Origin: Robiginitomaculum sp.
GTDB lineage: Bacteria; Pseudomonadota; Alphaproteobacteria; Caulobacterales; Maricaulaceae
Reading direction: 5' to 3'
Length of the DNA: 58,396 nt
NCBI GenBank assembly: GCA_016763315.1
Contig: JAESTZ010000021.1
Coordinates: forward strand, 1 to 58,396
The translations under genes were made by a program, and so were the position numbers. This document shows, piece by piece, positions 1 to 58,396 of the stretch. Each line of letters starts with the position of its first letter. The stretch's first letter is position 1. The notes below the pieces were generated by a model. The model was not told where the DNA came from. It made no database searches and was given only the letters and a program-made list of their open reading frames with translations.

Positions 1-593
1 CAAAGGAATTACAAGACGGCTTTTATGTCAATCTTGGCATTGGCATACCAACTTTGGTCGCTAATCATATTCCCGAAGGGATTGATGTGACCTTACAATC
101 TGAAAACGGTATGCTTGGCATGGGGCCGTTTCCGTTTGAGGACGAAGTCGATGCCGATCTTATAAATGCCGGCAAGCAAACTATCACTGAATTACGGCGA
201 ACCAGTTATTTTTCGTCCGCCGACAGCTTTGCAATGATTCGTGGCGGTCATATTGATCTATCGATCTTAGGGGCGATGGAAATATCCGAAGGAGGCGATA
301 TTGCTAACTGGATGATCCCGAAAAAAATGGTCAAGGGCATGGGCGGAGCCATGGATTTGGTGGCCGGAGTAAAACGGGTAATAGTAGTGATGGATCATAC
401 CAATAAAGCCGGTGCGCCAAAATTGCTGCACAAATGTTCACTGCCACTTACCGGACAGGCTTGTATTCATCGGATTATCACCAATTTGGGTGTTTTTGAT
501 GTGGCTGATAATGGCCTAAAAGTGGTCGAAATTGCTCCGGGGATTGAAATGGCGCAAATTACCGCCAGTACAGAAGCTAATCTTGTAGAATAA
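1..593 (+). CDS. scoB: 3-oxoacid CoA-transferase subunit B, 5'-truncated by the window edge
   Basis: The frame is open from base 3, so the first ATG at 54 is internal and the true start lies outside the window. The protein is the beta subunit of a two-subunit succinyl-CoA:3-ketoacid (or acetoacetate) CoA-transferase, which moves CoA between succinate or acetate and a beta-keto acid in the cytoplasm. The first visible residues carry the glycine-rich VNLGIGIPTLVANHIP segment, followed by LQSENGMLG, whose Glu is the catalytic residue that forms the glutamyl-CoA thioester in this family. The C-terminal part (GGAMDLVAGVKRVIVVMDH) is also typical. The alpha subunit is expected just upstream. A membrane protein gene follows after 18 bases. 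Substrate choice within the family cannot be settled from this fragment. Confidence 0.93.
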   Translation, partial: KELQDGFYVNLGIGIPTLVANHIPEGIDVTLQSENGMLGMGPFPFEDEVDADLINAGKQTITELRRTSYFSSADSFAMIRGGHIDLSILGAMEISEGGDIANWMIPKKMVKGMGGAMDLVAGVKRVIVVMDHTNKAGAPKLLHKCSLPLTGQACIHRIITNLGVFDVADNGLKVVEIAPGIEMAQITASTEANLVE

Positions 594-611
594 CAGGAAA
601 GAGGAGCGATC

Positions 612-1810
612 ATGGTGATCAATATTTTGATCTTATTGATTGTTGCCTTGATGTTTTTGGCTATTTTGCAGCCAAAAGTCTATTCCTCGACTGGTTGGCG
701 AGCAACTGTTACGCCATTGGCATCGATTATCGGTAGCGGATTTTTGATATTGGGGCCGGTACTGGTTGGCTCGTTTGGCAAAATGGCCGTGCTGGCAATG
801 CTGGCATTATGTGTTTTGTCGTATTTATATGGCTCGGCTATTCGCTTTAATATAGCAAGAATAGATACTGCTTCCAAGCGCAGTCGTTATGAATTATCTT
901 TGGATTATATGGCTTCGTGGGCGTTGGCTTTTGCTTATATTGTATCTGTTGCCTATTACCTCAACCTGTTAGGTGCATTTGCAATAAGCTTATTGCCATT
1001 TGCATCAACTTTATTGGCTAAGGTGCTAACAACATTTGTATTTTTGCTAATACTTATTGTCGGTTGGGGCAGGGGGTTTTCTGCATTGGAAAGAATGGAG
1101 CAAATATCTGTTAGCATAAAACTGGCGATTATAACCGGGTTATTGATTGGTTTGACCTGGTTCTTTGTAGTAACTACCAACCATGCTGGAATATTGCAAA
1201 CTCCTCCAGAAATTACAGGTTGGCCGGCGATTGCTTTGTTATTCGGTTTGTTGATAACCGTGCAGGGGTTTGAATCATCACGTTATCTTGGCGGGGAGTA
1301 TTCTGCTAAACTGCGGATTACTCTATGCGTTGGGCGCAGTGGATAGCAAGTCTGATTTATCTTGTTTATATCGCTTTGATTTCACTGGCATTTTCCGCTG
1401 ATGAAGTCATCATGACCGAAACCGGCATAATTGATATGATGCGCATTGTTTCTCCGGTATTGCCGTTTTTGCTAGTGGCTGCGGCGCTTAGCGCCCAATT
1501 CAGTGCTGCTATTGCTGATACCGGTGGAGCGGGCGGCCTATTTGCCGAGGCTTCAAATAACCGGATAAATGTCAGAACTGCTTATGTTTTGCTCGGTGTT
1601 ATCGGCATTTCCCTTACCTGGCTGGCTGATGTTTTTACGATCATTCGTTATGCCTCACAAGCTTTTGCCGTTTATTATACGTTGCAGGCATTGATTGCCG
1701 TGTTTGGTGCTTACCAGCAAAAGTCTTCAGTGATTAAAGTTGTGATCTATTGCTGTTTAGCTGTAATCGGTGTGTTAATTGTTTTCTTTGCCCAGTCCAT
1801 TGAGGGCTGA
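612..1810 (+). pseudogene. Multi-spanning APC-like transporter, broken by one frameshift (possibly a sequencing error)
   Basis: Two overlapping frames together encode one polytopic membrane protein. The first (612-1346) begins with a hydrophobic helix and has IIGSGFLILGPVL, similar to the unwound first helix of amino acid/polyamine (APC superfamily) permeases. It ends shortly after FESSRYLGGEYSAK. The second frame resumes at MRWAQW near 1325 and runs through several more helices to 1810. Adding one A to the AAA run near 1309-1311 restores a continuous protein of about 399 aa reading EYSAKTADYSMRWAQW. The gene lies 18 bases downstream of scoB and probably shares its transcript, so a role in uptake of a substrate for that CoA-transferase is possible but is inference. 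The family assignment rests on overall hydrophobicity and one motif only. Confidence 0.7.
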
Positions 1811-1811
1811 A

Positions 1812-2021
1812 CTAACGACAATCATTGCCCATTTGTATCGGTGGGCATTTAACATCTCCGTAAGTACAGTAAACGCAACAATCTCCCTTGGCAGGTTTCA
1901 GCACCGTACCGCATCCCTTACAGTCGTAAAAATACTGACAGGCATCGGTTGGCATCAAGTCTTTCGATTGAAACCCGCATTTTGGGCAGGTGATTGTCGA
2001 AGTTGGGATAAATCCACTCAT
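1812..2021 (-). CDS. GDCCVxC-type small cysteine-rich protein of mercury loci
   Basis: A 69-aa protein with 10 cysteines: a CPKC pair, a DACxxFYDCKGC stretch, the diagnostic GDCCVYCTYG core and VKCPP near the end. This matches the small GDCCVxC domain family (some members are selenoproteins) that usually sits beside mercuric transport genes; its biochemical role is not established. I chose the ATG at 2021 because it overlaps the merT stop as ATGA, indicating translational coupling; an upstream in-frame ATG at 2036 is also possible. It is the second gene of a two-gene merT operon read from the MerR-type promoter at about 2400. It converges on the transporter gene, with one base between the two stop codons. 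Confidence 0.85.
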   Translation of the reverse strand: MSGFIPTSTITCPKCGFQSKDLMPTDACQYFYDCKGCGTVLKPAKGDCCVYCTYGDVKCPPIQMGNDCR

Positions 2022-2389
2022 CTTTGTTGCATCCATTGCAAAATTCCGGCTTCGTAAAATGGTAATGTGTATGCAATCACAATCAGCAATGCAGAAAAAA
2101 TCAATAACACCAAAACTGTTTTTGTTGGGCGTTTGCCATTGCTGTAAGAAAACCAGAATGCCAGAATCACTAAAATCAAGCTAATACCTAAAAACCAGTT
2201 TTTGTATCTGGCAAAAATAGCAAGCTGAGCCACAAGTGCGCCACTAATTCCAAGATTGATCAGCACAAGTGGTAAAACACAGCAAGAAGCCCCTATGAAG
2301 GCCAATAGACCGCTAAGTGCACTACCGATACCGAACAGTGTGCTCTTGGCATAGGTGCTTTTGTCTTTGTTATTGATTTTATTTGTCAT
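2018..2389 (-). CDS. merT: Mercuric ion transport protein MerT
   Basis: A 123-aa inner-membrane protein with three hydrophobic helices. Helix 1 carries ASCCVLPLVL, the paired-cysteine motif that accepts Hg(II) in MerT. The second, cytoplasmic cysteine pair of classical Tn501/Tn21 MerT is absent; the loop reads WFSYSNGKRPTKT instead. No merP or merA is nearby, so reduction of imported mercury, if it happens, must be encoded elsewhere. The ATG at 2389 lies immediately downstream of the predicted -10 element (2396-2401), with no Shine-Dalgarno sequence, so the message may be leaderless. The downstream GDCCVxC gene overlaps the stop. Function is confident; the physiological role without MerA is open. 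Confidence 0.9.
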   Translation of the reverse strand: MTNKINNKDKSTYAKSTLFGIGSALSGLLAFIGASCCVLPLVLINLGISGALVAQLAIFARYKNWFLGISLILVILAFWFSYSNGKRPTKTVLVLLIFSALLIVIAYTLPFYEAGILQWMQQR

Positions 2390-2395
2390 CGGGTG

Positions 2396-2426
2396 TTCAT
2401 AACATCTGTAGTAACTACAGATGCAA
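2396..2426 (-). promoter_or_regulatory. MerR-type operator-promoter of merT
   Basis: On the minus strand there is a -35 TTGCAT (2426-2421), a 19-bp spacer (2420-2402) and a -10 TATGAA (2401-2396). The spacer region carries a perfect dyad, CATCTGTAG-TAA-CTACAGATG (2403-2423). A 19-bp rather than 17-bp spacer with a centred dyad is the hallmark of promoters that MerR-family activators untwist when they bind metal. The divergent regulator gene starts 14 bases to the right of the dyad, so the same site probably also represses merR. Confidence 0.9.
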
Positions 2427-2436
2427 GGATTTTCTT

Positions 2437-2844
2437 ATGTCCGTTGGAACAGTAATGCAATTTAGTATCGGAGAGTTAAGCCGCAGGACTTCGGTAAATA
2501 TCGAAACAATTAGATATTACGAGAAAATAGGTTTGTTGCCGATTGCCCCGCGTAGTTACAAAGGGCACCGCTTATATGATAATGATTTGCAGCGAAAACT
2601 GCAATTTATTCGCCGTGGCAGAAAACTAGGTTTTTCTATAGATGATATTCGTTCTTTAATAGGAATTGACGAGCGGCCAATTACTTGCGGCGAGGTCAAC
2701 AAAATAACCGCCAAGCATCTGATAACTGTTCAGTTGAAAATCGATCAGTTGCGCTCCTTGCAGCAGACTTTGCTCAAGGCAGCAAAAAAATGTGATCAAC
2801 CGGATAAGAAAAAATGTCCGATAATCGATGCGTTATCTGAATAA
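2437..2844 (+). CDS. merR: Mercury-responsive transcriptional regulator MerR
   Basis: A 135-aa MerR-family regulator. The N-terminal winged helix-turn-helix includes FSIGELSRRTSVNIETIRYY and YKGHRLY; a long dimerization helix follows. Three cysteines, at about residues 84, 119 and 127, occupy the positions of the MerR Hg(II)-binding cysteines (82, 117, 126 in Tn501), with a CDQPDKKKC loop one residue shorter than usual. The start at 2437 follows AAGGA by seven bases; an upstream in-frame start at 2383 would translate through the operator and is rejected. Transcribed divergently from merT across the shared dyad. Hg(II) specificity is inferred from the cysteines and from the merT neighbour. Confidence 0.92.
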   Translation: MSVGTVMQFSIGELSRRTSVNIETIRYYEKIGLLPIAPRSYKGHRLYDNDLQRKLQFIRRGRKLGFSIDDIRSLIGIDERPITCGEVNKITAKHLITVQLKIDQLRSLQQTLLKAAKKCDQPDKKKCPIIDALSE

Positions 2845-2864
2845 GTTATTTAGTTCGGGTTTTC

Positions 2865-3356
2865 TTACTGATCGCGGCGCGGGCCACCAGCTCCACCGGG
2901 AAGGTTTTCAGAACCAAGTGTGCCTTGTGGTAATCGTCCAACATTACCCAATAACTGTTCCAGAATAGTAAGCTCGCGGCCTCTGGTCGGTGTAGATCTG
3001 CCGACTAATGAGACAACTTTACCGTCTTCTAGTTCGTAGATGATTACATCTTCCACCATGCCGTCATTGGCAAACTGAACTGTAGTGATTGTGCGGCTTT
3101 CTGTTCGTGGTTGCAGGTAACCAAGTTGCTCACGGAACTCTGAAATATAATACCAAGTGTCTTCTTCAAAAATGCCAATAGTTGATGGGCTTCCAAACTT
3201 TGCCAGTACACTGGATTTGCTATCAATTCCGGATTCTATGTCGCCTGGGGATCCTTTGGCTGATATGAATCCATGGGATCGTGATATGGGAGTACACGCA
3301 CCAAGCACTATCGACAGAGCTGTTCCGATAATAATGAGTTTAAAATATGAATTCAT
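2865..3356 (-). CDS. bamE: BamE/OmlA-family outer membrane lipoprotein
   Basis: A 163-aa lipoprotein of the SmpA/OmlA (BamE) family, an accessory subunit of the BAM complex that inserts beta-barrel proteins in the outer membrane. The start at 3356 follows GGAGAA. A short hydrophobic signal ends in VLGAC, a type II lipobox. The body has the BamE-like pattern LAKFGSPSTIG-DTWYYISE and later VQFANDGMVEDV. The C-terminus is Gly/Pro-rich and low in complexity. It is divergent from the ubiquinol-cytochrome c chaperone gene, an arrangement conserved in many Alphaproteobacteria upstream of plsX-fabH. Confidence 0.85.
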   Translation of the reverse strand: MNSYFKLIIIGTALSIVLGACTPISRSHGFISAKGSPGDIESGIDSKSSVLAKFGSPSTIGIFEEDTWYYISEFREQLGYLQPRTESRTITTVQFANDGMVEDVIIYELEDGKVVSLVGRSTPTRGRELTILEQLLGNVGRLPQGTLGSENLPGGAGGPRRDQ

Positions 3357-3455
3357 TTTGGTTCTCCACAACACTTAACCGTTGACCTAAAGATCTGCGC
3401 CGGTAGTTTCAAGTAAATTCTTCATCACCATGCATAAATTTTAAGGGCACATGTA

Positions 3456-4001
3456 ATGATTTTATCTTTTCTGTTTGCAGGAAGAAAGCGGCGAAAACTT
3501 GGCGAAGAATTTTTTTCTTTGGTACGCGAAGCAAGTCGCAACCCGGATTTTTTTGGCCAAGGGAAGGTTCCTGATAATGTTGATGGCCGCTTTGATGTCT
3601 TGGTATTGCATAGTTTTTTGTTGATGCGTTCTTTGCGTAACTCCAGTTCTGATGCGCGACTGGATCAATTAGTATTTGATGCGATGTTCAGGGACCTGGA
3701 TACCGCAGTAAGAGAACTGGGAACCAGTGATACCCGGGTGGGAAAAAAAATTAAAGCGATGGCTGTGGCTTATTACGGCAGGGTTAAACACTATCATGAC
3801 GCATTAGCCAAGAATGACCTGCAATTACTGCAACAAGCTTTACAACGTAACATTTTTGGCGATGAAATTGACCCTGAGCAAATAGGGTTTTGCCAACAGT
3901 TGGCCAGCTGGTTTATTGCTTCGGAGAAATCACTTGGTGCTCAATCACCAGAGCAAGTGCTTGATTCTGGGGCTGAATTCGCGGCAACTGACTTTTCTTG
4001 A
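3456..4001 (+). CDS. Ubiquinol-cytochrome c chaperone (CBP3/UQCC1 family)
   Basis: A 181-aa cytoplasmic protein related to mitochondrial Cbp3/UQCC1, which helps assembly of cytochrome b of the bc1 complex. Recognizable parts are the region around DNVDGRFDVLVLHSFLLM, an FDAMFRDLDTAVRELG helix and VKHYHDAL, in the usual order. In many Alphaproteobacteria a DUF177 (YceD) gene lies between this gene and plsX; here only about 90 bases separate them and no such gene is visible. Family assignment is firm; exact function in bacteria is inferred from the mitochondrial homologue. Confidence 0.88.
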   Translation: MILSFLFAGRKRRKLGEEFFSLVREASRNPDFFGQGKVPDNVDGRFDVLVLHSFLLMRSLRNSSSDARLDQLVFDAMFRDLDTAVRELGTSDTRVGKKIKAMAVAYYGRVKHYHDALAKNDLQLLQQALQRNIFGDEIDPEQIGFCQQLASWFIASEKSLGAQSPEQVLDSGAEFAATDFS

Positions 4002-4089
4002 TCGCAGCTATTGCTAAGCTGACCCATGCTTTATATCTTTACCGGTAATGGTCAGGTGGTTTTCCGCCGTCATCAGGGACGATCATCGT

Positions 4090-5133
4090 ATGAGTAAAAC
4101 CATTTGCCTATCCGTCGATGCTATGGGTGGTGATTTTGCACCCAAAGCCTTAGTTGAAGGCATAGAATTGTTCGCCAATAACAATCCTGGCAAAGTTTCT
4201 AAAGTGCTGCTTCATGGCCAAGAGAAGCTATTAAAGCCGTTATTGGATAAATTACCAATTGCCGCGCAATTATGTGAGATACATCACACAGAAACCTATG
4301 TGGCTATGACCGATAAGCCTTCTCAGGCGATACGTAGGGCTCGTGGATCAAGCATGTGGAATGCTATTCGTTCTGTAAAGACCGGTGAAGCTGATGCAGC
4401 GATTTCCGCTGGAAATACTGGGGCGATGATGGTTCTGGGTAAGGTTTTACTGGGCATGATGAAAAACGTTCACCGGCCTGCTATTGCTGCTAGCTGGCCA
4501 TCACCTGTTGGACATAGTGTTGTGCTTGATGTCGGAGCCAATGTGGTATGTACCGCACCGCAATTAGTTGAATTTGCTATTCTCGGGGAGGCTTTTTCAA
4601 GAATTGTCCATAAAAAACAAAACCCTAGTGTTGGGTTGTTGAATGTTGGAACTGAAGATGTAAAGGGAAATGACATAGTTCGAGAAGCTGATAAGTTATT
4701 ACGTGGTGCGCAATTGGATATAAATTATGCTGGTTTTGTCGAGGGAAATGACATTTCCATAGGGCGCACCGATGTGGTGGTAACTGATGGTTTTACCGGT
4801 AATGTGGCTTTAAAGGCTGCTGAGGGTACTGCAAAGCTTGCTGCTATGGTTTTGAAAGATAGTTTAAATTCCTCCCTAATATACAAGTTAGGTGCGTTAA
4901 TCAGTCGTGGAGCTTTTTTAAAGATGAAAGATCGAATGGATCCAAAAAATTCCAACGGCGGATTATTTTTAGGCCTTGGTGGTCTAGTGATTAAAAGTCA
5001 CGGTGGAACAGATGCTATTGGTTTTGCCAACGCTTTGCGTGTGGCGCAAAGAATGGCTGCATCTGATTATATGCAAATTATTCAACAGAATCTTGAGTTA
5101 TTTGCTGGCGGCCAAAAGGACATATCGTCATGA
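4090..5133 (+). CDS. plsX: Phosphate acyltransferase PlsX
   Basis: A 347-aa peripheral membrane enzyme that converts acyl-ACP to acyl-phosphate, the donor for PlsY in phospholipid synthesis. The N-terminus ISVDAMGGD-type signature appears as [12 protein letters not shown], and later GFVEGNDI and [10 protein letters not shown] are typical. The start at 4090 puts the signature at residues 6-14, as in the family; a longer frame beginning at 4048 has no conserved residues. It overlaps fabH by four bases (ATGA), so the two are translationally coupled. Confidence 0.96.
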
Positions 5134-6107
5134 GCAGATTTAGAAGTGTAATCGCTGGTGTTGGTTCATATTTACCGGAAAAAATACTTACCAATGCTGA
5201 TTTAGCGAAGCTGGTTGATACAACTGATGAGTGGATAAAACAAAGAACCGGAATAAAAAAACGCCATATTGCCGCCGAGGGTGAAACAACTTCTATGTTG
5301 GCCACTCATGCCGCAAAAAGAGCGCTGGAGGCTGCTGGTATGGAAGCTGGCGAGCTTGATTTGATTGTATTGGCAACCGCAACTCCAGACTTAACATTTC
5401 CGGCAACAGCAACCATGGTACAGCGGGAAATCGGTATGTATCGCGGTTTTGCCTTTGATATTAATGCTGTTTGTTCCGGTTTTTTGTACGCGCTTTCTGT
5501 CGCTGATAGCTTTGTAGCTAGAGGACAAGCAAGAAATGCAATGGTAATTGGCGCTGAAACTTTTTCACGTATTCTGGATTGGGAAGATCGTACAACCTGC
5601 GTTTTATTTGGTGATGGTGCCGGTGCGGTTGTGTTGCGTGGAGAGCCGGGAGCGCCGGGAATGAGCGAGCGCGGAATTGTGCATACGCATTTGCGTTCGG
5701 ACGGCAGGTATCAAGATCTACTTTATGTTGATGGCGGGCCGTCAACTACCAAGCAAGTGGGGCATTTGCGAATGGACGGTCATAAAGTTTTTCGTCATGC
5801 AATTACCAATATCTCTGGTGCTATCGCCAGAGTATTGGTTGATTCAGGTCTTAATGCGAGTGATATAGACTGGTTTGTGCCACATCAGGCTAATGAAAGA
5901 ATCCTTGAAGGCATTTCTAAGAAATTAGGCCTGCCAAAGAAAAAAGTAATTTCTACCGTGGCCGAACACGGCAATACCTCGGCAGCATCTATTCCATTGG
6001 CTCTTGATGTTGCGATTAAAGATGGTCGGATAAAACAAGGCGACTTGGTGCTTTTTGAGGCGTTAGGCGGAGGCTTTACTTGGGGGGCGGCTTTGGCCAG
6101 AATGTAA
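5130..6107 (+). CDS. fabH: 3-oxoacyl-ACP synthase III FabH
   Basis: A 325-aa condensing enzyme that starts fatty-acid synthesis by joining acetyl-CoA with malonyl-ACP. The catalytic triad is visible: Cys in [11 protein letters not shown] (about residue 114), His in VPHQANERI (about 252) and Asn in GNTSAASIP (about 282). The N-terminal [18 protein letters not shown] and the C-terminal [16 protein letters not shown] are standard for the family, and the length is normal. Second gene of the plsX-fabH unit. Confidence 0.97.
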
Positions 6108-6185
6108 AGTTCTTCGAAAACAAGTTAATTTTAGAAAAAAAACAATAAAACTCGCTGTTACACGCGAAACTTCTAACTTATTGCA

Positions 6186-6214
6186 TTGACTGATAAAAAC
6201 ACTGGCAATAGTGT
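6186..6214 (+). promoter_or_regulatory. Possible sigma-70 promoter of ihfA
   Basis: TTGACT (6186-6191), a 17-base gap and TAGTGT (6209-6214), about 30 bases before the ihfA start. The -10 match is weak, so this is a suggestion based on position and spacing only. Confidence 0.35.
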
Positions 6215-6244
6215 CATAAAAAATGAGGTGCATGGGGATGCGAA

Positions 6245-6544
6245 ATGAGTAGCAATACAGTTACAAGGTCTGATCTGGCTGATAAGCTAGTTAGTGAGGT
6301 AGGATTGTCTAGGCAGGACTCTGCTGATTTTGTCGATCGGGTTTTTGAGCTAATGACACAGGAGTTGGCTCGAGGGAAATCCGTTAAACTATCATCATTT
6401 GGTGCCTTCCATGTTCGTGACAAAAATCAACGTGTTGGCAGGAACCCAAAAACCGGTGAAGAAGTTTCCATTGAACCAAGGCGGGTTATTGTGTTTAAAT
6501 CATCACAAGTCTTAAAAGAGCGTGTTGATTCGGGTAATAATTAA
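6245..6544 (+). CDS. ihfA: Integration host factor alpha subunit
   Basis: A 99-aa HU/IHF-family DNA-bending protein. It has the family fold pattern LARGKSVKLSSFGAF, then the beta-arm residues VRDKNQRVGRNPKTGE, where the Arg-Asn-Pro tip inserts into the DNA minor groove. The order TRSDLADKLVSEVGLS at the N-terminus and its place between fabH and a MerR-family gene match ihfA rather than ihfB or hupB. IHF bends DNA in sigma-54 promoters, recombination and replication initiation. Confidence 0.93.
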   Translation: MSSNTVTRSDLADKLVSEVGLSRQDSADFVDRVFELMTQELARGKSVKLSSFGAFHVRDKNQRVGRNPKTGEEVSIEPRRVIVFKSSQVLKERVDSGNN

Positions 6545-6545
6545 A

Positions 6546-6590
6546 GCATTTCCAACAAAAGTGGAAACCGGTTTTGTGGCAAGGAAATGC
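6546..6590. repeat. Palindromic intergenic repeat, copy 1
   Basis: A 45-bp unit bounded by the inverted arms GCATTTCC (6546-6553) and GGAAATGC (6583-6590), with the core AAAAGTGGAAACCGGTTTTG. It begins two bases after the ihfA stop and may form a hairpin at the 3' end of that message. Confidence 0.8.
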
Positions 6591-6604
6591 GTACTGAAAA
6601 TTTA

Positions 6605-6648
6605 GCATTTCCAACAAAAGTGGAAACCGGTTTGTGGTTAGGAAGTGC
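6605..6648. repeat. Palindromic intergenic repeat, copy 2
   Basis: A 44-bp near-identical copy of the preceding unit in the same orientation: arms GCATTTCC (6605-6612) and GGAAGTGC (6641-6648), and the same AAAAGTGGAAACCGG core. It is followed by GATTCAATTTGAAG and GGAAAAGCACTAA, the latter shared with the sequence just after the third, inverted core copy near 7224. Confidence 0.8.
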
Positions 6649-6714
6649 GACAAGACAAAAGGTTCGTTTTGATTCAATTTGAAGCGGAAAAGCACTAAAT
6701 AACGGAGCCTGATT

Positions 6715-7161
6715 CTGGCGAAAAAACAGCCATATGCCTATCGAACGATTGGTGAAGCCTCTTTAGCTGTAGGTGTTCCGTCGCATGTTTTGCGTTTCTG
6801 GGAGACTAAATTTTCGCAAATACGGCCAATGAAAAAAGGTGGTGGCCGACGGTATTATCGTCCGGAAGATGTTCAGCTTTTGTCAGGGATAAGAGAGTTT
6901 CTTTATGAAAAAGATTTTTCAATAAAGCAGTTACAAGAATATTTGTTAAAAGAGGGGGTTGATAAAGTTGCGACTTCTTCAAGTAATAAAACTGCATCTG
7001 CCAGTGATAACAAGATTCAAAGCAAAACTCAGACAGCTAAAACTAAGCAGAAACCTGCAACACCAAAAACCGATGATCGTGACGAAGTATTGCGTCAAGC
7101 CCTGTCAAGTTTGACCGATGCCAGAGATATTCTCTCAACTACACTAAAAGCACCGCATTGA
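6715..7161 (+). CDS. MerR-family transcriptional regulator of the ihfA locus
   Basis: A 148-aa MerR-family DNA-binding protein without recognizable metal cysteines. The helix-turn-helix reads YRTIGEASLAVGVPSHVLRF, then WETKFSQIRPMKKGGGRRYY, which is the conserved core of the regulator found next to ihfA in many Alphaproteobacteria. The middle is a Lys/Ser/Thr-rich low-complexity linker, followed by a short C-terminal helix. No ATG, GTG or TTG precedes the conserved N-terminus after the in-frame stop at 6700. CTG at 6715, seven bases after ACGGAG, gives the family-like start MAKKQPYAYRT and is my choice; ATT at 6712 is the alternative. A TTG at 6790 would delete the first half of the HTH. Target genes are unknown. 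Confidence 0.85.
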   Translation: MAKKQPYAYRTIGEASLAVGVPSHVLRFWETKFSQIRPMKKGGGRRYYRPEDVQLLSGIREFLYEKDFSIKQLQEYLLKEGVDKVATSSSNKTASASDNKIQSKTQTAKTKQKPATPKTDDRDEVLRQALSSLTDARDILSTTLKAPH

Positions 7162-7171
7162 TCGATGCTTT

Positions 7172-7243
7172 AGTATAGTTTATTTGTGATCCATCAACTT
7201 ATCCAAAAAACGGTTACCACTTTTTGGGTCGATGAACTATACT
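7172..7243. repeat. Third copy of the repeat core, inverted, inside a larger palindrome
   Basis: Outer arms AGTATAGTT (7172-7180) and AACTATACT (7235-7243) enclose inner arms CCAAAAA (7203-7209) and TTTTTGG (7221-7227). The centre, read on the minus strand, is AAAAGTGGTAACCG, a 13/14 match to the core of the two repeats after ihfA. It lies between the regulator stop and tRNA-Pro and could act as a transcription terminator. Confidence 0.65.
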
Positions 7244-7317
7244 TTGAAAAAGCACTAATCAACTCTTGCGAAATTTACTCTCGAGATTTATAAGCCAGAC
7301 TTGTTTAATTCAGGTGA

Positions 7318-7395
7318 CGGAACGTGGCGCAGCCCGGTTAGCGCACCGGTCTGGGGGACCGGGGGTCGCGAGTTCAAATCTCGCCGTTCCGACCA
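7318..7395 (+). tRNA. tRNA-Pro (anticodon GGG)
   Basis: A 78-nt cloverleaf with CCA encoded. Acceptor CGGAACG pairs with CGTTCCG, the anticodon stem is CCGGT/ACCGG with loop CTGGGGG, giving anticodon GGG, and the T arm contains GTTCAAATC. Its last 10 bases plus one more are repeated at 8088-8098. Confidence 0.95.
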
Positions 7396-8098
7396 TTTCT
7401 ATGGAGTGGACTAGTGAGGCTTGTCTAATTCCCAATTCCTCCATAAGATATTATATATATGTCATTATAGGGTTATAGCCTACGACACTAAGGGTGTTTC
7501 TAAAACAGTTTACAGGACAAGTTATGGATATAATTCTAGGTGAAATTGATAAAGCTATAAAATGTGAGTTGTGTTATTCCGCTATAGTAATAGCACTTAA
7601 ACTACCTGACGTTTGTGCTGCACTTGAATCAAAAGATGGAAGAACAAGTAAGGCTAAATATATAGCTTGGTATAATACGAACGTTAAAGAGGAAGAAGAT
7701 TACCTCACAGCCGAATATTGTTATAGTTTACGATGTGGTGTAATACATCAAGGAACATTAGCGAATACAGGCGCGGAATATGAAAGAGTGCTTTTTACAA
7801 TTCCAACAAAACCGAAGAGTGTGACACTAAATAACAATGTAATAAATAATGCACTCAACCTTGATGCTGTTATGTTCTGCGATAATATCAAAAGAAGCGT
7901 AAATAGTTGGTTTAATAATAATGCGAACAATAGTTACGTAAAAGCTAACCATGTTAACCTTGTACAACTACGGAGAAATGGTTTGTCTCCATATATAATT
8001 GGGGTGCCGCTTATCGCTTAAAAGTGGGGTGTTTGAGGGGTTGAAACAAGTAAAGATGCTTTGAATTAATTTTAAAGCCGTTTACTAGTTCCGACCAT
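7386..8098. mobile_element. Micro-islet at the tRNA-Pro 3' end, with 11-bp direct repeats
   Basis: The last bases of tRNA-Pro plus one, GTTCCGACCAT, occur at 7387-7397 and again at 8088-8098. Between them lies a single HEPN-like gene more AT-rich than its neighbours, and no integrase. The duplication of a tRNA 3' end is the typical trace of site-specific integration. An 11-bp match could arise by chance, but its location exactly at the tRNA end makes that unlikely. Confidence 0.6.
7524..8021 (+). CDS. HEPN-like protein (pEK499_p136-type), accessory
   Basis: A 165-aa soluble, largely helical protein. I chose the ATG at 7524, preceded by AGGA at a good distance, over an in-frame GTG at 7494. 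The N-terminal part (EIDKAIKCELCYSAIVIALK) and then YCYSLRCGVIHQG resemble small HEPN proteins such as the pEK499_p136 family. Arg70 and His75 form an R-x4-H motif, the catalytic motif of HEPN ribonucleases. The C-terminal half (Asn-rich) is not recognized. It is alone between two copies of the tRNA-Pro 3' end, so it is likely mobile cargo; HEPN cargo often serves as a toxin or phage-defence nuclease, but no partner antitoxin is visible. Function is inference. Confidence 0.6.
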   Translation: MDIILGEIDKAIKCELCYSAIVIALKLPDVCAALESKDGRTSKAKYIAWYNTNVKEEEDYLTAEYCYSLRCGVIHQGTLANTGAEYERVLFTIPTKPKSVTLNNNVINNALNLDAVMFCDNIKRSVNSWFNNNANNSYVKANHVNLVQLRRNGLSPYIIGVPLIA

Positions 8099-8154
8099 CC
8101 GATTTCAATGAAGACTATACCAATACTGTTTATTAGAGCTATCACGAGACGGCT

Positions 8155-9213
8155 ATGCACCAATTTGATCTTAAACGACGCGTCGAAAAACCAATTGCCA
8201 TTTGGCTAATGGTTATTGTGGTAATGTTAATTGCCATGATTGTGGTTGGCGGTTTAACCCGACTTACGGATTCCGGGCTTTCAATCACTGAATGGAAGCC
8301 TGTTACCGGTATAGTTCCGCCGCTAAGTGCTGAGGCATGGCAATCAGAGTTTGAAAAATACCAACAAATTCCAGAATATAAATTACAAAACAAATCAATG
8401 AGTATCCATGAGTTTAAAGGTATTTATTGGTGGGAGTGGGGACATCGGGTGTTAGGCAGAACAATAGGGTTTGTTGTTTTATTGCCGATGATTTTCTTCT
8501 GGTTACGTGGAATGTTATGTACCGGGCTAAAGCTGCGATTAAGCGTCTTGTTTGTTCTTGGTGGGTTTCAAGGTTATCTTGGCTGGTGGATGGTGCATTC
8601 AGGATTGGGAGGGTTAGGAGATTTACTTGATGTAAGCCCGTATCGGTTGGTTATACATTTAGGCATGGCACTGATTATACTTGGTCTGACTTTGTGGACG
8701 TGGATGGACATAAGATTATCCGAGCACCGGCGCTATTGGCAGACACAGAGCAATCTTACCCGGCTTGCATGGTTTTTATTAGTTCTAGTTTTTGCGCAAT
8801 TACTACTTGGCGGTTTCGTCGCAGGGAATGACGGCGGTTATATCGCCAATACTTGGCCGTTGATTGATGGTGGTTTGGTTCCGGCATCATTTGGTGACTT
8901 ACAACCATTTTGGCGCAATTGGTTTGAAAACCCGCTAGTTGCCCAGTTCAATCACCGTATTGGTGCTTATTTGGTTTTGATAGTTACGCTTGCTTATCTG
9001 TGGCAAGTATTCAAACAAAAGAAAATTGAATTGCGGCTTTTTGGCCTGCTTGTCGCAACGGTAATTAGTTTACAAGTGTTGTTGGGTATCTGGACACTGG
9101 TAGCAGTTTCGCCAATTCCTTTGGCTGCAGCGCACCAGTTTCTTGCTTTACTAGCATTTTTAAGTGTTCTTGGCGCTGTTCATGCCAGCTCGCGGTATTA
9201 TCGCTCTTCTTGA
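8155..9213 (+). CDS. ctaA: Heme A synthase (CtaA/Cox15)
   Basis: A 352-aa membrane enzyme that oxidizes the C8 methyl of heme O to a formyl group, giving heme A for aa3-type oxidase. Eight transmembrane helices are expected. Visible heme-ligand contexts are YWWEWGHRVLGR, LVIHLGMAL, NHRIGAYLV and AAHQFLALL. The first helix carries VVGGLTRLTDSGLSITEW, typical of the longer proteobacterial Cox15 type. Its presence indicates an aerobic respiratory chain. Confidence 0.96.
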   Translation: MHQFDLKRRVEKPIAIWLMVIVVMLIAMIVVGGLTRLTDSGLSITEWKPVTGIVPPLSAEAWQSEFEKYQQIPEYKLQNKSMSIHEFKGIYWWEWGHRVLGRTIGFVVLLPMIFFWLRGMLCTGLKLRLSVLFVLGGFQGYLGWWMVHSGLGGLGDLLDVSPYRLVIHLGMALIILGLTLWTWMDIRLSEHRRYWQTQSNLTRLAWFLLVLVFAQLLLGGFVAGNDGGYIANTWPLIDGGLVPASFGDLQPFWRNWFENPLVAQFNHRIGAYLVLIVTLAYLWQVFKQKKIELRLFGLLVATVISLQVLLGIWTLVAVSPIPLAAAHQFLALLAFLSVLGAVHASSRYYRSS

Positions 9214-10211
9214 TCGTGATCAAAGCCGGGCAGGGTATCGCGGACTATTAGTGAAATCTTGTTATTTTCATTATCGGCAATAGCCAATAAGCCTGCCGAA
9301 AATCCCGCACCGCCAAAAGACCAGCTGGAAACAGCCAGTGCTCCGGGTTGGGTGACAGGTGGGTTACTTAAGGATTGCGCTGCTTGCAAGCTGGCCGTTT
9401 GTTGCATATCTGGGGCAATTTGCTGCAAGACATTTAATGATGGATTGGAGTGCAGAACATAAATTGAGTCATTTTGCGTTGCGATTGCCACAATATTACC
9501 ATTCGGCCTTTCCATTCCATGCGATATCACTGGCTTGCTGGTTATATCGATCGCAAATATTCCGCCATTTAATCCAGTGGTGAACACTTTGTTATTGGCC
9601 GAAGAGCATCCATTTATAGGGGTTTCTAGTGTGGCAGATGACATTTTTGTCGCCTGTAATGTATCAGCGCCTGTATCTTTTATGCTCCAGATTTCAAAAT
9701 CATTATTTTGCCGTAAAACAGCAAATAAAGGTGTGGCCGGTGTTGATTGTAAAGCGCAAACCGCATTTGTACCAAATGTTGGTAGGTTGGAAACTGGAAC
9801 TGGAAAAACCTGCCCTCTGGCATCATCAACTATTAAAGATACAAGCTGATTGTCCTGTGTTACCGCAAGTAATAACCCGGTTTTTAGGTTTCGGATGTTG
9901 AACCCCGGCTGCAAAGCCAATGAAGTGTAAATAGGCCCTTCATGCTTAAACCCCGATGCTCCCTCGACGCTATACACCTGAATGCCGCCAGTTTGCGTAG
10001 CAACCAATATCCGTCCCTCCCAAGGAATCGTCGCATTTGGTGCCAAAGCCAATGACATTATGCCGTCGGTAATTGGGCCAATGGAGGCCGCTGAATAAAT
10101 TGCTGTTGGCTCTGGCTCCGCTACATTTTGTAACGGTGCCGGCTGACAGGCTGCCAGAGCGGTTATCAGCAATACACTTGCGAGGGTCTTTGGACTTATA
10201 ACTCTTGCCAA
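9198..10211 (-). CDS. Putative lipoprotein with beta-propeller-like repeats
   Basis: About 337 aa. A short positively charged start (ARVISPK) leads into a hydrophobic stretch ending in ITALAAC, a lipobox. The body has repeated short beta-strand patterns such as GRILVATQTGGIQVYSV, TGLLLAVTQDNQLVSLIV and IFAIDITSKPVIS, suggesting a beta-propeller; a phytase-like fold is possible but not shown. No ATG or GTG lies near the signal peptide: TTG at 10211, overlapping the end of the phosphatase gene by 16 bases, is the best start, and translation is probably coupled. The gene's 3' end overlaps ctaA by 16 bases, tail to tail. The link to PhoX suggests a phosphate-related periplasmic role; this is inference. 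Confidence 0.6.
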   Translation of the reverse strand: MARVISPKTLASVLLITALAACQPAPLQNVAEPEPTAIYSAASIGPITDGIMSLALAPNATIPWEGRILVATQTGGIQVYSVEGASGFKHEGPIYTSLALQPGFNIRNLKTGLLLAVTQDNQLVSLIVDDARGQVFPVPVSNLPTFGTNAVCALQSTPATPLFAVLRQNNDFEIWSIKDTGADTLQATKMSSATLETPINGCSSANNKVFTTGLNGGIFAIDITSKPVISHGMERPNGNIVAIATQNDSIYVLHSNPSLNVLQQIAPDMQQTASLQAAQSLSNPPVTQPGALAVSSWSFGGAGFSAGLLAIADNENNKISLIVRDTLPGFDHDQEER

Positions 10212-11632
10212 GGGCCGCGGACGGCCAAAGTCAATCCGTCCTGTTGCAGGTTGAAATAAAGGGTTTTTCCATCTGGTCCAAAACATGCGCCACAAAACTC
10301 ATTTTTCTGTTTCAGCGCGGAACGCGCCAGAGTGTATATCTTACCTTGAGGAGTGATGCCACGCAAATAATTATCGCCATTTCCATCGGAATATTCATCT
10401 TCGCAAATTATCAAGTCTCCCCATGGAGTTATAGTCAAATTATCACAATACTCCATCACCATCGCATCCGGTGACTCAAAGAATAATTGCAAGCGGCCAG
10501 GCTCATTACCCTCAAATTCTGTTCCCTCTAGTTTTGATGGAACATAACGCCATATTTGACCAGCTTTGACCGCGCCACCATCAGTGCAGGCAAAATAAAG
10601 CTCTTTGTCACCGAACCAAATGCCCTCGCCACGGGTGAAAACAGCAGCTCCATTGGCAACGCCACGGTCTTCAAGGTCATTATTCGGGTTGTGACTATCT
10701 TCAACATCAATCCACTCCACTTCAAGCCACTGGTTTGGCTTGATTTTCTTACCTTTTGAACGCGGCCAATTGCGGGTGTCTCTTGCTGGTTGATCCTTGA
10801 TCTTTAGTGCTTGAAAACGACCGGCATTGGTCATTTCACCGGGGACTTCTGGTACAAAGCGATAGAACAAGCTATCATGCCCCCAATCGTCTTGTGTAAG
10901 GTAGACAATCCCCGTTGCCGGGTCGACGGCTGCTGCCTCGTGTTTGAAACGCCCTAATCCCTTTAATGGCACAGCTTCTTGCAAGCCCAAGTCTGGGTCA
11001 GGTAATACTTCAAAAGCCCATCCATGATCTTTCGAGCAGTCTTCTCCTGCTCGCTTTCTGGTTTCCTCACAAGTTATCCAGCTATTCCATGGAGTAGGGC
11101 CGCCAGCACAATTGTCATAGGTTCCAACCAATGCCAGCCATTGGTGTTTGACATGCAATGGCCCCGGATCAATTACTAATCCAGTAACTCCGCCAGCCAT
11201 TGCCCGTCCAGTAGAGTGAAAATCATAAACTTTTGATTTGTCGATTTTGTCGATTAGTTTGTCATTTTTACCGAAAGGCGAAATGCTTTTGCTAACTGTC
11301 TTATCTTCTTTTAACAGATCTTTGGCATTTATTTCATGATTCCGTAACAAAATAGTAGTGCCATCTTTGCCAGCAAATGCCGCCATGCCATCTGGATCAG
11401 CAGGAACAAGCAGGCCGTCACTCATTTCCTCGCCGGCTTGGGATAATATCTTATATGCAAAGCCCTTGGGTAGGTCGAGAATCCCTTTTGGATCCGGAAT
11501 TAATTTGCCGTATTTATCAATAGTTAAAACCGGAGCCTGACGTTTGTCTGCGCAAGCGGTTAGTGTGCTAAGTCCACCAAAAGCGGCACTGATCGCGCTT
11601 ACTTTCAGTAAATTTCTACGGGAGAGTTTCAT
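10196..11632 (-). CDS. phoX: PhoX-family (DUF839) alkaline phosphatase
   Basis: A 478-aa periplasmic protein with a Tat signal: SRRNLLK is followed by a hydrophobic stretch ending in TACAD. Conserved PhoX/DUF839 parts are LLRNHEINAK, NCAGGPTPWNSWITCEE, GRFKHEAAAVDP, YLTQDD and CEDEYSDGNGDNY. PhoX enzymes use iron and calcium to hydrolyse phosphomonoesters and are common in marine bacteria. The start at 11632 follows AGGT by six bases. The family also contains members of unknown activity, so phosphatase function is likely but not proven. It overlaps the downstream lipoprotein gene. Confidence 0.87.
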   Translation of the reverse strand: MKLSRRNLLKVSAISAAFGGLSTLTACADKRQAPVLTIDKYGKLIPDPKGILDLPKGFAYKILSQAGEEMSDGLLVPADPDGMAAFAGKDGTTILLRNHEINAKDLLKEDKTVSKSISPFGKNDKLIDKIDKSKVYDFHSTGRAMAGGVTGLVIDPGPLHVKHQWLALVGTYDNCAGGPTPWNSWITCEETRKRAGEDCSKDHGWAFEVLPDPDLGLQEAVPLKGLGRFKHEAAAVDPATGIVYLTQDDWGHDSLFYRFVPEVPGEMTNAGRFQALKIKDQPARDTRNWPRSKGKKIKPNQWLEVEWIDVEDSHNPNNDLEDRGVANGAAVFTRGEGIWFGDKELYFACTDGGAVKAGQIWRYVPSKLEGTEFEGNEPGRLQLFFESPDAMVMEYCDNLTITPWGDLIICEDEYSDGNGDNYLRGITPQGKIYTLARSALKQKNEFCGACFGPDGKTLYFNLQQDGLTLAVRGPWQEL

Positions 11633-11792
11633 TTTGTACCTGTATATTATTTTTCTTATGTAATGATAATCCATTACTTTTTACTAGTTTGTAAACAAAA
11701 ATCGACGATATTTTCATTGATTTATTGTAACCGGTATCATTATACCGTATAGATAAAATCATGATTATAAGTGGTTTTTTAGCATTTAGTGA

Positions 11793-11821
11793 TTGACCAC
11801 AGGTAATGCTATCTCTATTAA
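11793..11821 (+). promoter_or_regulatory. Sigma-70 promoter of rplM-rpsI
   Basis: TTGACC (11793-11798), exactly 17 bases, then TATTAA (11816-11821). Transcription would start near 11828, giving a leader of about 50 bases. The leader contains TGGGC (11832-11836) and GCCCA (11848-11852), able to form a 5-bp hairpin with an 11-base loop upstream of the AAGGA ribosome-binding site. Confidence 0.65.
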
Positions 11822-11877
11822 GCGCAACTCTTGGGCAGGAGTTTTCAGCCCACAACTAATTTACAAGGAATATCCTA

Positions 11878-12345
11878 ATGAAGACTTTTTCCGCAAAACC
11901 AGCGGAAGTGAAAAAGAAGTGGATACTAATTGATGGCGACGGCGTCATTGTTGGTCGTCTTGCTTCATTTATTGCTTCTCGTTTGCGAGGCAAGCATTTG
12001 CCCACTTTCACTCCGCATGTAGACTGTGGTGATAATGTTATTTTGATCAACGCAGAGAAGGTAGTGTTTACCGGTAAAAAACGCGAAGACAAAACATACT
12101 TCCGGCACACTGGTCACCCGGGCGGTATTAAATCTGTTACTGCTGAAAAATTGCTAGATGGTAAGTTTCCTGATCGTGTTATGAAAAAAGCGGTACAACG
12201 TATGTTGGCCAAGGAAAGCCCATTGGCTCGTCAACAATTCAGCAATTTCAAAGTATATGTGGGTTCGGAACATCCACATGAGGCACAAAAGCCTGAAACT
12301 TTAGATTTTGCATCAATGAATCCAAAAAACGTGAAAAGAGGCTGA
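11878..12345 (+). CDS. rplM: 50S ribosomal protein L13
   Basis: A 155-aa ribosomal protein that binds 23S rRNA early in 50S assembly. [36 protein letters not shown] and the [10 protein letters not shown] loop are diagnostic. SD AAGGA precedes the ATG. The S9 gene follows after one base, the universal rplM-rpsI order. The leader hairpin may allow L13 autoregulation as known in other bacteria; that is inference. Confidence 0.97.
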
Positions 12346-12346
12346 T

Positions 12347-12874
12347 ATGGCTGATGAAATCAAATCTTTAGAAGATTTAAAAGCTGGTATGAATGCTGCC
12401 GATGCAGCACCGGCACCGGCCGTTTCTGCTGAGCAAGATGTAACCTCTGTCGAAGAAGTTGTTCTTCCTGAACCAAAAATTGATGATCTTGGTCGTGCTT
12501 ATGCTACCGGGAAACGTAAAGATGCTGTTGCGCGGGTTTGGATTAAACCGGGATCGGGCAAGATAACCATCAATGGTCGTGATCAGGAAACGTACTTTGC
12601 TCGTCCAGTTTTACGCATGATGTTGCAACAACCATTTATAGCGGCTGATCGCAAAGATAATTATGATGTAATTGCTACTGCCAAAGGCGGTGGACTATCA
12701 GGGCAAGCCGGTGCAGTTCGCCACGGCATTTCCAAAGCATTAATATTGTTTGAACCAGCTCTTCGCCCGCCGTTAAAAGCTGGTGGCTTTCTGACCCGCG
12801 ATAGTCGTGTGGTCGAGCGTAAGAAATTTGGTCGTAAGAAAGCTCGTCGTAGCTTCCAGTTCTCAAAGCGTTAA
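12347..12874 (+). CDS. rpsI: 30S ribosomal protein S9 with N-terminal extension
   Basis: A 175-aa S9. The conserved domain begins around [15 protein letters not shown] (about residue 48) and ends with the family's basic tail [17 protein letters not shown], whose last Arg reaches the P-site tRNA. The first 45 or so residues are an acidic Ala/Pro/Glu-rich extension seen in many alphaproteobacterial S9 proteins. One base after the rplM stop, with AGAGG upstream. Confidence 0.97.
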
Positions 12875-12902
12875 GAAACAGCTTTTTATTACAAAATTTA
12901 TC

Positions 12903-12934
12903 AAACGCGCCTTTGGAAACATTGGCGCGTTTTT
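12903..12934 (+). terminator. Rho-independent terminator after rpsI
   Basis: AAACGCGCC (12903-12911) pairs with GGCGCGTTT (12924-12932) around a 12-base loop, continuing into TTTT. It lies 28 bases after the rpsI stop. Confidence 0.85.
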
Positions 12935-13004
12935 GGTTTGGGAATAAAGTAAAATCCCTGTAGGCTTGAAGAACCAATGTAAAAACTGCTCAAAGGAATA
13001 AAAT

Positions 13005-13628
13005 ATGCCAGTTTCTTTTCTTGTGATAGATGATTTTCTTCAAGACCCTATGGCCTTTCGCAAAGTGCTAACCGAGTTGGAGTACCCGCAAGTTAATGTG
13101 GTCAAAGGTTATCCGGGGCGTAACTCTGGAAATGCAGTACGAATTCCAGGCTTAGAGAATGAAATCTCAAGGTTAGTTCAGGAAAACATAGTTCCAAAGA
13201 ACGGCGCTGGACATGCAAAAGCTCGCCTTACTTTGGCTGGAGAGGTTGGCGCCGCTGATATTCATGTTGATGATTGTTACTGGTCGGCGATTTTGTATAT
13301 GACCTTACCAGAATATTGTCAGGGGGGAACCAGTTTCTTTAGCCATAAAGAGACAGGCATGGATCAAGCTACACTTTCAGATGCAGATATTAAAAAGCTG
13401 GGAGTTAGCAATCGTTCGCAGGCTGCAGAAGTGTACAATAATATATTAAAAAATGATGCCCATGACCACGATAAATGGAATCTTACCATGCAGGTGCCTA
13501 TGAGGTTTAATCGACTGGTATTACTGAGGCCATGGTTATGGCACACTGCTGAGCCAGGTTTTGGTCAAAGCATTGAGGATGGCAGGCTGGTGTATTTGAT
13601 GTTTTTTACGAAACCTGGTGCAGAGTAG
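13005..13628 (+). CDS. 2OG-Fe(II) oxygenase-like protein (DUF6445 type)
   Basis: A 207-aa protein. The N-terminal FLVIDDFLQDP, the IHVDD segment (about residues 86-90), the WSAILYMTLPEYCQGGTSFF strand pattern and the WHTAEPGFG segment near the end place candidate metal ligands (His and Asp in HVD, distal His in WHT) in the order expected of a prolyl-hydroxylase-like double-stranded beta-helix. This matches the DUF6445 family as I know it, which lacks a defined substrate. SD AAGGAA precedes the ATG. It stands alone between rpsI and a lipoprotein gene. Oxygenase activity is inferred from motifs. Confidence 0.65.
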   Translation: MPVSFLVIDDFLQDPMAFRKVLTELEYPQVNVVKGYPGRNSGNAVRIPGLENEISRLVQENIVPKNGAGHAKARLTLAGEVGAADIHVDDCYWSAILYMTLPEYCQGGTSFFSHKETGMDQATLSDADIKKLGVSNRSQAAEVYNNILKNDAHDHDKWNLTMQVPMRFNRLVLLRPWLWHTAEPGFGQSIEDGRLVYLMFFTKPGAE

Positions 13629-13765
13629 TAAGTGCCGCAAAGGAATAGTGATTAACGTCATCAAATTACCATGTTTTACGCAAATGTTCGCGTTGCGTAT
13701 TTTGTTGAGTGAGTGTTATATAAGTTATGTAGGCATTCGTTATATCTATTGGATAGGAAAATACT

Positions 13766-14140
13766 ATGAAACTAATTTTAATGGTATTGTCATTTAGTTT
13801 TTTTGCTACGGGATGCACTACCAGTGCCAAATTTATATCTGAGCTTGAAGACGCACCAAAATGGTTTATCGATCAAATTCCTGAAGTCGAAGCAAAAGGC
13901 TACCCAAGTGTTGCCTCTACTCCGGCAGCGCCTGATGACCTGCCATCTTTGGCATCGTGGGAGGTTAAGCTGGAGAAGTTGAAAAATGAAGGTGAGCAGG
14001 TCAATCTTGATGCTCAGGTTCAATCTGATTCGAAATTAATTGATACGAAACAGTTCTTGCAATCGAGTTTGGATATGGCCGATGTTGAAAAATTCAACGA
14101 GGAAGAGGCTGTAGCTTTGGCCGCAAAGCAGAAAGACTGA
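13766..14140 (+). CDS. Small lipoprotein of unknown function
   Basis: A 124-aa protein with a hydrophobic signal ending in FATGCTTS, a lipobox. The mature part is hydrophilic with no domain I recognize; IDQIPEVEAKGYPSVAS and DDLPSLASWEVKLEKLKNE suggest one or two helices. AGGA precedes the ATG. It lies 61 bases before recJ and may be cotranscribed with it. No function is proposed. Confidence 0.75.
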   Translation: MKLILMVLSFSFFATGCTTSAKFISELEDAPKWFIDQIPEVEAKGYPSVASTPAAPDDLPSLASWEVKLEKLKNEGEQVNLDAQVQSDSKLIDTKQFLQSSLDMADVEKFNEEEAVALAAKQKD

Positions 14141-14201
14141 TTTATGTGGCTGGCGAGTGAATTCTATCACATTCAATTGTTGCCAAGTTTCTGGAAATTA
14201 A

Positions 14202-15983
14202 ATGATGAGCGATGAGAGATTGTGGGGCGTAGCTAGTTCGGCTAGTGGACGACGTTGGCTTTTGCGCGACCACAATGAACGCGAAGTTGATGAGCTGACC
14301 AGAATATACAAATTACCGCTAATTGTTGCAAAATGTTTGGCCGGACGTGGCATTACTGTTGAAACTGCCAATGCGTACTTAAACCCGTCATTTCGCGAGC
14401 AATTTCCAGAGCCGTCTGATTTTGCCGATATGGATAAGGCAGTCGCTATTATCTTACAGGCTATAACGGATCAATCCGCTATCACTATATTTGCCGACTA
14501 TGATGTTGATGGTGCAACCTCTTCGGCGCAATTACACCGCTGGTTACAACAAATGGGTAACGTGTCCGCGCTTTATGTGCCGGATCGCCTAAAAGAGGGT
14601 TATGGTCCCTCGGCAATGGCCTTTGACAAAATCAAAGGGCAGGGCGCCAAACTAGTCATCATCGTTGATTGTGGTGCGGTGTCCCATGATGCTATTGCCC
14701 ATGCCAAGAGCATTGGCTTAACTGTAGTAGTGCTGGATCATCATTTGATGGGTGAGGGGGCAATGCCGGTGGCTGATGCTCTTGTTAACCCCAACCGTCA
14801 TGATGATACTTCTGGGTATGGCTATTTGGCAGCCGCAGGGCTGGTGTTTATCTTGCTGGCCGCGTTGAACCGTAAAGCCCGTGAAACCGGTATGTTCAAC
14901 GATATAGCAGAGCCAGACCTCATGGAGCTAGCTGAGCTAGCAGCCTTGGGTACTGTTTGTGATGTGGCGCAATTAGTTGGCTTTAATCGGGTATTAGTGT
15001 CGCAAGGGCTAAAAACTATGCGTTTCCTTCACACTCCCGGACTGGCAGCATTGGCTGAAGTCGGCGAGATCGAGCCACCGTTTTCCACTTACCATGCGGG
15101 CTTTGTTTTTGGACCGAGAATCAACGCCGGTGGAAGAATTGGCAAGTCTGACCTTGGAGCCGAATTACTGGCCAGTGATAATAGCGCGAAATGTGCTGAA
15201 ATCTCCGCCGAGTTGGATCGCCTTAACATCGAGCGCAAAGCCATAGAGAAACAGGTTCAGGAGCAAGCCGAAGCAATGGCCGAGCAGCAAATGCCTGATG
15301 CTACGATATTGGTGGTCGCAGGAACCGGTTGGCACCCCGGTGTGATAGGAATTGTTGCTGGACGACTGAAAGACAAATACAACCGACCGACTGTGGTTAT
15401 TGCCTTAGGTGACGATGGCTTGGGGCATGGTTCTGGACGTTCGGTTTCCGGAGTAAATTTGGGCGAAGCATTTTCCAGAGCAGTCAAATCAAAGGCACTT
15501 ATAAAAGGTGGTGGTCACGCCATGGCTGGTGGTTTAACGCTGCACGCAGACAAAGTTGAACAGTTCAGGGAATTTCTTACCGCTGATATTGGTGCGGCGG
15601 CTTTAGAAGCTGGCTCTGTCCGCAAACTGAAAATTGATGCAATTGCCGGTTTGCATGCCGTGGATATGGAATTAGCGATCGCTTTGGCTAGGTCTGAGCC
15701 GTTTGGCATGGGTAACCCTGAGCCGGTATTGGCTTTTTCAGAAGTTTTTATAGCTTACGCACAAGAACTAAATGGTGGCCATGTGCGTTGCCGGCTAGAA
15801 ACAGAATTAGGTGATGCCAGCTTATCAGCGATATGTTTTCGAGCCAAAGATCGAGGATTGGCAGAGATTTTATTGGATCGAAGCGGTAATGCTTGTCATG
15901 TGGCTGGAAAATTACGAATAGATCGTTGGAAAGGTCGCGAAAAATTGAATTTCCAGATCGAAGATGTGGCACCAATCGAATAA
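14202..15983 (+). CDS. recJ: Single-stranded-DNA-specific exonuclease RecJ
   Basis: A 593-aa 5'-3' exonuclease of the DHH family used in recombination and mismatch repair. The DHH motifs are present: ADYDVDGATSSA (about residues 100-111), VVLDHHLMG (about 176-184), then AALGTVCDVA. The DHHA1 part contains GWHPGVIGIVAGRL and GGGHAMAGGLTL, and the C-terminal OB-like segment ends near DVAPIE. Normal length. tRNA-Glu lies 93 bases downstream. Confidence 0.96.
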   Translation: MMSDERLWGVASSASGRRWLLRDHNEREVDELTRIYKLPLIVAKCLAGRGITVETANAYLNPSFREQFPEPSDFADMDKAVAIILQAITDQSAITIFADYDVDGATSSAQLHRWLQQMGNVSALYVPDRLKEGYGPSAMAFDKIKGQGAKLVIIVDCGAVSHDAIAHAKSIGLTVVVLDHHLMGEGAMPVADALVNPNRHDDTSGYGYLAAAGLVFILLAALNRKARETGMFNDIAEPDLMELAELAALGTVCDVAQLVGFNRVLVSQGLKTMRFLHTPGLAALAEVGEIEPPFSTYHAGFVFGPRINAGGRIGKSDLGAELLASDNSAKCAEISAELDRLNIERKAIEKQVQEQAEAMAEQQMPDATILVVAGTGWHPGVIGIVAGRLKDKYNRPTVVIALGDDGLGHGSGRSVSGVNLGEAFSRAVKSKALIKGGGHAMAGGLTLHADKVEQFREFLTADIGAAALEAGSVRKLKIDAIAGLHAVDMELAIALARSEPFGMGNPEPVLAFSEVFIAYAQELNGGHVRCRLETELGDASLSAICFRAKDRGLAEILLDRSGNACHVAGKLRIDRWKGREKLNFQIEDVAPIE

Positions 15984-16076
15984 AATATAGTTTTCTACAA
16001 AAAAAGTGCAAATAGCTGTGGGTAAGGTCTTGCGTTTCTTCGCATCACTAGATAATAGTCGCGCCACAGTTGGTGT

Positions 16077-16151
16077 GGGCCCTTCGTCTATCGGTTAGGA
16101 CGCCAGGTTTTCAACCTGGAAAGAGGGGTTCGATTCCCCTAGGGCCTACCA
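16077..16151 (+). tRNA. tRNA-Glu (anticodon TTC)
   Basis: 75 nt including CCA. Acceptor GGGCCCT pairs with AGGGCCT, leaving a G1-U72 wobble pair. Anticodon stem CCAGG/CCTGG, loop TTTTCAA, anticodon TTC. The T arm has GTTCGATTC. Its 3' end is the left boundary of the element described at 16140-18220. Confidence 0.95.
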
Positions 16152-16322
16152 GTGCTGTGAAATCTCAATGAAATCAATAAGTTAAAGTGTTGCAGGAAAT
16201 TTGTTTTCAACACTTTTATCAACATATTTTTCAACATTGATTCGCCGCTAGCTTTCATATTAAACTTAACTTTAACAGGCGCTTTCAGAATTTGTGAATT
16301 GGCACGCTTTCTGGAGACGATT

Positions 16323-16871
16323 ATGCCATCTTTTTATAGGGTAAGAATACCAAATTATGTAACCCAGCGCGCAAATGGCATCTACGAAATACGCTATCCA
16401 ATACCAGAGGACGTACAAAGGTTTTACCCAAGAAAAGATGGAACTGGGTTTCGTAAGTTAATTATTAAAAGCCTTGGCACTCGTGACCCTAAGGAGGCGA
16501 AATCTAAAGAGGTTGAGTTTATTTCAGAATTTGAGGCCAAGTGTAAGGTCTTAAAAGGGGGCGTAGATAAAGATCACTTAGAGGAAATTTTGTCGCGAAT
16601 GTATGCTGGCGAGTTGCATGAATTTGACTTGGGTCGTATTGATGGAGGCAGGCTAACTGATAATTCCATTTATGGTCTTGAAACAAAGAGATTAAATCTA
16701 ACTATTTTCAAAGGACTTAAAGGCGAGGAAGCGCAAAGCGCTACCGTTGATGCTTATGTTCGACAGGTTTTGCTCTACTTAGGTGTAGCAAAAGACCCGT
16801 GGGAAATTGAAGATACTTCTAGTTTGTCCGTCTTCATATTAATTGGGACACGCGCACATAAAAATGTGTAA
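16323..16871 (+). pseudogene. Tyrosine-recombinase integrase, N-terminal fragment
   Basis: A 182-aa frame starting at the ATG 16323 after GGAG. The N-terminal MPSFYRVRIPNYVTQRANG and YEIRYPIPEDVQRFYPRKDG and the KEAKSKEVEFISEFE helix are typical of the arm-binding (DUF6538-like) and core-binding start of phage-type integrases. Such proteins are normally over 400 aa; the catalytic domain with the R-H-R-Y residues is absent from all frames downstream, and the last residues after about DPWEIED do not look like integrase. I read it as a true truncation, unlike the homopolymer frameshifts elsewhere in the window. Confidence 0.8.
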
Positions 16872-17025
16872 AATGCGATTAGGAAAATGTTGATTCGGTA
16901 ATGCCCCCTATAAATGGGGTTCATGCCATTCCATTAAATTACTTTCGATACAGGCTCTAAGCGTCAGCAGCGCATTGTTTTCTCTGGATATGGAGAAGTA
17001 TGCGCATATATATTGAGGAATTATT

Positions 17026-17982
17026 TTGCAAATTGAAATTGTAACTACCCCTAATGACACATTAAAGGAAACAGGCTTCGGCCCACCCCAGGCATGCGAA
17101 AGTGTCATGCAGTCGCTTTTGGATTCTGGTCATAATGCTGTAGTAACAGTCTGCAAAAATGAGCCTGATTTAGCTGCCGTTGTTAAAAGAAAACCAGACT
17201 TGGTTGTAGCAGCCGTAAAATACATTCCTCTTGATGATGGTGAGCAGCTCTGGCTTTCTGAATATTTTGAAAATCACGGCATTCATTATACAGGCTCTTC
17301 CAAAAACGTTCTTTCCTATGATTCCAGTAAGGTAGCTGCAAAAAAACAAGTGGCTTCCAGAGGAATTGATACAGCTGATTTCTTTATCACTAGTCCTGAT
17401 TGGCATAAAAGTGAGCAAGATATTCCCCTGCCATTCCCTCTTTTTATAAAACCAACCAGTGCGGCAAATGGTAACGGCATAGATACGGACTCACTTGTTT
17501 ATGACTTTAGTCATTTTCAGAAAAAAGTGGCAAGCTTGTATAATGAATATGCCCAGTCTGTGCTGGTTGAAGAATATCTTGATGGTAAAGAGTTTACTGT
17601 CGCCGTCATAGAAGATAATGGCAGCCTCATTGTTGCTCCGGTTGAAATCATACCACCAGAAGAAGGCGGCGTAAGAATTTTGGGTGCGAAAGTGAAAAAT
17701 GATAATACGGAAGTCTTGAAGAAAATTAACGAACCTAGTATTTTGCCTAAAGTCATTGATATTGCTGAACGATCATTTCGTGCATTGGGCGTGAAGGATT
17801 TTGGCCGTATTGACATTAAAATGGATCACTATGGCCAATGTCATTTCCTCGAAGCCAATTTGGTGCCGGGTATGAAAAAAGATTCGAGTTATTTTCCACG
17901 ATCCTGCGAAATGCATGCTGGTTTAGATTATGATGAGGTGGTGCGCCTTATCATTACCGGAGCGGTGGAGCCAACAATTTAG
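17026..17982 (+). CDS. D-alanine-D-alanine-ligase-like ATP-grasp protein, orphan island cargo
   Basis: A 318-aa ATP-grasp enzyme. Start TTG at 17026, five bases after GAGGAA. The N-terminal lobe ends near YTGSSKNVLSYDSSKVAAKK; FPLFIKPTSAANGNGI holds the ATP-binding Lys; LVEEYLDGKEFTVAV and FGRIDIKMD follow; and FLEANLVPGM carries the Mg-binding Glu and Asn, with LVPG replacing the usual TxPG of Ddl. Ddl joins two D-Ala for peptidoglycan. This copy is not beside mur genes and sits between attachment repeats, so it may make another peptide-like bond or give resistance to a cell-wall inhibitor; both are guesses. The ATP-grasp assignment is firm, the substrate is not. Confidence 0.8.
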   Translation: MQIEIVTTPNDTLKETGFGPPQACESVMQSLLDSGHNAVVTVCKNEPDLAAVVKRKPDLVVAAVKYIPLDDGEQLWLSEYFENHGIHYTGSSKNVLSYDSSKVAAKKQVASRGIDTADFFITSPDWHKSEQDIPLPFPLFIKPTSAANGNGIDTDSLVYDFSHFQKKVASLYNEYAQSVLVEEYLDGKEFTVAVIEDNGSLIVAPVEIIPPEEGGVRILGAKVKNDNTEVLKKINEPSILPKVIDIAERSFRALGVKDFGRIDIKMDHYGQCHFLEANLVPGMKKDSSYFPRSCEMHAGLDYDEVVRLIITGAVEPTI

Positions 17983-18346
17983 GTTAACATTAGAGTCTGA
18001 CTCGAAACTAATTCCATGTAATTAACTTCCTACCAATCGCCTTGTTAGTTTCGGCTTGGACACTTAAAGGTAAGGGTAAATAAGTGATTTGTGTGCAAAA
18101 TCTCAACACATTTATCGTACTGCTTGCTTTCAACCTATTGTAAATAATTTATAATAACGAAATCAATCATCTGTGCTGATTACAACAAATTCTACCTTAG
18201 GGCCTATCAATGCTGTGAAAACCCAATAAAACCTGTGACAAACATGTTACGGCTCTTCGTGTTAGCGCACTTTCGAGCGTTCGTCGGACAAATGATCCCC
18301 CGGATTATTTACTTGTTCGCCTCACCTCATTGGCTACGGTGTTGGC
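17983..18346. other. Gene-free stretch with the right attachment repeat
   Basis: Contains the attR-like copy of the tRNA-Glu 3' end at 18198-18220. Otherwise I see only an AT-rich region before the repeat, and after it open but startless frames that lead into the fragment at 18347. No RNA gene is recognized. Confidence 0.5.
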
Positions 18347-18526
18347 ATGAACAGTCAAGTATATGTAGGCGGCAGTTTGGTTGTAAGAACTGTTGGGGTG
18401 GAAACCAATCGTAGTGGCATTTTAGCAAGGTTGAGTGACTGGCAAGAGCCGCCTCTTTTTAACGCATTAGATGCAAGAATGGCACGTGCATTAGCCAAGC
18501 CTAATCCTGAATGTAGTGGGGGTTAA
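18347..18526 (+). pseudogene. Short C-terminal protein fragment of unknown family
   Basis: A 59-aa frame whose protein-like sequence continues upstream of its ATG (GYGVGMNSQVYVGGSLVVRT spans it), so it is probably the end of a larger lost gene. It contains DWQEPPLFNALDARMARALA and ends in PNPECSGG. It stops two bases before a small lipoprotein gene. The layout, a protein tail followed by a small lipoprotein, is that of a secreted-toxin/immunity pair remnant, but I recognize neither family. Confidence 0.35.
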
Positions 18527-18528
18527 TT

Positions 18529-18950
18529 ATGGTTAAATGGTATAAATCCTTATTTATTCTGGTATCGGTTGTTATGGTGCAATCTTGCAGTTATGGGATG
18601 ATACTGTATCAATCAAATCCAGCGGTAACTATTAGGTTTAATACTGAGAATGCTTCTCATACTTCCGTACTTGACACATTAGAGCAGCAATCAATCGAGA
18701 ACGAGTTTAAGTTTTTTATCGAAAAAGCCTCAATAGTGATGGTTATGCGATCCAAGGGATTAGCAAAAGTACCCATCTACTTGCAATGACAAATGTTTAT
18801 ACAGAATTGTATAGCATCAATTTTTATAATAGCCGTATTCCATGGCGCAGAATGGACGATACAGAGTTGCTCCTATTGGCTAAAAAAATTGAAACTGAGT
18901 TACTGAAAATTGAGAATATGAAACTTGTTTCGTTTGAGATTTTTGAATAA
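18529..18950 (+). pseudogene. Small lipoprotein with one frameshift (possibly a sequencing error)
   Basis: The annotated-length frame ends at 18789, but coding sequence continues in another frame to 18950 (MTNVYTELYSINFYNSR, then WRRMDDTELLLLAKKIETEL). Adding one A to the A5 run at 18722-18726 joins them into about 140 aa reading FIEKSLNSDGYAIQGISKST. The N-terminus is a signal with VMVQSCSY as lipobox. No domain is recognized. Its position right after a protein-tail fragment suggests an immunity-type lipoprotein; this is speculative. Confidence 0.5.
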
Positions 18951-19368
18951 AAAGCGACGCGGCTAATTTAACCAACTTGAGCTATGGTGCTTATGGTCGG
19001 TTTAGTCAGAGCTATGGTAATCTTGATAACACCAAATTCGTATATTTAGAGCATTTTCCTACAAGGACCAGAACAAGGGTTAGAGCAAGGGTCACGCACC
19101 CTTGATCGTAACCCTTAATTTATACTAAAATGGCAGTTATCAACCAAACAATAGCAAACATTGCACCCTTATTTGACACTCATTAACGCTTAGCAGCAAT
19201 CAAAAGGTGGGGATAATTTGCCTTAATACTCGCACGGCTGAAAACAGTTATAATAATCGGGCTATGGGCGTTTTGCGCGTTCTTTTGCGGCTCTTTGACA
19301 AAAGTAAAATAAACAAAGCCCTTTAATACGTGGCTTTTCATGTGTTGATCGACGTAGGTTGGTTATAA
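18951..19368. other. Gene-free decayed stretch
   Basis: Contains a protein-like but startless frame near 18955-19104 (SYGAYGRFSQSYGNLD), the strong palindrome at 19075-19116, and otherwise short open fragments without start signals. I read it as degraded accessory DNA between the tRNA-Glu element and the aldolase operon. Confidence 0.45.
19075..19116. repeat. Nested inverted repeat
   Basis: Outer arms AAGGGTTA (19075-19082) and TAACCCTT (19109-19116) enclose inner arms AAGGGT (19087-19092) and ACCCTT (19098-19103) around a 5-base loop. It could form a two-tier hairpin or cruciform. No T-tract follows on either strand, so a simple terminator is unlikely. Confidence 0.65.
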
Positions 19369-20166
19369 TTATTGTTTCGGATATCGATCTAATTGGCCAA
19401 AAGATTTCAATGTTTCTTTGATTGTATCCTCGGCAATACCTTTTGGATCAATTCCGGCGGCTTGTAGTTTCCAGAAAATTTCGGCACATTTGTCGAAAAC
19501 CTCGAGTAAATCAAATGCGTGAGATAAACTATTACCTGTCGCCAAGCACCCGTGATATTGCCATAATACCAGTTGATGCTTTTTTACTTGTTCGGCGGAT
19601 TTCAAACCTAAAACCAAAGACCCGGGTAGTTCGTGTTCAACAAAGCCGATACCTTCGGGCAGATGCAATCTTGCTTCGCTTTGCAGGCTTAATATGCGTT
19701 TTGAAATACTAGTGCCGTCGATAAACTCTGGTAAATGACAAAGAGCAATTAAATTTGCCGGATGAGTATGTAAAATAGCAATATCTTCGGGGCGGTGTTC
19801 AGCCAAAGTATTATGAATTGCGCAATGAGCCGGTAATTCCATAGTTGGTTTTTGATTGCCAGCCAGCCAGCAATAATCCTCTCCTGATGCGCCGATTTTA
19901 TACAAGCCAATATCCGAAGTAGGATCGGTAGCAATGTCTCGACACCTAGTGCCAGAACCTGTGACCATAAGGGCTTTACCGGCCAGATAAGGAACAGAAA
20001 CCGGTAATGGAATAAATGTTGTTTCTGATATATCTGTGGGAGTATCTAGCCGTATCGACATGTTGCCACCAGCAGCTTCCGACCAGCCTTTAATCGCCAA
20101 CCAATGAGCTATGTTTTGGAATTGCTCAGCAAAAGGAACCGAATTATCAACGTCAAGATTACTCAT
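19369..20166 (-). CDS. Class II aldolase, rhamnulose-1-phosphate aldolase-like
   Basis: A 265-aa zinc-dependent aldolase. WSEAAGGNMSIRL at the N-terminus, MVTGSGTRCRD, ILHTHPANLIAL (His-x-His zinc ligands) and WQYHGCLATGNSL (third His) follow the order and spacing of RhaD, which splits L-rhamnulose 1-phosphate into DHAP and L-lactaldehyde; length is close to RhaD's 274 aa. No other rhamnose genes are nearby, so the natural substrate may differ. It overlaps the HupE gene by four bases and is last in a four-gene operon. Confidence 0.78.
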   Translation of the reverse strand: MSNLDVDNSVPFAEQFQNIAHWLAIKGWSEAAGGNMSIRLDTPTDISETTFIPLPVSVPYLAGKALMVTGSGTRCRDIATDPTSDIGLYKIGASGEDYCWLAGNQKPTMELPAHCAIHNTLAEHRPEDIAILHTHPANLIALCHLPEFIDGTSISKRILSLQSEARLHLPEGIGFVEHELPGSLVLGLKSAEQVKKHQLVLWQYHGCLATGNSLSHAFDLLEVFDKCAEIFWKLQAAGIDPKGIAEDTIKETLKSFGQLDRYPKQ

Positions 20167-21386
20167 ATAAAAGACCTGTCAATCATCCAGAATATTCCTG
20201 ATGCCAATATTATACCAGCAAGAGCAATTTCGATTTTTGAAATAGATGCTTGCGATAGTGTTTTAGCCGTTAATTTTAGCAATAATACCCATAACAATAC
20301 TACTAATAATTGCCCGATCTCGACACCGATGTTAAAACCAAGCAATGCAGATATTTGGCGGTTATGCGGTAGACCGGTTGCTTGAAGTACGCTGGCAAAA
20401 CCTGCTCCATGTACAAGTCCGAAAACAGCAGTAAGGATGATGCTAGCGCTTCTTACTTGCTTGACGGATGTTATCAGCATTCCATAACAAGCAATGAACA
20501 AAGCCAAGCCCAGCCATATACTGGTTGGTATTATACTAATCTTTAGCCAGCCAGCAAAACCAAGAAATAACATTAATATGGTAGATCCAAGAATGACTGG
20601 TTTCCAATTACGACTATTTGCCGGAACCAAAATCTCCATAGCAATAAATGCAATGGAAAAGCCAATTAAAGCCTCTATTGCTGGTTCTAAAGGCGTAATC
20701 ACCCCGAAACTTGCCAAGCCAAGAGTTATGCTGTGGCCAATAGTGAACCCGGTTACCAATATGGTTATTTGTTTTGGTTTTTTTGCCAGTAAAACCAGTG
20801 CGGTTACGAATATTAAATGATCAATTCCGCCAAGAATGTGTAAGAAACCTAGATGGACATAGGTTATAAAATTCAGCCATACTGCAGGGGGCGCAACATT
20901 AGAAGTATCTGTCAAGCGCATGGTTTTAATACGGTTCCGGTCGGTAAAAATAGTCTCGATGCTATTCTGGTTGGTTTTTAGATATGCAATATGGATATGT
21001 GTTGAAGCAAAATCAAAGAAAGCATTGTTTTCAATCGCCCAACTGTTTTCTGAAACGATATCCGTGCAAGTGAAGTTTATATGAACTTTTAGGCGTTGGT
21101 TGTTGGTTGGTTTCATGAATGGTAATGAGGCCAAGCAGGGGCTGTTATCAACGCCTTGGAATACTCTGATAGAAGCAGCTAAATGTCCGCCTAACAGAGC
21201 CTCTAACGATCCGGCATTTTCATCAAGTGGAACCAAAAGGGTTGCTTGCACACGGTCAATGCTGAATGCCATATTGATGGTTTTATCGTCTTCCGCCCAT
21301 ATTGAAGATGATCGACTTGAAGAGTGAGCAAAAGAAATACCCGTTCCAAGCAACAGCCAAATTATAACTAATAAAACGCGTGTCAT
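20163..21386 (-). CDS. HupE/UreJ-family membrane protein
   Basis: A 407-aa protein with a signal peptide (VLLVIIWLLLGTGISFA), a periplasmic domain of about 170 residues, and a C-terminal membrane domain of about six helices. The helix segment LGFLHILGGIDHLIFVTALV is the HupE/UreJ signature with His and Asp residues thought to bind a metal; VTGFTIGHSITL and GLVHGAGFASVLQ are the other conserved parts. Small HupE proteins import nickel; the long form with a periplasmic domain is of unknown substrate. It overlaps both neighbours by four bases, forming a unit with the PPIase and DUF3604 genes. Confidence 0.82.
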   Translation of the reverse strand: MTRVLLVIIWLLLGTGISFAHSSSRSSSIWAEDDKTINMAFSIDRVQATLLVPLDENAGSLEALLGGHLAASIRVFQGVDNSPCLASLPFMKPTNNQRLKVHINFTCTDIVSENSWAIENNAFFDFASTHIHIAYLKTNQNSIETIFTDRNRIKTMRLTDTSNVAPPAVWLNFITYVHLGFLHILGGIDHLIFVTALVLLAKKPKQITILVTGFTIGHSITLGLASFGVITPLEPAIEALIGFSIAFIAMEILVPANSRNWKPVILGSTILMLFLGFAGWLKISIIPTSIWLGLALFIACYGMLITSVKQVRSASIILTAVFGLVHGAGFASVLQATGLPHNRQISALLGFNIGVEIGQLLVVLLWVLLLKLTAKTLSQASISKIEIALAGIILASGIFWMIDRSFI

Positions 21387-22243
21387 TTTGCTGGTTTTGA
21401 CCGATATGTGATTACTGCTTCGCGTCGCAAACTTGATATGTAATCTCTTAGAGCTATATCATCTCGTTGGTTTTTGAACGCTGTCAAAACCTGCTGCTCT
21501 ATTATATCTCGTGCAAAAATGGTTTCTGTAGTTTTATCAACCAAAAAAATTCGCCAAAATGCATTTTGCTCATCAATGGGCTTTGACCAAGTTTCAATTT
21601 CCATGGCGTCAATATCTACTAAAGCTTGGGGTCCTAAATAGTCGATTAACTTCTGTTTTGGCAGCAATCCTTCAGGAACAGGAATGTTGCCGGCAAAATT
21701 ATTCACTAAGGTGTCAATACTATCCTCATTGGCTAAAGCAGCTTCAAACTCTGCGGCGTTCTTTGGGTTTGCTAGAAATACCGCCTTTACAAAGTATCTT
21801 GGCTTTTGGGTAAATAACTGTTTGTTGGTTTCATAAAACTCTTCTAACTTTTGTTTATCAACGTCTTCTGAACGGCTACGGGAAATAACTTCACGGGTTA
21901 AAGCAGCAACTAATGAGTTTCGTAATTCAGGTTCAGCTTCAACTAGCCCAAGCTTTATCGCCCGTTGTAGCAATAACTCTTCATCAATCAATCGCTGTAA
22001 AATTGCCTGCTCATCGTCTTCGGTGAGTAAGTTTCTTCGGCCAGCGGATACCGCTGTTAATGCTCTAACTAAATCTGCTTGTAAGATAGCACTGTCATCA
22101 ACCATCACCAACGCGCTGGGTGATAACCGTTGGTTGGCTTGGGATTCATCGTTTAGGGAGGCTAGAATAGCCATCGTAAGACCGGCAACTATACCAAATA
22201 ACAAGGCTAGTCTGCGCCAGCGAGAAATTGACATTTCAGCCAT
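21383..22243 (-). CDS. Membrane-anchored parvulin-type peptidyl-prolyl isomerase
   Basis: A 286-aa protein with an N-terminal transmembrane anchor (LALLFGIVAGLTMAILASL), then a SurA/PpiC-like N domain (VDDSAILQADLVRAL and QRLIDEELLLQRAIKLGL) and a degenerate rotamase region (YFVKAVFLAN onward). The rotamase part lacks the clear motif of active parvulins, so it may act only as a chaperone, perhaps for the exported HupE domain or the DUF3604 protein. Three bases after the DUF3604 stop; overlaps the HupE gene by four bases. Confidence 0.75.
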   Translation of the reverse strand: MAEMSISRWRRLALLFGIVAGLTMAILASLNDESQANQRLSPSALVMVDDSAILQADLVRALTAVSAGRRNLLTEDDEQAILQRLIDEELLLQRAIKLGLVEAEPELRNSLVAALTREVISRSRSEDVDKQKLEEFYETNKQLFTQKPRYFVKAVFLANPKNAAEFEAALANEDSIDTLVNNFAGNIPVPEGLLPKQKLIDYLGPQALVDIDAMEIETWSKPIDEQNAFWRIFLVDKTTETIFARDIIEQQVLTAFKNQRDDIALRDYISSLRREAVITYRSKPAK

Positions 22244-22246
22244 GGG

Positions 22247-24517
22247 TCAATCCAGCGGAATTGCAGCTTGTTTAGGCATTCGCAAAGTGATCGGAGAAGA
22301 CCACGCGCGGTTTTCTACATCAGCTATACAATTATCACTTTGCGGTGTGCGATAGTCTCCATAACATGGGTTGACCGATATGCACTTTCCGTCTCCATCA
22401 TAAATACAGCGCAAATTTGCACCGTTTATGGTTGCCGTGGCTTCTTGAATTGCCCTTACATAATAAATGCTATCGCGATTCCCGCTTACATAGTCAGGAT
22501 CATCGAAAGTGATTGTGCAGCCTTGCCCTTGATCGTCACAATCAAAGCTCTTCCATGTATCATTGATAAGTCCATCAATATTCTCATTTTCAAATTGTTG
22601 CGGAGTGATTTTAATCACCTCAATACGGGTTATTTTCAAACGTTCAGAAGATGGATTATAACATTCACCACGACATAATTTCTCAAATCTTTCTTCAGGC
22701 AAGCCTGCTGAGGCAAAATCCGGACAGCCGGGTTTTTGCTTGAACGCACCGGCAGCTCGTACTCTAAACTGTGGATTTTTGTCAGTAACAGTGCTGCTAC
22801 CCATAACTAATTTCGAGCCATCGTCTTCTAGTTTGTCGAACCATAAAAGAATTCTCGGCCCAGACGTAGCATAGGTTTCACGGCGTTGCATTGCCTCCCA
22901 AACCGCGTCTCGCGAGCGGCCATTTGCATGAACGGCAGTTAATCCCCCTGTGGTAAAGAAGCTGGATTGGCGTTCCATTTCTAACAGATGGAACCCGGGA
23001 TTATCCCAGACGGACTCTCTAGTAACGGGTAAAGGTGACGCTAGTTTTTCTTCACTAGGGAACATTTTGCTGCGCCAGCTTTTATTGATTGCACCTGTTG
23101 ATTCAGTATTCCTATTTCGTACATATGCCTTGTAGCCTGTACCGGGTCTGGCTCTGTGATTATCGGACGCAGCAACAAAACCCCAATTAAATCTGGTTGG
23201 ATTATCTGCGTCATTTTCGAAATTACTGATAGCCAATCCATACTGCACTGATAGAGCAGGACGGTGGTTAAATGCCGGCAAAAAACAATCCTTGCATTGC
23301 CCGCCATCAAGCCAGTCAACGATTTCATCACCTGATACAATTGTGTGTCCAGCCACACTTAAATTTGAATATAACTCGCGGGTTTTTATGGCTCGCGCTT
23401 CACACTCGTCATTATTTTCTCCTGCTTTCAAGCAACGGTCTCTAATTATCTCGCCGGCTTGCCAACAACTTGGCAGGTAATTCTTGCTTGGGTTTGGGCA
23501 CGATGACAGTAGTTTATCCACATCTATAATGTCGATAGAGCGCCATGAGCGATATTCTTCGGCATTTCCATGCCCTGACATCACCTCTATCAAGGTCTGC
23601 CTCTCTGGACGCATTTGTGGCGATAGCTGTTTGTCAAAGCTGGTGCCCGGTGGCGTATAAAACCCCCAAGTTGTACCGTGCGGAATTAGTAAATAGTCCA
23701 TTCCTTGTTGATCCAAACGATCAGCTAATGCACCTGGGTCTGCTGCTTGTTCATAACAATCCAAAGGTAATTCACTTGAGGGTGTATCAGGATTACAATC
23801 AGGAACTTCTCTTATCTCACGAGCAAACGTTCTAAAATCAAAATAACTCTGTCGGTTGGGAAAATCAGCCAATGCAAGTCGCCAATCCATTTGAGTGGCA
23901 GAACCACGAATTGTCTCGCTTGCAGGGCCGGATGCAGCAATAGGGCGTAAAGAAATATCCTTATCATCCAATCCCTTGAAAATTACATTCTTGTGTCCGT
24001 AATGGGTTTGTGGTGTGCGGCCAACTTGTGACCACTCAAATCCTATAAATGTTACAATATCAGGGTTGTTAACGTCACCGGCACGGGCATTGCATTGACG
24101 TATGCTTTCTTTGGTTTCTGCCCACCTTGCTGGAGTTGATGCTTCGGAGTGATCATTAATTGACCAAAAATCTATTGCCGAACAATATCGGGCAAAATCA
24201 CAGGCATCGGCTATCGGATGTGAGCCTTCACCACCATATATGGGCAATGACCACAAAAAAGCATCGGTTGAAAATGTACTATGGACATGAACATCACCAA
24301 ACAAGATTTGTTTTGGCGAGTTGGTTCCTAGTGCTATCGCAGTTTCTAATTGGGTTTTTTGTCTATCTTCAATTATATTTTTAGGTAATTCAGCTCCAAT
24401 TATCTCTCCTGCGCCGCGACTTTTGCCATACCAGTTTTGTTTAACACCAGTTAAAAATATTCCGCCACCAATGACGACAATCAAAATAATTAGCCCAATA
24501 AATTTAATAATTTTCAT
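22247..24517 (-). CDS. DUF3604 protein, PHP-like, membrane anchored
   Basis: A 756-aa protein with an N-terminal hydrophobic anchor (FIGLIILIVVIGGGIFLTG). The segment ILFGDVHVHSTFSTDAF has the paired His of a PHP-type metal site, and FWSINDHSEAS, FIGFEWSQVG, HPIADACDFARYC and FVAASDNHRARPGTGYK are conserved DUF3604 parts. PHP enzymes are metal-dependent phosphoesterases; the substrate here is unknown. First gene of a four-gene operon with the PPIase, HupE and aldolase, an association (first three genes) I recall from other marine Alphaproteobacteria. Start at 24517 after GGGAG; an upstream in-frame GTG at 24526 is possible. Confidence 0.82.
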   Translation of the reverse strand: MKIIKFIGLIILIVVIGGGIFLTGVKQNWYGKSRGAGEIIGAELPKNIIEDRQKTQLETAIALGTNSPKQILFGDVHVHSTFSTDAFLWSLPIYGGEGSHPIADACDFARYCSAIDFWSINDHSEASTPARWAETKESIRQCNARAGDVNNPDIVTFIGFEWSQVGRTPQTHYGHKNVIFKGLDDKDISLRPIAASGPASETIRGSATQMDWRLALADFPNRQSYFDFRTFAREIREVPDCNPDTPSSELPLDCYEQAADPGALADRLDQQGMDYLLIPHGTTWGFYTPPGTSFDKQLSPQMRPERQTLIEVMSGHGNAEEYRSWRSIDIIDVDKLLSSCPNPSKNYLPSCWQAGEIIRDRCLKAGENNDECEARAIKTRELYSNLSVAGHTIVSGDEIVDWLDGGQCKDCFLPAFNHRPALSVQYGLAISNFENDADNPTRFNWGFVAASDNHRARPGTGYKAYVRNRNTESTGAINKSWRSKMFPSEEKLASPLPVTRESVWDNPGFHLLEMERQSSFFTTGGLTAVHANGRSRDAVWEAMQRRETYATSGPRILLWFDKLEDDGSKLVMGSSTVTDKNPQFRVRAAGAFKQKPGCPDFASAGLPEERFEKLCRGECYNPSSERLKITRIEVIKITPQQFENENIDGLINDTWKSFDCDDQGQGCTITFDDPDYVSGNRDSIYYVRAIQEATATINGANLRCIYDGDGKCISVNPCYGDYRTPQSDNCIADVENRAWSSPITLRMPKQAAIPLD

Positions 24518-24609
24518 TCGTCCCACTCCCTGATGGTTTAGACTAAAGTGATTTATGTGCTAATAGCAACCATGTGATATATCATTGATTTTTTGGTAAG
24601 GTGCTCTTG

Positions 24610-25539
24610 ATGATTAAGGTGCTAAAATTATTTGTCGGCTTTGTTATAGTTATAGCTGTTATCACAATGGTTTATGTACTTTGTTTGTTCCCCAAGACGG
24701 CGCGTGAACCCATTGGCAATCTGTCTTTCGTCGAACGACCAGATGGTGCAAGAATTGCTGTTTATGCTGCAGGGCAGGGGCCGCGAGTAATGTTATTGTC
24801 TAGTCTTGGTCGCTCGGTTAGTGATTTTAACGAACTAGCGGAAAGTCTTCATAAGGCAGGGTTTCGAACTATAGCTATTGAGATGCGCGGTGTTGGCGCT
24901 TCAACTAATGGGACGAATGTTCAAAATTTATCATTGTTTTTGTTGGCTGATGATGCAGCAGCAGCAATGGTAACTGATGGCGTAACTGCTAATGATATGG
25001 TTTACGGAATTGGGCATGCGTTTGGAAACAGGGTGGTAAGAGCCGTTGCAACAAGGTACCCTGATAATGTCGGTGGTTTGGTATTGATTGCATCTGGCGG
25101 TTCGCAAAAATTAAATCCTGAACAGCGTGTTACCAAAGCCCTGATGAATAGTTTTAATTGGCGTATGCTACCGAATAAACGTCGGGACGAAATTGCATAT
25201 GCGTTTTTTGCTGATGGCAATGAAATACCCAAATACTGGCTGAATGGCTGGTATGAAGCAGGAGCGAAATTGCAAATACAAGCAGTTCAGGCAACTTCTG
25301 TATCTGATTGGCGAGCAGCAGGGGGAATTACGCCTATAATGGTATTGCAAGGAGCAAAAGATAGAATTGCGCCTCCAGAGACAACTTCTGACCTGTTAAA
25401 ACGGGATTTTCCAGAACGCGTTCAGGTAATAGTAATAGCTCAAGCTGGCCACGCAATATTACCGGAGCAACCAGATATAGTGGCGCGGAAAATTATTAAT
25501 TTCTTATCTAAAATTGAAGGAAGTTCATCATCAGACTGA
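24610..25539 (+). CDS. Alpha/beta-hydrolase-fold protein lacking the nucleophilic Ser
   Basis: A 309-aa protein with an N-terminal membrane anchor (LFVGFVIVIAVITMVYVLCL) and an alpha/beta hydrolase domain. The nucleophile elbow, normally GHSxG, reads GHAFG, with Ala137 where the Ser should be. The acid (GAKDRIAPP) and the His (QAGHAILPEQP) are kept. A subfamily with GHAFGNRV exists as far as I recall, so this is probably not a random mutation. Such proteins may bind ligands or use another mechanism. It converges on trpC with a 9-bp overlap of the 3' ends. Confidence 0.78.
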   Translation: MIKVLKLFVGFVIVIAVITMVYVLCLFPKTAREPIGNLSFVERPDGARIAVYAAGQGPRVMLLSSLGRSVSDFNELAESLHKAGFRTIAIEMRGVGASTNGTNVQNLSLFLLADDAAAAMVTDGVTANDMVYGIGHAFGNRVVRAVATRYPDNVGGLVLIASGGSQKLNPEQRVTKALMNSFNWRMLPNKRRDEIAYAFFADGNEIPKYWLNGWYEAGAKLQIQAVQATSVSDWRAAGGITPIMVLQGAKDRIAPPETTSDLLKRDFPERVQVIVIAQAGHAILPEQPDIVARKIINFLSKIEGSSSSD

Positions 25540-26319
25540 TAATAACTTTTGGGTTGCGGCTTGTATATCGCCTTGTCGCATCAAACTCTCGCCAACGAGG
25601 ATTCCTTTGGCTCCAGCTTTGGTGACTTTATTTACATCAGCGGGAGTTTTTATTCCGCTTTCTGAAATTACAACACGATCTTCACCTATTCTTGCTAGCA
25701 AACCTGTAGTGGTATTAAGGTCGGTCGAGAAATCATGTAAATTACGATTGTTTATCCCGATCATACAATTATCGGGCAATAGCAAAGCTCTTTGCAATTC
25801 TCGTTTGTCATGAACCTCAACTAAAACGTCCAGTTCCAATTTCATGCAGGTTTCATAAAGCTCCAAAGCTTTGTCGGTTGATAAAATAGCCATTATTAGC
25901 AAAATACAATCAGCGCCGATTACTCTGGATTGATATATTTGCCATGGATCTATGATGAAATCTTTACGCAACATAGGAAGATTTGTAGAGGTTCTAGCAC
26001 TTATGAAATGTTCGTCATTTCCCATAAAATAATTATTCGTTAGAACTGACAAACAACTGGCGCCACCTTCTTTATAAGAAACTGCATGTTTTTTTGGATT
26101 AAAGTTTTCGCGAATAAGTCCTTTTGACGGACTGGCTTTTTTAATTTCCGCGATTAGAGCCGGTCGGTTAGCTATAACAGGATTAGAAATGGCGTGTTTA
26201 AATCCGCGCACTGGCGGACAATTTTGAACTTGCTGTTGCAGTTCAAATAATGGAGTAATTGTAGTTTCTTGTAATAACTCGCGACGTTTACCATGTACTA
26301 TTTTGTCTAAAATACTCAT
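25531..26319 (-). CDS. trpC: Indole-3-glycerol phosphate synthase
   Basis: A 262-aa TIM-barrel enzyme, fourth visible step of tryptophan synthesis. ILDKIVHGKRREL starts the protein; LIAEIKKASPSKG holds the catalytic Lys, MLRKDFIIDPWQIYQSR the second catalytic Lys, and LVEVHDKRELQRAL, IGINNRNLHDF, ISESGIKTPADV and GILVGESLMR complete the active-site loops. Overlaps trpD by four bases. It is a stand-alone enzyme, not fused to TrpF. Confidence 0.97.
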   Translation of the reverse strand: MSILDKIVHGKRRELLQETTITPLFELQQQVQNCPPVRGFKHAISNPVIANRPALIAEIKKASPSKGLIRENFNPKKHAVSYKEGGASCLSVLTNNYFMGNDEHFISARTSTNLPMLRKDFIIDPWQIYQSRVIGADCILLIMAILSTDKALELYETCMKLELDVLVEVHDKRELQRALLLPDNCMIGINNRNLHDFSTDLNTTTGLLARIGEDRVVISESGIKTPADVNKVTKAGAKGILVGESLMRQGDIQAATQKLLSV

Positions 26320-27332
26320 GATTGATTAGATACAGCAACAAGTTTGGATAAAGCTCGTTTAGCTTGGCCATCATCAATCACAGCTTTGGCTTTTGCTATT
26401 CCCTGCTCAAGATCAGGAACAATATCCGCGACAAGAAGTGCCGCGCCGGTATTCAGTGTAACAATATCCCGATATGCTCCGGTTTCTCCATCGAGTAGGC
26501 GGGTTATTGCTTTGGCATTTTGTGTTGGACTACCTCCGGCCAAATCTTCGGGGCGACAAAGGGGGATACCGTATTTCACAGGATCAATAGTAAAGCTGGT
26601 GATATTACCGTTTTGTAAGGCAGCAACCTTTGATGTGGTAGTTGTGGTAAGTTCGTCCATACCATCATCACCACACACGATCCATGCTTTAACCGCGCCC
26701 AAGTTTGCCAAAGTTTGCGCCATTGGTGTTAGCCATTTTTGATCAAAAACACCAAGTAATTGCCGTTTGGTTCCGGCTGGATTACTTAACGGGCCAAGCA
26801 AATTAAATATAGTTCGAATGCCCAACTCACTTCGAGCCAAAGCTACATGTTTCATCGCCAAGTGATGAGCCGGAGCAAACATAAAACCAATACCTGCTTC
26901 TTTCATGCAAGCCTCAACACCGCCCGTTGGTTGAGATAGCTTAACCCCCAATTTTTCCAACACTTCCGATGAACCGGATTTTGAAGAAAGCGCCTTATTG
27001 CCGTGTTTTGCTATTACTGCCCCTGCACCTGCCGCGACTATTGCTACAGCGGTTGAAATATTAAGCGAACCTTTGGCATCGCCGCCGGTTCCGCAAGTGT
27101 CAATTGCTCCATCTGGTGCATCAACTGGGGTCAACCGTGACCGTAACACCTTGGCTCCGGCCGTTATTATGGCTTCTGTTTCACCAATGGTGCGTAAGCT
27201 GGTTAAAAACCCGGCAATAGATGCGTCATTTACCTGACCAGACATGATTAAGGTAAACGCTTTAGTTGCTATTGAATCCGGTAATTCTTTTGCCTCACAC
27301 ATATACTCGATGATTTTACGAAATTCACTCAT
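26316..27332 (-). CDS. trpD: Anthranilate phosphoribosyltransferase
   Basis: A 338-aa transferase that adds phosphoribose to anthranilate. DTCGTGGDAKGSLNIST is the PRPP-binding loop; VIAKHGNKALSSKSGSSEVLE and FMFAPAHHLAMKHV are anthranilate-site segments. Length is normal. It overlaps trpG by eight bases and trpC by four. Confidence 0.97.
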   Translation of the reverse strand: MSEFRKIIEYMCEAKELPDSIATKAFTLIMSGQVNDASIAGFLTSLRTIGETEAIITAGAKVLRSRLTPVDAPDGAIDTCGTGGDAKGSLNISTAVAIVAAGAGAVIAKHGNKALSSKSGSSEVLEKLGVKLSQPTGGVEACMKEAGIGFMFAPAHHLAMKHVALARSELGIRTIFNLLGPLSNPAGTKRQLLGVFDQKWLTPMAQTLANLGAVKAWIVCGDDGMDELTTTTTSKVAALQNGNITSFTIDPVKYGIPLCRPEDLAGGSPTQNAKAITRLLDGETGAYRDIVTLNTGAALLVADIVPDLEQGIAKAKAVIDDGQAKRALSKLVAVSNQS

Positions 27333-27915
27333 GGCAATTTGTCATTTTATTACATAAATTCAGAAAATTCTGCAAAAGCTCATGTCCATATTCTGATGCT
27401 ATAGATTCTGGGTGAAACTGCACCCCATGTATTGGTAAAGAGCGATGCATAAGTCCCATAATTTCACCATCATCAGTCCACGCATTCACCACCAAGCAGT
27501 CTGGTATATTATCTCTTTCTACGGCTAATGAGTGGTAACGGGTAGCAGTAAATCGATCAGTAATATCTTTGAAAACACCTGTGTTGTTATGGTTTATGGA
27601 ACTGGTTTTACCGTGCATGATTGACTTTGCAGCAATCACGTCTCCGCCAAATATTTGACCAATGGCTTGATGACCAAGGCACACGCCTAATAACGGAGTG
27701 CTTGCCGGTAATTTCTTTATTAACTCAAGGCAAACCCCAGCCTCGTTCGGAGTGCAGGGGCCAGGAGAGAGCAATATGCCTTTTGGCTTTAGTGCTAAAA
27801 ACTCTTCAACAGATTTATCATCATTGCGATAAACACGAGTTTTTGCGCCCAATTCTTCGAGGTAGTGAACAAGGTTGAATGTAAAACTGTCATAATTATC
27901 AATCACCAATATCAT
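27325..27915 (-). CDS. trpG: Anthranilate synthase, glutamine amidotransferase subunit
   Basis: A 196-aa class I amidotransferase that supplies ammonia to TrpE. The nucleophile Cys lies in PLLGVCLGHQAIGQ, and the His-Glu pair in GVQFHPESIASEYG. ILVIDNYDSFTFNLVHYL starts the protein. ATG at 27915 overlaps the trpE stop as TGATG, giving tight translational coupling, which suits a 1:1 complex. Confidence 0.97.
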   Translation of the reverse strand: MILVIDNYDSFTFNLVHYLEELGAKTRVYRNDDKSVEEFLALKPKGILLSPGPCTPNEAGVCLELIKKLPASTPLLGVCLGHQAIGQIFGGDVIAAKSIMHGKTSSINHNNTGVFKDITDRFTATRYHSLAVERDNIPDCLVVNAWTDDGEIMGLMHRSLPIHGVQFHPESIASEYGHELLQNFLNLCNKMTNCHE

Positions 27916-29441
27916 CAAATTTCCCCTGATGACTTGATTGTTACATCAAAACGCCATGCACTTGCGGCTGCATCGAATAATGCCTGAGCTTTATGTATGG
28001 TTTCCATACGTTCTGCTTCTTCATCACTATCCAAAACATTACCGCCGCCTGCCTGTACATGCATCACTTCGTTTTTGATGATAGCGGTACGAAGTGCAAT
28101 ACAGGTGTCCAAGTCACCATTTGCAGAGAAATATCCAATTGCCCCAGCATAAATTCCGCGGCTTTCTTGCTCAAGTTCACTGATGATTTCCATAGCTCTA
28201 ATTTTTGGAGCACCTGAGACTGTTCCGTGTGGAAATCCAGCAAATAGAGCGTCAAGAGCATCTGATTTTGTTGCTAGATCAGCTTCTATATTTGAGACTA
28301 TATGCATGACTTTGCTATAGCGCTCGATGGCAAATGATTTTGTGACTTTAACTGTACCGGATTTGGCAACACGACCAGCATCATTTCTGCCGAGATCAAG
28401 TAGCATTAAGTGCTCGGCTAATTCTTTTTTGTCAGCTAATAAATCAAGTTCATTTTTTTCGTCTTCTGCAAGTGTTGCCCCTCTAGGACGGGTTCCAGCT
28501 ATTGGCCGAATAGTAATTTTATTATTGCGAACACGTACTAATATTTCCGGGCTAGAACCAATGATGCAAAACTCAGGTAATTGCATATAATACAAGAATG
28601 GCGACGGGTTGCTCTTGCGTAAAGAGCGGTACAAAGCAAAAGGGTGATTGGTAAAAGGAACAGAAAACCGCTGGCTTAAAACTACTTGAAAAACGTCTCC
28701 GTCTTTGATGTAACTTTTTGCTTTTCGCACCATCTGCTGAAATTGCTTTTTACTGGTATTACTGCTAGGTTTTAGTCGATTATTCGGCTTTTGGCTTTGA
28801 ATAACGGGTGAGACTTTTAACTGTCCCAAAATTTTATCCCGCAAGTTTTGTAATTCCAATTGCACTGTTTGCCAAACACGAGCTTGTTTCTTGGAAGGTG
28901 TTGGTTCAATACGTCGAGACAGTATTATTTCTTGTTTTACGGAATCAAAAACAGCCATTAAAGTCGGCCTGATGAGAACTGCGTCAGGTGTTTGTAGGTT
29001 AGAGCCTATTTTCAATGGAATATTTTCGATCCAGTTAACTGCATCATAGCCTATATAGCCAAAAACCCCACTAAGCATTGGCGGCAGGTCTGGTAAGACG
29101 GGCACATCGGACTGCTGTACAAAATTGCGTAATGCGACAACAGGGCTATCATCAATATCGACAAATTCACTATTGTTGACGCTGATTTGTGGCTTGCCAG
29201 CCAAGACTCTAAAACACTGATCAGGGTTTAGACCGATAACAGAGTACCGGCCTCTGGTTTCGCCGCCCTTTACTGATTCAAGTAGAAATATATTATTCTG
29301 ATCAAGCCCAATTTTAAGCAAAGCTGCCACCGGGGTGGTAAGGTCATCAATAACTTTAATAGTAGCTAAATATGGCTCACCGGCCGAACTAACTTTGCAA
29401 TAATTCTGGAAAGTTGTGTTATCGACATGAAGATTATCCAT
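27915..29441 (-). CDS. trpE: Anthranilate synthase component I
   Basis: A 508-aa chorismate-using enzyme. The feedback site is present as IFLLESVKGGETRGRYSVIG. The catalytic part has VFQVVLSQRF, NPSPFLYYMQLP, IRPIAGTRPRG, MLLDLGRNDAGRVAKSGTV, GTVSGAPKIRAMEII and IQAGGGNV-like VQAGGGNVLDSDEEAE. The ATG at 29441 lies inside the 3' end of the upstream ppiD gene, so no leader peptide or attenuator can precede it; TrpE activity is probably controlled by feedback inhibition. Confidence 0.97.
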   Translation of the reverse strand: MDNLHVDNTTFQNYCKVSSAGEPYLATIKVIDDLTTPVAALLKIGLDQNNIFLLESVKGGETRGRYSVIGLNPDQCFRVLAGKPQISVNNSEFVDIDDSPVVALRNFVQQSDVPVLPDLPPMLSGVFGYIGYDAVNWIENIPLKIGSNLQTPDAVLIRPTLMAVFDSVKQEIILSRRIEPTPSKKQARVWQTVQLELQNLRDKILGQLKVSPVIQSQKPNNRLKPSSNTSKKQFQQMVRKAKSYIKDGDVFQVVLSQRFSVPFTNHPFALYRSLRKSNPSPFLYYMQLPEFCIIGSSPEILVRVRNNKITIRPIAGTRPRGATLAEDEKNELDLLADKKELAEHLMLLDLGRNDAGRVAKSGTVKVTKSFAIERYSKVMHIVSNIEADLATKSDALDALFAGFPHGTVSGAPKIRAMEIISELEQESRGIYAGAIGYFSANGDLDTCIALRTAIIKNEVMHVQAGGGNVLDSDEEAERMETIHKAQALFDAAASAWRFDVTIKSSGEI

Positions 29442-31320
29442 CACCTAAGGCCAGCGCTTTTAGTCGTTGATCTTGTCTTATTGTATATGATGAACGCAGA
29501 CCGGATATAAACAAGTTTTCTAAATCTCTTTCAACTTCTTGATCCATCCTTGAGCGTAATAACATGAGATTTGCATCTGATATAACCGGCGATGGTATAA
29601 TGTTTTGTAATCTGGAAACAACAAGTTCACCAGTAGTCGAAACAACATCAAAAACAGATTGCCCAACATTGATAGAGAACAGCCGGTTTGATAATCCAGC
29701 CGGTATGGTTGGCTCTGGTTGATAACGGTTCAATATAGATATTTCTAATCTGCTATTTGGGTATTTGCTCAAAACATCATTTGCAGACATCGCAGAATCC
29801 AAGTCTGCTTTAACTGAGTTTGCAAGCTCACGCATAGCCTTTGATTTTTGTTCCGACTTCCATGCGAGGATCACTTGATCACGAACCTCGTCAAGGTCAG
29901 GGCTTCGAGAGGCAATGACTTGATTTACAGTTAGTGCAAAAAAATCGCCATTTGCAGTTTCTTCGATATGGCTTTCCACTAATTCATCAAGAGAAAATAA
30001 AGTTTCCAGTATTTTTGGGTTCTGCGTGAAAATATCGACGCTTTGTAAGTTTTCATCGGTTCCGCGATTGTCAACTGGTGGTAGGCTGATTGCGACTAAT
30101 TGTTGAGATTCCGCGGCCTCCTCAATATCCATTCCGTCTGCTCTAGCACCTTCAAAGTCTCCCATAATCTTGTAAAGCCGGTTGCTGACTTCTTCAGAAG
30201 TGAAATCTTTTTTCAACTCGACCAGTACTTCCTCAAACGACTTTTCATATCCCGGGTCTATGGCAATTATTTTCCAGGCAGCCCATTTGAAGCGCCCTTC
30301 GGCAACACCGCTTGTATCTGCTTGTGCCTTGAACACCACTTCTGCAATTTGATCATCGGGTGAATTTCTAACTTCAGTATTTTCCACTAAAATTGGGTCA
30401 CCCGCAATTTTTAAGTCAGACATAATATAGGCAGCATCTTCACCGGCTCCCAAACGTTTTGCCACGACCTCTGCTATTACTTGATCATCAACTTGGATTT
30501 GCACCCAAGAGCGTGTTTCAACTTTGGAGTACTTAGCTTTTTCAAATTCGTACACTGCCCGAAGCTCTTCCTCTGTCGGGTTTATTTCCAGCTCTATATC
30601 TGCCGCCAACATCAATACGACCGTGGCTGCGCGGCGCTCCGGAATCATAAACTGTCCGGCATGTTCTAAAAAGAATTCTTCTAACTGCGCATTAGTCGGC
30701 TCATTTATCTTGGGTAATGAAGATGCCGGCAGGAATATTGATTCTACTTGCCGCATCTCTTGTTGATAAGCCATTACAAGTCTAGTGAAAGATATAGGCG
30801 AGGGAATTCCATCATAAATTACTGATAGGATTTGCCTGCGGCCAAGATCTGCTCTTGCATCTTCTTCAAACTGCCTTGGGGTTAATTGGGCACGACTTAA
30901 TGTATCAAGGTACTGATCATCACTGAATTTACCTGTGAATGGGTCGGCAAATGCTTCATAGTTACGAGCGAATTTGACTACCATTGCCGTTGAAACGCTA
31001 ACACCGAGTTCGTTCATTTTGGCTGTTAATGCAGCCTCGGTAATTAACCTATCCAGCAGTTGTTGATCTAATCCTTGTTCTTTAGCTTCAGTTTCAGAAA
31101 ACCTACCGTTACTTTCTCTAAGGCGATTATCAACTACTCGCCGCCATTTTACTCTATACTCATCAACAGTAATTTTTTCTGGCCCTACTACAACTACTGC
31201 ATCACCAGTTCCGCCTTTTAGGACGTCACCTGTTCCCCAAACTACGAAGCTAAGTACTATCAGCCCGATAAACACTACTGCAAAGGGTGATTTAAGCGAA
31301 TTACGCATAGCATCAAGCAT
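29434..31320 (-). CDS. ppiD: Peptidyl-prolyl isomerase D-like periplasmic chaperone
   Basis: A 628-aa inner-membrane-anchored SurA/PpiD-type protein. MRNSLKSPFAVVFIGLIVLS opens the protein and contains the anchor, and GGTGDAVVVVGPEKITVDEY is the usual start of the chaperone domain. The region around QLTPRQFEEDARADLGRRQ and the long helical C-terminal part follow. The start at 31320 comes six bases after GGAG. It assists folding of outer membrane proteins at the translocon exit. It overlaps trpE, an arrangement seen in other Alphaproteobacteria, and is divergent from tpiA. Confidence 0.88.
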   Translation of the reverse strand: MLDAMRNSLKSPFAVVFIGLIVLSFVVWGTGDVLKGGTGDAVVVVGPEKITVDEYRVKWRRVVDNRLRESNGRFSETEAKEQGLDQQLLDRLITEAALTAKMNELGVSVSTAMVVKFARNYEAFADPFTGKFSDDQYLDTLSRAQLTPRQFEEDARADLGRRQILSVIYDGIPSPISFTRLVMAYQQEMRQVESIFLPASSLPKINEPTNAQLEEFFLEHAGQFMIPERRAATVVLMLAADIELEINPTEEELRAVYEFEKAKYSKVETRSWVQIQVDDQVIAEVVAKRLGAGEDAAYIMSDLKIAGDPILVENTEVRNSPDDQIAEVVFKAQADTSGVAEGRFKWAAWKIIAIDPGYEKSFEEVLVELKKDFTSEEVSNRLYKIMGDFEGARADGMDIEEAAESQQLVAISLPPVDNRGTDENLQSVDIFTQNPKILETLFSLDELVESHIEETANGDFFALTVNQVIASRSPDLDEVRDQVILAWKSEQKSKAMRELANSVKADLDSAMSANDVLSKYPNSRLEISILNRYQPEPTIPAGLSNRLFSINVGQSVFDVVSTTGELVVSRLQNIIPSPVISDANLMLLRSRMDQEVERDLENLFISGLRSSYTIRQDQRLKALALGDG

Positions 31321-31472
31321 CAAGGACTCCGTGGGTTTCTATTTCTATACATTCCAAGCGCGGCAATGTATGCGTAGAAGTTAAGTCTCGCAAGAGCGAT
31401 TTACTGTATAGTTGCGTGAGATTGTGATGACTGCTAGGGACAGGACTAGATGGCAGTTTATAGGAGAGAAAT

Positions 31473-32224
31473 GTGACACGAAAAATGCTAATAGCTGGCA
31501 ACTGGAAAATGAATGGATTGCTGGCGGATGCTGCAGAGTTTCAAGCAATGATTGATCAGGTATCTGCTGATCAATTTAAAAACCACGATATCTTGATTTG
31601 TCCACCAACAACTCTTTTAGCCAAGTTCGCAAGCATTGCTCAAGCAACCGGAATGAATGTTGGCGGTGAAGATTGTCATTGGGAAATGGCCGGCGCGCAT
31701 ACTGGTGATATTTCAGCAAAAATGCTTAAGGATTCCGGAGCAAGTTATTGTATTGTTGGTCATTCAGAACGAAGAGCTAATCATAATGAAACCAGTGAAA
31801 CAGTTCGAAAAAAGGCTGAAGCTGCATTGCAGGCTGGTTTGATTGCCATTGTTTGTGTAGGCGAAAGCCTCGCGCAACGCCAAGCTGGTGATGCTATAAA
31901 TGCCGTCAAAAGTCAGATCCAGAAGTCTTTACCAAAAGGTGCTAATTCTAATAATTGCGTTATTGCCTATGAGCCGGTTTGGGCAATCGGGACAGGTGAA
32001 ACCGCGACAAGCGCTGATATTAACCAGATGCATGGATGTATTCGTGAGTTGTTACAGGAAATTGGTGGTGATAAATTATCAAAATCCCGCATTTTATATG
32101 GCGGCTCTGTTAAGTCGCAAAATGCAAAAGATATTTTTTCTGGAAAGACGTTGATGGCGGCTTGATCGGTGGAGCTTCTTTAAAAGCAAAAGATTTCTGT
32201 GGAATTATCGCCGGGGCGGTATAA
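31473..32224 (+). CDS. tpiA: Triosephosphate isomerase, interrupted by a one-base deletion near the C-terminus
   Basis: Glycolytic enzyme interconverting DHAP and glyceraldehyde 3-phosphate. Start GTG at 31473 after AGGAGAG. Active-site residues are in place: Asn and Lys in AGNWKMNG, His in YCIVGHSERR, Glu in VIAYEPVWAIGTG. The frame from 31473 stops early at 32165 (SGKTLMAA). Adding one T to the T6 run at 32134-32139 restores KDVDGGLIGGASLKAKDF and IIAGAV, the phosphate-binding end of the family, with a stop at 32224 and about 250 aa. As drawn, the enzyme would be dead. Because tpiA is nearly essential, an assembly error is the likeliest reason. Confidence 0.9.
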
Positions 32225-32340
32225 TTTAGTAAATGAGTTAAATTAAGCCACCTTGGTAAAACAAGTATGACAACAAATAAACCTTTGCGCTTGCAGATTG
32301 GTAACTTAAGCTAAACTCGCAAATACTAAAGAGTGTTGAA

Positions 32341-33291
32341 ATGCCAACAATAATTGACAATACAAAACAAAAAGTTCGACACCCGGAAAAGCAAAAACGT
32401 GCCGATAGTGACGTTTTGCGCAAACCTTCGTGGATCAGGGTCAAGGCACCTTTGGGCAAAGGTTATCTTGAAACCCGTAAAATAGTACATGAAAAGGGAT
32501 TAGTAACAGTTTGCGAGGAAGCGGCATGTCCGAACATGGGCGAGTGTTGGGATAAAAAACACGCCACTTTAATGATAATGGGCGACACTTGCACCAGAGC
32601 TTGTGCTTTTTGTAATATACGCACGGGAATGCCAGAGCCTTTGGATTCAACTGAGCCGCAAAAAGTTGCTAAAGCCGTGCTGGAAATGGAATTGCAACAC
32701 GTTGTTATCACATCTGTGGATCGTGATGATTTGGCTGATGGTGGTGCAACGCACTTTGCGGCAACAGTCGCGGCAATTCGTAAAAGTTGTCCAGATACAA
32801 GTATTGAAATACTAACTCCCGATTTTTTGCGCAAAGAGGGCGCGGCGGAAATTATGATCGACGCCAAGCCAGATGTGTTCAACCATAACCTTGAAACAGT
32901 TCCCTCAATGTATTTAAGTATTCGCCCCGGAGCCAGGTATTTTCACTCTTTACGGCTGTTGCAAAAAGTAAAACAACGTGACCCGATGCAATTTACAAAA
33001 TCCGGAATTATGGTTGGACTTGGTGAAAGCAAACAGGAAATAATGCAAGTAATGGACGACATGCGGGTGGCTGATGTCGATTTCATTACTATTGGCCAAT
33101 ATTTACAACCAACTCGCAAACATGCTCCGGTGAAACGCTTTGTTTCACCTGATGAGTTCAAGGCGCTCGAAGTAATTGCTCGCTCCAAAGGTTTTTTGAT
33201 GGTTTCAAGCAGCCCGCTAACTAGGTCTAGTCACCATGCCGGTGACGACTTTGCTAAGTTGCAAGCGGCAAGATTGGCTAAGCAGTTATAA
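32341..33291 (+). CDS. lipA: Lipoyl synthase
   Basis: A 316-aa radical-SAM enzyme that inserts two sulfurs into octanoyl groups of lipoyl domains. It has both cluster motifs: [12 protein letters not shown] (auxiliary cluster consumed as sulfur source) and CTRACAFC (SAM cluster, CxxxCxxC). [11 protein letters not shown] near the end contains the conserved C-terminal RSS. Length is normal. It is followed two bases later by the coq10-like gene, as in many Alphaproteobacteria. Confidence 0.97.
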
Positions 33292-33292
33292 T

Positions 33293-33805
33293 ATGGGCGT
33301 TCGTCACGTTTTTCGCCACATGCCATTTACTCCAGAGCAGTTGCATCAACTTGCTTGGGACGTGGAAGATTATCCGGTTTTTATAAATTTTATTTCAGCG
33401 TTGCGAGTTATTTCTTCAAACGACACAAAAATGAGAGCCGAAGTAAGAATTAAATATAAAATGCTCCGCGAGTCATTCATCACCGATGTTCTTCGTAACG
33501 AAAAAACTCTTGAGATATCGGTTGTGTTAGTTAAGGGGCCATTTCGTAAATTAGAAAACCATTGGCGGTTCCATCAACTTTCAGATGGTTCGACACTGGT
33601 GGAGTTTTGGGTTGATTTTACTTTCTCGTTGCCTTTGATGGCGAATTTTTTTGCAGCAAAACAGATTCGCGCCGAGCAATCCATTTTAGAAGCCTTTGAA
33701 AGAAGAGCGAAGCAATTATTTGCATCACCAACCATAGATTCTAACCTTGATGAAACTGTGCAAAAAGAAATATTTGAATTACAAACTATCCATAAGCATG
33801 GATAG
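33293..33805 (+). CDS. COQ10/RatA-family START-domain protein
   Basis: A 170-aa polyketide-cyclase/START-fold protein. HVFRHMPFTPEQLHQLAWDV and EDYPVFINFISALRV at the N-terminus and LENHWRFHQLSDGSTLVEFW in the middle are typical. In mitochondria the homologue Coq10 binds ubiquinone and aids respiration; the E. coli homologue RatA was described as a ribosome-association toxin. Its coupling with lipA favours a respiratory role. Start ATG at 33293 is one base after the lipA stop. The last 27 bases overlap the convergent cinA-like gene. Confidence 0.88.
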   Translation: MGVRHVFRHMPFTPEQLHQLAWDVEDYPVFINFISALRVISSNDTKMRAEVRIKYKMLRESFITDVLRNEKTLEISVVLVKGPFRKLENHWRFHQLSDGSTLVEFWVDFTFSLPLMANFFAAKQIRAEQSILEAFERRAKQLFASPTIDSNLDETVQKEIFELQTIHKHG

Positions 33806-34267
33806 GGCTTGCTTGACGCTGTCAATGCGAATAGCTACGCGGCCGTTATTAGCGAAGTGACATTCTTTTGTAACTGTTTTATAGCCGATCCTAGCCACAG
33901 CGAAGCAGACCAGACCAACCGGTTTTTCTATTGTACCACCGCCTGGTCCGGCAATTCCGGTAATTGCAACAGAAATATTAGCATTTGATGCAGCCAGCGC
34001 CCCTTCGGCCATTAACCCCGCAACTTGTTCGCTAACGGCGCCATGCTCGACCAACATGCCTTGCGGCACACCAAGAAGAGATGTTTTTGCTTTGTAGGAA
34101 TAGGTGGTAAACCCGCAATCAAAGACTTCAGACGAACCATCAACAGCAGTTATTGCGCCACTAAGTAATCCACCAGTACAACTTTCTGCTACGGCGATCA
34201 TATTGTTACCGGTTTTTGCAGCTTGCAGAACACTTTTTACTTGCGCCATAATATCATCTGGAAACAT
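33779..34267 (-). CDS. CinA C-terminal-domain protein (nicotinamide-nucleotide amidase)
   Basis: A 162-aa stand-alone CinA C-domain, which deamidates NMN to recycle pyridine nucleotides. MIAVAESCTGGLLSGAI contains the catalytic Ser-Cys-Thr region; SVAITGIAGPGGGTIEKPVG is the second conserved loop. The N-terminal CinA (MoCF-like) domain is absent, as is usual in Alphaproteobacteria. It lies 20 bases downstream of pgpA and probably shares its transcript. Confidence 0.92.
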   Translation of the reverse strand: MFPDDIMAQVKSVLQAAKTGNNMIAVAESCTGGLLSGAITAVDGSSEVFDCGFTTYSYKAKTSLLGVPQGMLVEHGAVSEQVAGLMAEGALAASNANISVAITGIAGPGGGTIEKPVGLVCFAVARIGYKTVTKECHFANNGRVAIRIDSVKQALSMLMDSL

Positions 34268-34287
34268 TTCTCAACCCTTTTTAAGCA

Positions 34288-34743
34288 TTATATAGGCAAG
34301 AACAAGCGAGACAAGAAAATCAATACACCAGCAACCAATCCCGCCAGAATATCATCAGACATTATCCCCCAACCACCGGGTAATTTCTCTAGGCGACCGA
34401 TTAACCACGGCTTGGTAATATCAAACAAGCGGAACAGCACAAAAGCTGCCAAAACTTGCCATAATACAGGTTGCACAAACACCAAAGCCAACCATTGCCC
34501 TGCAACCTCGTCGATGACCACTTCTGAGGGATCTTTATTACCGGTGGTTTTAGAGTAATGATCCGAAGCCCAAACGCCGATAAAAAATATAACTATTGTC
34601 AATGCCAGTAAAACATACCAACTGCTTACAACCAAAATCCATACACCAAGAGGCAAAGCAGCCAAAGACCCCCATGTGCCTGGGGCCGGGCGTAAATAAC
34701 CTGAGCCAAAAAAAGTTGCTAACACTTTACTTAATAAATTCAT
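34288..34743 (-). CDS. pgpA: Phosphatidylglycerophosphatase A
   Basis: A 151-aa inner-membrane enzyme that dephosphorylates phosphatidylglycerophosphate. FFGSGYLRPAPGTWGSLAAL and DPSEVVIDEVAGQW are family signatures, and WGIMSDDILAGLVAG is the third. About three hydrophobic helices. It overlaps ispDF by four bases. Confidence 0.95.
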   Translation of the reverse strand: MNLLSKVLATFFGSGYLRPAPGTWGSLAALPLGVWILVVSSWYVLLALTIVIFFIGVWASDHYSKTTGNKDPSEVVIDEVAGQWLALVFVQPVLWQVLAAFVLFRLFDITKPWLIGRLEKLPGGWGIMSDDILAGLVAGVLIFLSRLFLPI

Positions 34744-35900
34744 TTGGTTTCCTTAATAATCGTAACGCTGGCCATAGCTGCTATACCTTCGCCGCGACCA
34801 GTAAACCCCAATAATTCGGTAGTTGTGGCTTTTACACTTACCGCCGAAAAGTCAATCTCTAGAATTTCTGCAATTCGCTTTCGCATTTGTTGTTTGTATG
34901 GCTTGATTTTAGGGGCTTCACAAATCACCGTTATATCAACATGGGCTATTGTAGCATGATTTTGATCTGTTAGACGTTTGGCATGAGAAAGGAACGTATC
35001 AGAACTGGCGTTCTTCCATTTTTCGTTTGATGGCGGGAAGTGATCACCAATGTCCCCTAAAGACATAGCGCCAAGCAATCCATCTGTTATTGCATGCAGC
35101 CCAACATCAGCATCCGAATGACCTTTTAGGGATATATTACCCGGGATATGCACACCACATAAAACCATGCCCGTTCCCTCACATATCTGATGAACATCAA
35201 AACCAGTTCCGGTGACGCTGAATTTAGTCTTTTGTACCATATTGCGTTCAGCCTTTTGCAAATCACTTTTTGTCGTAATCTTGAAATTTTCCGATAATCC
35301 AAGAATTGTTTTACAGACCATTCCATTACGTAATGCTAGTGTCAAATCATCATGAGCATCCTCATTACTATCTAATTGGTTATATGAGTTCACGAGAGAC
35401 GAATAGCAAAAGCCTTGTGGGGTTTGTATGCGAAAAATTTGATCACGATCAGCGTCGGCCGTAATTCTTCCAGATTTTGCATCTACATATTTGATCGCAT
35501 CAACGATAGGTAAAGCTGGCGCGCAGCCTTGTACTTCATCAAGCATGGTAATGATGGAGATAATAGTATTTTCATTAACAAAAGGCCTGGCTGCATCATG
35601 TATTAAAATTTTATTAGGTGGGTCATTTTGTAATGACTGCAATCCAGCCAAGACAGATTGGCTTCTTTTGGCTCCACCATAAACAAAATCAGGACTAGAT
35701 CCGTTAAATGCTTGCTTAAATAACTTAAGATCGGTTTTTGCTATAACAACTATTACTTTACGAATAAGAGGTGAGTTTGCAAATAAATCATAGGTATGCT
35801 TCAGGACTGCTTGTCCAGATAGTTTGCAATATTGTTTTGGAGTTTCACCTCCAAACCGCACGCTACTTCCCGCAGCAACAATTACTACATCAGTTTTCAT
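34740..35900 (-). CDS. ispDF: Bifunctional IspD/IspF enzyme of the MEP pathway
   Basis: A 386-aa fusion. Residues 1-225 are IspD (MEP cytidylyltransferase): [56 protein letters not shown]. Residues 226-386 are IspF (MECDP synthase): GTGFDVHQI with the zinc Asp-His, [29 protein letters not shown], and [20 protein letters not shown]. Both catalytic sets look intact. The fusion skips IspE, a pattern typical of Alphaproteobacteria. Divergent from dusB across 81 bases. Confidence 0.97.
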
Positions 35901-35981
35901 TTATTTGACCTGTTTCCAAATCGTTGCATCCATGGCAACAAGAAGCTTGACCTTAATTATACAGCTATAGTCCATCATGGC

Positions 35982-36983
35982 ATGACAATTCAAATCCAAA
36001 ATATAACTCTGGATAATCCTGTAGTTCTAGCCCCAATGTCGGGAATTAGTGATTTACCCTTTCGCAAACTAGTACGCAAGCTAGGTGCTGGCCTGGTGGT
36101 GAGTGAAATGACTGCTAGTGAATTGCTTGTGGCTGGTCGTAAAGATGTAGTTCGCAAAATTTCCAATGATGCCGGATCAGAACCATTTGTCGTACAATTG
36201 GCCGGTAGAGAAGCTAGGTGGATGGCCAGAGGAGCAAGAATCGCAGCTGATGCCGGAGCCCATATAATTGACATAAATATGGGTTGTCCGGCTCGTAAGG
36301 TGACAAAAGGGGCATCTGGTTCGGCCTTAATGCGTGATTTGGATCACGCACTCACGTTAATTGAGGCTGTGATTTCTGCGGTTGAAATTCCAGTAACTTT
36401 GAAAATGCGCTTGGGGTGGGATCATTCGAGTATAAACGCACCGGAACTCGCAAAGCGGGCGGAAGATGCTGGGGTATCTATGATTTGTGTTCACGGCAGA
36501 ACTCGTTGCCAGTTTTATAAAGGTTCAGCTAATTGGTCGATGGTTAGGCAAGTCAAAGAGGCTATATCAGTGCCGTTGCTGGTTAATGGGGATATATGTT
36601 CAACCAAAGATGCTCGGACAGCTTTAGACTTGTCAGGTGCGGACGGGGTAATGATCGGTAGAGCAGCTTGTGGCAGGCCGTGGCTTCCCGGGATGATTGC
36701 CGATGAATTAGCTGGTAGAGTAGGGCGGATCCCAACTCTGGAACAACAACTAGGTTACTTACTTGAGCAATTTACCGGAAGTCTTGAGCTATACGGCCCA
36801 ATAGCTGGAGTTAAAATGTTTCGTAAACATATCGCATGGACTATTGATGTGGCTTTCGGGGCAAAAACTAGCCCTGAGCTTATTGGTTTTCGTTCAACAG
36901 TTTGCCGTAAGAGCGATGCTATGGAAATTCGTGAAATGTTAAGTGAGCTATTTTATGGAAAACATGAACTGTCAAAATCATGA
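35982..36983 (+). CDS. dusB: tRNA-dihydrouridine synthase B
   Basis: A 333-aa FMN-dependent enzyme reducing uridines in tRNA D loops. [31 protein letters not shown] (catalytic Cys), [31 protein letters not shown] and [13 protein letters not shown] are in the usual order. ATG at 35982 gives the family start; the frame is open further upstream but without conserved sequence. It overlaps the next gene by four bases, the classical dusB(nifR3)-ntr arrangement. Confidence 0.95.
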
Positions 36984-38275
36984 ATAAAAAGTTGGTTATA
37001 TTGATAGCGGTCGGCAATCAATCCGGACGGGCGGATTTAGCAAAAGATATTGCTGCATTGGGCTATAAAGTGCGAGCAACTGATGACTTGTCAATTGTGT
37101 TGAAAATGACAAGTAAGGAACAATTTTCATTGGTTGTTCTTGATGTGGATTTATTTGATTCCGAGCGAAATGGTTTTGATGTTCTACAAGAAATAGTTCG
37201 TACTGTACCAAAGTGTCCAGTAATAGCCTTGGGAGGTGATAATACAGTTTTGGCGTCTTTATTAGCCTCTCGATTTGGCGCGATAGATTTCTTTGCCCGG
37301 CCATATAGTTTTTCTTCGTTGGCCTCGACTATTAAGAGTGCCTTGGTGAATCCTTCAAAAGAAGGCGCGGTAATTTCGAATGGCTCCATTGCTCCGTTGG
37401 TCGCTAAATCCAGTGCAATGCAACAGGTGATACGAGATATTACAAATTCTGCACGGTCCAGTTTGCCGGTACTAATTAGTGGTTCTTCCGGAAGTGGCAA
37501 GTTTTTGGCAGCTAACCTAATTCATAAGTATGGCAAGCTGATAAACAATAAATTGCACTGTTTTGTTCCAAGCACTGATTTAAACTTGTTAAATAATGTA
37601 AAGGCTGGCGACACTTTGGTGTTAAGGCGTTTGAATATGTTCTCAAAACAAAATCAGTACTTACTATGTGACTGGTTTGATGCAAATGAACGAACGAAAG
37701 TCCCTGCAAGAGTTATATCTCTTTTTTGCAATCAACCTGCAGTTACCACCGTGCCAAATGATATTATTCCTGAATTGTTAAGTAGGCTGCAAGTTTTGCA
37801 TATAGAGTTTCCTGATCTGCAACAGCGACGGGATGATATTAGTGAATTGGCTAGGGAGTTTATGGGACAAGCCTCAGGCTACCAAAAGACTTTAAATGAT
37901 GAAGCTATAGAATTGTTGTTAGTTCATTTTTGTAAAGGTAATGCTAGGGAGCTTAAAAATTTAATGTCGCGAACAGCTACCCAGTTTAATTCTCGTGTTA
38001 TTAACGCTTCACAAATCCGTCAATTATTAGAATATCAACTTAGCGTAAAAAAAACTAAACCAGACATTAGTTTAATGTTAGAGACCTTAGTGTCTACGCA
38101 AGTGGAACAAAAGAACTTATACCAGCATATTATCGATATTGTTGAAAAACCCTTGCTAGAAATAACGCTTCACCGGACAGGTAACAATCAGATTAGAGCC
38201 GCCAAATTGCTAGGAATAAATCGCAATACGCTTCGCAAAAAAATGCAACGGCATTTTTTATTACAAAAAAAGTGA
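36980..38275 (+). CDS. Degenerate NtrC-like regulator at the ntrC position
   Basis: A 431-aa protein with the NtrC layout. The receiver keeps a possible phospho-acceptor (Asp55 in LVVLDVDLF) but has VGN where the acidic pair should be, and ARPYS replaces the EKPF motif. The AAA+ part keeps Walker A (GSSGSGK, 168-174), but the segment to Walker B is about 30 residues short, so GAFTGA is gone, and Walker B reads DTLVLRRLN without Asp-Glu. The Fis-type HTH ([20 protein letters not shown]) is fully kept. It likely binds NtrC-type DNA sites but cannot remodel sigma-54 polymerase. The ntrB gene normally found before it is missing. Overlaps dusB by four bases. Confidence 0.85.
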
Positions 38276-38357
38276 CTATTTCGCAACAATATGTTGATTT
38301 TGCGCAACACATAGGACAGTGTGTAAGCAAGTGAGCTTGTTTAGGCGTTAAAATTAT

Positions 38358-40562
38358 ATGAGCGTGTACAGTAATACAAATCAGGTGGCCGAAAGGTTTT
38401 CGCGGCCACTTAACCTTTTATCCTCAGCTATCTTTGGCGCGCTTTATGCTCTGACAATATCAGTAACGGTTTTGTCTGCCTTTTTTGCTCTTTCTGGAGC
38501 AGGTAAATTAGGCCCCGCAAGTCAACCTTTATATTATATACTATTGTTTAATTTGATACTTATCATTGGCTTAGCCATTTTTATTGGTATTAAACTATTA
38601 CGGTTAATGCGTAAGTCTTCAACCGATGAATTTGCGCCACGACTTCATGTTCGTTTTGCAACATTATTTAGTGGCGCTGCAATTTTACCGGCAATCATTG
38701 TCGGTGTGTTTTTTGCAATAGTTTATTCGCAGGGTATAGAGAATTGGTTTTCACCAGTTGTCGAGACCGCTGTTAATAAAGCGGCCATAGTTGCCGAGGC
38801 TGCGTTCAATGCTGAACGTGACGAGGTTGTTAGCGAAATTAGGCCAATGGCAATTGACTTGAACCAGCCAGAAGCCGTGGAACAATTTGTTGGCGGACCG
38901 ATAATTTACACAAATTATCTACGCTTACAGGCTGAACATCGCTTTTTTCAATCAGCATACATCATTGATAATCACGGAACCATACTATCATTAACCGAAT
39001 TTGATGGAGCCCCTCCATTTGCAACACCAACGGTCGAGGCTTTCGAGGCCGCAGACTCTGGAAGTATAAACCTGCATTTTGAAAATGATCAAAACCTGAT
39101 ACGAGGGTTGTACAAGCTACAGTCTTATGAAAATGCGTATTTATACGTGGCAAGATACGCCACTAGCGGTAGCTTGTTGAACTTGGTAGAGGCGCAAAAT
39201 GCTAGGGTTGCTTACCGAGAAGCCAATTCACAGCGAGGGCGGCTTACCCGCTCTTTCGTTCTTGTTTATTTGGAAATCGCTCTATTGGTATTGATTGGTG
39301 CTGTATGGGTTGGGCTGGCTGCTGCAAATCAGGTAGTGCTGCCGATCGGAAGGCTGGCGCAAGCAGCACATCGAGTGCGTGACGGAGATTTGTCTGTACA
39401 ATTATTACCAAGCAGTCAAAATGACGAAGTCGCAAGCCTTACGCGTGACTTTAATGAAATGACTATTAGACTTGCGACCCAGCGTTCAGATTTAATTGCC
39501 GCGCACGATATGGCAGAACAACGCAGAAGGTTCATGGAAACTGTATTCTCCGGGGTGAGTGCAGGGGTGTTTGGCATCAACAGTGAACTGGACATAACAT
39601 TGGCAAATCTATCTGCATGTGAATTATTAAACCTTGATGCGGAAAAAATTGCTGGGAAAAACGTCTTGCAAGTTGCTCCGATTTTTAAGAGTTTGATTGA
39701 TCAGCTCGAAGATGCAGCTTTGAGTCCGATTCATAGTATCGTTGAGTTTGAAAAGAAAAATCAACAACTTATTTTGAATGTTATAATTACGCCCGATGGG
39801 GGTAATGGTTATGTAATTACTTTTGATGATATGAGTAAAATTGTTTCAGATCAACGTAGTGCCGCATGGAGAGAAGTCGCACGACGTATTGCCCATGAAA
39901 TACGTAACCCATTAACGCCAATACAATTGTCTGCTGAAAGATTGCGGCGTAAATACAGCAAAGAAATCACTACTAGTCCTGATGTTTTCGACAGGTGTAT
40001 CAATACAATAATTCGTCAGGTTGGCGACATAGGCCATATGGTTGATGAATTTTCGTCCTTTGCCAGAATGCCCCAGCCCAAGATTGAATCTGTCAATTTA
40101 GCTGACCTAGTTAAAGAAACCGCCTTTAGTCAGCAAGTTTCTTTTCCCGATGTTGAGATAACAACTGACGATTTAGATATGTCAATAATGGTTGACTGCG
40201 ACTCTAGGCTTTCTTCACAAGCGCTGTTGAACATCCTAAAAAACGCAGCAGAGTCAACGTCTTCAAGCATTGATGGACAAGCAAACCTGAACCCTCATGT
40301 GCGAATAAGAACTGCAAAGTTAGGCAAATGCGCACTGTTGGATGTCATTGATAATGGCCCTGGTTGGCCGAGTAATAATCGTCAAAAATTAACTGAGCCA
40401 TACTTTACAACCAGACAAAAGGGTACAGGTCTTGGCTTAGCAATAGTTAAAAGAATAATGGAAGACCATAATGGACAGCTTGAGCTGCTTGATAGAGATG
40501 ACGGTAAGACAGGGGCTGTCGCTAGGCTTATATTCCCGCGTACAAAACAGGAGGACAGTTGA
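38358..40562 (+). CDS. ntrY: NtrY membrane sensor histidine kinase
   Basis: A 734-aa kinase. Three or four hydrophobic segments lie in the first 330 residues with a periplasmic loop; a HAMP domain follows (ANQVVLPIGRLAQAAHRVRD), then PAS (around 390-480), HisKA with REVARRIAHEIRNPLTPIQL (phospho-His) and HATPase_c with NILKNAAES, VIDNGPGWP and GTGLGLAIVKRIMEDH. NtrY with NtrX controls nitrogen, redox and envelope genes in Alphaproteobacteria. The stop overlaps ntrX. Here it is the only intact kinase in the cluster. Confidence 0.95.
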   Translation: MSVYSNTNQVAERFSRPLNLLSSAIFGALYALTISVTVLSAFFALSGAGKLGPASQPLYYILLFNLILIIGLAIFIGIKLLRLMRKSSTDEFAPRLHVRFATLFSGAAILPAIIVGVFFAIVYSQGIENWFSPVVETAVNKAAIVAEAAFNAERDEVVSEIRPMAIDLNQPEAVEQFVGGPIIYTNYLRLQAEHRFFQSAYIIDNHGTILSLTEFDGAPPFATPTVEAFEAADSGSINLHFENDQNLIRGLYKLQSYENAYLYVARYATSGSLLNLVEAQNARVAYREANSQRGRLTRSFVLVYLEIALLVLIGAVWVGLAAANQVVLPIGRLAQAAHRVRDGDLSVQLLPSSQNDEVASLTRDFNEMTIRLATQRSDLIAAHDMAEQRRRFMETVFSGVSAGVFGINSELDITLANLSACELLNLDAEKIAGKNVLQVAPIFKSLIDQLEDAALSPIHSIVEFEKKNQQLILNVIITPDGGNGYVITFDDMSKIVSDQRSAAWREVARRIAHEIRNPLTPIQLSAERLRRKYSKEITTSPDVFDRCINTIIRQVGDIGHMVDEFSSFARMPQPKIESVNLADLVKETAFSQQVSFPDVEITTDDLDMSIMVDCDSRLSSQALLNILKNAAESTSSSIDGQANLNPHVRIRTAKLGKCALLDVIDNGPGWPSNNRQKLTEPYFTTRQKGTGLGLAIVKRIMEDHNGQLELLDRDDGKTGAVARLIFPRTKQEDS

Positions 40563-41956
40563 TGTCTGCTGATATATTGATTGTAGATGACGAAGAAGAT
40601 ATCCGTGAGTTAATAAGCGGGATATTGGAAGATGAGGGTTATCAAACCCGAACAGCAGCTAGTTCAGATCAGGCGCTGCAGGAGGTCCAGACAAGAAAAC
40701 CGGCGCTTGTTGTCCTAGATGTTTGGTTGCAAGGGAGTGATATAGATGGCCTTGGCGTGCTGGAAGAGGTAAAACGTCTTGATAGTTCTTTGCCTGTTAT
40801 TTTGATTTCCGGCCACGGAACAATAGAAACCGCTGTAGCGGCTATTCGTAAAGGGGCATACGATTTTGTTGAAAAACCGTTCAAGAGCGAGAGATTATTG
40901 TTACTAGTTCGACGAGCGCTTGAATTATCAAAACTAAAAAGGGAAAATCTCGCCCTTAAAGCCAAGGATGTTGCTAATATAGAGTTGATTGGTAATTCTT
41001 CAAAAGTTAATTCAATCCGACAAATCGTTCAAAAAGTAGCACAAGCAAACTCAAGAGTAATGGTTCTTGGTGGTATGGGGGCTGGAAAGGAAACTATTGC
41101 TCGAGCAATTCACTTACAATCGCATCGTGCTGATGGGGAGTTTGTAGTAGTAAATGCATCTACTCTTGATCCTGAATCTGTTGAGAGAGAATTGTTTGGA
41201 ATTGAAGATAATCGTGGAAGAACCACTAAAACCGGTTTGTTTGAACAAGCCCATATGGGCACCTTATATATTGATGAGGTAACAGATATGCCCCTGCAAA
41301 CACAGGGTAAAATATTGAGAATACTCGTTGGGCAAAGGTTCAGGCGTTTAGGGGGGCAGCACCCAGTAGATGTAGACGTTCGAGTGATCAGTTCCTCCTC
41401 AAGAAATTTGCAATCAGAAATTTCCTTAGGTAAATTCAGAGAGGATTTGTATCATAGATTGAATGTTGTTCCGGTTGTTGTGCCATCTCTAATTGAACGG
41501 CGAGAAGACATTCCCGATCTGGTACGTTTTTTTGCGGATAAAATCTGCACTAGCTCCGGGCTGGTCAAAAGAAAAATTGGCGATGATGTTATGGGGTGGA
41601 TGCAGGCGGCTGATTGGCCAGGGAATGTGCGGCAATTACGAAATTATGTTGAAAGGTTGATGATACTCGCTGATGGTTCTGGTGGACAGGTCATTACATT
41701 GTCACATATTCCGGATAATAACGAGACGACTAATGAACAAAGCGGAATTAGTGTGGAGCGTCTTGTCTCATTGTCTTTGCGTGAAGCCCGGGTTGAATTT
41801 GAACGAGAATACTTAAATGTCCAAATCAGTCGCTTTGGCGGTAACATTTCAAAAACAGCAAGTTATATAGGCATGGAGCGCTCTGCATTGCATCGCAAAC
41901 TTAAAACGCTCGGTATCGGTTCAAGCAGGAATTTAATTCCCGGAGAAGATGAATGA
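40559..41956 (+). CDS. ntrX: NtrX response regulator
   Basis: A 465-aa regulator. Receiver: LIVDDEEDIRELI (acidic pair), VVLDVWLQGSDIDG (phospho-Asp) and FVEKPF. AAA+: GGMGAGKETIARAIH (Walker A) and GTLYIDEVTDMP (Walker B) are intact, but GAFTGA is replaced by GIEDNRGRTTKTG, as in other NtrX proteins, which therefore need not act through sigma-54. Fis-type HTH near the end (NISKTASYIGMERSALHRKL). Overlaps ntrY by four bases and trkA by four. Confidence 0.95.
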   Translation: MMSADILIVDDEEDIRELISGILEDEGYQTRTAASSDQALQEVQTRKPALVVLDVWLQGSDIDGLGVLEEVKRLDSSLPVILISGHGTIETAVAAIRKGAYDFVEKPFKSERLLLLVRRALELSKLKRENLALKAKDVANIELIGNSSKVNSIRQIVQKVAQANSRVMVLGGMGAGKETIARAIHLQSHRADGEFVVVNASTLDPESVERELFGIEDNRGRTTKTGLFEQAHMGTLYIDEVTDMPLQTQGKILRILVGQRFRRLGGQHPVDVDVRVISSSSRNLQSEISLGKFREDLYHRLNVVPVVVPSLIERREDIPDLVRFFADKICTSSGLVKRKIGDDVMGWMQAADWPGNVRQLRNYVERLMILADGSGGQVITLSHIPDNNETTNEQSGISVERLVSLSLREARVEFEREYLNVQISRFGGNISKTASYIGMERSALHRKLKTLGIGSSRNLIPGEDE

Positions 41957-43326
41957 AAGTAATCATTTGCGGAGCAGGAAGGGTTGGCTATGGTATTGCG
42001 CAGAAACTTTGTACTGAAAATAATGAAGTAACTGTAATTGATATCTCCGCCAAACTTGTACAAAAAATTAGTACTAACCTCGATGTTAGGGGGATTGTTG
42101 GTCACGGCTCACACCCGGATGTGTTAGTGCGTGCCGGTATTAAATCTACCGACATGATAATTGCGGTCACTCATTTGGACGAGGTTAATATGGTAGCCTG
42201 TCAATTGGCCCATTCTTTATTTAGCGTTCAAACTAAAATAGCCAGAATAAGAGCAAAAAACTACCTTGATAAAGCTTGGCGTGATTTGTTTTCACAAAAC
42301 CATATGCCGATTGATGTGATTATCTCTCCCGAAGAGGAGGTTGCCAAAGCGGTTATGCAAAGGGTCACCACGCCCGGAGCCTTTATGAATACCCCATTTT
42401 CAAAGGGTCAGGTTAGCTTACTCGGTGTTAGACTGCTTGATAACTGTCCTGTTTCAAACACTCAATTATCGCAGTTAACTGAATTATTTCCGGATCTTAA
42501 TTCTATGGTCGTCGGAGTGAAAAGAGCTGGAAAACTGTTTGTTCCAAAAGGAGAAGATCAAATACTCGCCGGAGACGAAATATATGTGATATGCCACGCT
42601 GATCAAGTGGCTCGCACGCTAGATATATTAGGTCGAAATGAGGATCGTGGTCGAAAAATCATCATGATTGGCGGTGGAAATATCGGGGTTAATTTAGCGC
42701 AAGAGCTTGAGCATTTACCAGGAGTAAGGGTGCGAATGATCGAGGTTGATAAAGAAACTGCTGAAAAAGCTTCGATTGCACTAAAAAAGACCGTGGTTTT
42801 ACACGGCGATGGATTAGATAGAGATACTTTAATAGAGGCTGGAGTAAATGGCGCTGATATAGTCATTAGCCTGAGTAATGATGACCGGGTCAATGTCCTG
42901 TCTGCTGGTCTGGCCAAAGAAGCGGGCGTGCGAAGAGCCTTATGTCTGGTAAATGACCGAACACTGGATTCATTAAAGGAGCCATTAGGCGTCGACATAT
43001 TTATTGACCCACGAGAGACCACTATATCGACAATTTTGCAACACGTTCGACGTGGACGTATCATTTCAGTGCAAAGTGTAGAGGATGGCAAAGCGGAAGT
43101 TATAGAGGCATTGGCTCTTACTACCTCACCCTTGGTGGGGCGGCCTTTGCGGGACTTGGATATACCAGATGGTATTCGTGTCGGAGCCGTCACCCGTGAT
43201 GGAGAGATGTTATTTCCAAGTGGTTCTTTTATTATCAAACCTGATGACCATGTCATTTTATTTGTTGAGCAATCTGAAATACCTGCTGTCGAAAAAATGT
43301 TCCGTGTAAGCAAAGATTATTTCTGA
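41953..43326 (+). CDS. trkA: Trk potassium uptake regulatory subunit TrkA
   Basis: A 457-aa cytoplasmic protein with two RCK_N/RCK_C repeats. IICGAGRVGYGIAQKL at residues 3-18 and IIMIGGGNIGVNLAQEL around 236-252 are the two Rossmann NAD-binding motifs. It gates the TrkH channel. Overlaps ntrX by four bases; trkH follows. Confidence 0.96.
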   Translation: MKVIICGAGRVGYGIAQKLCTENNEVTVIDISAKLVQKISTNLDVRGIVGHGSHPDVLVRAGIKSTDMIIAVTHLDEVNMVACQLAHSLFSVQTKIARIRAKNYLDKAWRDLFSQNHMPIDVIISPEEEVAKAVMQRVTTPGAFMNTPFSKGQVSLLGVRLLDNCPVSNTQLSQLTELFPDLNSMVVGVKRAGKLFVPKGEDQILAGDEIYVICHADQVARTLDILGRNEDRGRKIIMIGGGNIGVNLAQELEHLPGVRVRMIEVDKETAEKASIALKKTVVLHGDGLDRDTLIEAGVNGADIVISLSNDDRVNVLSAGLAKEAGVRRALCLVNDRTLDSLKEPLGVDIFIDPRETTISTILQHVRRGRIISVQSVEDGKAEVIEALALTTSPLVGRPLRDLDIPDGIRVGAVTRDGEMLFPSGSFIIKPDDHVILFVEQSEIPAVEKMFRVSKDYF

Positions 43327-43372
43327 AGCAGATTTTAGGTCGTTTATTGTTCTAACTTCATAGCTAGGGGGA

Positions 43373-44788
43373 TTGAAAATAGTAACCATATTGAAAATTC
43401 TTTCCTATGCCTGCTTTGGCCTGTCAGCTTTATCATTGATAAGCGTTGGCATAGCTATCGGGTTTTCTGAACCGGCAGCTGTTATGGCTTTTAGTTTTTG
43501 CGGTTTTGTTAGCGGTAGTATTGGTGTGATTTTCTCCTTGATTGTTAGGGGGGCTGAAATACAACTTTCTAGTCGTAGATCAATAATTTTGCTTATTTCC
43601 TTTTGGCTTTTTATGCCTTTATTAGCAATGATTCCGATAATGGAAGTGAACGCTTCTGAGGGGTGGGTTAGAGCCTATATTGATACAATCTCCCACTTTA
43701 CTACTACTGGAGCTAGGATTTCTCAAATTAGTCAATTGCCGGTTTCATTTGGCTTTTGGCATGCAGGATTACAGTGGCTTGGCGGCTACGCCTCCATTAT
43801 TATGGCGTTATTGGTGTTGGCTCCGTTAAATATGACAGCTCCCGGTGTGCACCGGTCGCCATTTTTGACTATTGAAAAAGGTAATGTTGCGGGCCGGATA
43901 AAATTGATTTGCTGGAGCATGTTGCTTGTTTATGGCGGTCTTTCACTAATTATTCTAATAACGATGCTTGTTTCAGGAGTCGATATTTACGATGCTATAT
44001 TGGTAACAATGGGATCGGTTTCAACTGGAGGTTACACCTCTTATGGAATGGATTATCAGACAGTTACAGGAAGTATTGGTAGTTGGGTAGGATTGGTTGG
44101 TATGATGTTCGGTGCAATGGGGTTTGCTTTACACTGGGATGTAATACAGTTCCGCGCTAGTTATCATAATGATAGAGAAACTGTCGGGTTTTTGTTCTTA
44201 ATAATCGCTGCAGGAATGTTGTTTTGGGCTTTAGGACAACCATTTCTGTCTGCTTTGAAGAACTCCATTTCTCTTCTCACGACCGCTGCTGTACCAATGA
44301 CAAAAGAAGGGTTTTCCGCAATACCAACACCTGTGATATTGGCATTAGTTCTGATCGGTGGCGCGGCGGTTTCAACAGCGGGAGGGGTGAAAATAATACG
44401 ATTTATAATTTTATTCAAACAAACCTCTATGGATTTATCAAAGCTTTCCCACCCATCAAGCACAAACTCTATTAAGTTCAAACAAGTTCTTATTACTCCA
44501 CAGGAGTTAGTTGGGTTATGGGCGTATGTGTTAGGTTATGCTGCGGTCATTGCTTTGGTTGTCATTGCTTTAGGGTTTAACGGCATTGAATTTGCTGATG
44601 CTAGCTCATTAACAATCATATCAATTTCTAATGCTGGACCGGCTTATATTTCCCCAGATGGCCTTGCTGGAGATTTTTCTACTCTGTCCGATTATTCATT
44701 ATTACTTTTAGGGCTGGTAATGGTATTGGGTCGGGTTGAAATACTTGCCGCAGTAGCCATTCTCTCGCCTGAATTTTGGAAACAATAA
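43373..44788 (+). CDS. trkH: Trk potassium uptake channel TrkH
   Basis: About 471 aa with 10 to 12 hydrophobic helices. Four pore-loop segments are visible: SHFTTTGARI, GSVSTGGYTSYG, GAAVSTAGGVKI and SISNAGPAYI, giving the Gly-based selectivity filter. The start is uncertain: TTG at 43373 is only one base from the AGGGGG ribosome-binding-like run, and no ATG or GTG is near. A lost base upstream would explain this. Works with TrkA for K+ uptake. Confidence 0.93.
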   Translation: MKIVTILKILSYACFGLSALSLISVGIAIGFSEPAAVMAFSFCGFVSGSIGVIFSLIVRGAEIQLSSRRSIILLISFWLFMPLLAMIPIMEVNASEGWVRAYIDTISHFTTTGARISQISQLPVSFGFWHAGLQWLGGYASIIMALLVLAPLNMTAPGVHRSPFLTIEKGNVAGRIKLICWSMLLVYGGLSLIILITMLVSGVDIYDAILVTMGSVSTGGYTSYGMDYQTVTGSIGSWVGLVGMMFGAMGFALHWDVIQFRASYHNDRETVGFLFLIIAAGMLFWALGQPFLSALKNSISLLTTAAVPMTKEGFSAIPTPVILALVLIGGAAVSTAGGVKIIRFIILFKQTSMDLSKLSHPSSTNSIKFKQVLITPQELVGLWAYVLGYAAVIALVVIALGFNGIEFADASSLTIISISNAGPAYISPDGLAGDFSTLSDYSLLLLGLVMVLGRVEILAAVAILSPEFWKQ

Positions 44789-44792
44789 TAAC

Positions 44793-45641
44793 ATGTCAAG
44801 AATCGCATATGTTAATGGAATTTATCTCCCTCATGCTGATGCCTCGGTGCATATAGAGGACAGAGGCTACCAATTCGCTGATGGTGTTTACGAAGTATGG
44901 AGTGTCAGGGGGGCAATCCTTCAAGACCATCAACCGCATCTTGATCGTTTGATGCGATCTTTATCTGAATTAAAAATCCCGATCACTTTTTCCACCGGCT
45001 CTTTAAATGTCATTTTGAATGAAATTATCCGTCGTAATCGGATAAACAGTGGAATGGTATATTTGCAAATCACCCGGGGGGTTGCACCCAGAGATCATGA
45101 ATGGCCGAAGTCTATAAAGCCGTCAATGGTACTAACTGCTAGATCAACCAGTTTTAGCGCGGCAGAAAAACAAGCCAACGCAGGTGTTGAGGTTATTACT
45201 TTACCCGATATTCGCTGGAAAAGGTGTGATATAAAATCTGTGTCTTTATTGCCAAATGTTTTGGCGAAACACCAAGCTAAAGAACAAGGCGCTTACGAAG
45301 CGTGGATGGTTGATAAACAGGGCTTTATAACCGAAGGTTCATCAACTAATGTCTGGATAATTAGTCAGGATAATGTACTTATTACACGCAATACCAGCAC
45401 ACGAATATTAAGCGGAGTTACTAGGCTGGCGGTAATTGAAATAGCAAAACAATTTCAACTAACCGTTGAAGAACGTAAATTCACAGTTTTGGAAGCACAG
45501 CAAGCCAAAGAAGCGTTTATTACCGCCGCAACTGCATTGGTAATGCCAGTCACCAAAATAGATGGCATGAAAATCAATACCGGTAAACCGGGGGCTGTTA
45601 CGTTGGCTTTACGAGAAGCGTATATAGGGCAGGGAGCATAA
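44793..45641 (+). CDS. dat: D-amino acid aminotransferase
   Basis: A 282-aa fold-type IV PLP enzyme. VHIEDRGYQFADGVYEVW is the family start; the PLP Lys lies in RCDIKSVSLLPNVLAK; EAWMVDKQGFITEGSSTNVW and ILSGVTRLAVIEIA follow. It converts D-Ala and 2-oxo acids to D-Glu and pyruvate. Its place between trkH and hfq is common in Alphaproteobacteria. A closely related branched-chain transaminase is less likely, given the gene context. Confidence 0.9.
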   Translation: MSRIAYVNGIYLPHADASVHIEDRGYQFADGVYEVWSVRGAILQDHQPHLDRLMRSLSELKIPITFSTGSLNVILNEIIRRNRINSGMVYLQITRGVAPRDHEWPKSIKPSMVLTARSTSFSAAEKQANAGVEVITLPDIRWKRCDIKSVSLLPNVLAKHQAKEQGAYEAWMVDKQGFITEGSSTNVWIISQDNVLITRNTSTRILSGVTRLAVIEIAKQFQLTVEERKFTVLEAQQAKEAFITAATALVMPVTKIDGMKINTGKPGAVTLALREAYIGQGA

Positions 45642-45736
45642 AGATAGTATTCTTGCTTAACTAGGTTCACATTGCCTGCTTGATAGGTTAATGAATAAGT
45701 ACGAATCGCTAATAATAAAAAAATCGGAGCATAATT

Positions 45737-45988
45737 ATGCCTAACGATAAGAAACAAAATTTACAAGACACGTTTCTAAATACAGTGCGCAAAACAAAAA
45801 CTCCGCTAACAATATTTTTGGTAAACGGTGTTAAATTGCAAGGTGTGGTTACTTGGTTTGATAATTTTTGTATGCTTTTACGCCGTGATGGACATTCTCA
45901 ATTAGTATATAAACATGCTATATCAACCATAATGCCATCGGCTCCGGTTTCTTTATTTGAACCTACCGACGAAGAAGCTCCCGATTGA
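45737..45988 (+). CDS. hfq: RNA chaperone Hfq
   Basis: An 83-aa Sm-like protein that pairs small RNAs with mRNAs. [20 protein letters not shown], then Sm1 with [17 protein letters not shown], and Sm2 with [10 protein letters not shown] are complete. The C-terminal tail is short and acidic, as usual in Alphaproteobacteria. Its stop overlaps the TTG start of hflX. Confidence 0.97.
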
Positions 45989-47295
45989 TCGCATCTAAGC
46001 TAGATCCGCAAACGGCAATAATAATTCACACGTCAATCCGTGGACGGTCACGTGTCATTGATGATGATAGTGCGTTAAGTGAGGCGATAGGTTTAAGCCT
46101 TGCGCTCGGTTTAAACGTAAGCGATGCTAAAGTCATACGCTTAAAGAAAATAATTCCGGCGACATTTATTGGTGGTGGGGCAATACTTTCTTTACAGGAA
46201 ACAATCCAGAAACAAAGTGCTGGCCTGTTAATTTTTGATGGCGAATTAACGCCGGTTCAACAACGTAATTTGGAAGAAAAATTACAAACAAAAGTCTTGG
46301 ATCGCACTGGGTTAATCCTTGAAATATTCTCATTACGCGCTCGGACTAAAGAGGGCCGGCTACAAGTGGAGTTGGCTAGAATTGCTTACGAACGCTCTAG
46401 ATTGGTGCGCACATGGACGCATTTGGAGCGTCAACGTGGTGGTAAAGGTTTTTTAGCGGGGCCAGGAGAACGACAAATAGAATCTGATCGTCGTGAGCTA
46501 TCTGATAAAGCTGTAGTTTTGCGGAAACAGTTGGAAAAGGTTCGACGAACTCGTGGACTACATCGCAAGTCTCGGCAAAAAAAGAATTGCCCTGTTATTG
46601 CTTTGGTCGGTTATACAAATGCGGGCAAGTCTACTTTATTCAATTTATTAACTGATGCGAATGTTTATGTTGAGGATATGCTATTTGCTACTTTGGACCC
46701 CACCATTCGCACAATAAAATTAAATAGCCAGTTTAGCGCTGTCTTGTCTGATACGGTAGGGTTTATTTCCAATCTTCCAACTGAATTAATTGCAGCTTTT
46801 AGGGCGACTCTTGAAGAGGTTACCGAGGCTGACTTAGTGTTACATGTTAGAGATATTGCCTCCAAAGACACAGAAGAACAATCCCGTGATGTCAAAAGCA
46901 TAATGTCAATGATGCAAGAGCAAAGTGGAAAAATGCCCCCGGTAATTGAAGTTTGGAACAAAGTTGATTTACTTGACAAAGAAGCACGTACTTTTGTTAC
47001 AGCAAAGATAATTAAGCAAAAAGAATCTGCAATATTAATATCTTCTGAGACAGGAGATGGGGTGGATATATTAAAGCAAAAACTATGTGATCTATTACAA
47101 AAAGATCACCGACAATTTAAACTTATTGTTCCCAATGCAGAAAGCCAGGTGCTTGGTTGGTTTCAAAAGAATGGACGAATAATCAGCTGCGATCCATCAG
47201 ATACCGGTGACTTATCGTGTGTTGTAAAACTTGATGATTTAGCATATGGCCAGTTTTGCAATGCTTTTCCCGAACTGGCAGCCACGGCAGAATAA
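45985..47295 (+). CDS. hflX: Ribosome-splitting GTPase HflX
   Basis: A 436-aa GTPase. The N domain ends with [20 protein letters not shown], containing the family glycine-rich segment; G1 is [10 protein letters not shown]3 DTVGF, G4 NKVD. It rescues stalled or heat-damaged ribosomes. Start TTG at 45985 overlaps the hfq stop as TTGA, so translation is coupled; no ATG precedes the conserved N-terminus. Confidence 0.95.
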
Positions 47296-47309
47296 ACTTG
47301 ATCAAACAG

Positions 47310-48107
47310 TTACTCTTTTAGTTTTGCCTGCGTCCAAAGTTCTTCCATTTCCTGTAAGCTTGATGTCTCTGGAGATTTTCCTTTTGATTTCAATTCTGCT
47401 TCAATATGCTCAAATCGTGATATAAATTTTTTGTTCGTATTAGTTAAAGCTGTTTCGGGTGATACATTAAGTTTTCTTGCTAAATTAATACAAACAAATA
47501 ATATATCACCTATTTCACTTTCAATATTTACATGATTATCGTCGATTTTTAATTCATTTTGCAACTCAATTATCTCTTCTTGCAACTTATCAAATACTAG
47601 CTTTGCATCGGGCCAATCAAATCCAACTCTTGCAGCCCTTTCTTGCAACTTCAAAGCCCGCATTGTGGCAGGTATGGCGACAGGAATATCGCTTAGAGCG
47701 CCTTGTGATCCTCTGTTTTTTCGCTCTAACGCTTTTTGACCTTCCCATGATGCTATTTGTGCCTCAGCGTCTTTTATCTTGGTATCGGCAAATACATGTG
47801 GATGCCTGCGAGTCATTTTGTCGCAAATCGACTGAACTACATCAGCAAAGTTAAACTCACCTAGTTCTTCGGCCATCTGCGCGTGGAAAACTGTTTGAAA
47901 TAGTAAGTCCCCTAGTTCATCACGCAAATCATCCATATTGTTACGAGCTATAGCATCAGACACCTCATAGGCCTCTTCTATCGTATAAGGCGCTACAGAG
48001 ATAAAATCTTGCTCTATATCCCAAGGACAACCTTTATCTGGATCGCGCAATCGTCGCATGATTTTCAACAATTGGTTGATATTAGAGCTGCTTTGTTGTT
48101 TTTTCAT
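47310..48107 (-). CDS. mazG: Nucleoside triphosphate pyrophosphohydrolase MazG
   Basis: A 265-aa all-helical house-cleaning enzyme with two MazG repeats. MRRLRDPDKGCPWDIEQ is the usual start; EEAYEVSDAI and DELGDLLFQTVFHAQMAEEL carry the EExxE-x12-ExxD magnesium ligands; ESEIGDILFVCINLARKLN is the second repeat. I chose the ATG at 48107, 11 residues before the conserved part. This start is only four bases from the divergent start of the kinase gene. Converges on hflX. Confidence 0.93.
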   Translation of the reverse strand: MKKQQSSSNINQLLKIMRRLRDPDKGCPWDIEQDFISVAPYTIEEAYEVSDAIARNNMDDLRDELGDLLFQTVFHAQMAEELGEFNFADVVQSICDKMTRRHPHVFADTKIKDAEAQIASWEGQKALERKNRGSQGALSDIPVAIPATMRALKLQERAARVGFDWPDAKLVFDKLQEEIIELQNELKIDDNHVNIESEIGDILFVCINLARKLNVSPETALTNTNKKFISRFEHIEAELKSKGKSPETSSLQEMEELWTQAKLKE

Positions 48108-48111
48108 ACCT

Positions 48112-49341
48112 ATGAACCATTCTTGCCCAGAAATTCTTAACACCCTCATGCAAAAGGCCTTGGCCGCCGTCAAGCCTGATAAGTTAGTTCAAGCGCATTT
48201 AGCTGATTTAAGGCAAGAGCAATTAACAGTGATCGGCTTCGGCAAGGCCGCAGCTCAAATGGCATTAGGATTGGAGTGCGCTCTTGGGTCTGCGGTAAGT
48301 GGACTGGTAATTACTCCTTATGGTTATGAGGCTCCTTGTAAATGGATCAAGGTCAGAAGCGCATCGCATCCAATACCAGACGAAAACTCTATTAGTGCCA
48401 CTAAGGAGTTAATTGAAATAATCAATAATAGTACAGGGTTATTGTTGGCGCTGATCTCCGGTGGAGGCTCTAGCACTCTTTGCTTGCCGGCTGCTTTTGT
48501 GACTCTGCAAGAAAAACAGCATATAATCAGTATGCTACTACTAAAAGGAACGTGCATAGCAAAGGTGAACAAAGTTCGTGGTGCTTTGTCATCGGTTAAA
48601 AATGGAGGTTTAGCAAAAATTGTCGGCACAAGGCCTGTTCGAGCTTTAATATTAAGTGATGTGGCAGGGGACAACATTGACCTTGTTGCATCTGGGCCAT
48701 TCTCCACTGCAAAAGCAGGTAAAATTTCCGCTATGCAGATACTAGATTCAGCAAACATTGAAGTATCTGATGAAGTACGGACGGGTTTAGAACAGGAGAT
48801 TAACAAAAAAGTTAAGCCGACAAATGTCGACAACCGTATAATTGGCTGCTCTGACACAGCCCTACAAGCTGCGGCTAGCTGGGCGCGGTCAAAAAATATC
48901 AAAACCAGAATTATTTCAGATAGTCTTGAGGGATATGCGCAGGAAATGGCTAAATATCATTTACAGCAATTCAACTTAGCAAAACAAGATGGAGTGCAGC
49001 TGTTATTGTCTGGTGGAGAAGCTAGTGTCGATGTTAAAGGTAAGGGGGTGGGGGGCTCCAATCGCCATTTTTTATTATCACTTGCGCTGGAACTTCAAGG
49101 TGCTGGTGCATTTTCAGCTCTAGCAATAGATACAGATGGCCGAGATGGTGCAGATGGTGAGGCCGGTGCATGGGTTTCTTCGGAAATACTTAAAACAGCC
49201 AAAATCAACGAATTTAATCCGGAACAAGAACTTATGGATTGCAATTCTGGAGGGTTCTTTAGGAAAACTGGAACCAGCATTTACACTGGCCACACGAGAA
49301 CCAATGTTAATGATTTTCGCGCGATTTTGATTGGTGATTGA
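48112..49341 (+). CDS. Glycerate 2-kinase (GckA/TtuD, MOFRL family)
   Basis: A 409-aa enzyme. VIGFGKAAAQMALGLE, RSASHPIPDENS, LLALISGGGSSTLCLP, NKVRGALSSVKNGGLAK and LILSDVAGDNIDLVASGP make the N-terminal GckA domain; LLLSGGEASVDVKGKGVGG and ALAIDTDGRDGADGEAGAW make the MOFRL domain. It phosphorylates D-glycerate to 2-phosphoglycerate; older annotations call it hydroxypyruvate reductase. Start at 48112 has no clear Shine-Dalgarno and lies four bases from the divergent mazG start; an in-frame ATG at 48058 would run through mazG's start. Confidence 0.9.
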   Translation: MNHSCPEILNTLMQKALAAVKPDKLVQAHLADLRQEQLTVIGFGKAAAQMALGLECALGSAVSGLVITPYGYEAPCKWIKVRSASHPIPDENSISATKELIEIINNSTGLLLALISGGGSSTLCLPAAFVTLQEKQHIISMLLLKGTCIAKVNKVRGALSSVKNGGLAKIVGTRPVRALILSDVAGDNIDLVASGPFSTAKAGKISAMQILDSANIEVSDEVRTGLEQEINKKVKPTNVDNRIIGCSDTALQAAASWARSKNIKTRIISDSLEGYAQEMAKYHLQQFNLAKQDGVQLLLSGGEASVDVKGKGVGGSNRHFLLSLALELQGAGAFSALAIDTDGRDGADGEAGAWVSSEILKTAKINEFNPEQELMDCNSGGFFRKTGTSIYTGHTRTNVNDFRAILIGD

Positions 49342-49582
49342 TGAGAAAGCTTAATCCGTTAAGAGAGCGGGGACAGGCCTTATGCCCCGTATTGATCCTG
49401 CTAGTACACCTCGAAGAACGTTGCTGTTAAAATTTATATGGGATGGTTCATGGATAATATCTAAGGTGCCACCCAGTATTCAGGCGGTGACTTAAACTAG
49501 TGTTTTGTGTTGTTTGATCTTTGACAAAGTAGATTAGAATATCGAAACGTCAAAGCCATAAGTCTGCTTTTAAAGTGCGAGC
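49342..49582. other. Gene-free stretch after glycerate kinase
   Basis: Contains CGGGG (49369-49373) and CCCCG around 49385, able to form a short hairpin after the kinase gene, but without a T-tract. No gene or RNA is recognized in the remainder. Confidence 0.4.
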
Positions 49583-49741
49583 ATGGTTCCTACAGAAGCC
49601 TCGGTTCGGAGTATTGTGGCTGACAGTGGTTTAGCTTTGATTGGCGCAAGGAAATTGCACTCACTGTTAGTCGAACACCTATTCAAACTGATTAGACACA
49701 AGGTTAAGTTTGACATTGGCGATATTTTTGTAGAAATTTAA
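49583..49741 (+). CDS. Small 52-aa ORF directly upstream of the Ntn-hydrolase gene
   Basis: ATG at 49583, stop at 49741, three bases before the next ATG. The sequence (TEASVRSIVADSGLALIGAR, then KLHSLLVEHLFKLIR) looks helical and protein-like, with basic residues in the second half. No clear ribosome-binding site and no family recognized. The tight spacing to the proteasome-like gene suggests an operon partner or a leader ORF; it may also be a chance frame. Confidence 0.35.
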   Translation: MVPTEASVRSIVADSGLALIGARKLHSLLVEHLFKLIRHKVKFDIGDIFVEI

Positions 49742-49744
49742 GCT

Positions 49745-50429
49745 ATGACAGCAATACTTGGGCACCGTTATTCAGGTGTATGTTTCTTAGCAGCAGATTC
49801 TAGACGGCGCGACCACATAACTGGTGATCTGAGTTGTGTGCAGAAATTGCATAAATGGTCTGACAGGCTTATCTTTGCTCAAGGGGGAGCAGGAACAGGT
49901 GGGGCTGATTTGGTAGTAAAAGAAATGATGCAATGCAGGGGAAAGCTTGGCGCCAGTTTATCTAGTGTCTCTAACTTTTTGATGAAAGAAGCGCCCTCAT
50001 TAATGTCTGCTGCAGTATCGAAATGGGGTGGTGCTGGAAAAGTATTCCACCCACATTCAGTGTTTTAGCCTCCGTAGAGGGAGAGGGCGGTATAGGGCGA
50101 CACCAAACCATAGATTTAGTACAGGCTGCATCAAATTTGATTGTAATACCCCAGGCCCATACATGACGGGCACCAACACGGAATTGGTTAAAGGAAAGAT
50201 GAGTGAGTGTTATTCTGACCTAGTAGCAGAAAGTAATAACTACTTTCAATTTGATACTCTGGCTATAAATACTATCTCTGATTTGGAAAAAGTAGTAGTA
50301 AATGATATTGCTCTACCGGTTGATATTGGGTTTGTGCGGCGTTCTAAAGATGGGTATTATAGTGCCGATATTAAGCGAGTAGATAACCCCATAAATGAAT
50401 CGGACTTAAACTTCCTATCGAACGTATAA
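49745..50429 (+). pseudogene. Proteasome-beta-like Ntn hydrolase with two frameshifts (possibly sequencing errors)
   Basis: The N-terminus, MTAILGHRYSGVCFLAADS, resembles proteasome beta/HslV/Anbu subunits. After Met removal Thr would be residue 1, Asp (AADSRR) residue 17 and Lys (VQKLHKWSDR) residue 33, exactly the Thr1/Asp17/Lys33 set of proteasome beta. The frame from 49745 ends at 50068, a second frame runs 50044-50163 and a third runs to 50429. Adding one base to the A4 run at 50038-50041 and one to the C4 run near 50148-50151 gives about 228 aa reading AGKSIPPTFSVLASVEG and IVIPPGPYMTGTNTEL. It is alone in an accessory pocket with no unfoldase gene. Peptidase activity is inferred. Confidence 0.6.
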
Positions 50430-50902
50430 AGCTAAGAATTTAAGGTAATTAAGCGCTGTCTTTCTTTCCGGAATGCTGGCTCTGAACCTGCCTCCCCAGA
50501 CATTTCTGCTCTGGAACTGATTCATAACGAAATTGCAAACGGCGATAAGTCCGCATTGCTCAAATATCACCCTAGTCTCAAATGATGGTTTCAAAGCTAA
50601 GTTCTGTTTTCTAATATTATGATGCGCAGGTATGCGTACACGTGGTTTCGAAAGTTTTGAAATGCCGTTCTCGTGCGCAAATTTTAACAACATTGGCTAG
50701 ATACTGCCGCTTACCTAAAAGCCTACCAAATACATTGCGGCAATAATCAAATGCAAAATTATAAATTTTGTTGCTTGTGATACAAAACCCCGCCCAAAAA
50801 TAAGCGCCGTGAATTCAAGCGCAAACGATTAGATGGAATATATGCGGACAATATAGTTACATGCACCGATATTATTATAAGAGTCGTGAGCAGAAATAGA
50901 TG
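50430..50902. other. Gene-free stretch with a startless protein-like frame
   Basis: From about 50436 to 50585 a frame without start codon reads protein-like sequence (ALELIHNEIANGDKSALLKY). It continues in the same frame as the last part of the Ntn hydrolase, separated from it by two stops. The rest holds nothing I recognize. Likely decayed accessory DNA. Confidence 0.35.
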
Positions 50903-51430
50903 TTAGCCATTATGTCGAGCGATGGCGGTTTCTATGGCTCTAGCAGCGGCAGCGGCTGGCTCCCATCCACCAATTTTGACCCATTTTTCGCTTTCTAGAT
51001 CCTTATAGTGGGCAAAGAAATGTAAAATTTGATCAATCATCACCTGTGGAAGGTCGGTATACTCATGAACATCGGAATAATATGGATGCACAGAGCTTAC
51101 CGGTACTGCTAGGATTTTCTCATCTGGACCAGATTCATCTTCCATTTGCAACATGCCAACAGGCCTCGCCTGTAAAATGCAACCTGCTATTACAGGAACC
51201 CGCCCAACAACCATAACATCAATAGGATCACCATCTAGCGACAAGGTGTTGGGAACAAAGCCATAATTGCCAGGGTAATACATAGCTGTGTGCAGAAACC
51301 TATCCACTTTTAATGCTCCGGATACTTTATCGATTTCATATTTTACCGGAACGCCACCAAGTGGTATTTCTATTAGCACGTTAATATCCCACGGCGGTTT
51401 TTCACCGGGCACAATCAGGTCAATATTCAT
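50903..51430 (-). CDS. ppa: Inorganic pyrophosphatase
   Basis: A 175-aa family I pyrophosphatase, hydrolysing PPi in the cytoplasm. YPGNYGFVPNTLSLDGDPIDVMVV contains the metal-binding DGDPIDV signature (at most partly quoted here), and HFFAHYKDLE follows. Start ATG at 51430; an in-frame TTG at 51442 is possible. Normal length. It is transcribed alone, downstream of the MBL gene in the same direction. Confidence 0.96.
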   Translation of the reverse strand: MNIDLIVPGEKPPWDINVLIEIPLGGVPVKYEIDKVSGALKVDRFLHTAMYYPGNYGFVPNTLSLDGDPIDVMVVGRVPVIAGCILQARPVGMLQMEDESGPDEKILAVPVSSVHPYYSDVHEYTDLPQVMIDQILHFFAHYKDLESEKWVKIGGWEPAAAAARAIETAIARHNG

Positions 51431-51626
51431 TTCTTTTTCCAATCATAAATATTCTAAAAGTTTTGCCTGCTTAACTCTAAACTTTGGGGTAGGCAATAAA
51501 GAAAGGGGGCAATAACCTGATATTAAATACACTATAATTATGCGTATAATATATATTATGTGTTGTAGTTTGTGGCGAAAATGCAATTATACAAGGGATC
51601 AACAACTTTTCACGAGACATATAACA

Positions 51627-52436
51627 CTAAATAATAATTTCCATACCATCATAGGCCGGTATAACATTTGCAGGAAGTTGTTCTCGTAACATTTGATAAT
51701 CCATACTGATATGCATATTAGTTAAAACCGCTTTTTTCGGCTTTAAGCGGTCAATCCAACTCAAGGCCTGATTGAGATGGAAATGCGTCGGGTGCGGCTC
51801 TGGACGTAAAGCATCAATGATCCAAACATCACAGCCATTGATCACATCTACACTCACATCAGGAATATCCGACACATCAGGTGTGTAAACGACTGAGTCA
51901 AACCTAAAACCTAGCGCCTGCACATTTGGGCCATGCTCAAGCTGAAATGGTATAACGGAAATTGAGCCGCCTTGACCCTTAATATCAAATGACTCACCCA
52001 ACAAAGGCATATCAACAGCCTTCATAATTGCCGGATAAGCCGAATTTTCAGACTGTTGAAATGCATAATCAAACCGGCGAAGCAAAGTTTTCCTGGTTAC
52101 ACTATCAACAAAAGTCGGTATTTTCTTGCCCATCATATAACTTATAGGTCGTAAATCATCGAGACCGTGCGTTTGGTCTGCATGGTCATGGGTGTAAAGC
52201 ACAGCATCTAGCATTGAACACTGGGCTGCCAATAATTGCTCACGCATGTCAGGGCTTGTATCAACTAAAATTTTGGTTTCATTACTGTTTTTAACCTTAC
52301 TTACTAATAATGAACATCGCGAGCGCCGGTTTTTAGGCTCGTCAGGATCGCACACGCCCCAGCTATTACCTATTCGCGGAACGCCACCGGAAGAACCGCA
52401 ACCCAATATGCGAAAAGTCAGGCTTTCATCGCTCAT
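51627..52436 (-). CDS. MBL-fold metallo-hydrolase (PhnP-like)
   Basis: A 269-aa metallo-beta-lactamase-fold protein. RILGCGSSGGVPRIGNSWG and DPDEPKNRRSRCSLLV mark the PhnP-like family that follows TatD in Alphaproteobacteria. The metal motif reads YTHDHADQTHG, so the usual HxHxDH is HxHxDQ, a change I think is common in this subfamily. LVDTSPDMREQLL and LTNMHISMDY follow. PhnP is a cyclic phosphodiesterase; the substrate here is unknown. Overlaps tatD by four bases. Confidence 0.85.
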   Translation of the reverse strand: MSDESLTFRILGCGSSGGVPRIGNSWGVCDPDEPKNRRSRCSLLVSKVKNSNETKILVDTSPDMREQLLAAQCSMLDAVLYTHDHADQTHGLDDLRPISYMMGKKIPTFVDSVTRKTLLRRFDYAFQQSENSAYPAIMKAVDMPLLGESFDIKGQGGSISVIPFQLEHGPNVQALGFRFDSVVYTPDVSDIPDVSVDVINGCDVWIIDALRPEPHPTHFHLNQALSWIDRLKPKKAVLTNMHISMDYQMLREQLPANVIPAYDGMEIII

Positions 52437-53218
52437 AATGGCCTCTGCGCCTTAGGAAAAAGCTTGAAGAACGCTTCCGTGGTTAAATGCTCTGCTTCAT
52501 TTGCAGTCCAACCCTTTAGTTGGGCTAGTTGATCACGAATTAGGGGTAAGTGTGCTGGTTCATTACGTCGTCCGCGATGTGGAACTGGTGCGAGATACGG
52601 GCAATCAGTCTCAAGCATGATCTTATCGTCAGGCATAATATTGATAATTACATCACGAACGCTTTGAGCATTTTTAAAAGTGCTGATACCATTGACACTA
52701 AAAAACCCACCCAGCCTCGCGCCTATTCGAGCTAAGTTTTCGCCAGAAGTGTATGAATGTAAAACAAAATTAAAGGCCCTCTTCCTATATTCTTCTTGTA
52801 AAATTTCACCCATATCATCATCGGCATCGCGTGTATGGATAACCATCGGCAATCCCGACGTTTTCGCGGCCTCTATGTGCTTAAGGAAATTATCTATCTG
52901 TATCTGCTTCGGGCTGTAATCATAAAAGTAATCAAGACCAGTTTCACCGATGGCAATCACCTTTGGGTGCTCAGCCTTTTCCAGTAAATCATCAACAGTT
53001 AGATCCTGATGCTTATCCGCATGATGTGGGTGAACGCCAATGGTTGCCCATGTGTTTTCATCAAGATCCGCTAAGGCAATAACATCTGCAAACTCATTCA
53101 TTTGGCAGCAAATATTTACTAAAACCGAAACGCCAGCCTCTGAAGATCTCTTTAAGACCTGTGGTAAATCATCAGCGAATTTCTCATGGTGCATATTAGC
53201 GTGTGTTTCAATCAACAT
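52433..53218 (-). CDS. tatD: TatD-family metal-dependent hydrolase
   Basis: A 261-aa TIM-barrel DNase/hydrolase. GVHPHHADKH, AIGETGLDYFYDYSP, MVIHTRDADDD, VLHSYTSGE and LETDCPYLAPVPHRGR are intact. The N-terminal motif, normally DSHxH, reads ETHANMHHE: the second His of the first metal pair is replaced by Asn. This could weaken one metal site. Overlaps holB by 11 bases; the metG gene often found between holB and tatD is not here. Confidence 0.92.
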   Translation of the reverse strand: MLIETHANMHHEKFADDLPQVLKRSSEAGVSVLVNICCQMNEFADVIALADLDENTWATIGVHPHHADKHQDLTVDDLLEKAEHPKVIAIGETGLDYFYDYSPKQIQIDNFLKHIEAAKTSGLPMVIHTRDADDDMGEILQEEYRKRAFNFVLHSYTSGENLARIGARLGGFFSVNGISTFKNAQSVRDVIINIMPDDKIMLETDCPYLAPVPHRGRRNEPAHLPLIRDQLAQLKGWTANEAEHLTTEAFFKLFPKAQRPL

Positions 53219-54281
53219 CAGTAAGCCTCATTTTTATTAACTGGGCTTGCTCGGCAGCCTTGGAGATGTTGAAAATTATTTGCTGAACCACTTGTGCTGG
53301 ATCAAGGTTTATCCGGTTGATATCCAGTTGAAGGTCATGATTCACACCCAACATTTTTTCCCAAGGCTCAATTTGCTGTAAGTCTCCAGACAAAGCCATA
53401 TTTTTAATTTCTTTTTTATGACGCAATGTCAACAATTCAAAAAACAGGCCTAAGGATTGCCTAGCAGACTTTGTTGCCAGTTTCGCGGCTATTGAGTTTA
53501 CTTTAACCCGGTCAATTTGCGGTAATTGTTTAAATATCTCCTCTATATCACCCCATAACTCACCAGCATTACCATTTGCAATTTGTGCGGTTCGCCCAGG
53601 GCTGCCTTGACACAATTCGGACGCGAATACAGCCTTTTCTAATTCTGCCCCACAGTTAACGGCAATCCTTGTGGCGATTTCTACACCAGGAGCGCGCAGT
53701 TTCAAGCTCCTGCACCTAGAACGTAATGTCGACAATAATCGCCCCGGATTATTACATACCAATAATAGCAACCCTTTCTCCGGCGGCTCCTCAAGTATTT
53801 TTAACAATGCATTAGCAGCGTTGTGATTTAGGTCATCAGCGCAATCAATAATGCAAACTCTCCAGCCATTCCCGGATGCTCTATGGGTGTATAATTTACT
53901 GATTTTGCGAATTTGATTGACATTAATTTCATTATTCCATTTTTTGGTTTTTTCATTCCACTGCCTGGAAACAACCAATAAATCGGGGTAACTTCCAGCA
54001 GATATTTGCTGACTAATTGTCTGATTGGGATCGCTACCCAATACACCATTATCTTCACACACTCCGGCTCCAGCAAGTCTTCTGGCCACGCGGTAAGCCA
54101 GTGTCGCCTTACCGCAGCCCTTTGGCCCTTGAATCAACCATGCATGATGCAGTTTTTTGTCGTTCATAGCTTGTAAAAAAGATTGTTCAGCAGCTTCATG
54201 ACCGAACAGAACATGTGTGTCGCGCGGATGTGGACAGTTTCCCACTTTATCTGGTGAGTTATCTAGAATACTTGCGCTCAT
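53208..54281 (-). CDS. holB: DNA polymerase III delta' subunit
   Basis: A 357-aa clamp-loader subunit. HAWLIQGPKGCGKATLAYRV is a P-loop, ARRLAG follows, and NALLKILEEPPEKGLLLLVC with LLSTLRSRCRSLKL carries the SRC motif of sensor 1 used as arginine finger. Overlaps tmk by four bases, as is common in Alphaproteobacteria, and tatD by 11. Confidence 0.93.
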   Translation of the reverse strand: MSASILDNSPDKVGNCPHPRDTHVLFGHEAAEQSFLQAMNDKKLHHAWLIQGPKGCGKATLAYRVARRLAGAGVCEDNGVLGSDPNQTISQQISAGSYPDLLVVSRQWNEKTKKWNNEINVNQIRKISKLYTHRASGNGWRVCIIDCADDLNHNAANALLKILEEPPEKGLLLLVCNNPGRLLSTLRSRCRSLKLRAPGVEIATRIAVNCGAELEKAVFASELCQGSPGRTAQIANGNAGELWGDIEEIFKQLPQIDRVKVNSIAAKLATKSARQSLGLFFELLTLRHKKEIKNMALSGDLQQIEPWEKMLGVNHDLQLDINRINLDPAQVVQQIIFNISKAAEQAQLIKMRLTDVD

Positions 54282-54916
54282 TGGGATAAGTCAAAGGCGA
54301 ATTTCTTCGCCAGAACATTGCATATAGAAGAAGAAATGTTTTCTATATCTTCGGATCCATCAATAACGTGACACCGGTCAGGCTCATCTTCAGCTATCTC
54401 AAGGTAGCCTTGGCGAACCTTATTGTAAAATACTTGGCTATGTTTTTCGAACCTTGAAATAGTTTGCGCTCTAGAATGCACTCGAAGTAAACCGTCTTCT
54501 ACAGGAAGATCAATAATAAACGTCAGGTTTGGAGCAAACGATCCTAAAACGATTTCATGCAATAGTTTAATACGCTTCAAAGGCACCCCACCAGCATAAC
54601 CTTGATAAGCAGTGGTTGAATCAGCAAAACGGTCAGCCAAAACCCACACACCTTTTTCCAGTGCCGGTTTAATAACCGTTCGCACCAGTTCTGACCTTGC
54701 TGTGTACATGATCAGCATTTCTTCCAGTGGCGACCACCGATCTGTATTACCCGAGACAACCAGTTCCCGTAAAGCTTCAGCCATAGGAGTGCCTCCGGGT
54801 TCACGAGTTAATAACGTAGTTATTCCATGAGAGTTCAAAAAACTTTCAACAACTTTAATCTGGGTAGACTTGCCCGCTCCCTCGCTGCCTTCAAATGTTA
54901 TAAATCTTCCAGACAT
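54278..54916 (-). CDS. tmk: Thymidylate kinase
   Basis: A 212-aa kinase that phosphorylates dTMP. FEGSEGAGKSTQ is the P-loop, LTREPGGTPMAEALR the dTMP-binding region, WVLADRFADSTTAYQGYAGG the DRY-like segment (here DRF). Length is normal. It overlaps holB. Confidence 0.96.
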   Translation of the reverse strand: MSGRFITFEGSEGAGKSTQIKVVESFLNSHGITTLLTREPGGTPMAEALRELVVSGNTDRWSPLEEMLIMYTARSELVRTVIKPALEKGVWVLADRFADSTTAYQGYAGGVPLKRIKLLHEIVLGSFAPNLTFIIDLPVEDGLLRVHSRAQTISRFEKHSQVFYNKVRQGYLEIAEDEPDRCHVIDGSEDIENISSSICNVLAKKFAFDLSQ

Positions 54917-54925
54917 TAAAAGTAA

Positions 54926-56077
54926 CTAACCATCAGAGTTTTGAATAAGTTGCACAAAACCAGTGATGAACCGCCCGAAAAAACCTTTTCTTGAAACATC
55001 GTGCATGGCAACAAGGTTTACATCAATAACTGGTTGTCCCGGAGTGTAAATTCTTAACACAGCTAACTTCTGGCCTGATACGATAGGTGCAGAAATTGGG
55101 CCTGAATATATAATTTCAGCTCTCACTTTTCTGGAAACTGGTTTAAAAATCCCAATATTTACAGGGGTTGCTAGCTGAACCTTTACACTCTTCTCTGCGC
55201 CTAAATATATATCAACTGATCCAACTGGTTGGTTATTGGAAAACAGCTCTATTACTGAAAACTCTCTAAAAGCTGCACTCATCAACCGGTATGAAACTCT
55301 TGATCTGTCACGCCTGACCTGCAAACCGGATGTTACAAGTATGCGTCTTTCTCCATCACGGATTGCAGATGCAACCAAACCATAACCAGCCTCTTTTGTG
55401 TAACCGGTTTTTAAGCCATCAGCACCTTCAAAGAGCGATAATAGTGGATTTCTGTTGTAGCGATTTGAAGGGGCAGCCTTACACCAGTCATATTCTTTTT
55501 GCACAAAATAAGTGTAATATTCTGGAAACTTATCAATCATTAGTTGTGATAATTTTGCAAGGTCAAATGCACTTATTTCATGCCCCTTTGCTGGCCAACC
55601 AGTCGCATTTACAAAATTAACCGATGAAAGCCCCAATTCATGTGCCCGCTCGGTCATAAGCTTTGCAAATGCCGGTTCCGATCCGCTGATGTTCTCGGCC
55701 AAGGTAATTGCAGCATCATTACCAGATAGGACTACCACCCCTTTTATTAAATCTTCAACTCGTACTTTTTCGCCGGGGTTGAGACACATGGTAGATGAAC
55801 CAGAAGCAAAGCCCCCTCGCCTCCATGCATCATCGGAGACGCTAAAACGATCATCAAGCGACAAAGCTCCGGCGGCAAGGCGTTCAAAAACAACGTATAA
55901 GGTCATTATTTTGGTCATTGAGGCCGGAGGCATTGGTTCACGAGCATTTTTTTCAAACAAGACTGTTCCAGTGTCTTGATCAATAATTACTGCTATCGGC
56001 GCTCGAGTTTCAAAGCCTTGGCTCATAACAGTGTTCGCGGGCAAAGTAAGCAAGGCAATCAGTAATAATATTCGCAT
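54926..56077 (-). CDS. dacA: D-alanyl-D-alanine carboxypeptidase (PBP5/6 type)
   Basis: A 383-aa penicillin-binding protein. Signal peptide LLLIALLTLPANTVMS. The active-site motifs are SMTK (PPASMTKIMTLY), SGN (VLSGNDAAI) and KTG (GADGLKTGYTKEAGYG), followed by the PBP5 C-terminal domain. It trims stem peptides of peptidoglycan in the periplasm. Start ATG at 56077; an in-frame upstream start adds four residues. A strong terminator separates it from rlpA, so it probably has its own promoter. Confidence 0.94.
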   Translation of the reverse strand: MRILLLIALLTLPANTVMSQGFETRAPIAVIIDQDTGTVLFEKNAREPMPPASMTKIMTLYVVFERLAAGALSLDDRFSVSDDAWRRGGFASGSSTMCLNPGEKVRVEDLIKGVVVLSGNDAAITLAENISGSEPAFAKLMTERAHELGLSSVNFVNATGWPAKGHEISAFDLAKLSQLMIDKFPEYYTYFVQKEYDWCKAAPSNRYNRNPLLSLFEGADGLKTGYTKEAGYGLVASAIRDGERRILVTSGLQVRRDRSRVSYRLMSAAFREFSVIELFSNNQPVGSVDIYLGAEKSVKVQLATPVNIGIFKPVSRKVRAEIIYSGPISAPIVSGQKLAVLRIYTPGQPVIDVNLVAMHDVSRKGFFGRFITGFVQLIQNSDG

Positions 56078-56091
56078 AATAATCAGCACAT

Positions 56092-56130
56092 AATAAAAGG
56101 GAGCAGTATCTTTAACTGCTCCCTTTTATT
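56092..56130 (-). terminator. Strong terminator between rlpA and dacA
   Basis: A perfect 16-bp stem, arms 56092-56107 and 56115-56130, with a 7-base loop. The A-rich left arm and T-rich right arm make it work on the minus strand after rlpA, 40 bases from its stop. Confidence 0.92.
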
Positions 56131-56169
56131 GCATGATTCAATTTGATGCGCAAAGCATCATATAAAGTT

Positions 56170-57150
56170 TTAATTTTGTTCCGTCACTCTAGCTTTTACA
56201 AATCCAGCAGAGATGACTTCTCTTTGTTGTTCCGCAGCCCTGGATTTACTTGCGTATGGACCAACCAGAACACGATAAATATAGCGATTATTGATCCATG
56301 CTGTTTGCACTTTTGGTTGACCACTAATATTCATTTTTGCTGCAATTCTTCTGGCTTTTTGCTCGCTGGAATAAGCTCCTGCCTGAACAAACCAGCCACT
56401 CTCCGATGTTCTCGGTTTTGATAATGCTATGCGGTACTTTTTATTCGGATTTTCAGGCCATGCATTATTGTTCTGTCTAGAATAACTGGCATTTTGTATT
56501 TTTGGCGCTGCTTGTAAGTTAGCTGAAACTATTGTTACAGGTTGCCTGGCACCGGGCAGAGAGGCTGGGCCAACATATTCGACCCGCACCTTGGTAATAC
56601 CACTAGAGCCGTAGCCAAGTTCAAAAGCGGCTCGTTTTGAAAGATCAATCAACCGATCATCAATAAATGGCCCCCGATCATTTAGACGCACTAATATTTG
56701 CTTACCAGTGCCAAGGTTTGTAACCCTTACAATCGATGGTAACGGTAAAGTCGGGTGAGCCGCGGTCATTGCATTTTGGTCAAAAACCTCGCCATTGGCG
56801 GTTTTCTTCCCATGAAACTTCGGACCATACCAAGAAGCCACTCCAACGCGATTATAATTGTCGTCTCGTGCTGGAATATATGTCTTTCCGGATATGGTGT
56901 ACGGGCGACCGATTTTTTGGTGCGCGCCGCTTGTTGCTGCGCTTGATTGCCGAGGTCTACTTTGTTGCCGGCTACTTTGATGTTGTCGATCATTAGTCGA
57001 ATAATTCGGCGCTCCCCATGCGTTACCGTTATGTGAAACATAATTGCCTGATGATGAACAGGCCGCAGCCAAGCCGCTTAGAGCTAATATTGAAAAGACC
57101 CGCGTTATTTTTAACGGGAGCAAGTTGATGTTTTTACTATCGAGAACCAT
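56170..57150 (-). CDS. rlpA: RlpA septal-ring lytic transglycosylase with SPOR domain
   Basis: A 326-aa outer-membrane lipoprotein that cleaves denuded glycan strands at division sites. Signal ends in SGLAAACSSS, a lipobox. The double-psi beta-barrel domain has VGVASWYGPKFHGKKTANGE, the catalytic Asp in VRLNDRGPFIDDRLIDLSKR and AAFELGY. A SPOR domain is at the C-terminus (GWFVQAGAYSSEQKARRIA, YRVLVGPYASKSRA). A Ser/Gln-rich linker follows the lipobox. GGAAGG precedes the ATG. Confidence 0.95.
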   Translation of the reverse strand: MVLDSKNINLLPLKITRVFSILALSGLAAACSSSGNYVSHNGNAWGAPNYSTNDRQHQSSRQQSRPRQSSAATSGAHQKIGRPYTISGKTYIPARDDNYNRVGVASWYGPKFHGKKTANGEVFDQNAMTAAHPTLPLPSIVRVTNLGTGKQILVRLNDRGPFIDDRLIDLSKRAAFELGYGSSGITKVRVEYVGPASLPGARQPVTIVSANLQAAPKIQNASYSRQNNNAWPENPNKKYRIALSKPRTSESGWFVQAGAYSSEQKARRIAAKMNISGQPKVQTAWINNRYIYRVLVGPYASKSRAAEQQREVISAGFVKARVTEQN

Positions 57151-57462
57151 TGTTGGCCTTCCTTATTCTTGGTTGTAACTTTGCACAACACCCATCTTCC
57201 CGGTTTATCCGAGCTTATTGGATTTAACTGACAGTAAGGTAAGAGCTTGAAATTTCACTTAAACGGATTGGTTACTTTTTAATTAGTTTGTGGCCACAAA
57301 ATTGAATTGAATTATCTATAACTTTGATTTAATTGCCTGTTTTCATAAAGCATGTAAATAAAAATGACGTTTGTAACCAAATAAGCAAGTAAACCACAAA
57401 GAATGTGATTTTCGGGCTTGCCCGATGATCACTTGCTTGCTAATTCGTGGCTCAAGACTTGC
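57151..57462. other. Intergenic stretch between rlpA and tRNA-Ser
   Basis: AT-rich, with no ORF that looks real. It must hold the rlpA promoter on the minus strand and the tRNA-Ser promoter on the plus strand, but I cannot mark convincing hexamers. Confidence 0.4.
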
Positions 57463-57552
57463 GGATGGGTGGCAGAGCGGTTGAATGCACTGGTCTTGAA
57501 AACCAGCGGGCGCGGAAGCGTCTCGGGGGTTCGAATCCCTCCCCATCCGCCA
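57463..57552 (+). tRNA. tRNA-Ser (anticodon TGA)
   Basis: 90 nt including CCA. Acceptor GGATGGG pairs with CCCATCC. Anticodon arm CTGGT-CTTGAAA-ACCAG gives anticodon TGA. A long variable arm (GCGGGCGCGGAAGCGTCTC region) is typical of class II tRNAs. Confidence 0.95.
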
Positions 57553-57816
57553 GCCGCTTTCATCTGTCATATAATAAAATATATGCTGTGTTTATATCCC
57601 CGACATTACAAAAGGGATCGTGATTGGTGTGTTATGAGGTTAACATATCAGAATATCCTTATGATATTTTGAGTACTTATCGCAGTTGATATTTTTACGA
57701 AAGTATGGCGTTAGATATCACTGGTTAACAGGGGGTATGATGTCAGAAGTTTCTTTAAGTAAATTTTACCCATCCCCTCTGGCAATAAATTTTCAATTGA
57801 ATGTTTTTTAAGATTA

Positions 57817-57893
57817 TGGCGACCCCGGCACGACTCGAACGTGCGACCCTCGGATTAGAAATCCGATGCTCTATCCAGCTGAGCTACGGGGCC
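57817..57893 (-). tRNA. tRNA-Arg (anticodon TCT)
   Basis: 77 nt with CCA encoded, on the minus strand. Acceptor GGCCCCG pairs with CGGGGTC (one G-U at the end), anticodon loop TTTCTAA within TCGGA/TCCGA gives TCT, T arm GTTCGAGTC. Confidence 0.95.
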
Positions 57894-57925
57894 ATAATAA
57901 AAACTTCTATATCATTTTTTCAAAG

Positions 57926-58231
57926 TTAATGCGTCCAACTTTGACGACGATCCGTAGCAAAATTATCAGAATAACTCTTTGATTGTCGAGTTGATTTAGT
58001 TTTTTTAATTACTGTGTATTCAATTCCATGTTGCTTGGCATAACGCTCTGCCCGCGCACAAGTATCAAATTTCATTTTAACTTGGGAATCAGTATCGTCC
58101 GATCCAGTCCATCCGGTAAGAGCATCAATGGTTCTGTGCGAATGACTCTCAAATTCTAGTATCCATATATTGGATTTAGCACGTCCGGACTGCATAGCAT
58201 TAGCATCCGGCTGATAAATAAGGGCAGACAT
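57926..58231 (-). CDS. NDUFS4-like complex I accessory protein (ETC complex I subunit region)
   Basis: A 101-aa protein homologous to the mitochondrial 18-kDa NDUFS4 subunit. IYQPDANAMQSGRAKSNIW and WTGSDDTDSQVKMKFDTCA, then AERYAKQHGIEYTVI, are the conserved core. It stabilizes NADH:ubiquinone oxidoreductase near the FMN module. The C-terminal end is basic and Ser-rich. Start ATG at 58231 after GAGG. It lies alone between tRNA-Arg and tRNA-Pro on the same strand, as in many Alphaproteobacteria. Confidence 0.93.
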   Translation of the reverse strand: MSALIYQPDANAMQSGRAKSNIWILEFESHSHRTIDALTGWTGSDDTDSQVKMKFDTCARAERYAKQHGIEYTVIKKTKSTRQSKSYSDNFATDRRQSWTH

Positions 58232-58297
58232 CAATTACTACCTCGCTATTTGTTGTTGCGTCGTGGGAACTGCAAATTGCAGAGACGCTTGTGTTAA

Positions 58298-58374
<77 letters not shown>

Positions 58375-58396
58375 ATCAAGACGTGGTTGTATGCAA

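Follow-up and report, generated by a model that had tools for sequence, protein, structure and literature searches.

What becomes of a nitrogen regulator when the gene for its kinase is missing is the question raised by a locus in the 58,396-nucleotide stretch of Robiginitomaculum DNA that was analysed here (the window). The first gene of the operon is dusB (35982..36983, plus strand; TIGR00737 above cut-off), and its final 4 nucleotides overlap the start of an open frame of 431 codons (36980..38275, plus strand), which encodes an orphan NtrC-like protein of 431 amino acids. This gene is followed by ntrY (38358..40562, plus strand), which encodes a membrane sensor kinase and is the sole kinase gene remaining beside it, by ntrX (40559..41956, plus strand), whose product is a strongly conserved response regulator (NF051870 above cut-off), and by trkA. 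Because the NtrC-like frame starts inside the end of dusB, within its final codons, ntrB is missing from the order dusB-[ntrB]-ntrC-ntrY-ntrX, as an earlier note on this DNA had claimed. The gene is an ntrC orthologue by its place between dusB and ntrYX, and TIGR01818 (ntrC) is the best NCBIfam family of its product, which scores 185.8 bits against an equivalog cut-off of 558.6 bits.

The loss of NtrB holds for the whole genus, which NCBI taxonomy places in the Maricaulales. When 61 genomes, among them that of the window, were searched, near-full-length NtrC-like matches came from all of the 17 other genus genomes except G001, and these 16 loci all lack ntrB, keep ntrY and have the same layout as the window. 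Outside the genus, ntrB is present at all 20 loci of more distant relatives, which were chosen for an NtrC match, and at 40/40 further loci of the family, picked for a match among 137 genomes; the count at the locus is thus 0/17 for the genus, including the window, versus 60/60 elsewhere. Genome-wide, NtrB was not found in any of the 18 genus genomes (best match 68 bits), whereas 29 of the 43 non-genus relatives among the 61 genomes have a match of at least 147 bits. Since the locus structure is repeated in 16/16 other genus loci and no NtrB was found in the genomes, neither chance nor misassembly accounts for it, and the same structure in 16 further genomes also rules out an assembly error as the cause of the missing GAFTGA region, a concern that had been raised for this gene. 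One genome, G001 (L156; 86% complete, 520 contigs), has a glnB site of the kind described below while its NtrC gene was not found, which may be a gap.

No second, intact ntrBC pair was found in the window's genome (2.52 Mb, 92% complete). Besides the NtrC-like gene and NtrX, its strong matches to the sigma-54 core (E <= 1e-58) are three GAFTGA-bearing proteins: one of 506 amino acids with a receiver, one of 457 amino acids beside flagellar genes, and one of 355 amino acids. We take the second to be FlbD-like, the third to be PspF-like and the gene beside the third to be PspA-like. Four further matches are weak (E 3e-6 to 6e-4). RpoN is present, and loss of sigma-54 is therefore ruled out as the cause of the changes at this locus. 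No earlier report of an NtrC lacking NtrB was noticed in a literature search limited to open-licence titles and the starts of abstracts.

Pfam divides the window protein into a receiver (residues 17-118), a sigma-54 core of type 2 (141-280), an AAA lid (282-357) and a Fis HTH (387-424; 38138..38251, plus strand). The HTH is kept, as claimed previously, and its best 15-residue stretch has a conservation of 0.88 in the genus. In an AlphaFold model (mean pLDDT 83.8, pTM only 0.58), the receiver, AAA+ core and HTH are folded, and confidence is low in the linkers 126-138, 253-259 and 359-378. The AAA+ core has lost what it had been said to lose. The GAFTGA motif, by which an enhancer-binding NtrC contacts sigma-54, is absent from the window protein, and 42 residues separate the Walker A Lys from the Walker B pair, versus 65 (counted by eye) in a GAFTGA-bearing NtrC, L078. 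Walker A (residues 168-175, GSSGSGKF; 37481..37504, plus strand) is retained, including Lys174 of GSSGSGK, and so are the Arg finger R269 and the sensor II residue R323; the Walker A Lys is present in 17/17 genus sequences. Of the two Walker motifs needed for ATP hydrolysis, the second is gone: Arg216-Arg217 (37625..37630, plus strand) replaces Asp-Glu and in the model directly follows the Walker B strand.

The earlier note read these losses as a switch away from a sigma-54 activator, and this part of its interpretation does not hold. GAFTGA is missing in all 77 sequences of the order that were examined (four families, window included), although 60 of them still have NtrB together with the five catalytic residues of the receiver, and its loss is therefore older than the genus. 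Because the motif is absent throughout the order, as published for Caulobacter and Rhodobacter, no sigma-54 activator was switched here. According to North et al. (2023; PMC10274813), the NtrC of Caulobacter crescentus likewise lacks GAFTGA and regulates sigma-70 promoters, activating glnBA and the glnK-transporter operon and repressing the operon that it shares with dusB and ntrB. Growth of Caulobacter on ammonium is reported there to need NtrB, Asp56, Walker A Lys178 and Walker B Asp235, whereas Robiginitomaculum has no NtrB, a degenerate receiver site and, in the window protein, no Walker B pair. The NtrC of Rhodobacter capsulatus also lacks GAFTGA and activates together with the housekeeping RNA polymerase, and ATP binding rather than hydrolysis is reported to be essential to it (Bowman and Kranz 1998, cited in PMC10274813); it differs from what is proposed for the window protein in that its activating role needs aspartyl phosphorylation (PMC10274813). 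Vibrio cholerae VspR, which lacks GAFTGA and keeps the conserved Asp, is described as acting at sigma-70 promoters with phosphorylation not required (PMC10274813). In its missing GAFTGA, the window protein agrees with the sigma-54-independent type known from Rhodobacter and Caulobacter.

The changes particular to the genus lie in the receiver (residues 5-120; 36992..37339, plus strand). In the window protein, Gly12 and Asn13 occupy the place of the acidic pair, whose absence had been noted before, and Gly85 and Arg107 stand for Ser/Thr and Lys; the acceptor Asp55 (37142-37144), which the earlier note omitted, is kept, and Asp57 lies at D+2. Receivers in which any of the five catalytic residues is missing are classed as pseudo-receivers, found in atypical response regulators (PMC12632262), and this one is without DD1, DD2, T/S and K and keeps D. 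The genus comprises clade A, the window's (seven sequences), and its sister clade B (ten). The acceptor Asp is kept in 17/17 genus sequences, the first Mg-binding acid (DD1) is acidic in 0/17 versus 60/60 of the other sequences, and D+2 is Asp in 17/17 and acidic in 0/60 of the others. DD2, the direct Mg ligand, is still acidic in 15 of the 17, the window protein and L055 having neither acid. The Ser/Thr position is Gly in 7/7 clade A sequences and remains Ser in clade B, and the catalytic Lys, also kept in clade B, is Arg in 4/17 genus sequences.

With one of the five catalytic residues left and no NtrB found in the genome, phosphorylation of the receiver is very unlikely in the window's species, which agrees with the phosphorylation independence proposed earlier. 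NtrY might instead have taken over as the kinase of a protein that is still a phosphorylation-switched NtrC. This would fit the constant acceptor Asp, the DD2 acid in 15/17 sequences, the Ser and Lys of clade B, and the position of ntrY as the next gene in the window and all 16 other genus loci; in three other bacteria, NtrBC is reported to interact with NtrYX (PMC9409073), and the same article cites a title on cross-talk towards NtrC in Rhodobacter capsulatus. We consider such a takeover unlikely, however, given that four of the five catalytic positions (both acids, Ser/Thr and Lys) are lost in the window's species and DD1 in 17/17 sequences.

The region of receiver helix alpha4 (residues 87-101; 37238..37282, plus strand) is the most conserved 15-residue stretch of the protein in the genus, with a conservation of 0.92 versus 0.60 in 17 NtrB-bearing sequences, the biggest gain of any such stretch. 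The genus sequences are closer kin than the comparison sequences, but kinship should lift all segments alike, and the five remaining segments of the receiver show differences of only 0.01 to 0.15, the genus having the higher value in two and the lower in three. In the NtrC family, the dimer is described as forming through the alpha4-beta5 surface (PMC12632262). We infer that the genus uses its receiver in one fixed state and does not carry it as a relic. In contrast to pseudo-receiver regulators in general, the change here falls on the same branch as the loss of the kinase and brings a D+2 Asp and a frozen alpha4. A speculative extension, which we think has a rather small chance of being right, is that the rebuilt receiver, with these two features, now docks or senses directly in place of NtrB, for example by binding PII (GlnB). 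If true, a two-component nitrogen switch would have turned into a one-component regulator in the genus.

The order of these events was examined on a tree of DusB, NtrX and NtrY from 37 NtrC-bearing sequences, in which the genus has a support of 100 and the ntrB state changes once, at its base. Since genera without both genes are not on the tree, NtrB has been lost in more lineages than this genus. Loss of NtrB together with a rebuilt receiver characterises the genus, and loss of Walker B the window's clade. In clade A, Asp-Glu has become Arg-Arg or Gln-Arg, with Arg at the Glu position in 7/7 sequences. If Asp-Glu is taken as ancestral, Glu changed to Arg three times or more, with clade A, g11 and the group formed by g5, g9, g13, g14 and g15 as separate cases. 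A single origin was rejected, as a tree that joins clade A to the other group with Arg is 126 log units worse (p-AU 2e-8) and one that joins it to L060 has p 5e-43 in the AU test.

Other genera of the family appear to have taken a different course. Walker B Arg is carried by 33 of the 60 non-genus sequences, all with ntrB, a fraction that is no rate because the sequences were picked for an NtrC match. Those of L060, L066-L070, L186-L204, L210, L218 and L220-L225 keep NtrB and the five catalytic receiver residues and have Arg at the Walker B Glu; Arg also replaces the Walker A Lys in 11 of the 33, and in L071. Presumably these proteins kept phosphorylation and lost the ATPase, the opposite order to that in Robiginitomaculum. 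Among 79 other alphaproteobacterial loci, Walker B is Asp-Glu in 48/48 that bear GAFTGA, and 10/31 without GAFTGA deviate from it (p = 3e-5, uncorrected for relatedness). The drifted pairs (ED, DG, DN, EE, EQ) are those of L082, L100, L102, L105, L118, L119, L123, L134, L146 and L154.

Sites of the NtrC type, which the earlier note invoked, are indeed still conserved in the genus. A 17-bp palindrome, TGCCTAA-N3-TTAGGCA, occurs with at most 2 mismatches upstream of glnB in 14/18 genus genomes, and glnB adjoins glnA, the gene of glutamine synthetase, in 17 of the 18. The core TGC-N11-GCA is present within 250 bp of glnB in 16/18 genus genomes, in 18 of 29 such regions from 28 genomes with NtrBC, to which G027 contributes two, and in 1/16 non-genus genomes without NtrB; the difference between the first and last of these has p = 2e-6, uncorrected for relatedness. 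In those 16 genomes, the absence of NtrB comes from the search and that of NtrC, in 12, from the lack of a full-length match; glnA lies beside glnB in 10, and for G019 the upstream region covers 146 bp only. Another, weaker copy that matches at 7 or more of 14 bases lies 21-22 bp upstream in 14 of the 16 genus regions tested. The exact core is absent at glnB in G015 and G016, both of clade A, and the glnB cores of G012 are at least 4 bases off the consensus. Conceivably, another factor such as NtrX binds the palindrome and the NtrC-like protein does something else, as NtrX also has a Fis HTH and is the better conserved protein. We regard this as highly improbable: at least 9 of the 16 NtrB-less non-genus genomes have adjacent NtrY-like and NtrX-like matches, yet 15/16 lack the glnB site, and the palindrome stands at known NtrC core targets with a half-site spacing that we take to be that of enteric NtrC sites.

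A strict form of the pattern, TGCYTA-N5-TARGCA, gives 30 sites in the 18 genomes versus 8 for its reversed control. When positions were compared by hand, 12 of these sites fell at glnB, 10 at dusB, 5 at amtB and 3 inside ORFs; because the pattern was suggested by the glnB sites, those at dusB and amtB are independent support. With at most 2 mismatches, the site is present at amtB in 8 of the 11 genus genomes in which this gene was found, and upstream of dusB, over the protein's own operon, in 10/10 clade B and 0/7 clade A sequences. There is no site at the second amtB-like gene of G015 or at the amtB of three clade A genomes. amtB was not found in the window's genome (G000), G001, G003, G004, G008, G009 or G017, which incompleteness may explain in part. 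The window has no own-operon site, its best candidate having 6 mismatches, and the one strict site of its genome lies outside the window at glnB (C26:101452-101468), where it counts by this position only, since the reversed control also has one match in this genome. The targets match the published core NtrC regulon of glnA, amtB, glnBK and ntrB-ntrC (PMC5343134), and the HTH together with the putative sites at glnBA points, like the locus, to an NtrC orthologue.

A wide regulon is unsupported in the window's genome, where the 2-mismatch pattern has 9 matches versus 10 in the reversed control; in 9 of 13 genomes tested, out of the 18 of the genus, it exceeds the control by at most one match. 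It surpasses the control in G002, G003, G007 and G009. The clade B genomes G002, G003 and G007 have the 2-mismatch palindrome at about two to four times the control frequency, and may have a wider regulon.

The placement of the sites bears on the sign of regulation. In the window's genome, the proximal glnB palindrome ends 5 bp before a sigma-70-like promoter, TTGTTT-N17-TATAAA, and in clade B the dusB palindrome comes just after the -10-like element that follows TTTACA-N16 (both judged by eye). The former suggests an activator position and the latter a repressor position, and together they suggest that the protein activates glnBA and, in clade B, represses its own operon, both of which Caulobacter NtrC does. 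The earlier note thought of a repressor or architectural factor at old NtrC sites, a reading in which the protein would have no activating role. The repressor position at clade B dusB fits such a protein, and Caulobacter NtrC represses its own operon and is reported to share many sites with GapR (PMC10274813). At glnBA of the window's genome, however, the tandem palindromes lie just upstream of the sigma-70-like promoter, the repressor position occurs only at clade B dusB, and the own-operon site is absent in the window's clade, so we judge a purely repressing or architectural role to be improbable. Both the binding of these sites by the NtrC-like protein and its regulatory sign are what we infer from sequence.

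The intact reading frame had been taken as an argument for selection, and selection on the gene is indeed purifying, yet it is also relaxed. The frame is open in 17/17 genus sequences. Its dN/dS is 0.134 between the window and L040, where NtrX has 0.023, and 0.121, 0.103, 0.113, 0.081 and 0.142 in five other genus pairs (a range of 0.08-0.14 overall), versus 0.021-0.036 for NtrX in the same six pairs. By domain, it is below 0.45 wherever a value was obtained. The constraint is called relaxed because these values are larger by a factor of 9 to 16 than the 0.009 found for NtrC in the one control pair with NtrB; all are rough, since they come from simple counting and four of the six comparisons of the gene have a dS above 0.9.

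Relaxation after the loss of NtrB, together with degenerate glnB sites in three clade A genomes, could mean that the gene is heading for loss and that its sites are relics. NtrB is also missing in 14 of the 43 non-genus relatives, one of them only 73% complete, and was not found in any of the 12 genomes searched from g3, g4, g7 and g17. In G019, G020, G023, G033 and other NtrB-less relatives, NtrB and probably NtrC too seem to have been lost, in several genera that belong to the family or the order. Impending loss is nevertheless very hard to reconcile with an open frame in every genus sequence, with a dN/dS far below 1 in each domain valued, with the strong conservation of alpha4 and the HTH, and with a site that is kept here and nearly always absent from NtrB-less genomes outside the genus.

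We therefore favour, with moderate confidence, an orphan, sigma-54-independent NtrC that still serves the core regulon of nitrogen genes and probably does so with neither phosphorylation nor ATP hydrolysis. An ancestor inside the order would already have been without the sigma-54-contacting GAFTGA loop, judging from its absence in all sequences examined of four families. As the comparison with NtrB-bearing sequences shows, NtrB was deleted in the ancestor of the genus and the receiver was rebuilt, with the first Mg-binding acid lost, the D+2 Asp gained and alpha4 made near-invariant. With the change of Walker B in the window's clade, the retained Walker A may still allow ATP binding, and hydrolysis is not expected because Asp-Glu has been replaced. 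Held phosphorylation-independent, and probably constantly dimeric, the protein would bind the tandem palindromes at the glnBA promoter and most likely activate this sigma-70 promoter by contact, as the location and position of the sites suggest. Relatives would employ this site at amtB too and, within the sister clade, in a repressor position over the promoter of their own operon. Without NtrB, the nitrogen signal must arrive otherwise, or the protein must be constitutive.

What was a classic switch thus seems now to be a DNA-binding regulator of a simpler kind. The genus and its relatives would offer ordered intermediates in which a two-component, ATP-driven activator is stripped down to a DNA-binding regulator with its core targets unchanged: an order without GAFTGA, a genus without NtrB and with a rebuilt receiver, and a clade without Walker B. 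In other genera of the family, a parallel series has the Walker B Glu changed to Arg and NtrB kept. Both series let one ask what regulation at sigma-70 promoters requires of NtrC, part by part, and what role a pseudo-receiver has after its kinase is lost.
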